43,227 nucleotides of DNA. Source: Clostridia bacterium (GTDB lineage: Bacteria; Bacillota; Peptococcia; DRI-13; SV3-B141). Every line of letters begins with the position of its first letter. The stretch's first letter is position 1. Made by a program: the position numbers and the translations under genes. Below are positions 1 through 43,227 of the stretch, in pieces. The notes under the pieces are model-generated. The model was given only the letters and a program-made list of their open reading frames with translations, was not told the DNA's origin and searched no databases. Location: assembly GCA_018433015.1 (NCBI GenBank), contig JAHDSB010000026.1, positions 1 through 43,227 of the forward strand. Direction: 5' to 3'.

Positions 1-1785
1 CATTTGACCAGCTCCTACTAGAGCTTCTTCCACTAGACTTACCACATATGTACTGTCGGGCATCTTCACCAAGAGTTCTGCGGTCTGTTTCAGGTTATCC
101 AGCGTTCCTTTTTTAATAAGATCTCCCTTTTCTGCCTCAGGCAGCTTATCAGCTACTAGTTTATCTATCTTCCATACCTGTCTGTATTGCTCTTGCATTT
201 TTTCATAAGTACCATGTTCATCTACTCTTTCCAAGGCTTTGCCAATTATTTTGAAGACTATCTTTGATTCTTTCAAGATTTGCTCTGCATCTTTTTTAGT
301 CTTAATTGTATTTACTTTCTGCTGTAAGTTTGCTACTGTTTCACTGACAATTTTTACTGCTTCTTGCTCTGATATATCATTATTACAAAGCTTGTCATAG
401 GCACCCTGTAACTTAGTGTCTACACCACTTGTAGTATTACTATCCTTTCCTCCTCCACCTCCAACTTCATCAGTAGCATTAATGTTAAAGTACCAGTAAA
501 TTTCATCACCATTTTTTATTCGATATGCTTGGCAACCTACAGCGGGTAATTTTCCATTAACTTTATATAACCAACCAGAAGTAGCCTTATATTGTTTTTC
601 TCTATCCCCATCAATCATGGCAAAATAGCAACTCCAGCCATAATCTTGGAAATCGTAATGTCCCTTGCCCTTTCCTTTAGTAAAGCCAGCCTTTTTCAAA
701 GACTCAATTGTAGCATGGGCTGCTGTAGGTCCTTGTTTAAATCTATCAACATCCCACCCCTGGGATGGTTTGGCTGATGAACCTGTTCCGGGACGTAAGT
801 AAGGGTCAAGACTGAACACTTTTACGGTTACGATTTCGGATAAGACATCGTGTTTATATCCTTTTATTTTTACCGACACAGTTATTTCCTCATCTTCATC
901 AGGATTGCTTCCACCTCCTGTTTTAGACACTTTTACTAATACAGGTACTGGACGAATATAATTTTCTCCTGGTTCCGAAGTAATAGTAAATTCCCCAGTA
1001 TTAGTAGGTATGAAGGTAACTTGCCCTTCCCTGTCAGTGGTTTTAGTTTCTTTTTCAAAAGTAACAGCCTTTCCTGCCAAAGGTACAAATTTTGTGCCAT
1101 CAAATTGTTCCAATTTCGCTGTAAATTCTGATTTAACCTTTACTTCCTTTTGGGGAAGAATGAGTCGGGTTATTACAGGATCCCAGATTTCATCATCTAT
1201 TAAAACTATTTCATCGTTACTATGCACTAAAGTGTCAGGAATAATCATTCCTCCTTGATTATTAACCATCCACTGCCAGCCTTCTTCACCGGCTATAGAA
1301 ACGAGCAGGTTTTTATGAAGCTTATATTTGACCCCTGCATTATCCAAAGCAGTTTTAATAACCTCTAAAAGAGTAGTTTTACCTTCGATAATCTCAACTT
1401 CAGTACGAGGCAATAGTGTTTTCTGAGCTCCTTCTGCCCGTACAGAAATAAATCCCTTTTCTATAGATTTTGTAGAAAAAGAAATTTCTTTATCTTCATC
1501 TAAGACTCTTACTTTGCAAATATAATCTTTGCCCTCATCCAGCTTAAATCCATAAGTAATATTTCCCTGATTATCTGTTTGCCCTTGATCTATACAACAT
1601 TTTTTCTGCCCATCTTCTACTAGGATACTGACTGGAGCATTCTTATATGTGGAAATACCATTTATAATATATTCCCCATCGCTTCCAATAACAGGGTCTA
1701 TCTGAATCTCGGCATACACAGGCACGGTGAGAGATAATATCAGTAATATAACTAATAATGAACATAATATTTTCTTATTGGGCAT
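1..1785 (-). CDS. Secreted protein with two DUF4430 domains (3' end outside window)
   Basis: The frame is open from an ATG at 1785 to the window edge, about 595 codons with no stop, so the C-terminus is missing. A Shine-Dalgarno-like AAGGAAGTAAGG lies just before the ATG. Residues 1-25 form a signal peptide ending VYA. Two DUF4430-type segments are visible, at about 125-200 (GWQWMVNN, then a DEIVLIDDE strand) and about 345-435 (SGWLYKVNGKLP, then NGDEIYWYFN). The W-x-VN(N/G) core is typical of DUF4430, the family related to the beta domain of intrinsic factor and transcobalamin. An Ig-like segment (about 205-285) separates them and a charged helical segment follows (about 455-595). It lies 60 bp downstream of the toroid gene with no terminator between, so it should be cotranscribed from the cobalamin riboswitch. 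Inference: extracellular corrinoid or ligand binding. DUF4430 also occurs in adhesins, so the ligand is not proved. Confidence 0.8.
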   Translation of the reverse strand, partial: MPNKKILCSLLVILLILSLTVPVYAEIQIDPVIGSDGEYIINGISTYKNAPVSILVEDGQKKCCIDQGQTDNQGNITYGFKLDEGKDYICKVRVLDEDKEISFSTKSIEKGFISVRAEGAQKTLLPRTEVEIIEGKTTLLEVIKTALDNAGVKYKLHKNLLVSIAGEEGWQWMVNNQGGMIIPDTLVHSNDEIVLIDDEIWDPVITRLILPQKEVKVKSEFTAKLEQFDGTKFVPLAGKAVTFEKETKTTDREGQVTFIPTNTGEFTITSEPGENYIRPVPVLVKVSKTGGGSNPDEDEEITVSVKIKGYKHDVLSEIVTVKVFSLDPYLRPGTGSSAKPSQGWDVDRFKQGPTAAHATIESLKKAGFTKGKGKGHYDFQDYGWSCYFAMIDGDREKQYKATSGWLYKVNGKLPAVGCQAYRIKNGDEIYWYFNINATDEVGGGGGKDSNTTSGVDTKLQGAYDKLCNNDISEQEAVKIVSETVANLQQKVNTIKTKKDAEQILKESKIVFKIIGKALERVDEHGTYEKMQEQYRQVWKIDKLVADKLPEAEKGDLIKKGTLDNLKQTAELLVKMPDSTYVVSLVEEALVGAGQM

Positions 1786-1845
1786 ATCCTTACTTCCTTT
1801 CTATCCACTAGTAATAAACAACTTATTAATGGGTGATTTTTATTA

Positions 1846-4800
1846 CTAATCTGTTACTTCTACTACTATCGGTTTGCCTAAAATATTTCTGTTCTCCATA
1901 TTATCCCATACAAAACCTTTCACCTGATAGCTTCCTGTTTCAGGAATTACAAAACCCCCAGCTAGTTCCTCACTTCCATTTGGCACAATATTTTTAGTAA
2001 CATAACTATAATTAATCATCTTATTCTCTGTTTCTCTAAATAAAACAATTATTAATGTAGCCTCTTGTTCATTTCCCGAAATATTTTTAGCCTTAATTCT
2101 CAAATGAGCTTCATGACCTTTCTTAAAGTCGGCACTTCCTATTCTTTCTACTTCAAATTCTGGAATCATATAATACACAGTAACATTCATTGTTTTAGTA
2201 TTTTGGGCCTTATCTGTGGCTGATATAGTAATAATGTTTCTACCCTTATTTAAATTTACAGTATATTCACCTTCTTCATTAGGTTTTAGCACTACATCAC
2301 CTTGTTTCACAACAGGAACTACTTCATAATCTACATTATCTGTAACTTTTACCTTAAAGATTACTTGTTGAGTTTCTACTACTTGTCCATCTTCCAAATC
2401 TTTTAACGCTATTTTTGGTGCCATTTTATCTGTTCCGGAACTATCTTTTTCCCAATGATAAATAGAACCTTTACCATCCAAATAATAAATATATTGGGCT
2501 AAAGCGTATAAAGCTTGTTCATTTGCCATTCCGTTAAATTGTAAATCTCCTTCATTACTCACATGGGCAAAGCCCCTATGATTTTCTAATTCAAAACTTA
2601 GCAAAGCAGAAACCACATTTTTCCCGTTTATCGTAAATTCTTCTCCTGTGGGATCTATTCTATTCGTGCACAGTCCCATAAGTACTTGTGCACAGCTTTC
2701 AGAAGTGCTAGTACCCCAAGTTGCAAAAGAACCGTCCTCGCGCTGACTGAACCTTAGCCAATCTAAAGCTCTTTCTATTGCTGCTTGCACTTTGGGAAAT
2801 TTATCATTGTTATATGGTGCTAAGGCTGTCAAAGCCATACCAGTCATATCTGAATCTGCATTATCTGCCCCATACACCCATCCTGCTTTTTTTCCATATT
2901 CAGTTTCTTCATTACTGCATTCTAATTCTAAGATCTTATTTATTATCTTTTCCCTGTTCCATTTTGCATTTGTCGGCACCTGATATTCTTGAGCATCTAA
3001 GGCAATTAAGCCATATACTAACGCATTTATACCCTGATTCTCTAAATCAGCATTGTATATTTTTTCGATTAAATTATATCCAGCTACATTTGTAGGATCT
3101 CCGCCCGCAGCTAAGACACCCAAAGTAATCCTTTCATATTGTGTAGGTTCTGAAAATTCTCCTTTATTATCTCTTACATATTGTTCAGCCTCTGCTAGAT
3201 AATCAGCTGGGATTAATTCATCATTTCCTGTTCTTGCTAAACCTATTACTGCCCAATCAGAGCTATGATTATTATTTGGTGCAAGTTTGGCTGCTCCTGC
3301 TATTGCATTTTCAACCTTTTCACGGAGGGATATTACTTCAACTCTTTTTAATGAAATAATTTCCGATACATCTTCATCACATACTGTAATTGTTCCTGTG
3401 GCTTCTTCAAAGCCTTCTTTTGCTATTATATAGCTGTATTCACCAGCTTTTAATTTATAAGTTCCATCATCTTCTTCATCTACTACTTTATCTTCATCAT
3501 CTTTTATTGTTATATTTGAGTCTATTACTAACTCACCTTTATCATCTTTGATTTCTAAAGAAACTTTATAGAGAATCGGTTCTTCTTTGTGATATGTTAC
3601 TGTAAATGTTTTTTTAATTTCCTTGGCTTCTTTGTCTTTTGCAATAATTGTTATTTTATTGGGCCCTTCCTTTAAGATAGCAGTATATGTGCCATCTTCA
3701 TTAAGCTCAATTACATCTGCTCCCAACTTAACTTCTTGTATGGAAATACCGGTACTCGTTGTTACTGTAAAGGTTACTTCCGGATTAATAACTATCTCCT
3801 CATCTTGAATTCCTTTTATTTCTATGCCTTCTCCATAGGCATAAACCTTTCCATTTGCTATAGTAAAAATTTGACCGTCAGCTATAGCCGGTGTAGCTCC
3901 ACCATCTTTAGATTCCCATATTATCTCATGGGTATCCAGATCTATAGATTTTATCCCCTGATATTCCATTTCACCATTTACTGCCACACCGGCAAAAAGT
4001 TTACCATCGGCTATTACAGTCGAGTTAGTCCAATTACCAACATCAGCAATATTCCATATTTCATTTCCGTTTTCAGCATCATAACAAGCTACATTTCCTG
4101 TTCCATATCCCCACTGGGGACAACCACCGCTGATATATACGTATCCATTATGATAAGCTGGGGTAGCATCTGTTTGAGGGGCTTCAACTTGCCACTTTAA
4201 AGTTCCCGTTTCAGTATCTACTGCTGCTAATTGTCCTAATCCACCAAAATTATATCCTGAAATATATACTGTTCCATTAGCAATCGTTGGTGAACCACAA
4301 GCATTATTTCCATATTCTAAAGCATCAACAGCCCACTGTTCTTTACCAGTCTTCAAGTCTACACAATATAAATCTTTTTTTGCATTATACCGTTGATTCC
4401 AGCTTGTGAAATATACCTTTCCATCTGCATAACCGGGGGTTCCTTGAGCATATCCATCTTCATCTAATTCAAATTGCCACTTTATATCTCCTGTTTTTTC
4501 ATCCACACAGTAATAGGTATGTCCATCCCAATTGCCTACCAATACATTCCCTTTTACTACTTTAGTAGAGCTATTACAAACGGGACCGTTAAGTCCGATA
4601 TTCCACTCTTCGGTTCCATCTTCCGCTTTAAAACAAAATAACTTACTTCCTGCTCCTAAAAATATCTTCCCGTTATGATAAGACGGTGTGTGCCAACCTC
4701 CTAGCCCATCTCCCGGTACGTCTTTGCTCCATATTGTTTTACCTGTATTTTTATCCAAGCAGGTTAAACTTGTCCAACCCCGAGCATATACTTTATCTTT

Positions 4801-6306
4801 CACAACAATGGGTGAAGAGGAAACAGCACCATCAATATTCTCACTGTCCCATAATTTAACTAAGGAATCACATAGTTTTGCTGGTGATACCCCTGTATTG
4901 TGAGAATTAGCGCCGAATTGGGTCCAATTCTTGGCTGGGTCTAATTTTTCTTCTTCTGGAGATTCTTCCGGATTTTTATCTCCCCAGTGATAAATAGATC
5001 CTTTGCCATCTAAATAATAAAGATATTGGGCTAACCCATACAAAGCTTGTTCATTCGCCATACCATTTGGTTTAAAACCATAATCTTTAGTATGGGCAAA
5101 GCCCTCACCTGTCCGATAACTCAATAAAGCATCTATTAAATTCATATCACCCTTAGTAAATTTTTCTCCTATGGGATCTTCATTATTTAAACATAATCCC
5201 ATTAAAGCTTGTACAATACTTTCGGGGCCGCCTGTTCCATATGCAGTTCTAAATTCCCCATCTTCATACTGAATTGCTGATAGATACTCTATTGCTCTAG
5301 CTATAGCTTCCTGTACTTGAGGATATTTATCATTATTGTATGGTGCCAAGGCTATCATGGCCATACCGGTCATATCAGGATCGCCATTGCTACCATAGAA
5401 GGCCCAGCCCCCTCTACCACCATCATACATAGAATTATCTTCATTACTGCACTCTGCGTCCACCAATACTTGAACTAATTTATCTCTATTCCATTCTGCA
5501 TCTGCAGGTATTTTATATTCCCCTGCATCTAAAGCAATCAAACCAAAAATAAAAGCATTGTTACCTTGCCAAGCTAAATCAGCATTGTATATCTTTTCTA
5601 TTAAATTATATCCTCCGATATTTGTGGGATCTCCTCCCGCAGCTAATATTCCTAAAGTCAATCTTTCATATTCAGTAGGCTTTCTAAATTCCCCATCATT
5701 AGCTTTTAGATATTCTTCCACATGTTCTAAATAATCAGCCGGTATTAGTTCTTCATTACCTGTTCTAGCTAACCCTACCGTTGTCCAATCAGAATAACTA
5801 CCCTCAGCATATTGTGCTGCCTCTTCTATAGCAGCTTCTATTTCTGCTCTGTAATCTTTTAATTTCTTTACTTCTAATTCTTTTTCATTTTTACTAACTT
5901 TTAGATTTTCATAATACTTATTATTCTCGGAAAACATTAGCTCTATTTGATAATTCCCACAATCTACCCCTGCAGGTATCTCCAAACTTACCTTGGCTTT
6001 ACCTTGATTATCAGTACTGCCTAATACAACTACCTTTTCATGCTCAGCAGTTTTATAATACTTATTTAACGCTGTATCCCATAAAGATAAATATAAATCT
6101 GCATCAGCATCATCGGGAGAATATACTGTGGCAGTGATACTATCACCGGCAATAACTTCGGATTTATCTAATGATAAAACCTCTTGAGCTGCTGCATAGG
6201 CTTCCTGTACGCCTAACATAACAAAATTACTCGGTAATAGTACATTACATACTAAAAACGCTAATATAATAAAAAATGAAATATATCTTTTACTATTCTT
6301 TATCAT
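1846..6306 (-). CDS. Giant secreted double alpha-toroid / PQQ-propeller protein
   Basis: 1486 aa. The ATG at 6306 follows GGAGGGG at good spacing. Residues 1-40 are a signal peptide ending AYAAA. Order of parts: N-terminal beta segment (about 45-150); a first prenyltransferase/cobalamin-binding-like alpha/alpha toroid (about 150-440); a seven-blade PQQ-type beta-propeller (about 465-825; blades recur as LxCxDxxTGxxxW); an Ig-like segment (about 830-910); a PEGA-like segment (about 910-990); a second toroid (about 990-1290); an Ig-like segment and a C-terminal beta domain. The two toroids are close duplicates, sharing for example GLARTGN, LAAGGDPTN and NGMANEQALY. There is no sortase or SLH motif. 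It is the first gene after a cobalamin riboswitch and is followed by a DUF4430 gene. The toroid family includes squalene cyclases, terpenoid synthases and the alpha domain of intrinsic factor; with this context, corrinoid binding is the favoured inference. Confidence 0.85.
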   Translation of the reverse strand: MIKNSKRYISFFIILAFLVCNVLLPSNFVMLGVQEAYAAAQEVLSLDKSEVIAGDSITATVYSPDDADADLYLSLWDTALNKYYKTAEHEKVVVLGSTDNQGKAKVSLEIPAGVDCGNYQIELMFSENNKYYENLKVSKNEKELEVKKLKDYRAEIEAAIEEAAQYAEGSYSDWTTVGLARTGNEELIPADYLEHVEEYLKANDGEFRKPTEYERLTLGILAAGGDPTNIGGYNLIEKIYNADLAWQGNNAFIFGLIALDAGEYKIPADAEWNRDKLVQVLVDAECSNEDNSMYDGGRGGWAFYGSNGDPDMTGMAMIALAPYNNDKYPQVQEAIARAIEYLSAIQYEDGEFRTAYGTGGPESIVQALMGLCLNNEDPIGEKFTKGDMNLIDALLSYRTGEGFAHTKDYGFKPNGMANEQALYGLAQYLYYLDGKGSIYHWGDKNPEESPEEEKLDPAKNWTQFGANSHNTGVSPAKLCDSLVKLWDSENIDGAVSSSPIVVKDKVYARGWTSLTCLDKNTGKTIWSKDVPGDGLGGWHTPSYHNGKIFLGAGSKLFCFKAEDGTEEWNIGLNGPVCNSSTKVVKGNVLVGNWDGHTYYCVDEKTGDIKWQFELDEDGYAQGTPGYADGKVYFTSWNQRYNAKKDLYCVDLKTGKEQWAVDALEYGNNACGSPTIANGTVYISGYNFGGLGQLAAVDTETGTLKWQVEAPQTDATPAYHNGYVYISGGCPQWGYGTGNVACYDAENGNEIWNIADVGNWTNSTVIADGKLFAGVAVNGEMEYQGIKSIDLDTHEIIWESKDGGATPAIADGQIFTIANGKVYAYGEGIEIKGIQDEEIVINPEVTFTVTTSTGISIQEVKLGADVIELNEDGTYTAILKEGPNKITIIAKDKEAKEIKKTFTVTYHKEEPILYKVSLEIKDDKGELVIDSNITIKDDEDKVVDEEDDGTYKLKAGEYSYIIAKEGFEEATGTITVCDEDVSEIISLKRVEVISLREKVENAIAGAAKLAPNNNHSSDWAVIGLARTGNDELIPADYLAEAEQYVRDNKGEFSEPTQYERITLGVLAAGGDPTNVAGYNLIEKIYNADLENQGINALVYGLIALDAQEYQVPTNAKWNREKIINKILELECSNEETEYGKKAGWVYGADNADSDMTGMALTALAPYNNDKFPKVQAAIERALDWLRFSQREDGSFATWGTSTSESCAQVLMGLCTNRIDPTGEEFTINGKNVVSALLSFELENHRGFAHVSNEGDLQFNGMANEQALYALAQYIYYLDGKGSIYHWEKDSSGTDKMAPKIALKDLEDGQVVETQQVIFKVKVTDNVDYEVVPVVKQGDVVLKPNEEGEYTVNLNKGRNIITISATDKAQNTKTMNVTVYYMIPEFEVERIGSADFKKGHEAHLRIKAKNISGNEQEATLIIVLFRETENKMINYSYVTKNIVPNGSEELAGGFVIPETGSYQVKGFVWDNMENRNILGKPIVVEVTD

Positions 6307-6463
6307 TTTTTCCCCTCCACTTATATTTATGATAATACTTTCATAACTTTAAATTTTGTCTTTTTTATTACACTATATTCCCCTCCTTTCTTGGGATAGA
6401 AACTATAATCATATTTTTACATTTTTATGGAAGTTAAAATCCTTACATAATTTGTACTAGAAT

Positions 6464-6492
6464 AAAAAAATCCTTAGCTCAAAAGCTAAGGA
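6464..6492 (-). terminator. Intrinsic terminator of the cobalamin riboswitch
   Basis: Read on the minus strand, a perfect 9-bp stem TCCTTAGCT / AGCTAAGGA with a 4-nt loop is followed by seven Ts. It lies about 60 nt after the 3' end of the aptamer and about 155 nt before the start of the toroid gene. This position is that of an expression platform for transcription attenuation, so bound cobalamin is expected to switch the downstream operon off. I did not work out the competing antiterminator pairing. Confidence 0.85.
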
Positions 6493-6552
6493 ATGAATGC
6501 CCATTTTTTCATACCTAATTGTATTTTTAGCAGTAATCTCTCCCTAGATCTT

Positions 6553-6718
6553 TGCTCACCATTCAGGCAGGTCTTCTGGCTCTCACATCATCCTCTTCCC
6601 TCATCTTCCCAGGAATTATCCCAGTGACATCAGTGGAGATTCGTCAGTGATTACAGCGGCGGGCCCGCATCGGATTTTAACCGATTTCCCTATTATCCCT
6701 AATCAAGGGCACCTAAAA
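6553..6718 (-). promoter_or_regulatory. Cobalamin riboswitch
   Basis: On the minus strand the conserved blocks of the AdoCbl-type riboswitch appear in order: GGGAAATCGG, AAAATCC, GCGGGCCCGCCGCTGTAA (the B12 box, about 6651-6672) and GCCAGAAGACCTGCCTGAAT (6580-6561). Their spacing fits the family. A possible minus-strand -10 TATAAT lies at 6798-6793 without a good -35. The element is followed by an intrinsic terminator and then the toroid and DUF4430 genes, so it directly ties these secreted proteins to corrinoid status. In the family, ligand binding represses. The exact subclass cannot be told by eye. Confidence 0.95.
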
Positions 6719-6919
6719 GGTTTTTATTTGATTTTCACTTCCATATTATTCTTAACATACTCTTTTATTAAAGTAAACTTGCCTGCTTTCCTATTATACA
6801 AGTCTATTTTGCAATTTTATTTGCTTAGAATTCCAGTTTTCATGCTTGCTTTGATAAATATCACATATTTTTTAAAAACATTATTCTTATCCCTTTTTTC
6901 CTAATTAACAGTATTCCTT

Positions 6920-7780
6920 TTATCTTCTGCTAATTAGCACTAATGACGAGATAAGTAAAAAAGCCCCTATCCCTTGCAACTTGCTTAATCTCTCCCCCAT
7001 TACTGTTAACGATAGAAAAGTGGAGAATAAGGGTTCCAGTAAGGAAATAATTGCTGCAGCAGTTACTGCAGTTCTTTTCAACCCTAATATAAATAAAATA
7101 TAAGCTAAAGCTGTCGGCACTATACCTAAGTACAACAAAGCAAACCAAACCACTAGTGATGCGGTGTGTGGAATTTCTATACAGGGAAGAAGTAAAAAAG
7201 CACCTAAAGTAAAGGTTAAAGCAACTACTGTTAAAGGATCATAAAAGTTTAATAAATGTTTACCGGTAACAGTATAAATAGCATAAGAAAGTCCTGCTCC
7301 CAAAGCCAATAAATAGCCACCTAGATACCTTGCTTGTAAAGATATATCAATATTTCCAATATCCATAATAAGCGTTGTACCCATTATACTGAGAAGTAAT
7401 ACTGCAAAAATAAGGGGCTTGATCTTTTCCTTAATAAAAATTCTAGCTAAAATAGCTGAAAAGACGGGAGAAATGCAGATGGCAATTAAGGTAGCCGTTG
7501 ATACCAGACTTAATCTTACAGCTGTAAAATATGTTACTTGATAAAGAGCCACAGCTAAACCATATATTAGAAAAAACTTTCCATGCTTTCTTTTTATACT
7601 AATAATTTTCTTATTTTTCATATAACAAACAAATAAAAGTAGGGGAGAAGCAAATACTAAACGCCAAGCTCCTATAGCCAAGGGAGATATGGAACATATA
7701 TTAGAAATATACTTACTTGTGATACCAGCAGTTCCCCAGAATATAGCCGCTACTGCTATTAAAATGAAACTAGGGTTCAC
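6920..7780 (-). CDS. EamA/DMT-superfamily membrane transporter
   Basis: About 286 aa with ten hydrophobic segments arranged as two EamA halves, the usual length and layout of drug/metabolite transporters of the RhaT/YdcZ type. Signatures include AAIFWGTAGITSK near the N-terminus and LEPLFSTFLSLTVMGE in the second half. The frame could open with TTG at 7786, but AAGGAG is then only 3 nt away. GTG at 7780 has 9-nt spacing and is preferred. Both the ribosome site and the GTG lie inside a nested inverted repeat (7772-7835), which could control translation. The gene follows an AraC-type regulator in the same orientation, 66 bp apart, so the regulator probably acts on it. Substrate unknown; amino acid or metabolite export is typical of the family. 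Confidence 0.88.
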   Translation of the reverse strand: MNPSFILIAVAAIFWGTAGITSKYISNICSISPLAIGAWRLVFASPLLLFVCYMKNKKIISIKRKHGKFFLIYGLAVALYQVTYFTAVRLSLVSTATLIAICISPVFSAILARIFIKEKIKPLIFAVLLLSIMGTTLIMDIGNIDISLQARYLGGYLLALGAGLSYAIYTVTGKHLLNFYDPLTVVALTFTLGAFLLLPCIEIPHTASLVVWFALLYLGIVPTALAYILFILGLKRTAVTAAAIISLLEPLFSTFLSLTVMGERLSKLQGIGAFLLISSLVLISRR

Positions 7781-7835
7781 TTTCAATCACTCCTTCTTGC
7801 CTTGTTTAAGGAGTATTCTATTAAAAGTGAACCCT
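7772..7835 (-). promoter_or_regulatory. Nested perfect inverted repeat over the eamA ribosome site and start
   Basis: Read on the minus strand: AGGGTTCACTTT, 9 nt, ACTCCTT, 12 nt, AAGGAGT, 5 nt, AAAGTGAACCCT. The outer arms (12/12) and inner arms (7/7) are both perfectly complementary. The inner 3' arm contains the Shine-Dalgarno sequence and the outer 3' arm contains the GTG start. As RNA this would be a long hairpin hiding both. As DNA it could be an operator. On the plus strand the outer stem is followed by six Ts, so a plus-strand terminator role is possible, although no plus-strand gene precedes it. Confidence 0.6.
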
Positions 7836-7846
7836 TTTTTCTTGGC

Positions 7847-8587
7847 TTAATATTTGATTTTTTTATCTAAATTACGGTTTTGTCTATATTGCCACGGCGA
7901 TAGACCTTCATGTTTCTTAAATAATCTAGTTAAAGAAGATTGATGATTATATCCTACCAGTTGAGAAATTTCTAATAAATTAAAATCCGTTTCTACTAAG
8001 AATTCTTTAGCTTTTTCTAAACGTACCTTTTGTAGATAACTATTTGGAGTCATTCCCGTTTGATTATAAAACCACTCACAAAAATAAGTTTCATTAAAGT
8101 GCTCTAATTCTGCTAATTTTTTACTAGTAATCTTTTCATGATAATTTGCCTGAATATACTTTATAGATGCAGGTGCAGTTATTTCCTGCATAAAGCTACA
8201 AGCATAGTTTAGTAAATCTTGAAACCCTTGGGTATTAGTAGATTTATTGCCTGTTTGACTATATAATTCTTGTAAAATTAAAAACCGCAAAGCCTTCCAT
8301 CTCTCATCAATCAGCTGATACTTTTCCTTTTCCACTTTTCGCTTATTACCCAGGAAATTAAGAGATGGAATATCTAAGACAAGAAATTCATTTCTACTAG
8401 CAGCATAAAAAGTATGAACGGCTTCCGGTGGTAAAAAGAATAAATGCTGCTCATCCAACTCCAAATCATATTTTTTTGTTTTGATATTTAAATTTCCCTG
8501 TAAAGGTAAAATTAATTGAGCAAAAGAATGGGCATGGGTAGAGGACTTGCTTGCATACCTTCTTCGTTCACATAAGATTCCCGCCAT
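7847..8587 (-). CDS. AraC-family transcriptional regulator
   Basis: About 246 aa. The N-terminal half is cupin-like (HAHSFAQLILPLQGNL, then LPPEAVHTF), typical of AraC-type sensor domains. The C-terminal about 100 residues hold two helix-turn-helix units, ending with the family signature LLEISQLVGYNHQSSLTRLFKKHEGLSPWQYR. The frame extends 12 codons upstream to 8623, but ATG at 8587 has AAAGGAG at 5-nt spacing and matches the usual domain start. It lies directly upstream of the EamA transporter on the same strand, a common pairing in which the regulator activates an exporter in response to a small ligand. The ligand is unknown. Confidence 0.88.
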   Translation of the reverse strand: MAGILCERRRYASKSSTHAHSFAQLILPLQGNLNIKTKKYDLELDEQHLFFLPPEAVHTFYAASRNEFLVLDIPSLNFLGNKRKVEKEKYQLIDERWKALRFLILQELYSQTGNKSTNTQGFQDLLNYACSFMQEITAPASIKYIQANYHEKITSKKLAELEHFNETYFCEWFYNQTGMTPNSYLQKVRLEKAKEFLVETDFNLLEISQLVGYNHQSSLTRLFKKHEGLSPWQYRQNRNLDKKIKY

Positions 8588-8620
8588 ACTTGCTCCTTTC
8601 CCATAAAGTGCAAATGCAAT

Positions 8621-8656
8621 CAAAAATAGACGAGCTAACTACTCGTCCTATTTTTC
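8621..8656 (-). terminator. Terminator after mazF
   Basis: AAAAATAGGACGAG and CTCGTCTATTTTT (minus strand) form a stem with one bulged base and a 7-nt loop, with a T-run on the 3' side. It sits between the toxin stop and the AraC gene start. The plus-strand side is also T-rich, so it could work in both directions. Confidence 0.75.
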
Positions 8657-8673
8657 CTGCATCTCTTTATGTA

Positions 8674-9024
8674 TTATAGATCCACCAATCCTAAACTAAT
8701 ATCTAAAGCCTCATTGACCTTTTTTAAAGTATCATCATCTAAAGATGATACTTTTTCTCTGAGGCGCTTTTTATCTATAGTGCGTATTTGTTCCGTTAAA
8801 ACAACAGAATCTTTTTCTAAGCCACACAATCTGGCTGGCAGTTCTACATGGGTAGGTAACTTAGCCTTAGATACTTGGCTTGTAATGGCGGCAACAATAG
8901 TAGTTGGACTATATTGGTTGCCAATATCATTTTGGATGATTAATACAGGGCGTGTTCCCCCCTGTTCCGAACCTACTACGGGACTTAAATCTGCATAGTA
9001 GATATCCCCTCTATTAATTTCCAT
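8674..9024 (-). CDS. ndoA: MazF/EndoA-type mRNA interferase toxin
   Basis: 116 aa, the normal size of Bacillus EndoA/PemK-family toxins. Family signatures are [19 protein letters not shown] at the N-terminus, RPVLIIQND and TIVAAITSQ. The frame opens upstream, but the ATG at 9024 is chosen: it overlaps the antitoxin stop by one base (TGATG) and has GTGGAG 8 nt upstream. That overlap suggests translational coupling. The family cleaves RNA sequence-specifically and is neutralised by the ribbon-helix-helix partner encoded just before it. The order alr-antitoxin-toxin is the same as in Bacillus subtilis. Confidence 0.95.
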
Positions 9025-9299
9025 CAGCAGCACTCCACTAATTTCTTTTTAATAACAACACTTGCTTCTTCCTCGTAACTAAAAGCCTCCTGGGCCAGGG
9101 AAAGGTTTAGAGCTGCCATTTCTTGATAACCTTTACGCAATTCTTCTCTCAAACGACTCTTTTTCCTTTCTTCTAAGTAAAAACGCATAGCTTCCCGTAT
9201 CAATTCACTACGATTTTTATTTTCTATAGTAATAAGATCATCTACTTCTTCTAGCAAGGTAACAGGCATACTGATCATGATGCGCTTGCTCTCACCCAC
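9024..9299 (-). CDS. ndoAI: Ribbon-helix-helix antitoxin of the MazF pair
   Basis: 91 aa. The first about 45 residues ([18 protein letters not shown], then [16 protein letters not shown]) are a typical MetJ/Arc/CopG-type ribbon-helix-helix DNA-binding unit like Bacillus EndoAI. The remaining charged helix should wrap around the toxin. It is preceded by its own near-consensus promoter, and a 15-bp palindrome upstream of the -35 is a possible autoregulatory operator. It ends VECC, its stop overlapping the toxin ATG by one base. Confidence 0.93.
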
Positions 9300-9358
9300 T
9301 AAAACACCCCCGTCAGGACAGAAACATTATTATCCACTGTGTACTTGCATGCTATATC

Positions 9359-9388
9359 ATTATATATATTATCCATATATACAGTCAA
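9359..9388 (-). promoter_or_regulatory. Sigma-A-type promoter of the toxin-antitoxin operon
   Basis: On the minus strand, TTGACT (9388-9383), an 18-nt spacer and TATAAT (9364-9359), about 60 nt before the antitoxin start. The palindrome TAGCTTACTAAGCTA lies immediately upstream at 9396-9410 and may be an operator for the ribbon-helix-helix antitoxin. Confidence 0.7.
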
Positions 9389-9417
9389 TATATTTTAGCT
9401 TACTAAGCTAGCTATTA

Positions 9418-10548
9418 TTACAGGTAAATTCTGGGTACACGTTCCGAGATCATACAAGTTACTTCATAATTTATGGTACCCAAAATCTCCGCTAATTCAT
9501 CCACAGAAATAAATTCTTTGCCATCATGCCCAATTAACGTCAGCTTTTCTCCTTGTTTTAAGATCGGTTCAATATTTGTAACGTTAACCATGCATTGATC
9601 CATACAGATTCTTCCTACTAGCGGTACCCTTTGTCCTCGACAAATTCCTTGAACTTTACCTGACAACAGCCTGGAGTATCCATCAGCATAACCTATAGGT
9701 AACGTTGCTATGATGGCTGCACTATCCGTAACATAACGTCCTCCATAACTAATGGCAGTCTGAGGCGGTACTTCTTTAACATAAGCTATTTTAGCTCGCA
9801 AGGAAAAAACCTGACGCAGATCTAATCTTTCTAGGTGGACCTCATCTGAAGGTTTGAGACCATAAAGAATAATTCCTGGTCGCACCATATCAAAATATGC
9901 CTCGGGATAGTCAATAATAGCTGCACTATTAGCTGCATGTTTAATTTTAAAAATATGTCCTGTTTTTTTCTCAATTTGACTTACAAAATCTTTAAACTTG
10001 TTAAGTTGTTCCCCAGTATAAGTTTTATCTCTTTCATCAGCTTTAGCCAAATGGGTAAAGATTCCTTCCACTGCCAAGCCGGATAAATCTAGTATTTTTT
10101 CAATTTGTGCAAGGTAATGCCCATTGGTTTGAAATCCAATGCGCCCCATACCGGTGTCAATTTTTAAATGTACTAGGGCCGTTTTTTTCTCTCTTGTAGC
10201 TATTCGTGAAAGTTTCTGCGCTTCCTGCAAGGAAAAAATGGCAAGGGTAATATCATGCTGTAGAGCTCGTTCATAATCTGCTTCCGGAGTCCATCCCAGA
10301 ATCAGAATGGGCTTGGTGATTCCCCCCTGTCGCAACTCTACGGCTTCATTCATAATGGCTACAGCAAATCCATCTGCTCCCTCTCGGCCTAGTGTTTTAG
10401 CAACCTGCAAAGCCCCATGCCCATAAGCATTAGCTTTTACTACAGCCATCACTTTGACAGTTGGTCCTACTAAACGTCTTACCTCTTTATAATTATGCCT
10501 AATATTTTCTAAATTTATTTCTGCCCATACGGGCCGTTGTCCTTCCAC
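9418..10548 (-). CDS. alr: Alanine racemase
   Basis: 376 aa, standard length. It interconverts L- and D-alanine with PLP for peptidoglycan synthesis. The PLP-lysine motif VVKANAYGHG places the lysine at about residue 38 and the second catalytic base is the tyrosine in ISYGGRYV near residue 265. The start is GTG at 10548 after GAGGGAGA. It is the last gene of the cdaA-cdaR-glmM-acpS-nnr-alr run, 16 bp after nnr, and precedes the toxin-antitoxin pair, which has its own promoter. Confidence 0.97.
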   Translation of the reverse strand: MEGQRPVWAEINLENIRHNYKEVRRLVGPTVKVMAVVKANAYGHGALQVAKTLGREGADGFAVAIMNEAVELRQGGITKPILILGWTPEADYERALQHDITLAIFSLQEAQKLSRIATREKKTALVHLKIDTGMGRIGFQTNGHYLAQIEKILDLSGLAVEGIFTHLAKADERDKTYTGEQLNKFKDFVSQIEKKTGHIFKIKHAANSAAIIDYPEAYFDMVRPGIILYGLKPSDEVHLERLDLRQVFSLRAKIAYVKEVPPQTAISYGGRYVTDSAAIIATLPIGYADGYSRLLSGKVQGICRGQRVPLVGRICMDQCMVNVTNIEPILKQGEKLTLIGHDGKEFISVDELAEILGTINYEVTCMISERVPRIYL

Positions 10549-10564
10549 TCTCCCTCGCCTCTCT

Positions 10565-12124
10565 TTATTCTTTTACAGCTTCCAATTCTTTTAAAACTAA
10601 GGGGATTTTTTCAAGAATATCGCTAGCTATTACTCCCCGCATCCCCTTTTCTTCTGCCAATATATCACCTATTAAACCATGAATATATACTCCCAGATAA
10701 GCAGCTTTGAGGGGTTCAATTCCTTGAGCCACAAGGCCTCCAATAATTCCTGCCAGCACATCTCCTGCACCTGCTGTGGCCAATGCGGGACAACCTGTGG
10801 AATTGATATAAACATGTCCCTGGGGAGATGCAGTAACGGTGGCAGCTCCCTTTAATACAACGATGGCATCTAAGCTTTTTGCAGCTTCTCGGGCAACTTC
10901 CACCCTGTTTTCCTGAACTTCTTTAGCAGTAATACCTAATAGTCTCCCCATTTCTCCGGGATGAGGTGTTAATATCAGGGGACACTTTTTAGCCTTGATT
11001 ATATTCACATCTTGGGCCAATACATTTAAGCCATCGGCATCAACCACTACCGGCTCTTCCGTATGTGCCAAAACCTTTCCCAATAGATCATAGATGTCCG
11101 GATGAGTAGTCAGACCCGGACCAAAAACTACGGCCTTCTTGCGTTGCAATATTTCCCTAATATCCGGCCAAGCAGCAAAAGCTAAGGTACCATTAGGGGT
11201 TTCTGTTAATCCTTTTGTAATAGTTTCCGGTAATGAAATATCAAAATGGGGTGCTACCGAAGAGGGTAAACAAGTGGTAACCATACCTGCCCCTGAGCGT
11301 AGCACGGCTTTAGTGGCTAACCAGGCGGCACCTATCATTCCCACAGAACCGGCTATAACTAAAACATGCCCAAAAGTGTTCTTAAAACCCTCCCGCTCCC
11401 GCGGGGGGAGAAGTCCTTGTACTATGTTTTCATCCACATAATACTGCTCATAATCCAAAAGTTCCAGGACTTGAGAGGGAATGGAAATATCAATAACAGC
11501 TAATTCTCCCGCTAGTTCCTTTCCGGGGTAGATAACAAGTCCCCGTTTGGCCCAGGCGAAAGTTACTGTATATTTAGCCTTAATACAAGGTTCCCCTACC
11601 TTACCTGTATCAGCCTCTAAACCCGAAGGCACATCAATAGCTAAAACCGGACAAGAACTTTCATTCACAGTTGTGATTGCTCGCTTCACATTTCCTTGAG
11701 GGCTTCCTTTAAAACCTGTACCAAAAATTCCATCTATCACTAATTGGGATTGATTTAAGCTTAATTTTAAGAGATAAAAACTATTGTCATCCTTAAGAAG
11801 ATGCCATTTTATACCTGCTTCCTTCACAATTTCCCAATTTGCCAAAGCATCCCCTTGAAACTGGTCCGGGTCAAAAAGCAGAAACAGCTTGACATCTACG
11901 CCCAGCTGTTTAAGATGGCGAGCTGCAACTAGAGCATCACCACCATTATTGCCCTTTCCTACCAAAATAATAGTATTAAAAGACTCCCTTTGTCCGTATA
12001 CCTCAATTGCTTTTTGAGCCACAGCTCGCCCAGCATTTTCCATTAATAACATTGAGGGTATGCCTATTTCTTCTATTGTCCAAGCATCTAAACCTTTCAT
12101 TTCTGATCCGGTGACAATCCTCAT
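10565..12124 (-). CDS. nnr: Bifunctional NAD(P)HX epimerase/dehydratase
   Basis: 519 aa, a full-length fusion. The N-terminal YjeF/NnrE epimerase domain covers about residues 1-215 (LLMENAGRAVA, GKGNNGGDALVAARHL, DGIFGTGFKG). The C-terminal NnrD/ribokinase-like dehydratase domain covers about 230-510 (GSVGMIGAAWLA, LTPHPGEMGRL, GAGDVLAGIIGGL). Together they repair hydrated NADH and NADPH, the dehydratase using ADP or ATP. Its ATG overlaps the acpS stop by 4 bases (ATGA), so translation is probably coupled. Confidence 0.96.
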   Translation of the reverse strand: MRIVTGSEMKGLDAWTIEEIGIPSMLLMENAGRAVAQKAIEVYGQRESFNTIILVGKGNNGGDALVAARHLKQLGVDVKLFLLFDPDQFQGDALANWEIVKEAGIKWHLLKDDNSFYLLKLSLNQSQLVIDGIFGTGFKGSPQGNVKRAITTVNESSCPVLAIDVPSGLEADTGKVGEPCIKAKYTVTFAWAKRGLVIYPGKELAGELAVIDISIPSQVLELLDYEQYYVDENIVQGLLPPREREGFKNTFGHVLVIAGSVGMIGAAWLATKAVLRSGAGMVTTCLPSSVAPHFDISLPETITKGLTETPNGTLAFAAWPDIREILQRKKAVVFGPGLTTHPDIYDLLGKVLAHTEEPVVVDADGLNVLAQDVNIIKAKKCPLILTPHPGEMGRLLGITAKEVQENRVEVAREAAKSLDAIVVLKGAATVTASPQGHVYINSTGCPALATAGAGDVLAGIIGGLVAQGIEPLKAAYLGVYIHGLIGDILAEEKGMRGVIASDILEKIPLVLKELEAVKE

Positions 12125-12495
12125 TCTTTATCCTCTCCAATTGCCACAGCCACAGCATAATCACGGCTGTGGGATATACTAACTTTTATATAACTTATTC
12201 CTTTAGTTTGAAGAATCTTCTCCATTTTTTCTGTAAAGTAAACCCGGGGACATCCTAATTCATCGGGGATTATTTCCATATCATGCCAAGATACTTTACG
12301 TAAGCCCGTTTCTAGACACTTCACAATAGCCTCTTTAGCGGCAAAGAAACCGGCTAATGATGGTATAGGGTTTTTTTTACTACAACAATAGGCCTTTTCT
12401 CGTGAGGAAAGCAATCTATCCCAGAGGGCAGGCTGTCGCTGTACTGCTCTTTCTATACGTTCTAATTCAATGATATCAGTACCTATATATAACAT
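12121..12495 (-). CDS. acpS: Holo-[acyl-carrier-protein] synthase
   Basis: About 124 aa. It transfers phosphopantetheine from CoA to acyl carrier protein. AcpS motifs are IGTDIIELERIERAV with the metal-binding aspartate and FFAAKEAIVKCLETG with the catalytic glutamate region; SISHSRDYAVAVAI closes the fold. The ATG at 12495 is preferred over GTG at 12501 because AGGTGAGG then sits 5 nt upstream. The stop overlaps the nnr ATG. Confidence 0.95.
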   Translation of the reverse strand: MLYIGTDIIELERIERAVQRQPALWDRLLSSREKAYCCSKKNPIPSLAGFFAAKEAIVKCLETGLRKVSWHDMEIIPDELGCPRVYFTEKMEKILQTKGISYIKVSISHSRDYAVAVAIGEDKE

Positions 12496-12532
12496 GTACA
12501 CCTCACCTAACTAATTGCCTCCGTGCCTTTTT

Positions 12533-13870
12533 TCAACCCAGTTCCCCCTGAATAACATGGGCAATTTGTCCCACAATTTCCTTTAATTGTTCTTCATCTT
12601 CACCTTCAGCCATTACTCTAATCAGAGGTTCTGTTCCGGAAGGCCTAACCAAAACCCTCCCAGTATCGGTAAGGAGCTTTTCACCTTCCTCAATAGCAGA
12701 TAGAATTTGTGGATTCTCATCCCAACCTGTTTTATCTTTTACTCTCACATTGACAAGCACTTGAGGTAATACTTTCATTTGACTAGCTAAAGCACTTAAA
12801 GGTTGTCCTGTTTCCTTTAATACTTCTAAAAGCTTGAGAGCCGTTAAGACCCCATCTCCCGTAGTACTATCCTCCAAGAAGATAATATGGCCTGATTGTT
12901 CTCCCCCTAGTACCGCTTGAGTCTCTTGCATTTTTTCTAAAACAAAACGGTCCCCCACTTTAGTTTCGTACACTTTAACTTTAGCTTTTTCAAAGGCTTG
13001 CTTTAAGCCTAAGTTGCTCATTACAGTAACTACAATTTTATCTTGTAAGCGCTGTTTTTCTTGGAAATAAAGACCACATATGACCAAAATCTGATCACCA
13101 TTTACCAATTGCCCTTGTTCATCTACAACTATTAGTCTATCAGCATCGCCGTCATGAGCTAATCCCAGGTGAGCCCCAAAGCGCAGTACTGCCTTTTGTA
13201 ATTCTTCAGGATGGGTGGAACCACAGTTGTGGTTAATATTAAGACCATCGGGCATATCAAACAAACTGATAACTTGTGCCCCTAATTCCTGAAGAATTCT
13301 GGGTGCTACATGATAAGCTGCCCCATTGGCACAATCTAGCACAATTTTCATCCCTTGTAAATCCGTTTTAACAATACTTTTAAGATACTTTATATAAAGG
13401 TCTTCCGCCTCAACGAAAGAAATAATCTGACCTAAATCACTGCCTGTAGCCCGAGGTAATTTTTCCACCCCTGCTGCAATTAAGTTTTCTATCCTTTCTT
13501 CCAACTCATCAGCAAGTTTAAAACCCTGAGCATTAAAAAACTTGATGCCATTATCAGGGGCCGGGTTATGGGATGCGGAAATTACAGCTCCGGCCTTTGT
13601 ACCTAATGTCCTTGCCAGGTAAGCCACTGCTGGAGTGGGGATGACTCCGGCTTGATACACATCTATTCCTGCAGAACAAAAGCCCGCAGCCAAAGCCCCT
13701 TCCAGCATGGGTCCAGAAAGCCTGGTATCTCTACCTATAACCACTGAAGTTCGTTCAGAATCTTGTTTGAAAATATATCCTGCAGCCCTTCCTAGCTGAA
13801 ATGCCAGTTCGGGAGTTAAATCATCGTTTGCCAGTCCTCTTATCCCATCAGTACCGAATAATTTAGCCAT
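12533..13870 (-). CDS. glmM: Phosphoglucosamine mutase
   Basis: 445 aa, normal length. It converts glucosamine-6-phosphate to glucosamine-1-phosphate for UDP-GlcNAc. Visible motifs: KLFGTDGIRG at the N-terminus, the phosphoserine loop ISASHNP with Ser100, the metal loop DGDADR near residue 240 and the phosphate-binding RPSGTEPLIRVM near the C-terminus. It sits 4 bp after cdaR. In Bacillus, Listeria and Lactococcus, GlmM binds and restrains CdaA, and the same cdaA-cdaR-glmM order is seen here. Confidence 0.97.
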   Translation of the reverse strand: MAKLFGTDGIRGLANDDLTPELAFQLGRAAGYIFKQDSERTSVVIGRDTRLSGPMLEGALAAGFCSAGIDVYQAGVIPTPAVAYLARTLGTKAGAVISASHNPAPDNGIKFFNAQGFKLADELEERIENLIAAGVEKLPRATGSDLGQIISFVEAEDLYIKYLKSIVKTDLQGMKIVLDCANGAAYHVAPRILQELGAQVISLFDMPDGLNINHNCGSTHPEELQKAVLRFGAHLGLAHDGDADRLIVVDEQGQLVNGDQILVICGLYFQEKQRLQDKIVVTVMSNLGLKQAFEKAKVKVYETKVGDRFVLEKMQETQAVLGGEQSGHIIFLEDSTTGDGVLTALKLLEVLKETGQPLSALASQMKVLPQVLVNVRVKDKTGWDENPQILSAIEEGEKLLTDTGRVLVRPSGTEPLIRVMAEGEDEEQLKEIVGQIAHVIQGELG

Positions 13871-13874
13871 ATGT

Positions 13875-15101
13875 TTATCGAGCTCCCTCCTTTGAGTTTA
13901 ACTTTTCTTCGCTTATTGTTACTTTAACAGTGCTGGGCTGTACTTTCATTACTTGAATGCTATCCTTTATATCAACGCTAATTTCTAACTCATGGGTTCC
14001 TATTCCCAGGTCCTTAACATCTACTAAGGCTATAATGTTATCTGATTTCAAATTTTCAACTTCACTTTTAGATCCTTTAACAGAAATAGTAACTTTCTCA
14101 GGATTCAGGGCAACTTTTTTCCCTTCTGCCTGATTTTGAACAGTAATTGGTATCTCGCTAAAATCTTTGCTCATCACTTCTTGTTCCATCTGAATAATTA
14201 CTTTAACGTAAGGCTCGTACAACAATTTTATCCCTTCGGGAGCATCAAGGGGTACCTGAGCCACAAAACTCCCTTCCTTCCCGGTAATATCAATGGCCTG
14301 AGTTTGTACCTTTTCTATAGACAATAATTTTTCGTAAGGCCCAGTTATTCTCACTATTTCCGGTTCTAATACAACTCTGGAAACTTTCCAATTTTGTTTG
14401 GGATTACCCACGATAACAGATTTAACAGCTACTGTTTTGGTAGGTATATTTTGAATTACCGGTACATAAACCTGTACATTTTGGGGACTTATTTCAATTT
14501 GTTCATTGGCAACCTGTTCACCTTTGTTATTTACTAAATATACCGGCAAAGTTAAGGTCAAATTGTCCGTAGCCTGATTTAAATCTACTGTTACTTGGGC
14601 TTTCGTGAGATTTGACAACAGCTTTTCAGGACCCCTTACCACTACTTGTGAGGGAGTCAAAACCGGTTCAAAGCTAGAATAACCCTGGGCTACTGTATTC
14701 ACGTTCTTCACTATAATAGGCAGTTGCTTCTCCTTGATGACATCTATAGTTAATAACACATTATAGGAGTCAACACTTACTAGTTCGACGCCCGAGGGTA
14801 GAACTATATTAACCCGATATTCCTTTTTCCCTACTTGAGCATCTTGCAGGTCTACAGTAGCTTTTATATCCTCAGGAGATAGGGTAGTAATAACAGAACT
14901 GCGCCCTTTAACTTTAACGTTCACACTCTCCTGATTCTCACTTATTATCAACCCGTCTTGTAATCCGTGATAAGTAACAGTTACCTGTAAATTTTTGTCA
15001 ATAGCAGGGTTTTGTACATTGGTAACATAAAACCATAATAATATTGCTAACAGGATAGATGTAACTTTATAAACTACATTTCTATTAAATATCTCCTGCA
15101 T
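13875..15101 (-). CDS. cdaR: YbbR-domain membrane protein, CdaA regulator
   Basis: 408 aa. One transmembrane helix at about residues 11-30 is followed by a large extracellular part made of repeated YbbR domains; about four can be counted by eye from recurring LxVTVxxxG and PxxVxVxG patterns. CdaR of Bacillus modulates the diadenylate cyclase encoded next to it. The gene begins 1 bp after the cdaA stop and ends 4 bp before glmM. Confidence 0.93.
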   Translation of the reverse strand: MQEIFNRNVVYKVTSILLAILLWFYVTNVQNPAIDKNLQVTVTYHGLQDGLIISENQESVNVKVKGRSSVITTLSPEDIKATVDLQDAQVGKKEYRVNIVLPSGVELVSVDSYNVLLTIDVIKEKQLPIIVKNVNTVAQGYSSFEPVLTPSQVVVRGPEKLLSNLTKAQVTVDLNQATDNLTLTLPVYLVNNKGEQVANEQIEISPQNVQVYVPVIQNIPTKTVAVKSVIVGNPKQNWKVSRVVLEPEIVRITGPYEKLLSIEKVQTQAIDITGKEGSFVAQVPLDAPEGIKLLYEPYVKVIIQMEQEVMSKDFSEIPITVQNQAEGKKVALNPEKVTISVKGSKSEVENLKSDNIIALVDVKDLGIGTHELEISVDIKDSIQVMKVQPSTVKVTISEEKLNSKEGAR

Positions 15102-15102
15102 A

Positions 15103-15909
15103 CTAAGACCTCCAGTTAAACAGTGACGGTGTATGATGTTGCTTGGTCTGGAGACGCTTATTTAATATCTCTTTCAAAGTATTTTCATCTAAATACCTGG
15201 TCAACCTGCCTTCTTCTGCAACAGACATTACTCCTGTTTCTTCAGAAACGATTACGGCTATAGCATCCGACTGTTCCGTTAAACCTAATGCCGCCCGATG
15301 TCTGGTGCCTAATTCCTTGCTTAGATTAGGATTCTCAGAAAGAGGTAAAAAACAGCTGGCTGCAATTACTCGATCTCCCCGAATAATTACAGCACCATCA
15401 TGTAAAGGACTCTTGGGAATAAAAATGTTAATCAAAAACTCTGATGATACTATTCCATCAATTTTAATACCCGTTTCCACAAAATCGTTGATACCCGTTT
15501 CCCTCTCCAGAATTATTAGAGCACCCTCGCTTTTTTGGGAAATAGTTTTTACAGCTTTTACAACTTCATTAACCATCTTTTGCAAAGCTTCATCATTTAA
15601 CATCACCATGGGACGAGCAAAAAATTTACCTCTTCCTAATTGTTCCAGGGCACGGCGCAACTCAGGTTGAAATACTATAGGCAAGGCAACTACCAGTACT
15701 GTCTGCAATTGTTCAAGAATCCAACCAAAAGTTCTGAAACCAACCCATTCGCTGATTACAGATGCAAGAATGAGGACAACTAATCCTTTGATAAGCTGTA
15801 CAGCACGAGTACCTTTAATAATCATCATCACTTTATAAATTACAAAAGCTACTATTAAGATATCTATTATACTTATAAAACTAAATGCTTCTAATTGTTC
15901 TCTCCACAA
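15103..15909 (-). CDS. cdaA: Diadenylate cyclase CdaA
   Basis: 268 aa. Three N-terminal transmembrane helices (about 10-80) precede a DisA_N catalytic domain with DGAVIIRGD (171-179) and GTRHRAALG (201-209), the two ATP-binding motifs of c-di-AMP synthases. The start is TTG at 15909, with GGAGGT 7 nt upstream; no ATG fits. It opens the envelope operon. A small inverted repeat AACTGT/ACAGTT at 15939-15955 and a TGTCGAA (Spo0A-box core, 15952-15946) lie upstream, but neither is proven functional. Confidence 0.95.
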   Translation of the reverse strand: MWREQLEAFSFISIIDILIVAFVIYKVMMIIKGTRAVQLIKGLVVLILASVISEWVGFRTFGWILEQLQTVLVVALPIVFQPELRRALEQLGRGKFFARPMVMLNDEALQKMVNEVVKAVKTISQKSEGALIILERETGINDFVETGIKIDGIVSSEFLINIFIPKSPLHDGAVIIRGDRVIAASCFLPLSENPNLSKELGTRHRAALGLTEQSDAIAVIVSEETGVMSVAEEGRLTRYLDENTLKEILNKRLQTKQHHTPSLFNWRS

Positions 15910-16201
15910 ATGAATTACCTCCAGCTGTACAGACTATTAACTGTTTTCGACAGTTATATTTGAATTCCTTTATATCTTCCTTTATAATTTATCCTTTGCT
16001 ACTGCTAGTAATTACAGTTTTTCCATAAATACTATTTAATCTATATTATAGTATTTTCCAGAATGTTATGGTATTATTTTCCTGAACATGAAATTTTTTA
16101 TCTTGTTTTTTATTAATACCCTTAATATGTTATAATGAACATCTTCCGTATATGATTAGTTGATGATATAATGTGATGAGATTTAGGAAGGGAAGGATTA
16201 G
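15910..16201. other. Divergent intergenic region between cdaA and the DUF881 operon
   Basis: 292 bp, AT-rich, with no gene seen. It must hold the promoters of both operons. The plus-strand side has a good extended -10 at 16128-16136. For the minus-strand side I see several TATAAT-like boxes without convincing -35 partners. Confidence 0.6.
16128..16136 (+). promoter_or_regulatory. Extended -10 promoter element for the DUF881 operon
   Basis: TGTTATAAT is a perfect extended -10 (TGnTATAAT), about 65 bp before the ATG at 16202. The -35 region is only T-rich, as is common with extended -10 promoters. Confidence 0.55.
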
Positions 16202-16915
16202 ATGAAGCAAAAATGGTTACTACCACTTACTATTGTTTGTATAATTTCCAGCTTCTCACTAGCTTTCCAATTAAAAATATTAAATTACAGCTCTAATTCC
16301 AATCCTCTTAGTGAAAAAAACACTAATTTAGTTACTATTATTAACGATTTAGAAGCTGAAATTAAGGAGCAGGAAAATCAAATAGAAAAAATACGTAATG
16401 ATCTTAGTACCTTACAAAATCAACAAGTTGAAGGGGAACTACAAGAACTTCAGGATGAACTGCAAAAAGTAAAGATTTTATCGGGCCTAACTCCCGTTTC
16501 AGGTAAAGGTATAGTTATCACAGTAGATGATTATAGCCAGGGGTTACAGGCTAATCCTAATGATGATCCAAACAAGTATATTATACACTATGAAAATTTA
16601 TTAAACATAGTAAGTGAATTAAAAGTTGGAGGGGCTGAAGCAATCTCTATTAACGACCAAAGACTTATTACAACTTCGGAAATTCGTTGCGTGGGTAATG
16701 TCATTCTGGTTAATACAACCCGTATTGCTCCACCTTTTGAAGTACGTGTTATTGGCAGTCCTAAGATTCTTGCAGAAATCATTAACAATGGAGAATTGGA
16801 AATATTAAGAACCTCTAATTTTCCTGTCACTTTAGAAGAACAGAATGAAGTTATTATTCCTGCGTATAAAGGTGAATTACAATTTAACTATTCCCAAGCT
16901 GTAAAGGGGGACTAA
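16202..16915 (+). CDS. DUF881-family protein (YlxW/YlxX-like)
   Basis: 237 aa. An N-terminal membrane anchor (about 5-25) is followed by a coiled coil (about 38-85, rich in E/Q/L) and a DUF881 domain containing GLTPVSGKGIVITVDD and GGAEAISINDQRL. GAEAISIN is the hallmark of this family. In Bacillus, DUF881 genes ylxW and ylxX lie beside the small basic protein gene sbp and ftsA-ftsZ, so a role in envelope or division is guessed but undefined. AGGAAGGGAAGG precedes the ATG. The small basic protein gene follows 2 bp later. Confidence 0.88.
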   Translation: MKQKWLLPLTIVCIISSFSLAFQLKILNYSSNSNPLSEKNTNLVTIINDLEAEIKEQENQIEKIRNDLSTLQNQQVEGELQELQDELQKVKILSGLTPVSGKGIVITVDDYSQGLQANPNDDPNKYIIHYENLLNIVSELKVGGAEAISINDQRLITTSEIRCVGNVILVNTTRIAPPFEVRVIGSPKILAEIINNGELEILRTSNFPVTLEEQNEVIIPAYKGELQFNYSQAVKGD

Positions 16916-16917
16916 AT

Positions 16918-17283
16918 ATGTGGTTATTACCACTTTTCGGACTAATTATTGGTGCTATTATCGGGTCAACAATACAGTATCAAATACCAACCATCTACAT
17001 TAAATACATGTCTATCGCTGTTCTGGCCAGCTTTGATTCGGTTTTCGGAGGAATACGAGCAGTAATAGAAGAAAAATTTGATGGCACTGTATTGTTAACA
17101 GGTTTCTTTACTAATGCCATGTTAGCTGCATTATTAGCTTATTTAGGAGATCGCTTAGGTGTAGATTTATACTATGCTGCTGTTTTTGCCTTTGGAGTAC
17201 GTCTCTTTCAAAATTTGGCCAATATCAGGCATAATCTTTTATTAAAATTCCGGAATTACAGACAGCACAAAAATATGGACTGA
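16918..17283 (+). CDS. sbp: Small basic protein (DUF1290/SbpA family)
   Basis: 121 aa with about three hydrophobic segments and a basic C-terminus. The core matches the small basic protein family (GAIIGSTIQYQIP, then AVLASFDSVFGGIRA and YLGDRLGVDLYYAAVFAFGVRLFQNLA). AAGGGGGAC precedes the ATG. It is sandwiched between two DUF881 genes, the same association as near ftsZ in Bacillus. The molecular function is unknown. Confidence 0.9.
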   Translation: MWLLPLFGLIIGAIIGSTIQYQIPTIYIKYMSIAVLASFDSVFGGIRAVIEEKFDGTVLLTGFFTNAMLAALLAYLGDRLGVDLYYAAVFAFGVRLFQNLANIRHNLLLKFRNYRQHKNMD

Positions 17284-17293
17284 GGTGAAAACT

Positions 17294-18055
17294 ATGAAAA
17301 AATCCCGCTGGCAGGTGCCGTTAACGCTGGTCTTTATTTTTATGGGTATCTTGATTTCCCTACAGTTTCAAGCTCAAAGCCGCATTGCCAGCGATCTGAC
17401 CATGCAAAGAACGGAAAATCTTATTGCTATGGTCCGCGGTTTATCTGACAAAAGACAAAAATTAGCTGTGGAAATTGTAGATTTAAACCAACAACTGCGT
17501 TCACAAATGGAAAGTTATCGCGACGAAACAAAATTAAAAACTAATCTCAAAGCAGAGTTAGACAAACTCAATATCCTTACAGGAAATACGCCCCTTGAAG
17601 GCTCCGGTTTGACAATTACTATCAGTCAAAATATGCCTGTTCTCTATATAGATTTAATTCACATTACTAATGAATTATGGGCTGCAGGAGCTGAAGCTAT
17701 ATCGATTAATGAATATAGAATAACAAACAATACCTCGATTTTTTTCGGAGAAGAAGAACTATCCAATGTAATTACTGTTAACAATCATAGATTATCTTTT
17801 CCCATAATAATAAGGGCTTTAGGGGATTCTAATAATCTGGAAAAAGGGTTAACTATGCCCGGAGGAATTATGGACAGATTAGCTTTATTTAATGCTTATC
17901 CCTTTCTGGAACAGGCTGAATCTTTAACGATTCCGGCTTCGCAAGATGTTCACTATAATTACTTCCTAAAAGAATATAAGCCTCCGGAAAATGAACCCGC
18001 AATAAATACTGCAGATCCTCACATTCCTGATAACCCTGCTTCTCTTAGAATTTAA
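17294..18055 (+). CDS. Second DUF881-family protein
   Basis: About 253 aa. An N-terminal transmembrane anchor, a coiled coil (about 40-90) and a DUF881 domain (LTGNTPLEGSGLTITI, then AGAEAISINEYRI) make it a paralogue of the gene two positions upstream. The frame could start with GTG at 17285, but those bases belong to the GAGGTG ribosome site, so ATG at 17294 is chosen. It ends just before a bidirectional terminator. Confidence 0.88.
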   Translation: MKKSRWQVPLTLVFIFMGILISLQFQAQSRIASDLTMQRTENLIAMVRGLSDKRQKLAVEIVDLNQQLRSQMESYRDETKLKTNLKAELDKLNILTGNTPLEGSGLTITISQNMPVLYIDLIHITNELWAAGAEAISINEYRITNNTSIFFGEEELSNVITVNNHRLSFPIIIRALGDSNNLEKGLTMPGGIMDRLALFNAYPFLEQAESLTIPASQDVHYNYFLKEYKPPENEPAINTADPHIPDNPASLRI

Positions 18056-18074
18056 ATAATTTAAATAAAAAATA

Positions 18075-18103
18075 AAAAAAATGCCGGTTAACGGCATTTT
18101 TTA
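18075..18103. terminator. Bidirectional terminator
   Basis: A-run, ATGCCG, GTTAA loop, CGGCAT, T-run. With the flanking As and Ts the stem is about 12 bp. It ends both the plus-strand DUF881 operon (stop 18055) and the minus-strand aminotransferase gene (stop 18113). Confidence 0.9.
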
Positions 18104-18112
18104 TTTTCATTT

Positions 18113-18991
18113 TTAGGCAAAAATCTTTGGTCCATCAACCTGAGTTAACTTGCGGAACTCCTCTGTCAACATAGTAGTTATTGGACCTGGAATTTCTCCC
18201 CCCATAGCCCTACCGTCAACTTGTGATACAGGAACTACTTCTGCTGCTGTTCCTGTTAAGAAACATTCATCAGCTACATAAATATCATGACGGTTAAAGA
18301 GTTTTTCCTCTACGGGAATACCTTTTTCCTTGGCAACCTCTATAACAGTGTTACGTGTAATACCTTCTAAAATTCCTGCATAAGGAGGAGGTGTTATAAC
18401 TACACCATTTTTAACAATAAAAATATTATCTCCTGTACATTCTGCCACATAGCCATCATGATTAAGTAATATAGCTTCTGGCTTACCCGCCAAGTTCGCC
18501 TCAATTTTAGCTAAAATATTATTTAAATAATTTAAAGATTTAATTCTAGGGCTTAAGGCTTCATTTATAGTGCGTCGGGTAGCTGCTGTGATTAATGTTA
18601 AACCCTTTTGATAGAGTTCCGGCGGATACAATTTTATTTTAGAAGCAATGATGGCTGTGAAACTACGTGAACATTTTAAAGGATCTAAACCTAAATCACC
18701 TTTACCCCGAGATACAACTAATCTTATGTAGGCATCCTTTAAATCATTCTTTCTGCAAGTTTCTAAAACTGCTTCCAGCATTTCTTCTTTGCTCTCATTA
18801 ATTTCTAAAGCTATAGAACGAGCAGAATCATATAATCTATCCAAATGTTCTTTTAGCTTAAATACTCGGTTATTATAAGCTCTAATGCCTTCAAATACGC
18901 CATCGCCATAAAGAAATCCATGATCAAAAATGGATATTTTAGCCTCTTCTTCCGGAACAAATTTTCCATCCATATAAATAATTAAACTCAT
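18113..18991 (-). CDS. ilvE: Branched-chain amino acid aminotransferase
   Basis: About 292 aa, normal for the fold-type IV aminotransferases. Motifs: [20 protein letters not shown] at the N-terminus, [14 protein letters not shown], the PLP-lysine region [19 protein letters not shown], and [18 protein letters not shown]. It performs the last step to leucine, isoleucine and valine, so it complements the ilv-leu operon 9 kb away. The frame extends to 19045, but that overlaps the upstream gene. ATG at 18991, with GAGGTG upstream, gives the canonical N-terminus. A D-amino-acid aminotransferase is an alternative in this family, less likely from the length and context. Confidence 0.92.
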
Positions 18992-19025
18992 CTCTTCTTG
19001 CACCTCTTTTTCTAATACTATTAAA

Positions 19026-20696
19026 TTAAAAGCGCCCCACTGCAATAGCTCCCATTTTTGTAGCTACATCCTTTAAAGTAGGTACTATATTTAATTTTTG
19101 TAAGGTTCCTGCTTCCTTATGAAGTAAATGCATCATATTATAAATTTGCCATTTTCTTTGTTCTGAAACAGTTGGAGCCAAACTTGAATTATCTAATTCT
19201 GCCTCATTAATAATGCTTATTCCCGTATCTTTCGACATTAATGTTTGAAGTTCCTGCATTTTACTCCCTAAATATATATTTATTTTAGCCCAATTATTAG
19301 TAACATAGAACTCGGCCATATAATTATTTTTTTCCCTCATATTGCTGTTATTTCTTTTTTCTTTGATAAAATAATAAAATGTGTTTTTCCCTAAATATTC
19401 TTTATAAACGGCATGATTATTTAGATATGATAACAAAAGCTCTTTTTCTTCCGCTTTAATAATAGCAGAAACTGCCTGCTTTTTGCTTAGCAAGTTATCC
19501 CAAGGTGTATTTGTATCATCTTTCCCTGTTAAAAGGACACTGACGCATAAATCTCCTACTGATAAATAGTGTTTTTTAGGTACCGATAATTGGTGTCCTA
19601 AATTCTCGGCAAAAAACTTTTCTATTTTCAAGAGATTTCGTGTTTTTTGGGAATATACTAATAATTTTTTCTCAGTTAAGATAAATTCTGCAATTATACT
19701 ATCAGTAATTTTAAATTCTTCCCAAGCTTTTTCCATATTTATTAGATATTTGTAACGCAGAACTCCCTCTGTTTCTCCTGTTAAAATGATATCGGGATTT
19801 GCTTCTAAACACTTCTGTATAATATTTTGCTGATTATGATTATACATAGAACAAAACACATTATAGTTAAACGGATTTTCCGGGTGCCCACCATTTATAG
19901 GTTCTTTTGTTACCTCTGTAAAAGCTACAACCTGAAAAAACCCCTCTTCTCTACAGAGCTTCATATTATAGGTTATTTTATAGACTTCATCCTCAGGGGT
20001 TAATAATATAACATAAGTAACCAAAGAAAGCTGTTTTTCCTTATTTTGTATTTTATCAACGCCACTAGCTATAAAGTTGCATTTTTCATATTTTTTCAGT
20101 TTTTCATAAAAATAATCTCTTTTATCACCAATCTTTTGCTGACTATCATATGTTAATAAATCATACATAAGCTGACAATCTAAGCGTCTTAGGGCTGCCA
20201 TATAAATATTAGCAAAGCCCACAATACTTAAGCTTCGTGGAAAAAATTTATTCAGTACAGGTTTTCTATCTATTCCTTTGATATCAAGCTTAAATAAAAA
20301 TCTATTGGGCTGGAATGAATCAGGAACTGCACTGTTAAATCTAATATTCTGTTGATAAGCATCCTGAATAAAAATAACAGCCTCCAGTAAGCTAATTTGC
20401 AAAGCATTCACAGGAAGAAATCTTTTCCACTCTTCTTTGCTATTTCGATACAATTCTATTACATTACATTCCTTAATACCTCTACAATCAAAATATAATT
20501 GATAGTCATGAATTTCTAACCTTTTCCGCCCCTTTTTCCAAATTATCATCAATCTACATTTTCCTTCAGCTCTATCTGAAGTCGAAAAAGCTTTATAAAA
20601 TCTTTTCTGGCAATTTTGCAAATTATCTTGCTCAAATATTTGTAGACAATGATCTGTACATCTTGCTAAGCCGTACTTGTCCAGAAAAGCATCCAA
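19026..20696 (-). CDS. Unrecognised 556-aa protein
   Basis: I do not recognise a family. The start is TTG at 20696, supported by GGAGG 8 nt upstream. There is no signal peptide or membrane segment, so it should be cytoplasmic. The N-terminus holds Cys residues ([19 protein letters not shown]). A segment at about 165-265 ([18 protein letters not shown], then a strand-rich part) resembles the helix-then-sheet layout of NTF2-like folds. The composition is Lys/Asn-rich. The C-terminal about 45 residues are helical and basic. It lies 34 bp upstream of ilvE on the same strand, which suggests cotranscription but no clear functional link. Confidence 0.7.
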
Positions 20697-20811
20697 TTTT
20701 TCCGCCTCCTACCGTTTTATAAAACTTTTCTCTAAAAAGCTGAACTTTCCTTTAATCAAAATCCCCTAAATTCCTGCACATTTCGTGATTTTTGCAGAGT
20801 TTTGTCGGGAA

Positions 20812-20845
20812 AAGCAAAGGGAAGGCCTTAAGGCCTTCCTTTTAT
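20812..20845 (-). terminator. Terminator after the amidohydrolase gene
   Basis: A perfect 8-bp stem GGAAGGCC/GGCCTTCC with a TTAA loop lies at 20820-20839, 35 bp past the minus-strand stop at 20874. The T-run is stronger on the plus strand (TTTTATTT) than on the minus strand (CTTTGCTTTT), so it may work both ways. Confidence 0.7.
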
Positions 20846-20873
20846 TTAAAGTATACTAGCTGAGAAAATCAGA

Positions 20874-22226
20874 CTAATAGGTAAGAATTTCACCGTTATA
20901 CACTTTTGTTTCTTGCCCGTTTTCCCATGCTCTTTTTCCATTAATCCAAACATGTCGAACTCCCTCGGAAAAAAGTGTGGTATCTTTCCTAGTAGCTTTA
21001 TCGATAATTTTTTCTGGTTCAAATAATACTAAATCCGCTTTATACCCGGGAGCGAGTATTCCTCTATTTTCCAACCTCAGTCTTTTGGCCGGTAAGGCCG
21101 TCATTTTATGTACAGCTTCCTCCAATGATATAATCTGTTTTTCTCGCACCAGTTTTCCTAATACGCGGGGGAAATTACCGTAAGCTCGGGGATGTATGGC
21201 TCTACCTCCTGTATATATTCCTGTATCACTGGCAAAGAAAACCTGAGAATGGGCAGCTGCCCTGGCTAAATTCTCTTCAGACATAGAATGACTAAAAGGA
21301 TTTCTACCAATATCAGTGCTGGAATACGTATAAGGATATACATCAGCAGTAATATCCAGACCGGAAGATTTTGCTTCCTCCAACATTTTCAACATATTGG
21401 GGAACTTGGACCAATTTCTTTTATAACCGGCTTTAATATGGCTATACTGAACTGGTACCCCCGCCTTATTTCCTATCTCAATAGCTTCCGCTAAAGCAGA
21501 TTCTACTTGATCATATTCGCTGCGAATATGTGTTGCATAAAAGCCCTTATACTCCTTAACAACCTGACAAAGTTCAATTATTTCTTCCGTGACAGCATAA
21601 TTTTGGGGCCAATATTCCAAACCGATTGATAGCCCAAGGACCCCGGCTTTAAAACTTTCTGCCAAATGTTCCTGCATACAAGTAAGTTGGGCAGGCGTAG
21701 TCTTCCCCGGTTTCCTACCACCCATAGCTAGTTCCCGTAATGATCTGTAGCCCATCAACATGCCATAGTTAATAGAAAGCCCCGGCATAGTCTCTAAAAA
21801 TCCCCGAATATCTTTGGGTGAATTTCCACAATTGCCTCCTACTTGTGTTGTAACCCCTTGAGATAAGAAAGGGGCCAAGCTTTCCCCACTGTGAACATAA
21901 TCCTCTGTATGAGTATGAATATCAATAAAACCCGGAGACAGTGTAAGCCCTTCTCCATCAATTATTCTAACGCTGGGGGGAAGAGGAAAATCTCCTAAAG
22001 CGCTTATTTTATCACCTTTTACAGCCAGCTTCCCTTGATATGCCGGCTTTCCTGTTCCATCTATAATCCAAATATTATCAATTATCCAATCACATTCTGG
22101 CGGCTTAGGTTTATCTTTCTCTTCACCTGTTTTGGTTAATACCTTACGAGTACCGCAACTAGCTGATAAGAGTGTTGATACCGTTAAAGCGCCCATTCCT
22201 AGTATAAATTGACGTCTCGTTATCAT
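20874..22226 (-). CDS. Exported N-acyl-D-amino-acid deacylase-like amidohydrolase
   Basis: 450 aa. It starts with a twin-arginine signal (TRRQFILGMG) and a lipobox-like LSASC with Cys24, so a Tat-exported lipoprotein is likely. The rest is an amidohydrolase-superfamily TIM barrel with HTHTED at about 104-109 (metal ligands), GVTTQVGGNCGNSP, a conserved HIRSE and a C-terminal GYKADLVLFEPE. These fit the D-aminoacylase/dihydroorotase-like family, slightly shorter than cytoplasmic D-aminoacylases. Inference: releases amino acids from N-acyl-D-amino acids, perhaps cell-wall derived, at the cell surface. The ribosome site is weak. A TATAAT followed directly by TGTCGAA lies 15-30 bp upstream. Confidence 0.85.
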   Translation of the reverse strand: MITRRQFILGMGALTVSTLLSASCGTRKVLTKTGEEKDKPKPPECDWIIDNIWIIDGTGKPAYQGKLAVKGDKISALGDFPLPPSVRIIDGEGLTLSPGFIDIHTHTEDYVHSGESLAPFLSQGVTTQVGGNCGNSPKDIRGFLETMPGLSINYGMLMGYRSLRELAMGGRKPGKTTPAQLTCMQEHLAESFKAGVLGLSIGLEYWPQNYAVTEEIIELCQVVKEYKGFYATHIRSEYDQVESALAEAIEIGNKAGVPVQYSHIKAGYKRNWSKFPNMLKMLEEAKSSGLDITADVYPYTYSSTDIGRNPFSHSMSEENLARAAAHSQVFFASDTGIYTGGRAIHPRAYGNFPRVLGKLVREKQIISLEEAVHKMTALPAKRLRLENRGILAPGYKADLVLFEPEKIIDKATRKDTTLFSEGVRHVWINGKRAWENGQETKVYNGEILTY

Positions 22227-22333
22227 TTATATTCGTGCCCTTTCGACATTATAATGTTCTGCTATTTGCTAATTCGGCATGAATATATAAAAACCTGCAA
22301 AAATTTTTTAAGATTTCCTTACAGTTCTTAGAG

Positions 22334-22552
22334 CTAGCAACCTGAACACCCGCTGCATCCACCGCTACATGAACTGGAACCGGAAGATGTTTCTCCCCCT
22401 CCTCCTTTTCCCATCAGGTTACAGCGCTTAAAAATAGGTTCTATCTCTTTACTGCCACATTTTTCACAAACAACGTTTTTCCTTTCGGCAAAACTTAACT
22501 GTTTACTAAAGGTATTACCGCACTCCCGGCAACGCAAATCATAACTAGGCAT
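22334..22552 (-). CDS. FmdB-family zinc-ribbon protein
   Basis: 72 aa. It begins MPSYDLRCRECGNTF, and two CxxC pairs (RCREC, CEKC) form the zinc ribbon typical of the FmdB putative regulatory family. The tail is Gly/Ser/Cys-rich (SGGCSGCSGC) and could bind metal. It lies upstream of the amidohydrolase on the same strand. Function of the family is not established. Confidence 0.9.
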   Translation of the reverse strand: MPSYDLRCRECGNTFSKQLSFAERKNVVCEKCGSKEIEPIFKRCNLMGKGGGGETSSGSSSCSGGCSGCSGC

Positions 22553-22645
22553 TATTCAATTCCTCCATTCTTTTCCTTCTATAATAATAATATACTAATT
22601 AACAAGAAATACTAGGTACAATACTAAATTTTATCAAGGTATGAA

Positions 22646-24241
22646 ATGTTTAACTTTATTAAAAGAAAATTACATTACTTACAATTGGATAAAGCTAACT
22701 CCCAGAAAACCTCTCAGACAAATTCTCCAGGACTTGCTAAGGATCAGCTTTTATCTTCTGATCTTGTAAACAATATTAAAACTTTGCAATTCATATTTGG
22801 GCAGAGTAACGATATTATTTACCGGTCCTTAAAAATAGGTCAAGAATGGGGTAAAACTGCCGTCTTAATCTTTATCGATGGTATGACTGATAAATCTATT
22901 ATTAATGAGAATATCATCAAACCCTTGACTTATGACATTCAAATGCTGCATTTTGCTAGTGCAAAATCCGACTCAGATGTGGAAACCATTAAAACTAACT
23001 TAATCTCTGTAGGAGAAGTCAAAGAAATAAAAACTATCGGGGAGGCTGTCACAGACTGTTTAGAAGGGAACTCAATTTTACTTATTAACGGTTATGCTCA
23101 AGGTCTATCCATTTGTACTAAAGGCTGGGAATCTCGGGGTATTCAAGAACCTAAAACTGAAGCAGTAGTACGTGGACCTAGAGAAGGTTTTACAGAATCC
23201 CTGCGCTCTAATACCGTTTTACTACGGCGTAAAATTATGAATTCTAATTTAACCTTTGAAACCTTAAAATTGGGGGAATTATCTCAAACCTCCATCTGCA
23301 TAGCTTATATCAAAAGTCTTGTTATGCCCGGTTTAATCGACGAACTAAAGTCACGACTGGAAAAAATAGAAATCGATGCTATTCTGGAATCGGGGTATAT
23401 TGAAGAATTTATCGAAGATGCCCCTTTCTCTCCTTTTGCTACTATAGCTAATTCTGAAAAACCCGATGTTGTTGCTGCTAAAATCTTGGAAGGAAGGGCC
23501 GCTGTATTAGTTGACGGTACACCTTTCGTACTCACTGTTCCCATGCTCTTTATAGAGAGCTTCCAAAGTGCCGAAGACTATTATTCCCGCCCTTACTATG
23601 TCAGCATTGTCCGCATACTCAGATTTCTTTCTTATTTAATTACAATCCTGGCACCAGCAATATATGTTTCTTTGAGCAGTTTTCATCAAAGTTTGTTACC
23701 CACTGCCCTTCTTTTAACTATGGCTCAAGCTCAGGAAGCCACCCCTTTTCCCTCCTTTGTAGAAGCATTTGGGATGGGTATAGTATTTGAGATTTTACGT
23801 GAAGCCGGTATCCGTTTACCTCGTCCCGTAGGTCAAGCTATTAGCATTGTGGGAGCCTTAGTTATAGGTGATGCTGCAGTTTCAGCCGGATTAATCGGCG
23901 CTCCTATGGTTATTGTAGTAGCTATAACTGCTATTTCTTCCTTTGTAATTCCTCCGCAAGCTGATTCAGGTGCTATACTACGCTTTTATCTGCTACTTTT
24001 AGCAGGAGTATTAGGGGCCTTTGGAATTTTATTTGGTCTAATAAGTATTCTGATACATCTTTCCACCCTGCGTTCTTTTGGGGTCCCTTATTTTTCTCCC
24101 CTCACACCTTTAACTCCCCGTAACATGAAGGATTCTTTTATCCGCTTGCCCTGGTGGTCTTTAACTACCCGCCCGGCCGGTATCGGGCAAAAAGATGAAA
24201 AACGCATTGATAACAACTTAAGGCCTAAGCCACCCCAATAA
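22646..24241 (+). CDS. gerA: Spore germination protein, GerA subunit type
   Basis: 531 aa, standard length. A hydrophilic N-terminal domain of about 300 residues is followed by about five transmembrane helices (about 320-480). Family signatures include GYAQGLSICTKGWESRG, EAVVRGPREGFTESLRSN and the proline-rich FVEAFGMGIVFEILREAGIRLPRPVG. GerA subunits form the channel part of nutrient germinant receptors in the inner spore membrane. It is first in a GerA-GerC-GerB set and shows that the organism makes endospores. The ribosome site is weak (AAGGT). I could not confirm a sigma-G promoter upstream. Confidence 0.95.
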   Translation: MFNFIKRKLHYLQLDKANSQKTSQTNSPGLAKDQLLSSDLVNNIKTLQFIFGQSNDIIYRSLKIGQEWGKTAVLIFIDGMTDKSIINENIIKPLTYDIQMLHFASAKSDSDVETIKTNLISVGEVKEIKTIGEAVTDCLEGNSILLINGYAQGLSICTKGWESRGIQEPKTEAVVRGPREGFTESLRSNTVLLRRKIMNSNLTFETLKLGELSQTSICIAYIKSLVMPGLIDELKSRLEKIEIDAILESGYIEEFIEDAPFSPFATIANSEKPDVVAAKILEGRAAVLVDGTPFVLTVPMLFIESFQSAEDYYSRPYYVSIVRILRFLSYLITILAPAIYVSLSSFHQSLLPTALLLTMAQAQEATPFPSFVEAFGMGIVFEILREAGIRLPRPVGQAISIVGALVIGDAAVSAGLIGAPMVIVVAITAISSFVIPPQADSGAILRFYLLLLAGVLGAFGILFGLISILIHLSTLRSFGVPYFSPLTPLTPRNMKDSFIRLPWWSLTTRPAGIGQKDEKRIDNNLRPKPPQ

Positions 24242-24268
24242 TGTGGAAAATATAACAGAGGTGAAATT

Positions 24269-25435
24269 GTGAAAAGACAGCATACTAATAACTTATTGTA
24301 CTTATTTATACTCACATTCTCCTTGTTTTTAATGGGTTGTTGGAGCTATCGAGAATTGAATACCAAAGCTTTAATTGCCGGCATAGCAATTGATAAAGCT
24401 CAAAATCCGGAATTAATAGAAGTAACAGCACAAATAATAAAACCGGGAATGATGAAAACAGCACAACAAAAGAGCTCTTCTGAAGGTGGTACTACTACCG
24501 GTAAGCCTGTATGGAATATTAAAGGAGAAGGTCGAACTGTTTTTGAAACCCTTAGAAAAGCCACCCATATTAGTAACCGCAAACTCTTTATTGCCCATAA
24601 CAGAATACTTATTTTTAGCGAGAGCTTAGCTAGGGAAGGCATTAAAAAACATTTAGATTTCTTCATCCGTGACCATGAATCATACCCTACCATCTGGATA
24701 ATTATTTCCCAAAAAAAAGCTAGTGCTTTATTAGATACAACAACTCAATTAGGCAATGTTCCAGCTTTTTCCCTAGCTGAATCCATCGAAGATGAGAGAG
24801 CTACTTCCCAAGCTCCCATAGTAGACCTTCATGATTTCTCAAAGAAGTTACTAAATAAAACTGCCTGTCCCATTGCCCCTCTAGCTACGGTAATTAATGT
24901 AGGTCAAGATAAATATGCAAAATTTGGTGGCACCGCCATATTTAAAGGGGATAACGTAGTAGGGAAGCTTAATAACCGAGAAACTAGAGGTATGCTCTGG
25001 GTTATCAACAAGGTAAAGAGCGGAATCATTGTTGTTAATTGTGCTGATGGAAAGGCAAGTTTGGAAATCATGTCTGCTCAAAGTAAAATTGAACCACAAA
25101 TTATAGATAACAAGCTTCACCTTACTATTCAAATTAAAGAAACAAGCGCCTTGGGAGAATATGGCTGCAACGAAGACCTCTTTTCGCCAGCTAATATTAA
25201 AAAAATGGAAGATCAACAAAATTTAATAATCTACAACGAAATTAAAGATGTTATTACTAAAGCCCAGGAATTAAACACTGATATTTTTGACTTTGGAGGT
25301 GCTTTCCAACGCAAATATCCTAAGTTGTGGAAAAGCCTCGAAGATAACTGGGATGAATATTTTCCCCAAATCGAAATTTCTATCCAAGTGACATCAAAAT
25401 TGAAACGAACCGGTCTCTCAAAGTTTATCCCGTAA
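24269..25435 (+). CDS. gerC: Spore germination lipoprotein, Ger(x)C family
   Basis: 388 aa. A lipoprotein signal ends LMGC with Cys24, and WSYREL right after it is the GerC family hallmark. The C-terminal half shows the typical Ger(x)C mix ending before SIQVTSKLKRTG. The start is GTG at 24269 after GAGGTG. It is the C subunit of the receptor encoded with its neighbours and is needed for receptor function in the spore membrane. Confidence 0.95.
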   Translation: MKRQHTNNLLYLFILTFSLFLMGCWSYRELNTKALIAGIAIDKAQNPELIEVTAQIIKPGMMKTAQQKSSSEGGTTTGKPVWNIKGEGRTVFETLRKATHISNRKLFIAHNRILIFSESLAREGIKKHLDFFIRDHESYPTIWIIISQKKASALLDTTTQLGNVPAFSLAESIEDERATSQAPIVDLHDFSKKLLNKTACPIAPLATVINVGQDKYAKFGGTAIFKGDNVVGKLNNRETRGMLWVINKVKSGIIVVNCADGKASLEIMSAQSKIEPQIIDNKLHLTIQIKETSALGEYGCNEDLFSPANIKKMEDQQNLIIYNEIKDVITKAQELNTDIFDFGGAFQRKYPKLWKSLEDNWDEYFPQIEISIQVTSKLKRTGLSKFIP

Positions 25436-25482
25436 AATAGTTACATTGTAGGATCTATATTATTAATAAGGGGTTAGCCAAA

Positions 25483-26571
25483 ATGGAGCAGCTTGAAAAA
25501 GGGAAAATATCCACAAGTCAATTGATCTTATTAACTATGGGGTTACTCTTCGCCTCTCAACAAATTTTAGCTTCCATATTTGCTATAACTATCAAAGATG
25601 GATGGTTGGCTGTACTTCCCGCTCTGCTAGAAGGCCTCGCCCTCATTATCATTATTGGAGCCTTAGTTCATAAATTTCCCCATAAGAACCTTATCGCCAT
25701 AAATGATCTTGTTTTTGGTTCCTTCTTTGGTAAAATTGTTTCCTTACTATATTTATGTTTTTTCTTAAGTATAATATCTTTTAATCTTATGTATATGGGT
25801 ACATTTATGCTTTTCCTTATGCCGGAAACTCCTAATTGGGTATTTATTCTGTTTTTTATTGGACTAAGCACCTCTGCTGTTCGCAATGGTATTGAAGTCA
25901 CAGCACGTACAGCATCTATTTTAACTCTTATCTTCCTCGTAGAGATACCTTTTACTATCATATTGCTCATCAATAAGATTAATTTTCAAGAACTATTACC
26001 TATTTTAAATATTCCTCTAATAGATTTTGCCAAAACAAGCCATTTGGTTTATAGTGCCACATTTGGCGAAGCTATTGTTCTTTTAATGCTTGTTCCTGCT
26101 CTAAATAATGCTAAAGACATCAAGAAAAGTTTTTTGTGGGCATTTATCATTTTTACCCCTCTCTTAATATCTATAATCGTAGCAAATATCACTGTTCTAG
26201 GTGAATCTGCAGCTGTTTTTACTTATCCCTCTTTACAAGTAGTTCGCACTATCAACATTCGTAATATTATCATCAGAATGGATATCCTGGTGGTTCTGGG
26301 TGAATTAAGCATGAATTTTATTAGAATTACCATTTATCATTATTGTTTAACCCTAGGAACAGCACAGATTTTTAAAATGAAAACATATACTCCCATTATA
26401 ATTCCTCTAGGTATTATGGCTATTATTCTAAGTTTCTCCCTTTTTAAAAACACTTTAGAATACCGCAGTTTTATGACCAATATTTTTCCTTTATATAGCT
26501 TTCCTTTTGAAGGAGGACTTCTTATTCTTACTCTTGTGGTAGCCTATCTGCGGCCCTCTTTAAAAAAATAA
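25483..26571 (+). CDS. gerB: Spore germination permease, GerB subunit type
   Basis: 362 aa with about ten transmembrane helices, a member of the APC-superfamily endospore germination permeases. It begins GKISTSQLILLTMG, and PETPNWVFI is family-typical. GerB subunits carry the germinant-binding site. AAGGGG lies upstream of the ATG. It is third in the operon, and the gene order A-C-B is common in Clostridia. The germinant cannot be predicted. Confidence 0.95.
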   Translation: MEQLEKGKISTSQLILLTMGLLFASQQILASIFAITIKDGWLAVLPALLEGLALIIIIGALVHKFPHKNLIAINDLVFGSFFGKIVSLLYLCFFLSIISFNLMYMGTFMLFLMPETPNWVFILFFIGLSTSAVRNGIEVTARTASILTLIFLVEIPFTIILLINKINFQELLPILNIPLIDFAKTSHLVYSATFGEAIVLLMLVPALNNAKDIKKSFLWAFIIFTPLLISIIVANITVLGESAAVFTYPSLQVVRTINIRNIIIRMDILVVLGELSMNFIRITIYHYCLTLGTAQIFKMKTYTPIIIPLGIMAIILSFSLFKNTLEYRSFMTNIFPLYSFPFEGGLLILTLVVAYLRPSLKK

Positions 26572-26661
26572 AATACTTTTATACATTTTTGTTAAAATAT
26601 GGAAGGATTTTGGAGACCTCATGTGGAAACTATTCCCCAGGAAGGTAGAGGGGGTGGTTTT

Positions 26662-27789
26662 TTGACACGTGATACTTTAAGAGTGGGTGATAACCTTATT
26701 TTACGGGTTAATTCTTCTCCATACCAGGGCTATTATAAGACACAGATAACAGCCGTAGATAATCAAACGCTAACGGTTACTATGCCCTGCGATAAAGGAA
26801 AACTGATTCTACTTAGTTCTAATACATCCTTAGAAGTTTTCGGCTGTAATGATAAACTAAATTTCCGCTCTCAAGTTTTAACTAGAGGCTTTAAACCCCA
26901 TCCTTACCTAGTTTTACTGCTTCCTTTGGCTGCTCAACAAAAACCTGCAGGAACAAGAGTTATTGCTGTTACCAGCGGCAAAGGTGGAGTAGGTAAAACT
27001 ACTATAGCTATAAATCTGGCTATCGCCTTAAGCAGGCAAGGTCTCCGTGTCTTTCTGCTTGATGCCGACCTAGGAACAGCCAATATTGACGTTTTGCTAA
27101 ACCTGCGACCTAAATATAATCTCTCCCATGTTATAAAAAGACAAAAAGAATTACTGGATATAATCATAGAAGGTCCCGAAAGATTGCGAATAATCCCTGG
27201 CTCTTCAGGATTAAATGAACTTGCAAATTTGAAAGAAGAAGATTTAAACTGGCTTATCTATAATCTAGCATCTCTCGAACAGTATGCCGATATAATAATT
27301 ATTGACACAGGTTCGGGTGTAAATAAAAATGTAATTAATTTCGCACTGGCAGCCAATGACACTGTAGTAGTTTCCACTCCGGAACCTCACGCTTTAACAG
27401 ATGCCTATGCCCTTATTAAAATACTTGATGAACTTCACCATCGTACTTTTCCTTATCTTGTTTTAAATCGGATTAATACTTTCCGCGAATATTCCCGTAT
27501 AAGTAGAAAATTATCCACAGTAATCAACCAGTATCTAAATTTAAAGATTGTAAACTTGGGCTACATTTTTGAAGACCATGTAATTCCCAAAGCTAACAAA
27601 AAGCTGGAACCATTTTTATTAGCCTATCCCTATGCCCCCGCCTCTCGTTGTATAGATATCTTAGCCCACAATCTCCTGAACTCTCATAAGACTGTGCACA
27701 AATTACCCTCCTCCAGATATAACTTTTTTATGAGGTTGAAAGAGCTATTTCTTACTAATCCCACAGAACATAAAAGTGCTGTTCGCTAA
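26662..27789 (+). CDS. FlhG/MinD-like ATPase with N-terminal YcgR-N-like domain
   Basis: 375 aa from TTG 26662, chosen because AGGGGGTGG lies just upstream; the frame extends to ATG 26599, which has no ribosome site. Residues about 1-85 (DTLRVGDNLILRVN, then four strands) resemble the PilZN/YcgR-N beta barrel. The ATPase follows: deviant Walker A SGKGGVGKTT (about 106-113), LLDADLGTANIDVLL, IIDTGSGVN and STPEPHALTDAYALIK. The last motif points to FlhG rather than cell-division MinD. FlhG usually sets flagellar number with FlhF and the YcgR N-domain belongs to flagellar brake proteins, yet no flagellar gene is near. It follows gerB by 90 bp and ends at a strong terminator. A spore- or membrane-linked role is only a guess. 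Confidence 0.82.
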   Translation: MTRDTLRVGDNLILRVNSSPYQGYYKTQITAVDNQTLTVTMPCDKGKLILLSSNTSLEVFGCNDKLNFRSQVLTRGFKPHPYLVLLLPLAAQQKPAGTRVIAVTSGKGGVGKTTIAINLAIALSRQGLRVFLLDADLGTANIDVLLNLRPKYNLSHVIKRQKELLDIIIEGPERLRIIPGSSGLNELANLKEEDLNWLIYNLASLEQYADIIIIDTGSGVNKNVINFALAANDTVVVSTPEPHALTDAYALIKILDELHHRTFPYLVLNRINTFREYSRISRKLSTVINQYLNLKIVNLGYIFEDHVIPKANKKLEPFLLAYPYAPASRCIDILAHNLLNSHKTVHKLPSSRYNFFMRLKELFLTNPTEHKSAVR

Positions 27790-27797
27790 CCCAAATA

Positions 27798-27839
27798 TAA
27801 AGGCCTTAGCAGATAATTTCCTGCTAAGGCCTTCTTTTA
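27798..27839. terminator. Bidirectional terminator between the FlhG-like gene and leuB
   Basis: A perfect 13-bp stem AAGGCCTTAGCAG/CTGCTAAGGCCTT with an 8-nt loop (27800-27833), flanked by a T-rich run on the plus side and AAAAG on the other. It closes the plus-strand germination operon and the minus-strand ilv-leu operon. Confidence 0.92.
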
Positions 27840-27842
27840 CTT

Positions 27843-28907
27843 TTAACCCATTTCGTTTATAACAGCATCCCCTATTTCTTCCGTACCAACTAATCGGGTA
27901 CCCTCAGACCAGATATCTCCTGTTCTGAGGCCTGCAGCTAAAACTCGTTCCACAGCCTGTTCCACTGAATCTGCAATGTCCTGGCGGTCAAAGGAAAAAC
28001 GCATCATCATGGCCAAAGAAAGAATGGCGGCCAAAGGGTTAGCTTTATTCTGACCAGCTATATCAGGTGCGGAACCATGGGCAGGCTCATAGAGTCCCGG
28101 CCCCTCTCCTAAACTTGCCGAGGGAAGCATCCCCAGAGAAGCTCCTAAAATAGAAGATTCATCGGACAAGATATCTCCAAACATGTTTTCCGTTACAATA
28201 ACATCAAATTGTCCCGGGTTTAAACATAACTGCATAGCACAATTATCTACATACAGATGATTTAGGGATACCTCCGGATATTTTAAAGCTTCTTCCTCCA
28301 CAATACGACGCCAGAGACGGGAAGTTTCCAGGACATTAGCCTTATCTACAGAAGTCACATGTTTGCGGCGTTTCTCTGCCAGCTGAAAGGCAGTTTGTAC
28401 AATACGACTAATTTCCTGTTGCGAATATTCTATGGTATCAAAAGCTTTTAGCTCATCATTTTCTTCTTTGTGACCTTTTTTACCAAAATAAGCTCCCCCA
28501 ATTAATTCCCGCACCATTAGTAAATCTACATTTTTAATTATCTCTTCTTTAAAAGGGGATTGCTCCACCAGTTGAGGCCAGCACTTAACGGGGCGTAAAT
28601 TGGCAAATAGTCCTAAAGTCTTGCGCAGTTCTAAGAGTCCTTTTTCCGGGCGTTTTTCCCGGGGCAAATTATCCCATTTAGGACCACCCACCGCACCTAA
28701 CAGTACTGCCTCACTCTTCAATACTGTTTCCTGGGTTTCTTGCGGGAAGGGTTCTCCTGCAGCGTCAACAGCACTCCCTCCAATTTTACCAAACTCCAAG
28801 TTATAATCAAATTTATATTTTTCTCCAATTTTGGCCAGCACTTTTAAGGCCTGATTAACTACCTCGGGTCCTATACCATCTCCCGGCAAGACAACAATCT
28901 TAGCCAT
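27843..28907 (-). CDS. leuB: 3-isopropylmalate dehydrogenase
   Basis: 354 aa. It oxidises and decarboxylates 3-isopropylmalate in leucine synthesis using NAD. Motifs: VLPGDGIGPEV at the N-terminus, LLGAVGGPKWD, and the NAD-binding EPAHGSAPDIAGQNKANP near the C-terminus. The ATG lies 8 bases inside the end of leuD, so translation is probably coupled. It is the last gene of the ilv-leu operon. Confidence 0.97.
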   Translation of the reverse strand: MAKIVVLPGDGIGPEVVNQALKVLAKIGEKYKFDYNLEFGKIGGSAVDAAGEPFPQETQETVLKSEAVLLGAVGGPKWDNLPREKRPEKGLLELRKTLGLFANLRPVKCWPQLVEQSPFKEEIIKNVDLLMVRELIGGAYFGKKGHKEENDELKAFDTIEYSQQEISRIVQTAFQLAEKRRKHVTSVDKANVLETSRLWRRIVEEEALKYPEVSLNHLYVDNCAMQLCLNPGQFDVIVTENMFGDILSDESSILGASLGMLPSASLGEGPGLYEPAHGSAPDIAGQNKANPLAAILSLAMMMRFSFDRQDIADSVEQAVERVLAAGLRTGDIWSEGTRLVGTEEIGDAVINEMG

Positions 28908-29412
28908 GCTGCTTCACCTTCTTTTTAACATAAGGCACCAGACCCCCACTAGTTAAAATTTCTAAAATAAAAGGAGGAAAGGGTTCACCTTGATATTCTT
29001 TAGCATTTATTAGATCACAAATTAGTCCTGATACCGGATCAACCTCCAACTCCCACCCCGGTTTAACTGCTTTAGCCAGTTGAGGAGCTACGATGATAGG
29101 TAGTCCGATATTAATGGCGTTACGATAAAAGATGCGGGCAAAACTTTCGGCAATAACGCAGCTAAAACCGGCATGTTTAATAGCTATAGGTGCATGTTCC
29201 CGGGAACTGCCACAACCAAAGTTTTTTCCTGCCACTAGAATGTCGCCGGCCTGTATTTCTTCTTGTAAAGTGGGAAATACGTCTTCTAAACAGTGCTCTG
29301 CCAAATGCTTAGGATCAGAAGTATTGAGGTATCTGGCAGCAATTATCAAATCAGTATCAATATCATTTCCCGCTTTCCATACCTTACCTTTTAAGCGTGT
29401 GTTTTTCTGCAT
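28900..29412 (-). CDS. leuD: 3-isopropylmalate dehydratase, small subunit
   Basis: 170 aa, the short LeuD form typical of Clostridia and archaea. Motifs: GNDIDTDLIIAARYL and GKNFGCGSSREHAPIA, the swivelling-domain substrate loop. It partners the LeuC iron-sulfur subunit encoded directly upstream (1-bp overlap) to isomerise 2- to 3-isopropylmalate. Confidence 0.97.
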   Translation of the reverse strand: MQKNTRLKGKVWKAGNDIDTDLIIAARYLNTSDPKHLAEHCLEDVFPTLQEEIQAGDILVAGKNFGCGSSREHAPIAIKHAGFSCVIAESFARIFYRNAINIGLPIIVAPQLAKAVKPGWELEVDPVSGLICDLINAKEYQGEPFPPFILEILTSGGLVPYVKKKVKQHG

Positions 29413-30677
29413 TACATTACCTCCTCAGGAGATGCAATCCTGCCCAGGATAGCTGAAGCCGCTGCTACAACAGGATTAGATAAATATACTTCACTTTCGG
29501 GATGACCCATACGTCCTACGAAGTTGCGATTGGTAGTAGCAATTGCCCTTTCTCCTTTAGCTAAAATGCCCATATAACCACCTAAACACGGACCACAAGT
29601 AGGGGTGCTCACCACAGCCCCTGCTTCTATAAAGGTTTTTACTAAGCCTTCTTGTACGGCTTGGAGATATATTTCCTGGGTACCGGGAATTACAATAGTT
29701 CGCACCTGAGGATGAACCTTTTTGCCTTTCATTATTTCAGCCGCTTGCCAGAGATCTTCAAAACGTCCATTTGTACAAGAACCTATTACTACCTGATCAA
29801 TAGGAACATTGCCCGCTTGTGATACAGCTCTGGTATTGGACGGTAGATGGGGAAAAGCTACTTGTGGTTCCAAATCCGTTACATCTATTTCAATTATCTG
29901 CTCATAGTGGGCATCAGGGTCGCTTTTATATACTTTCCATGGTCTCTTAGCCCGCAACTTTACATATTCCTCCGTCTTTTCATCAGCAGCGATTATGCCA
30001 TTTTTGGCCCCCGCTTCAATAGCCATGTTGGCCATAGTTAAACGGCCTTCAATTGATAAGTCGTTGATAGCTGAACCACATATTTCTAGTGTTTTATATT
30101 GAGCACCATCAACCCCTATTTTTCCGATTATTGCCAATATATAGTCTTTTCCGCTGACCCAAGGATTTTTCGGTTTACCGGAAAGCACTACTTTGATAGT
30201 TTCCGGTACTCGGAACCATATTTCTCCCATGGCCATTCCTACTGCCAAGTCAGTGCTGCCCACCCCGGTAGAAAACGCTCCTAATGCTCCATATGTGCAC
30301 GTATGAGAATCAGCACCAATAACCACGTCTCCCGGTACAACTAGTCCCTGCTCCGGCAGAAAACAATGTTCAATACCCGTACGACCAACTTCATAGTAAT
30401 TACTAAGTTCCTGCTGACGGGAAAAATTCTTAATATCCAAACACTGTTGAGCTGAAGGAATATCCTTGGCAGGGGCAAAATGATCAGGTATTAATACTAC
30501 TTTGTCTTTATCAAATACCTTTTTTACCCCTATTTTTTCAAATTCTTTAATAGCCAGGGGTCCTGTAATATCATTGGCCAAAACTATATCAAGCTTGGCA
30601 TTTATCAGTTGCCCCGGTGATACCTTATCTAGTCCTGCGTGAGCTGCCAAAATTTTTTCTGTAACAGTCATTCCCAT
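29412..30677 (-). CDS. leuC: 3-isopropylmalate dehydratase, large subunit
   Basis: About 421 aa, an aconitase-family protein of the shorter LeuC type. Cysteines for the 4Fe-4S cluster are in [11 protein letters not shown] and [33 protein letters not shown] is the substrate-side motif. The frame extends to 30704 inside leuA, but ATG 30677 with AGGAGGT 8 nt upstream is clearly better. It requires LeuD. Confidence 0.97.
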
Positions 30678-30690
30678 CTTTTTATACCTC

Positions 30691-32244
30691 CTATTCCTTG
30701 ACAACTGAGGTCGTTATCAAATTCGGATATGCTTTAACGATCTTATTGACAGCATTGAGATATGCCCTGGCACTAGCTTCAATAACATCAACACTTAATC
30801 CTCTTCCCATAAAAGTACGCCCTTCAAACAATACCCTAACAACAACTTCTCCTTGGGCATCAGTTCCTCCCGTTACTGCACTGATGCGGTAGGAATTCAA
30901 AGTAACAGGTATTTGAATAATTTTATCTATAGCTCTGTAAGTAGCTTCTACAGGCCCATCGGCACAAGCCGCTTCTTCTAAAACTTGACCTTTAAACTCT
31001 ATGCCCACAGTAGCCATAGCAGTAATATTCGTTCCACTAGAGGTTTGAATATGTTTTAATTTGTATGTTTCATCTACACTGCCTAATACCTGACTATCTA
31101 CCAGCATGATTAAATCTTCATCCAGAATATCCCTTTTGCGATCAGCTAGTTCTTTAAACTTATGAAAAGCCCTATCTAAAGCTTCTCCTTCCAATTTATA
31201 CCCTAATTCATTCAATTGTAACTTGAAGGCGTGACGTCCGGAATGCTTACCCAAGATCAGTTTATTACTACTGATCCCCACCATTTCAGGATTCATAATC
31301 TCATAAGTTTCTCTTTCTTTGATTACACCATCCTGATGGATCCCTGATTCATGGGCAAAAGCATTTTTCCCTACCACCGCTTTATTAGGCTGAATATTCA
31401 TACCGCTAATTGTACTGACCATTCTGCTGGTTCTGTAGATTTCCTTGGTATTTACATTAGTGGTGAAGCCCAAAAAATTTCTTCTGGTATATAGAGCCAT
31501 CACTATCTCTTCCAAAGCTGCGTTTCCTGCCCGTTCTCCGATGCCATTGACGGCTACTTCAATCTGGCGAGCACCATTTCTAACAGCAGCTAAAGAGTTG
31601 GCTACGGCTAATCCTAAATCATTATGGCAGTGTACACTTATTACGGCCTTGTCTATATTAGGAGTCCCCTGACGAATAGCTTTAATAAATTCGCCAAATT
31701 CCCAAGGGGTAGTGTACCCCACTGTATCTGGAACATTTATTACATTTGCTCCAGCTTCAATGGCTGAGGTGAAAATCTCACACAAAAAGTCTACATCACT
31801 ACGGGATGCGTCTTCCGCGGAAAATTCTACATCATCCACTAAACTTTTGGAAAGTTTGACGGCCTCTACCGCCATTTCCTTGACTTCTTCCTTACTTTTG
31901 CACAGTTTGTGCTTCATATGAATATCAGAAGTAGCAATGAATGTATGGATTCTAGGGCGTTCTGCTTCTTTTAAAGCTTCGTAGGCCCTCTTAATATCCT
32001 TTTCATTAGCTCTAGCCAGTCCTGTGATGATGGGACCCTTTACTTCCTTGGCTATCCTGCTCACCGAGGAGAAATCCCCCGGTGAGGCTATAGGAAAGCC
32101 TGCTTCTATAACATCTACACCTAAACGAGCCAACTGTTGAGCAATGGCTACTTTTTCATCATTATTTAAACTTACACCCGGTGATTGTTCTCCATCTCTG
32201 AGAGTCGTGTCAAAAATATATATCCTTTTATCTTTATTTCCCAT
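30691..32244 (-). CDS. leuA: 2-isopropylmalate synthase
   Basis: 517 aa, type 1 length. It condenses acetyl-CoA with 2-ketoisovalerate, the first committed step to leucine. [15 protein letters not shown] and [17 protein letters not shown] are the HMGL-like catalytic motifs (metal-binding Asp and His). The C-terminal about 130 residues form the LeuA regulatory domain for leucine feedback. It follows the second ilvB after 12 bp. Confidence 0.96.
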
Positions 32245-32256
32245 TGCTAATCCTCC

Positions 32257-33930
32257 TTACCCTAAACCTACCATTTCGTTTATACCCGATCCCGTTAAAA
32301 CCATGGGATAAACATTATCTTTACTGGATATTATTACTTCTAAAACGGCAAGCCCAGGATGCTCTGCAAATTCTCTCACCTTTTGAGCTAATTCTGTTCT
32401 ATCTGCAACTCTCAATGTTAAGGCTCCATAAGCCCTAGCCAGATGTTGAAAATCGGGGTTCTTTTGAAAATGTACAGCCACATGGCGCCCCTCACAATAA
32501 TGGTCCTGTAACTGTTTAACCATCCCCAAGCACTGGTTATTTAAAATAAGTATTTTCAGAGGTAAATCTTGTTCTAAGGCAGTACCCAGTTCAGACATCC
32601 CCATCTGAAAACTGCCGTCTCCCGTAATAGCTACTACAGTAGCTGCAGGACAAGCAACTTGTGCCCCTACCGCCGCCGGAATACCATAGCCCATGGTTCC
32701 TAAGCCTCCTGAACTGATGAAGCTGCGGGGATTTTTGAATATTAACTGCTGTGCTGCCCACATCTGATGTTGACCTACATCTGTTGTCACAATGGAATTA
32801 CCCGGTAAGTACTCATTCAAGTATTCCATCACTTCTCCCGTATTTATTACCTCAGATTCCGGTCTGTTAATTCTCTTGGGATATTTATTTTTTATTTGGC
32901 GAATCTCTTCCAGCCACTCAGGATGTTGCATTTCTTTGACCCGCTCATTGATTTGATTAAGAACTATTTTTAGATCTCCAACCAATGGATAATCTACTCG
33001 TACATTCTTACCTACTTCTGCAGCATCTATATCGATATGGATAATCCGAGCATTAGGAGCAAATTTTTCTGTGCTACTGGTAACTCTGTCATCAAAACGC
33101 ATCCCTAAAGCGATCAAAACATCACAGGAATGTACAGCAAAGTTAGCACTGGCTAAACCGTATGTTCCCAAAACCCCTAAAGCCAGGGGATGATCAAGGG
33201 GAAAGCTTCCTAAGCCCATCAGAGTATTAGCCACAGGAATCTGGGATTTTTCCGCTAGTTCAAAGAGCTCCTCTGCTGCTCCTGCACTAATTACTCCTCC
33301 TCCAGCACAAATGAGAGGATGTTTGGCCTTTTGAATTAGCCTGCTAACCTGCTTCACCTGGCCATTATGGCCTGTAAGATTAGGTTTATATCCACGCAAT
33401 TCCAGTTCGCCATATTCTTGATACTCTGCCTTACTGGCAGAGATATTTTTGGGTATATCAATTAATACAGGGCCTGGTCTTCCGCTACTAGCAATATAAA
33501 AGGCTTCTTTAACAATGCGGGGTATATCCCGTACATCTTTTACTAAATAATTATGTTTAGTAATAGGGTCAGTAATTCCGGTAATATCTACTTCTTGAAA
33601 GGCATCAGTCCCCACCATACCGGTAGGTACCTGGCCTGTAATAGCTACAATAGGAATGGAATCCATATAAGCTGTGGCTATTCCTGTTACAAGATTAGTA
33701 GCCCCCGGTCCTGAGGTAGCCAAACATACTCCTACTGTGCCTTTAGCCCTTGCATAACCGCTGGCAGCATGGGCTGCTCCCTGTTCATGCCTTACTAAAA
33801 CATTTCTAATTTGGCTTGATTCTTGTAAAGCATCAAAGATATCTAGAGCGGCACCTCCTGGGTAACCGAAGATAACTTCTACGCCTTCTCTTTCTAAACA
33901 TTTAATTAGTATCTCCGCACCCGGTACCAT
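32257..33930 (-). CDS. ilvB: Acetolactate synthase large subunit (second copy)
   Basis: About 557 aa, a ThDP enzyme. Visible: the catalytic glutamate in RHEQGAAHAASGYAR, the ThDP motif GDGSFQMGMSELGTALEQ with NNQCLGMVKQ, and an FAD-type middle domain (LIALGMRFDDRVT). ATG 33930 is chosen over GTG 33939 for its GGAGG at 8-nt spacing. It is a paralogue of the large subunit encoded upstream in the same operon, while only one small-subunit gene is present. It may share that subunit or have different regulation or substrate preference. The end GSGINEMVGLG fits AHAS large subunits. Confidence 0.93.
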   Translation of the reverse strand: MVPGAEILIKCLEREGVEVIFGYPGGAALDIFDALQESSQIRNVLVRHEQGAAHAASGYARAKGTVGVCLATSGPGATNLVTGIATAYMDSIPIVAITGQVPTGMVGTDAFQEVDITGITDPITKHNYLVKDVRDIPRIVKEAFYIASSGRPGPVLIDIPKNISASKAEYQEYGELELRGYKPNLTGHNGQVKQVSRLIQKAKHPLICAGGGVISAGAAEELFELAEKSQIPVANTLMGLGSFPLDHPLALGVLGTYGLASANFAVHSCDVLIALGMRFDDRVTSSTEKFAPNARIIHIDIDAAEVGKNVRVDYPLVGDLKIVLNQINERVKEMQHPEWLEEIRQIKNKYPKRINRPESEVINTGEVMEYLNEYLPGNSIVTTDVGQHQMWAAQQLIFKNPRSFISSGGLGTMGYGIPAAVGAQVACPAATVVAITGDGSFQMGMSELGTALEQDLPLKILILNNQCLGMVKQLQDHYCEGRHVAVHFQKNPDFQHLARAYGALTLRVADRTELAQKVREFAEHPGLAVLEVIISSKDNVYPMVLTGSGINEMVGLG

Positions 33931-33948
33931 GGGAAACACCTCCGCCTT

Positions 33949-34974
<1,026 letters not shown>

Positions 34975-34995
34975 TTATATTTATTACTTAATCTT

Positions 34996-35475
34996 CTATT
35001 TTTGACCTCTCAGCATGGCAACTGAACCTGTACATACCAATTCTTGTATACCAAAAGGGCGGAGTGATTTTATGATGGCTTGTATCTTCTTCTCATCTCC
35101 CGTAGCTTCCACTACTAAAGAGCGCCGCCCAATATCTACTATGCGACAGCGAAAAATATCTACAATCTGCATGATTTCTTGGCGATCAGCCGGATCCGCA
35201 GAAACCTTGAGCAATAATAGCTGTCTTTCTACAATTTCTTCATTAGTAATGTCATTAACTTTAATGACCTCAACCTGTTTGTTTAATTGTTTTGTGACCT
35301 GCTCGATCACCTGCTCATCACCTTCAACTACTAGGGTAATCCGAGAAACAGTATGGTCTTCAGTTTCACTGACAACTAAACTTTCAATATTGTAGCCACG
35401 ACGTGAAAAAAGGCCTGATACGTGGGAGAGAACCCCCGGTTGATTTTCAACTAATACGGCTAATGTGTGTCTCAC
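34996..35475 (-). CDS. ilvH: Acetolactate synthase regulatory small subunit
   Basis: 159 aa, the long type. An N-terminal ACT domain (LAVLVENQPGVLSHVSGLFS) binds valine or another effector and a C-terminal domain follows (about 80-159). The start is GTG at 35475 after GGGAGG. It overlaps the end of the upstream large-subunit gene by 29 bp, pointing to coupled translation with that copy rather than with the second one downstream of ilvC. Confidence 0.95.
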   Translation of the reverse strand: MRHTLAVLVENQPGVLSHVSGLFSRRGYNIESLVVSETEDHTVSRITLVVEGDEQVIEQVTKQLNKQVEVIKVNDITNEEIVERQLLLLKVSADPADRQEIMQIVDIFRCRIVDIGRRSLVVEATGDEKKIQAIIKSLRPFGIQELVCTGSVAMLRGQK

Positions 35476-37150
35476 CCTGCCACCTCCCTAACATCTCATT
35501 GGGTTTACCACCCGGCGGAACTATGGGAAATACATTTTCCCTGGGATCAACAGCACATTCCACAATAACTGGTCCTCTGTGCTGTAAAGCTTCTTCCACT
35601 TTAGTCTGTAATTCCCCGGGATTTACTATTCTTAATCCTTTAATTCCATAGACCTCAGCTAAACGCACAAAATCCGGATTCCCATTTAACAAAGTCTGGG
35701 CATATCTTTCTTCAAAAAATAATTCCTGCCACTGGCGTACCATACCTAGACATTCATTGTTAAGAATAAATACTTTCACAGGCAAATTATTTAGGGCTAA
35801 AGTAGCTAATTCTTGGATATTCATTTGAAAACTGCCATCACCTGTAAATAGGAGCACATCTGCTTCCGGATTACCTAAGGCGGCACCAAGGGCTGCCGGA
35901 AGTCCAAAGCCCATGGTTCCCAGTCCCCCGGAAGATAAAAACTTCCTTGCAGATTTTATAGGGTAATACTGGGCTGTAAACATTTGATGTTGCCCTACAT
36001 CGGTGACAACGATAGCTTCTTCGCCGGCTTTCCTGGAAACTTCTTGTATAACTTGTTGTGGTTTTAATCCAGGTCCCGCTTCGTAACAAAGGGGATATTT
36101 TTCCTGCCAGTGAGAGATAGTTGTTAACCATGGTCCCAAATCTAACTTAATTTTCTTTTCTTGAAGTTTATCAATGACTTTTCTTAAAAACTTCTTGGCA
36201 TCACATACTACCGGCACATCCGCCTCAATGTTTTTACATAATTCTGCAGGATCAATATCAACATGAATTTTTGTACTCCCAAGGAGAAATTCCTTAGGAT
36301 TGCCTGTAATTCTGTCACTAAAACGGGTACCTATGGCTAATAATAAATCGCAGGAACTAAGAGCTAAATTAGCAGTAGGTTTTCCATGCATACCAACCAT
36401 CCCAATTATTCCTGCATCCTCTTCAGAAATACTCCCTTTACCCATCAAAGTAGTGACTACAGGAATATTTGTATAGTTAACAAATTCCTTTAACTCCGCT
36501 GATGCTTTAGCAGAAATGACTCCCCCGCCCGCCAGAATCAAAGGTTCTTTTGCTTCTTTCAGTAAATTGATAACCTTTTCCAATTGCTCCTCTAAGCTAT
36601 TTTTTCGCGGGGTTTTACGAGTTATTATCTGTTTAGGAAGAGAGGTAAAATCAAATTCTGCTTTAAATAAATCTTTAGGAATGTCAATTAACACAGGCCC
36701 TGGCCTGCCCGTTTGAGCCACGTGCCAGGCCTCTTCCATTACTGCCGGTAAATCTTCTATATCTTTAACTAGATAGTTGTGTTTAGTAATGGGCATCGTT
36801 ATACCTATAATATCTGCCTCTTGAAAAGAATCACTACCGATACTGGCACAATCAACCTGCCCCGTAATGGCCAGCAAGGGCACTGAATCTAGATATGCAT
36901 TGGTTAAACCTGTCACTAAATTTGTTGCCCCCGGGCCGGAAGTAGCGATACAAACCCCCATCTTTCCGGTAGCCCGAGCATAACCATCTGCAGCATGAAC
37001 GGCCCCTTGTTCATGACGAGTTAAAATATGTTTAAGAGGGGAACGGTCCATAACATCATACAAATATATAACCGATCCTCCCGGATAACCAAATATGTGT
37101 TCAACACCCTTATTTTCTAAAAATTTTACTAGAAATTCTGCACCATCCAT
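35447..37150 (-). CDS. ilvB: Acetolactate synthase large subunit (first copy)
   Basis: About 567 aa. Same signatures as the second copy: RHEQGAVHAADGYARATG with the catalytic glutamate, AIGTRFSDRITG, and the ThDP motif GDGSFQMNIQELATLALNN with NNECLGMVRQ. ATG 37150, with GGAGG 8 nt upstream, is used instead of the longer frame to 37201 that runs into ilvD. It is coupled to ilvH by overlap. This is probably the anabolic acetohydroxyacid synthase catalytic subunit. Confidence 0.96.
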   Translation of the reverse strand: MDGAEFLVKFLENKGVEHIFGYPGGSVIYLYDVMDRSPLKHILTRHEQGAVHAADGYARATGKMGVCIATSGPGATNLVTGLTNAYLDSVPLLAITGQVDCASIGSDSFQEADIIGITMPITKHNYLVKDIEDLPAVMEEAWHVAQTGRPGPVLIDIPKDLFKAEFDFTSLPKQIITRKTPRKNSLEEQLEKVINLLKEAKEPLILAGGGVISAKASAELKEFVNYTNIPVVTTLMGKGSISEEDAGIIGMVGMHGKPTANLALSSCDLLLAIGTRFSDRITGNPKEFLLGSTKIHVDIDPAELCKNIEADVPVVCDAKKFLRKVIDKLQEKKIKLDLGPWLTTISHWQEKYPLCYEAGPGLKPQQVIQEVSRKAGEEAIVVTDVGQHQMFTAQYYPIKSARKFLSSGGLGTMGFGLPAALGAALGNPEADVLLFTGDGSFQMNIQELATLALNNLPVKVFILNNECLGMVRQWQELFFEERYAQTLLNGNPDFVRLAEVYGIKGLRIVNPGELQTKVEEALQHRGPVIVECAVDPRENVFPIVPPGGKPNEMLGRWQGETHISRIS

Positions 37151-37166
37151 GCACAACACCTCCGGT

Positions 37167-38834
37167 TTATTCTTCCGGAGAGAAAACGGCTCCTTTTGCA
37201 CCAGAGCTAACTAGTTTAGCGTAGCGGGCTAAATATCCTTTGACACCCCTGTCAAGAGGACCAGCCCAGGCCTTTTTCCGCCGTTCTAACTCTCCATCTT
37301 CAACTAAAAGTTCTAGGCTTCTGTTAGCGATGTTGATGCTAATTATATCGCCCTCTTCGATCAGGGCTATCACCCCCCCTGCTGCGGCTTCCGGTGAAAC
37401 GTGACCAATAGAGGCACCTCTAGTAGCTCCCGAAAACCTACCATCGGTAATTAAAGCTACGGAAGAGTCAAGACCCATACCCGCTACGGCTGCTGTGGGT
37501 GTAAGCATTTCCCTCATGCCCGGTCCGCCTTTAGGACCTTCATAGCGAATAACAATTACATCTCCCTCTTTAATCTTGCTACTTAAAATAGCCTCACTAG
37601 CTTCTTCTTCGCTGTTGAAAACCCGGGCCGGCCCTTGATGAACCATCATTTTTTCTACTACGGCCCCTTGTTTTACAACGGCACCCTCCGGCGCAATATT
37701 GCCTTTTAGCACAGCTATGCCACCTTCAGTACGATGGGGATTATCAAGAGACCTAATAATTTCACCGTCTGCTCCGGTTCTGGTCTTCAAAATATCGTTA
37801 ATTTGGGGGGCAGCTACTGTTTTGGCATTTGTATTAATAAGTCCTTTTTTAGAAAGCTCCTTCATTACTGCCATGATGCCTCCTACTTCATCCAAATCTT
37901 CTATAAAAGTAGAACCGGCAGGACTTAATTTGCAAAGTTGGGGTGTTTCGCGGCTTATTTTATCAATCAGTTCCATATCCAGCTTGATCCCTGCTTCATG
38001 GGCAATAGCTGTTAAATGTAAGACTGTATTAGTGGAGCAACCTAAAGCCATATCAGTACGCACAGCATTGATAAAAGCATCCTTAGTTAAAATATCACTG
38101 GGTTTCAAACCCTGAGCCAGGATTTCCATAACTTTTTCCCCTGCTGTTTTTGCTAATCTCCTTCTGGCAGCTTTTACAGCTAAGACGGTACCATTGCCAG
38201 GCAGTCCCATGCCTAAGGCTTCCGTTAAGCAGTTCATAGAGTTAGCCGTATACATTCCTGCACATGATCCGCAACCCGGACAAGCACAGTCTTCCATTGC
38301 TTTCAGCTCATCATCTGTAATTTTCCCGGTGCTATGCTGACCTACAGCTTCAAAAACGTCACTTAAAGCAAGACGCTGACCATTTTTTCTTCCAGCCTGC
38401 ATCGGACCGCCACTCACAAAGATACAAGGAATATCTAATCTGGCAGCAGCCATGAGCATACCAGGTATTATCTTGTCACAATTAGGTATAAATACTATAG
38501 CATCCATAGGATGACCCATAATCATCGTTTCAATAGAATCTGCAATGAGTTCCCGGCTAGCCAAGGAATATCTCATTCCCGGGTGATTCATGGCAATACC
38601 GTCACATACACCGATCACAGAAAATTCGAAAGGTACACCTCCGCCATAACGAACGCCGGCCTTAACACATTCACAAATCTCTTTCAAATGCTGATGACCT
38701 GGTATGAATTCGTTAAAGGAATTGACTACTCCAATAAATGGTCTTTTCATTTCAGCATCAGTTATCCCTAGTGCTTTTAATAATGAACGATGAGGAGCTT
38801 TTGTTACTCCTTCCTTAATGAGAGAACTTCTCAT
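37167..38834 (-). CDS. ilvD: Dihydroxy-acid dehydratase
   Basis: 555 aa, standard. It dehydrates 2,3-dihydroxy acids to keto acids in isoleucine and valine synthesis with an iron-sulfur cluster. Cluster cysteines lie in [10 protein letters not shown] and [29 protein letters not shown] is the C-terminal family motif. AGGAG precedes the ATG. It is the first gene of the nine-gene ilv-leu operon and lies behind a ykkC-type riboswitch. Confidence 0.97.
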
Positions 38835-38937
38835 TTGATCATCTCCTATCCTAAAATATGTGAATTATTTATAAATTTAGCCATTTGTTTGATTTTTCCT
38901 TTTTGCCGTAAATTTACTTTTAATGGTTAAAACGTAT

Positions 38938-38988
38938 AAAAAAATTCGAGCACACAGCAGTTCTCCTTATTAGAACTTGCCGCTCGAG
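38938..38988 (-). terminator. Attenuator terminator before ilvD
   Basis: On the minus strand a bulged hairpin is formed by CTCGAGCGGCAAGTTCT and AGAACTGCTGTGTGCTCGA, followed by seven Ts (38944-38938). Its 5' arm contains the TTCT that the aptamer needs for its closing helix, so aptamer and terminator exclude each other. This predicts that ligand binding turns the ilv-leu operon on. Confidence 0.85.
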
Positions 38989-39085
38989 TCTTTTATCCCC
39001 ACGGTGTAGCAAATTTTGCCTGTACCGCTTGGTCGCAAACACTACTAACACATGTAATAGCTGGAACCCTAGGTACACTTCTAAT
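38969..39085 (-). promoter_or_regulatory. ykkC subtype-2 riboswitch, probably ppGpp
   Basis: Conserved ykkC blocks on the minus strand: CTAGGGTTCC, GCGACCAAGCGGTACAGGC, and CTACACCGTGGGGATAAAAG followed by CTCGAGCGG. The closing helix ATTAGAA (39085-39079) / TTCTAAT (38975-38969) is perfect. AAGNGGTACAGGC and TACACCG fit the subtype-2 group (ppGpp, PRPP, ADP) better than guanidine-I. Among these, ppGpp riboswitches are known before branched-chain amino acid genes and act as ON switches, which agrees with the overlap between aptamer and terminator here. PRPP cannot be excluded by eye. Confidence 0.82.
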
Positions 39086-39091
39086 TTCCTC

Positions 39092-39119
39092 ATTTTATCT
39101 ATTTTCTTGTAATAGTAAA
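39092..39119 (-). promoter_or_regulatory. Candidate promoter for the ilv leader
   Basis: TTTACT (39119-39114), a 16-nt spacer and TAAAAT (39097-39092) on the minus strand. The predicted transcript would begin at about 39085, exactly where the aptamer begins, which supports an own promoter for the ppGpp-type element. Confidence 0.5.
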
Positions 39120-39197
39120 ATCGTGCTAGAATATTTATGGCCCTAAACTATAAAACTAAAGATATAGCTTAACTTTAAACTTTATTTTCATTAAATA

Positions 39198-39512
39198 ATG
39201 AAAAGAAAGGAGGCCTTGCAAATTAACGTAATTATAAGTGAATCTGCACAAAATGCTTTAATAGAGCAAATCAAAGATTCCAGTAAAAAAGCCATTCGCA
39301 TTGTTCTCCAGGGATTCGGCTGAGCAGGCCCCCGTTTGGGACTGGCTCTGGATGAGCCATCAGAAAATGACCAAGTATTTGAGGAAGGTCCCCTAACTTT
39401 TGTTATGGAGAAAAGATGGTCTGAACAAATCCCCAGTGTTAAAATCGATTACAAAGATTCCTGGTTACAAAAAGGATTTCAAATTAGTGCCGCTTCAGAT
39501 TACAGATGTTAA
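39198..39512 (+). CDS. HesB-like selenoprotein with in-frame UGA (Sec)
   Basis: A reading frame with TGA at 39321-39323 ending in TAA at 39512. Translating the UGA as selenocysteine (U) gives RIVLQGFGUAGPRLGLALDE, the conserved core of the HesB/IscA-like family in which U replaces the usual Cys; IDYKDSWLQKGFQI and a terminal DYRC follow. The start is unclear: ATG 39198 has no ribosome site, while AAAGGAGG (39206-39213) is only 2 nt before TTG 39216. The protein is 98 or 104 aa. Directly after the UGA two hairpins could act as SECIS (39325-39350, and GGCTC/GAGCC at 39344-39358). It lies opposite to, and between, the two leader RNAs of the ilv operon. Inference: iron-sulfur or redox-related function, as in HesB-type proteins. 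Confidence 0.85.
39325..39358 (+). promoter_or_regulatory. Candidate bacterial SECIS element
   Basis: Two alternative hairpins start right after the UGA. One is CAG-GCC-CCC / GGG-GGC-CTG with a GTTT loop beginning 11 nt after the UGA. The other is TGGCTC/GAGCCA with its loop about 26 nt downstream, within the usual bacterial distance. Bacterial SECIS elements must lie inside the coding region at this place, but the exact fold cannot be settled by eye. Confidence 0.45.
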
Positions 39513-39540
39513 TTCAGAAAGGTAAATTTTTCCTAAGTAG

Positions 39541-39836
39541 CAAAAAAACCTCTCGTTCCTGGCATAGATCAATCCTGTCAGGGACGAGAGGTTTTCACGC
39601 GGTACCACCCTGTTTACCTATATATAATTAACTATCATAGTCTAATTATAGGTCAACTTAACGCTGTAATATAACGGTTACCACCGGCTTATCCTACTAA
39701 GTTCAGATAAACTGCTCCAGGATGAGACACATGTTATACTCCTGCGTACCGGCTTTCAGCAGCCCCGGCTCTCTGTTGACGCATAATAATATAACAGATT
39801 CCTGTCATTGCCATTGTTATATATTAAAAATATATT
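39541..39836 (-). promoter_or_regulatory. T-box leader, probably tRNA-Leu specific
   Basis: On the minus strand the T-box sequence AGGGTGGTACCGCG is perfect (39611-39598). Upstream are AGAGAGCCGG, GCTGAAAGCCGG, a TTATC/GATAA hairpin with loop TGAACTTAGTAG, and CCGTTAT, all typical of T-boxes. The codon before ATCCTGGAGC in the specifier region is CTC (39726-39724), a leucine codon commonly used in leucine T-boxes. The 13-bp terminator stem CCTCTCG/CGAGAGG with seven Ts ends it (39542-39591). The next gene on this strand is ilvD, about 0.7 kb on. The same hairpin with GTTTT can serve as terminator for the plus-strand selenoprotein gene. Confidence 0.9.
39542..39592. terminator. T-box terminator hairpin
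   Basis: The stem CCTCTCGTTCCTG/CAGGGACGAGAGG has 12 Watson-Crick pairs and one wobble over 13 positions, followed by seven Ts on the minus strand. On the plus strand it is followed by GTTTT, 37 bp after the selenoprotein stop, so it probably ends both transcripts. Confidence 0.88.
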
Positions 39837-39842
39837 GTTTAT

Positions 39843-39872
39843 AGTATATATGGCTGGAGCTTGTTTTGTCAA
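39843..39872 (-). promoter_or_regulatory. Sigma-A promoter of the T-box leader
   Basis: A perfect -35 TTGACA (39872-39867), an 18-nt spacer and -10 TATACT (39848-39843) on the minus strand. Transcription would begin at about 39836, just upstream of the T-box Stem I. It lies immediately after the stop of the D-cysteine desulfhydrase-like gene. Confidence 0.8.
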
Positions 39873-39888
39873 TCATAAATTTTGTTAT

Positions 39889-40881
39889 TTAGAATCTTTC
39901 TTTCACAGGGAATAAACCATACTGTCCCCCCGTATGAATAAAGAGAATTTTATCTTCTGGCGAGAATACTTTTCCTTTCTTTATTTCTTCCATCAGACCA
40001 CACATAGCTTTACCTGTATAAACGGGGTCAAGGATTATACCTTCTTCTGCAGCGACTTTTTTAATCGTTTCAATATGCTCAGGTATATTCAGCCCATAAC
40101 CGGGGCCCACATAACCGTCCAATATATGAATATCTTGGCGCTCAAAAGGAATAGCTTCTACTAAGTATTCATTAGCTTCTTTTAAAACACGTTCAATTTT
40201 GTTAACAAAATATTCTTCATCATCACACACATTTACCCCGTAAATTTCTTTATCGGGGGCAAAGATCTTACTGCCTAAAAATAGTCCGGCATAAGTGCCT
40301 CCTGAACCCACAGCAGTTAGGATTTTATTGAAAGTTATCCCCAATTCTTTTTCCTGCTCCACAATTTCTTGGACGGCTTTAGCATAACCAAAAGTTCCGA
40401 TTCCATTAGAAGCGCCCTCGGGTATAATATACGGTTTGTATCCTTCTTTTTCTAATTCTTCCTTAGTTTCTAAGAAGATCTTATCTATTTCATTACTATA
40501 TTGTTCCGGGGTAACAAACTTCACTTTAGCTCCTAATAATAGATCAAGTAGATAATTACCGTCAGCAGGTTCGGGGGGTGTCCCACGCAGTATTAAATAT
40601 GATTTAATCCCTAACTTAGTGGCCGCTGCCGCCGTAGCCCTGCAATGATTAGACTGAATCCCACCACAGGTAATCAAAAGATCGGCCCCTTGTTGTATAG
40701 CTTCCGCTACAGAAAACTCTAATTTTCGTACCTTATTACCGGAAATTTCACTCCCTGTAAAATCATCATGTTTAAGATAAATCTCCGGTCCTCCTAAGCT
40801 ATCACTGAGTCGGCCTAACTTTACAAGGGGTGTAGGCAAATTAGCTAAAGGTATTCTTTTCGGAAATTGTATCTGTTGCAT
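39889..40881 (-). CDS. D-cysteine desulfhydrase / ACC deaminase family PLP enzyme
   Basis: 330 aa, the usual length. GSEISGNKVRKLEF contains the PLP lysine (about Lys50), CGGIQSNHCRATAAAATKLG is the substrate/cofactor loop, and VGSGGTYAGLFLGSK binds the phosphate. D-cysteine desulfhydrase releases pyruvate, ammonia and sulfide; ACC deaminase is the main alternative and cannot be separated by eye. GGAGG precedes the ATG. It stands alone between terminators, and its stop is followed by the T-box promoter. Confidence 0.9.
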   Translation of the reverse strand: MQQIQFPKRIPLANLPTPLVKLGRLSDSLGGPEIYLKHDDFTGSEISGNKVRKLEFSVAEAIQQGADLLITCGGIQSNHCRATAAAATKLGIKSYLILRGTPPEPADGNYLLDLLLGAKVKFVTPEQYSNEIDKIFLETKEELEKEGYKPYIIPEGASNGIGTFGYAKAVQEIVEQEKELGITFNKILTAVGSGGTYAGLFLGSKIFAPDKEIYGVNVCDDEEYFVNKIERVLKEANEYLVEAIPFERQDIHILDGYVGPGYGLNIPEHIETIKKVAAEEGIILDPVYTGKAMCGLMEEIKKGKVFSPEDKILFIHTGGQYGLFPVKERF

Positions 40882-40917
40882 AATAAAGATCCTCCTTGAG
40901 TCTTAATGAAATTAGAT

Positions 40918-40941
40918 ACAAAAGCCACCTTACGGTGGCTT
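40918..40941 (-). terminator. Terminator of the lemA-TPM operon
   Basis: The perfect 8-bp stem AAGCCACC/GGTGGCTT with a 4-nt loop lies right after the stop of the TPM-domain gene, followed by TTTTGT on the minus strand. Confidence 0.85.
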
Positions 40942-40944
40942 ATA

Positions 40945-41742
40945 TTACCAATTTCTGCTGCTTCCGCCGCCTCCTCCGGATCCTCCGCCTCCGAAGCTGC
41001 CACCGCCACCGCCGCCAAAACCGCCTCCCCCTCCTCTTCCACCACGGAAGATGATACTAAGGATTAAGCTTAAAAAGAAGCCATTCATATAGCGGTAATC
41101 CAAGTACAATAATACGGCAACAACGATAACGCCTAGTAAAGAAACCCAAGAGGGCAACGGTTTATCAGCAGGTGTATTGACACGCACAGGACGTGCCGTT
41201 GTTTCTAAGTCTATCTCCACTTCATATTCTTTAGCAGTTTCCTGAACCAGAGCCAAATACCCATTCAATATACCTTGATTATAATCTCCTTCTTGAAAGT
41301 GAGGGATCATATATTCATCTTGAATTCGACCTGTCTTAGCATCGGGTAAGGCTCCTTCCAGGCCATATCCCACTTCAATCCGAGCTTGACGCTCCGGGGG
41401 AACGACTAAAAGTAGTACTCCATTATTTAATTCTTTATCACCTATTTCCCACTTCCGTAAGATGGCTAAAGCATATTCTTCTAAAGCTTCATCCCCTAAA
41501 CTATTAACTGTTACAACTACAACCTGAGCTTTTGTCTTTCGAGCTAATTCTTGTGACGTATTAATAATTTTACTTTCTGTTTCAGTAGATAATACATCTG
41601 CCTGATCCAAGACATAAAATTCTCTGGTAGGAGAAGGTACAGCTTGATCTGCTGCTGCAAGGGGTACTACCCAACAAGTAGTGCAAAGCAAAGCTATTAA
41701 TAGAATACCTATTATGGATTTAATTTTTCTTAGATATTTCAT
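40945..41742 (-). CDS. TPM-domain (YgcG-like) membrane protein
   Basis: 265 aa. A signal peptide (about 1-31, ending LAAA) is followed by a TPM domain (about 40-170: VLDQADVLS, KTKAQVVVVTVNSLG, LLVVPPERQARIEVGYGLEG), one or two transmembrane segments (about 200-235) and a glycine-rich tail ending SRNW. Such proteins are regularly encoded next to LemA, as here (39 bp apart). The biochemical function is uncertain; phosphatase activity is reported for some plant relatives. The tail makes the coding region locally GC-rich. Confidence 0.9.
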   Translation of the reverse strand: MKYLRKIKSIIGILLIALLCTTCWVVPLAAADQAVPSPTREFYVLDQADVLSTETESKIINTSQELARKTKAQVVVVTVNSLGDEALEEYALAILRKWEIGDKELNNGVLLLVVPPERQARIEVGYGLEGALPDAKTGRIQDEYMIPHFQEGDYNQGILNGYLALVQETAKEYEVEIDLETTARPVRVNTPADKPLPSWVSLLGVIVVAVLLYLDYRYMNGFFLSLILSIIFRGGRGGGGGFGGGGGGSFGGGGSGGGGGSSRNW

Positions 41743-41781
41743 GTAAGCAGGGCCCCCTCTTTCCTAAAGTTAAGAGTTAGG

Positions 41782-42339
41782 TTATCCGCCAAAATCTACT
41801 TTAGGTACACCTTTGGCTTCATCAGCCGCTTCAAAGTATTCTTTTTCAGCAAAACCAAAGATTCTTGCATAAAGGAGAGTAGGAAACCCCTTTATCTTAG
41901 AATTATAGCTCTGTACAGCTACGTTATAATCGCGGCGCGCTGTAGCCATACGATTTTCTGTACCTGCCAATTCATCTTGCAAGGCTCGGAAATTAGCATC
42001 AGATTTTAACTGGGGATAGCTTTCAGATATGGCCAATAAACGTCCTAACGCACCTGTTAAAGCCTGATCGGCCTCAGCAGCTTGACCTACGCTCTGTGCT
42101 CCTAACAGCTTGGAACGAGCTTCCGCAACCTCACTAAAAATTTCTTTTTCCTGAGCTGCAAAACCTTTAACTGTCTCTACTAAATTAGGAATCAAGTCTG
42201 CTCTGCGTTGGAGCTGATTCTCTACTTGACTCCACTTACCATCCACATTTTCATTTAAAGAAACTAAGCTGTTATATCCTGCGCCAAACATCATGACTAA
42301 GATTACTACAACAGCAAGAGGAACTAACCATTTTTTCAT
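41782..42339 (-). CDS. lemA: LemA-family membrane protein
   Basis: 185 aa. A short N-terminal transmembrane helix is followed by a long helical domain with the LemA signature NVDGKWSQVENQLQRRADLI and PNLVETVKGFA; the C-terminus has FPTLLYARIFGF and KEYFEA. ATG 42339, with GGAGGG 7 nt upstream, is preferred to the longer frame at 42357. It is first in an operon with the TPM-domain gene. Role unknown; the pair is widespread. Confidence 0.94.
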   Translation of the reverse strand: MKKWLVPLAVVVILVMMFGAGYNSLVSLNENVDGKWSQVENQLQRRADLIPNLVETVKGFAAQEKEIFSEVAEARSKLLGAQSVGQAAEADQALTGALGRLLAISESYPQLKSDANFRALQDELAGTENRMATARRDYNVAVQSYNSKIKGFPTLLYARIFGFAEKEYFEAADEAKGVPKVDFGG

Positions 42340-42439
42340 TAACTTTCCCTCCAACATTTTTGTCCTTCTTTGACATATATTTTTAGCTTAACATTATTTT
42401 TAGCCATATTCAAGGAACAAAAATTAGTACATTTTAAAT

Positions 42440-43081
42440 CTAATACCCCAACTGTTCTCCCACAATAATTACTCTAATGCTGCTCCTAGAGGGTTTTTTA
42501 TGCATAATCGTAGTAACATTGCAAATACGAGTATCGGCCTGACAATCCATGCACATACCACTTTTTGTACAAGGATTGGTAAAATTAAAGCGTTTACAGT
42601 TAATAGGCGCTGCTACAGTTTCTATTCTTTCTATAGCCCGTTCCACATCTTTAACCAGTTTATTTATCCCTGTAACTATGATAACTTCTTTAGGTCCATA
42701 GATCATAGCTGCCACTCTATTACCTGTTCCATCAACATTTACTAACTTCCCATCTAATGTTAAGGCATTAGTGCTACATAGAAAATAGTCACAGGTTAAC
42801 TCTTTTTTACGAATATCATCTTTTTCTTCAGGACTCAAATTACTCAAACCATGGTTATATATGCAGTGACCTTTTTTCTCCAATTCATCTAACACATCTA
42901 ATTCGGCAATGGTCATTGAACCACCTTTACCAATAGTAGCTCCCGCTGGAATTAGCGATAACAGCCTTTCCCGTGCCTCCTCTTTAGAAGCTACATACTC
43001 AGCTTCGAAATTATTCTTCTTGAGGGCTTCTACAGTTTTTTGTGCCATTAAATTCTTATGCCATTCTTGTGGTGTAGTCAT
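42440..43081 (-). CDS. LUD-domain protein with C-terminal cysteine cluster
   Basis: 213 aa. The LUD (LutC/YkgG, formerly DUF162) domain covers most of it: VEALKKNNFEAEYV, GATIGKGGSMTIAE, CDYFLCSTNALTLDG and GPKEVIIVTGINKLV. The C-terminal about 45 residues hold five Cys (NCKRFN, NPC, GMCMDC, RICN), perhaps a metal or iron-sulfur site. LutC-type proteins take part in lactate oxidation, but stand-alone LUD proteins of this form in Clostridia are uncharacterised. ATG 43081 is chosen, with AGGAG 8 nt upstream; the frame extends to 43117. Confidence 0.88.
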   Translation of the reverse strand: MTTPQEWHKNLMAQKTVEALKKNNFEAEYVASKEEARERLLSLIPAGATIGKGGSMTIAELDVLDELEKKGHCIYNHGLSNLSPEEKDDIRKKELTCDYFLCSTNALTLDGKLVNVDGTGNRVAAMIYGPKEVIIVTGINKLVKDVERAIERIETVAAPINCKRFNFTNPCTKSGMCMDCQADTRICNVTTIMHKKPSRSSIRVIIVGEQLGY

Positions 43082-43152
43082 ATTAACAACTCCTCGTATA
43101 ATAAGATTTGCAGACAATTTAAAGTGAGTCTGCTTAGTTCACTCATTGCTTA

Positions 43153-43227
43153 TCAGCAGGCTATGAGATGCCCGTGATACAATAGCTGTAGGATAGCAGG
43201 GTCAAGTTCTACCAACTCCCGTTGAGC
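43153..43227 (-). CDS. C-terminal end of a gene entering from outside the window
   Basis: The minus-strand frame is open from the window edge for 24 codons, ending ELDPAILQLLYHGHLIAC and TGA. The residue pattern looks like a protein C-terminus and it lies 71 bp upstream of the LUD gene on the same strand. The fragment is too short to identify. Confidence 0.4.
   Translation of the reverse strand, partial: AQRELVELDPAILQLLYHGHLIAC

Follow-up and report, generated by a model that had tools for sequence, protein, structure and literature searches.

Why should two very large secreted proteins be encoded behind a switch that senses vitamin B12? The locus lies at one end of the window, by which we mean the whole 43,227-nucleotide stretch of Clostridia bacterium DNA analysed here, and its features are collected in Table 1. 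In our reading, genes A and B make up an operon under riboswitch control whose products would act as a device that captures corrinoids at the cell surface and hands them on, most likely to an ECF transporter, and we assign this reading a probability of roughly 0.7. That the surface proteins of this Gram-positive-type bacterium catch B12-like molecules outside the cell is the most likely explanation, because B12-sensing control is joined here to the same two domains that make up intrinsic factor (IF) and transcobalamin (TC). The direct evidence consists of the riboswitch, the domain content, a recurrent operon linkage, the fusion of both domains in relatives and the fold of the DUF4430 domain in the window.

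Table 1. Features of the riboswitch-controlled operon (window coordinates; residue numbers refer to the encoded proteins).
Feature	Position	Strand	Basis
Cobalamin riboswitch aptamer (RF00174)	6549..6731	-	Model positions 1-189, complete; cmscan 119 bits
Intrinsic terminator, expression platform	6471..6492	-	Between aptamer and gene A
Gene A, 1486 aa	1846..6306	-	ORF; Pfam domains; secreted
Toroid 1, alpha/alpha toroid, gene A residues 158-454	4945..5835	-	Pfam SQHop_cyclase_C/Prenyltrans; family profile E 1e-92
PQQ/BamB-type beta-propeller, gene A residues 496-840	3787..4821	-	PQQ_2 E 2.3e-32
Spacer domains, gene A: Glucodextran_B (845-905) and CarboxypepD_reg-like (915-980)	3367..3774	-	Pfam
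Toroid 2, gene A residues 1003-1298	2413..3300	-	Family profile E 2e-97
Gene B, at least 595 aa, secreted	1..1785	-	ORF open at contig end
DUF4430 / transcobalamin-type beta domain, gene B residues 356-440	466..720	-	Pfam E 2e-17; local profile 6e-25
Possible divergent second DUF4430-like domain, gene B residues ~138-193	1207..1374	-	Weak; 5-8 bits (local profile)

The aptamer lies 243 nt before gene A in the same orientation, matches RF00174 with an E-value of 2e-29 (119 bits against a gathering cut-off of 31.5) and is one of 11 cobalamin riboswitches in the source genome. The terminator consists of a 9-bp stem followed by a TTTTTTTATT tail, one such element being found where 0.3 would be expected in shuffled sequence. 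Both elements had been recognised ahead of the two genes in the initial annotation, which we can confirm; the riboswitch is indeed complete, and its right end falls 13 bases past the limit drawn there. A full riboswitch with a terminator-like stem is likewise what the predicted corrinoid-repressed control would call for, and from these elements we infer the direction of regulation, in which low B12 would lead to expression.

Genes A and B are tandem secreted reading frames, as originally described, separated by 60 bp; a GGAGG-type ribosome site precedes gene A, and the signal peptides of both products were judged by eye. Behind its signal peptide the gene A product carries toroid 1, a PQQ beta-propeller, Ig-like/CarboxypepD_reg-like domains (the CarboxypepD_reg-like match lies below the Pfam cut-off), toroid 2 and an Ig-like tail. 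The two toroids, 57% identical to one another in the diverse alignment A1, had been noticed from the outset; the propeller between them had been overlooked, and its PDB matches are BamB and other propellers. Over 599 aa, gene B shares 57% identity with a paralogue of 1029 aa that ends in three SLH domains, and a segment of another contig, C53 (L159:1-555), is 75.5% identical to the SLH tail of this paralogue. Judged by this similarity, the C53 segment is likely the continuation of gene B, the product of which would then probably end in SLH domains. One DUF4430 domain is clear, with an AF2 model at pLDDT ~90 or more across most of its length; a second is weakly indicated by an hhalign probability of 89% over 41 columns, the AF2 model of this candidate being of low confidence. 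The duplication once proposed for each gene is confirmed for the toroids and weakly supported for DUF4430.

The DUF4430 model from the window is closest in structure to the beta domain of haptocorrin, IF and TC (Z 11.7-13.0, rmsd 2.0-3.2 over 100-106 residues), and the top 14 PDB entries are B12 carriers, which bears out the earlier view that the locus holds the component parts of these animal proteins. Sequence profiles fall short of significance for TC and IF, and we therefore relied on comparison of structures: the DUF4430 profile aligns collinearly to transcobalamin-2 at a non-significant E of 1.5-3.4, and the best 60 PDB chains listed for the toroid profile comprise terpene cyclases and complement/alpha-2-macroglobulin domains, with neither TC nor IF among them. 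In the closest named relatives, a toroid 48-50% identical to that of gene A is fused to a DUF4430 domain 37-51% identical to that of gene B, together with SLH domains, and the fused polypeptide stands behind a cobalamin riboswitch. Because relatives carry both in one polypeptide, it is justified to treat genes A and B as two halves of one device, in line with the earlier suggestion of halves split over neighbouring genes. When the predicted structure of a relative's fusion is compared with the PDB, every animal B12 carrier scores ahead of all other entries, and the top 15 among all chains are TC, IF and haptocorrin. The fusion model covers both IF domains at an rmsd of 12.7 Å, and the closed domain orientation of holo IF/TC is not reproduced by this ligand-free model (12.7-16 Å over both domains).

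To which transporter might such a device deliver its cargo? A BtuFCD-type system just beyond the left edge of the window had been suspected, and our analysis does not support this: the contig ends at base 1, the window operon contains no transporter genes, and on C53, through which the probably adjoining region was checked, there is no BtuFCD and unrelated genes come next. CbiO and CbiQ are likewise absent from the window and from this probable continuation, but genes for both occur in relatives and in an operon on contig C153 of the source genome. The transporter that is linked to toroid and DUF4430 proteins is of the ECF type, not BtuFCD. On a contig other than that of the window (C153), a riboswitch operon encodes EcfT, EcfA and an S-component along with its own DUF4430 and toroid proteins, and this S-component is homologous to CbrT (6FNP), which it matches over its whole length (E 4.8e-12). 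BtuCD and an SLH-bearing BtuF are encoded separately, in a riboswitch operon of contig C136, and a further riboswitch operon is found on contig C27. The genome also contains CbiD and CbiA/CobQ-type genes; by this gene content it appears to make B12 itself, and scavenging is therefore not its sole source of the vitamin. These genes count against the corrinoid-capture reading, as do the lack of a transporter in the window operon, the domain orientation of the fusion model, the non-significant sequence profiles and the structural closeness of the toroid alone to terpene cyclases.

The identity of the ligand deserves consideration at this point. It is unlikely, in our estimation, that the proteins bind cobinamide, alpha-ribazole, cobalt or a cobalt chelate, or another tetrapyrrole in place of complete cobalamin. 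CbiQ and CbiO are ECF components whose names originally come from cobalt transport, a riboswitch-linked CblT/CblS-like pair is present in the source genome, and ligand diversity was raised by the reviewers of Burroughs et al. (PMC1796856); however, the S-component finds its match in CbrT, which transports Cbl/Cbi and not cobalt, and the structural matches are to cobalamin carriers.

The corrinoid-capture reading can also be weighed against gene neighbourhoods. We surveyed 60 related genomes for domains situated at most 10 kb downstream of a cobalamin riboswitch on their own strand: 41 of 72 DUF4430 domains and 24 of 41 toroids are so placed, where about 0.5% would be expected for either; none of the former and a single toroid stand in the wrong orientation. 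This association of riboswitch, DUF4430 and toroid recurs in dozens of genomes and is not due to chance. The order conserved in relatives is riboswitch, a giant protein with toroid and DUF4430, toroid, DUF4430, CbiQ, CbiO and ECF S-component. For the collection scan, the narrower alignment A4 took the place of A1 as toroid query; among the 80 loci so defined, 71 also encode DUF4430 and 46 the complete set of CbiQ, CbiO and S-component. Such linkage makes it highly improbable that these are structural S-layer or adhesion proteins, or polysaccharide-binding ones, made under low B12 by coincidence, their toroid, propeller and Ig domains serving wall assembly. Many SLH and Ig-like domains are certainly present, and the riboswitch on contig C133 precedes a Big_1 surface protein with neither toroid nor DUF4430, but it is exactly toroid and DUF4430 that are tightly linked to B12 transporter genes, and this in many genera. 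We can give very little credence to the toroids as enzymes (terpene cyclase, lyase or prenyltransferase-like) of a pathway that requires B12 or stands in for a B12 step: the Pfam names SQHop_cyclase_C and Prenyltrans would suit this, as would the structure of the toroid alone, which is at least as close to terpene cyclases and favours squalene-hopene cyclase (Z 20.9), but both window toroids lack the class II cyclase motif DxDD, as do 134 of 141 toroid domains (seven have it), a motif check of the toroid domains found no thioester motif, the proteins are secreted, and DUF4430 and a vitamin transporter consistently accompany the toroids. On these two motifs, the terpene-cyclase and thioester-domain readings of the toroids were both rejected.

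Returning to corrinoid capture, the following sequence of events may be postulated. With little adenosylcobalamin in the cell, the terminator would not form, and the products of genes A and B would be made and secreted. The gene B product, probably fixed to the cell wall by SLH domains at its C-terminus, would present the transcobalamin-type beta domain (DUF4430), and gene A would contribute two alpha/alpha toroids and the propeller. Outside the membrane, a toroid and a DUF4430 domain could then jointly bind cobalamin or another corrinoid related to it, and the bound molecule would be passed most probably to the ECF transporter encoded on C153 with its CbrT-like S-component. Corrinoid binding, the complex between A and B, anchoring and hand-over are what we infer from the evidence above.

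B12 scavenging was already proposed in 2007 by Burroughs et al. (PMC1796856) for bacterial surface proteins that combine transcobalamin-like SLBB (DUF4430) domains with alpha/alpha toroids, in hosts usually without key B12 synthesis steps, and the same work proposed Gram-positive bacteria as the source of the B12 carriers of animals; the word 'riboswitch' is absent from it. No report of laboratory tests of B12 binding by bacterial DUF4430 or toroid proteins was found in the openly accessible literature, to which the search was confined. The proteins of the window resemble those of 2007 in being secreted, multi-domain paired paralogues with DUF4430, toroid, Ig-like and propeller domains, linked elsewhere to CbiO/CbiQ, and the secreted gene B carries DUF4430 in one operon with the toroids of gene A. 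They differ in that toroids and DUF4430 are divided between two adjacent genes, two toroids flank a PQQ propeller, the operon has an explicit riboswitch and no transporter, and the host has B12 synthesis genes. The operon is thus a variant of the kind predicted in 2007: its parts are divided between two genes, a propeller is among them, and it forms a satellite operon without transporter genes.

Like IF, transcobalamin and haptocorrin, the system joins an alpha/alpha toroid to a beta-grasp domain of the transcobalamin clade; unlike them, its halves reside in two large, predictedly wall-anchored proteins and not in one chain, its sequence similarity is below significance, it has no animal-type receptor, and the model of a relative's fusion does not reproduce their closed orientation. 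ECF-CbrT of Lactobacillus delbrueckii (PDB 6FNP) transports Cbl experimentally (PMC5997447), and the C153 operon shares with it a full-length CbrT-like S-component, EcfT and EcfA; unlike ECF-CbrT, the C153 system has dedicated DUF4430 and toroid surface proteins, and it lies on a contig other than that of the window operon. BtuG of Bacteroides is a surface beta-propeller lipoprotein that binds B12 (PMC6143338), which the present system recalls in its predicted riboswitch-controlled capture at the surface and in the propeller of gene A; this propeller, however, matches PQQ/BamB-type repeats and is probably not of the BtuG family, and the protein is no lipoprotein and has no BtuB. More speculatively, and with considerable doubt, one may imagine a two-protein intrinsic factor in which wall-associated toroid and DUF4430 halves come together in trans around a corrinoid, the PQQ-type propeller adding a third capture module similar to BtuG and the C27 and C153 operons completing a layered relay across the S-layer to ECF-CbrT, even in a B12 producer.

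Were corrinoid capture to be borne out, many Clostridia and Paenibacillus would possess a B12-capture system built from the domain pair of human intrinsic factor and transcobalamin and directly controlled by B12. A large set of unannotated surface proteins, labelled 'DUF4430' or 'prenyltransferase-like', would thereby be explained. Such a system would also provide the extracellular binding step that ECF-type B12 transport has been missing, and render testable the 2007 proposal of a Gram-positive origin of the animal carriers. The split arrangement itself offers a simple biochemical test of cooperation between the two halves. The window toroids and intrinsic factor may have a Gln motif in common, a possibility that carries no weight in our reading.

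The initial annotation had described a cobalamin riboswitch and terminator ahead of two tandem genes for secreted proteins, and this arrangement is borne out by a full-length aptamer match and a U-run terminator stem preceding genes A and B (see table). The aptamer lies 243 nt in all from gene A, and both genes encode N-termini that resemble Sec signal peptides, as judged by eye. Pfam assigns to gene A two alpha/alpha toroid regions, a PQQ_2 propeller (E 2e-32), a Glucodextran_B domain and a CarboxypepD_reg-like domain; the two toroids, likewise anticipated, are delimited by the family profile at residues 158-454 and 1003-1298 and share 57% identity. The proposed duplication of DUF4430 in gene B fared less well, as Pfam finds a single domain (E 2e-17), and a candidate second copy (5-8 bits; hhalign 89% over 41 columns; a low-confidence model) is possible but weak.

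Features of the window and of related loci in the same genome (C, contig; L, analysed stretch)
Feature	Location	Strand	Details
Cobalamin riboswitch aptamer	window 6549-6731	-	Rfam, 119 bits, E 2e-29, all 189 model positions
Terminator	window 6492-6471	-	9-bp stem with U-run, between aptamer and gene A
Gene A	window 6306-1846	-	1486 aa
Gene B	window 1785-1	-	60 bases after gene A; frame unclosed at contig end
T-box leader	window 39577-39817	-	111 bits; 5' of branched-chain amino-acid biosynthesis gene run; ordinary
C27 operon	L019 3581-16160		riboswitch, DUF4430 protein, two PQQ giants (one with toroid), 1029-aa DUF4430 protein with three SLH
C153 operon			two tandem riboswitches, giant, DUF4430 protein, CbiQ (EcfT), double CbiO (EcfA), 324-aa toroid, ECF S-component
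C136 operon			riboswitch, BtuC-like permease, BtuD-like ATPase, CbiK, BtuF-like protein with SLH
BtuF-like protein (C136)	L026 3893-5317	-	C-terminal SLH domains; adjoins CbiK
C28 riboswitch	L022 5111-5328	-	111 bits
MutS-domain-V gene (C28)	L022 2448-4397	-	649 aa
C175 riboswitch locus	L021 2251-2438 and 2460-2951		riboswitch top-scoring in genome
Gene run before C175 riboswitch	L020 8900-20000		DUF4430 protein first
C133 riboswitch	L024 9110-9315
Big_1 protein (C133)	L024 9585-10715		cut by contig end
C49 riboswitch and genes	L027 9056-10622	-	ECF S-component, AIR-synthase-like protein

The association of these parts was counted in the genome itself and 59 relatives, for which 72 DUF4430 matches and 150 riboswitches were listed. 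A riboswitch lies upstream on the same strand within 10 kb of 41 of the 72 domains (about 0.5% is expected from density), and this is a lower bound, since at least 19 of the 31 matches lacking one are, by their coordinates, within 10 kb of the contig start on that side. Across the 60 genomes, no other placement of a riboswitch within 10 kb occurred for any of the 72. Among toroid matches, 24 of 41 have a same-strand riboswitch upstream within that distance, with one exception in orientation.

The window spans contig C38 in its entirety; the genome itself (3.75 Mb, 197 contigs) holds 11 cobalamin riboswitches and six DUF4430 matches, five of them in riboswitch operons. The 1029-aa protein of the C27 operon, which bears SLH (cell-wall anchoring) domains, shares 57% identity with gene B across 599 aa. 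The DUF4430 domain of gene B is 85% identical to the copy in this paralogous operon, indicating recent duplication. In the C153 operon, the giant combines a weak toroid match with Big_2, DUF4430 and copper-amine-oxidase-N-like domains, and the S-component matched one PDB chain, 6fnp_A (E 4.8e-12, residues 15-179 of 188). This entry is ECF-CbrT of Lactobacillus delbrueckii, for which cobalamin and cobinamide transport has been demonstrated (PMC5997447).

The BtuFCD-type transporter suggested to lie just left of the window is not supported by its probable continuation. Contig C53 starts partway through an SLH tail sharing 75.5% identity with that of gene B's C27 paralogue (23-43% for the other SLH-bearing contig stretches examined), and judging by this similarity it is probably the end of gene B, some 250 residues having been lost in an assembly gap; as the contigs are unjoined, we infer this continuation. 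The genes that follow encode a hypothetical protein, a MalT/LuxR-type regulator and an RCC1-like SLH protein, with no corrinoid transporter directly after the probable gene B end among the C53 genes examined. BtuC-, BtuD- and BtuF-like genes are instead on C136, the first two assigned by eye and by similarity. Because the BtuF-like protein there ends in SLH domains, it suggests a wall-anchored binding protein of an ABC transporter.

The window toroid was used to scan a collection with one genome per species; this yielded 265 relatives of the toroid, and the 80 loci returned came mostly from Clostridia and Paenibacillus. Within 9 kb, DUF4430 accompanies the toroid in 71 of the 80, in the same reading frame in 33; SLH domains occur in 58, and CbiQ, CbiO and an S-component together in 46. 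Thirteen of the 16 loci scanned for a riboswitch have one. The order that recurs in relatives is riboswitch, toroid-DUF4430 giant, stand-alone toroid, stand-alone DUF4430, CbiQ, CbiO-CbiO and ECF S-component. One locus of Gram-positive type sits in a MAG labelled Bacteroidales (L110), which is possibly mis-binned or mislabelled. Toroid, DUF4430 and SLH are joined in a single polypeptide in the closest relatives, namely Lutibacter sp. B2 (so named), Marinisporobacter and a Tepidanaerobacteraceae MAG, with 48-53% identity to gene A toroid 2 and 37-51% to gene B in the DUF4430 region. These 'Rosetta stone' fusions are the best evidence that genes A and B work together. The local PQQ profile matched, among all proteins examined, those of this genome alone; as it was built from the genome's own sequences, a propeller peculiar to this genome is suggestive only.

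AlphaFold2 was used to model a 440-aa protein of a relative (L058) in which toroid and DUF4430 are naturally fused (pLDDT 86.9, pTM 0.68), and the model was compared with 350,542 PDB chains. All of the top 15 were transcobalamin, intrinsic factor or haptocorrin (E 4e-9 to 1.5e-7), with both domains covered; the first terpene cyclase trailed these B12 carriers by about two orders of magnitude. Taken by itself, the toroid matched terpene cyclases as well as or better than the carriers (Z up to 20.9). VIA-align superposed the fusion on intrinsic factor (2PMV) over 331 residues with Z 18.9 and an rmsd of 12.7 A, and the modelled domain orientation therefore differs from the closed holo form. The window segment of gene B (346 aa) gave a pLDDT of 76.8, with values close to or exceeding 90 across most of the DUF4430 domain; its 14 best structural entries were haptocorrin, intrinsic factor and transcobalamin (Z 13.0-11.7, rmsd 2.0-3.2 A, 100-106 residues), followed by the Ruminococcus gnavus protein 3U7Z (Z 11.0), and unrelated entries, from Z 9.3, matched a different domain. 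The DUF4430 sequence profile aligned collinearly with transcobalamin-2 at a non-significant E of 1.5.

Beside the observed control elements, domain identities and linkage, the most likely mechanism is that low intracellular corrinoid would relieve the riboswitch, that both products would be secreted, and that the gene B product would be held in the wall by SLH. We infer that a gene A toroid and the gene B DUF4430 domain most likely form a complex that binds a corrinoid and passes it to the ECF-CbrT-type transporter.

Burroughs, Balaji, Iyer and Aravind defined this domain clade in 2007; they described bacterial SLBB proteins that are secreted and combine toroids with Ig, FIVAR and propeller domains, noted paired paralogues and neighbouring CbiO/CbiQ genes, and proposed both B12 scavenging and lateral transfer to animals (PMC1796856). 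The capture idea of the initial annotation is as such an independent rediscovery. The word 'riboswitch' is absent from that work; added here, in support of scavenging, are control by a riboswitch, linkage to CbrT, predicted anchoring through SLH domains, fusion/fission and the structural ranking. The window holds a real, functional-looking B12-regulated surface operon of a predicted kind, and not a categorically new one. No experimental binding test of bacterial DUF4430/toroid proteins was found in the open literature searched; the B12-capture hypothesis is sharp, widespread and easily testable.

Given that the genome encodes CbiD with two CbiA/CobQ-type genes (together on C70), CobT-like genes, CbiK and five B12-binding-domain genes above cut-off, the host probably both makes and salvages corrinoids. 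The S-component and AIR-synthase-like protein behind the C49 riboswitch resemble the CblT/CblS alpha-ribazole salvage pair. The top-scoring riboswitch, on C175, is just 3' of a toroid-SLH gene and 5' of a LytTR regulator; the gene run before it includes, by eye, a MoxR/DUF58/VWA-like cluster, and no riboswitch was found 5' of this run. The Big_1 (invasin-like) product on C133 is possibly another B12-regulated surface protein, and the strong C28 riboswitch has an unexpected target, the MutS-domain-V gene about 700 nt downstream.
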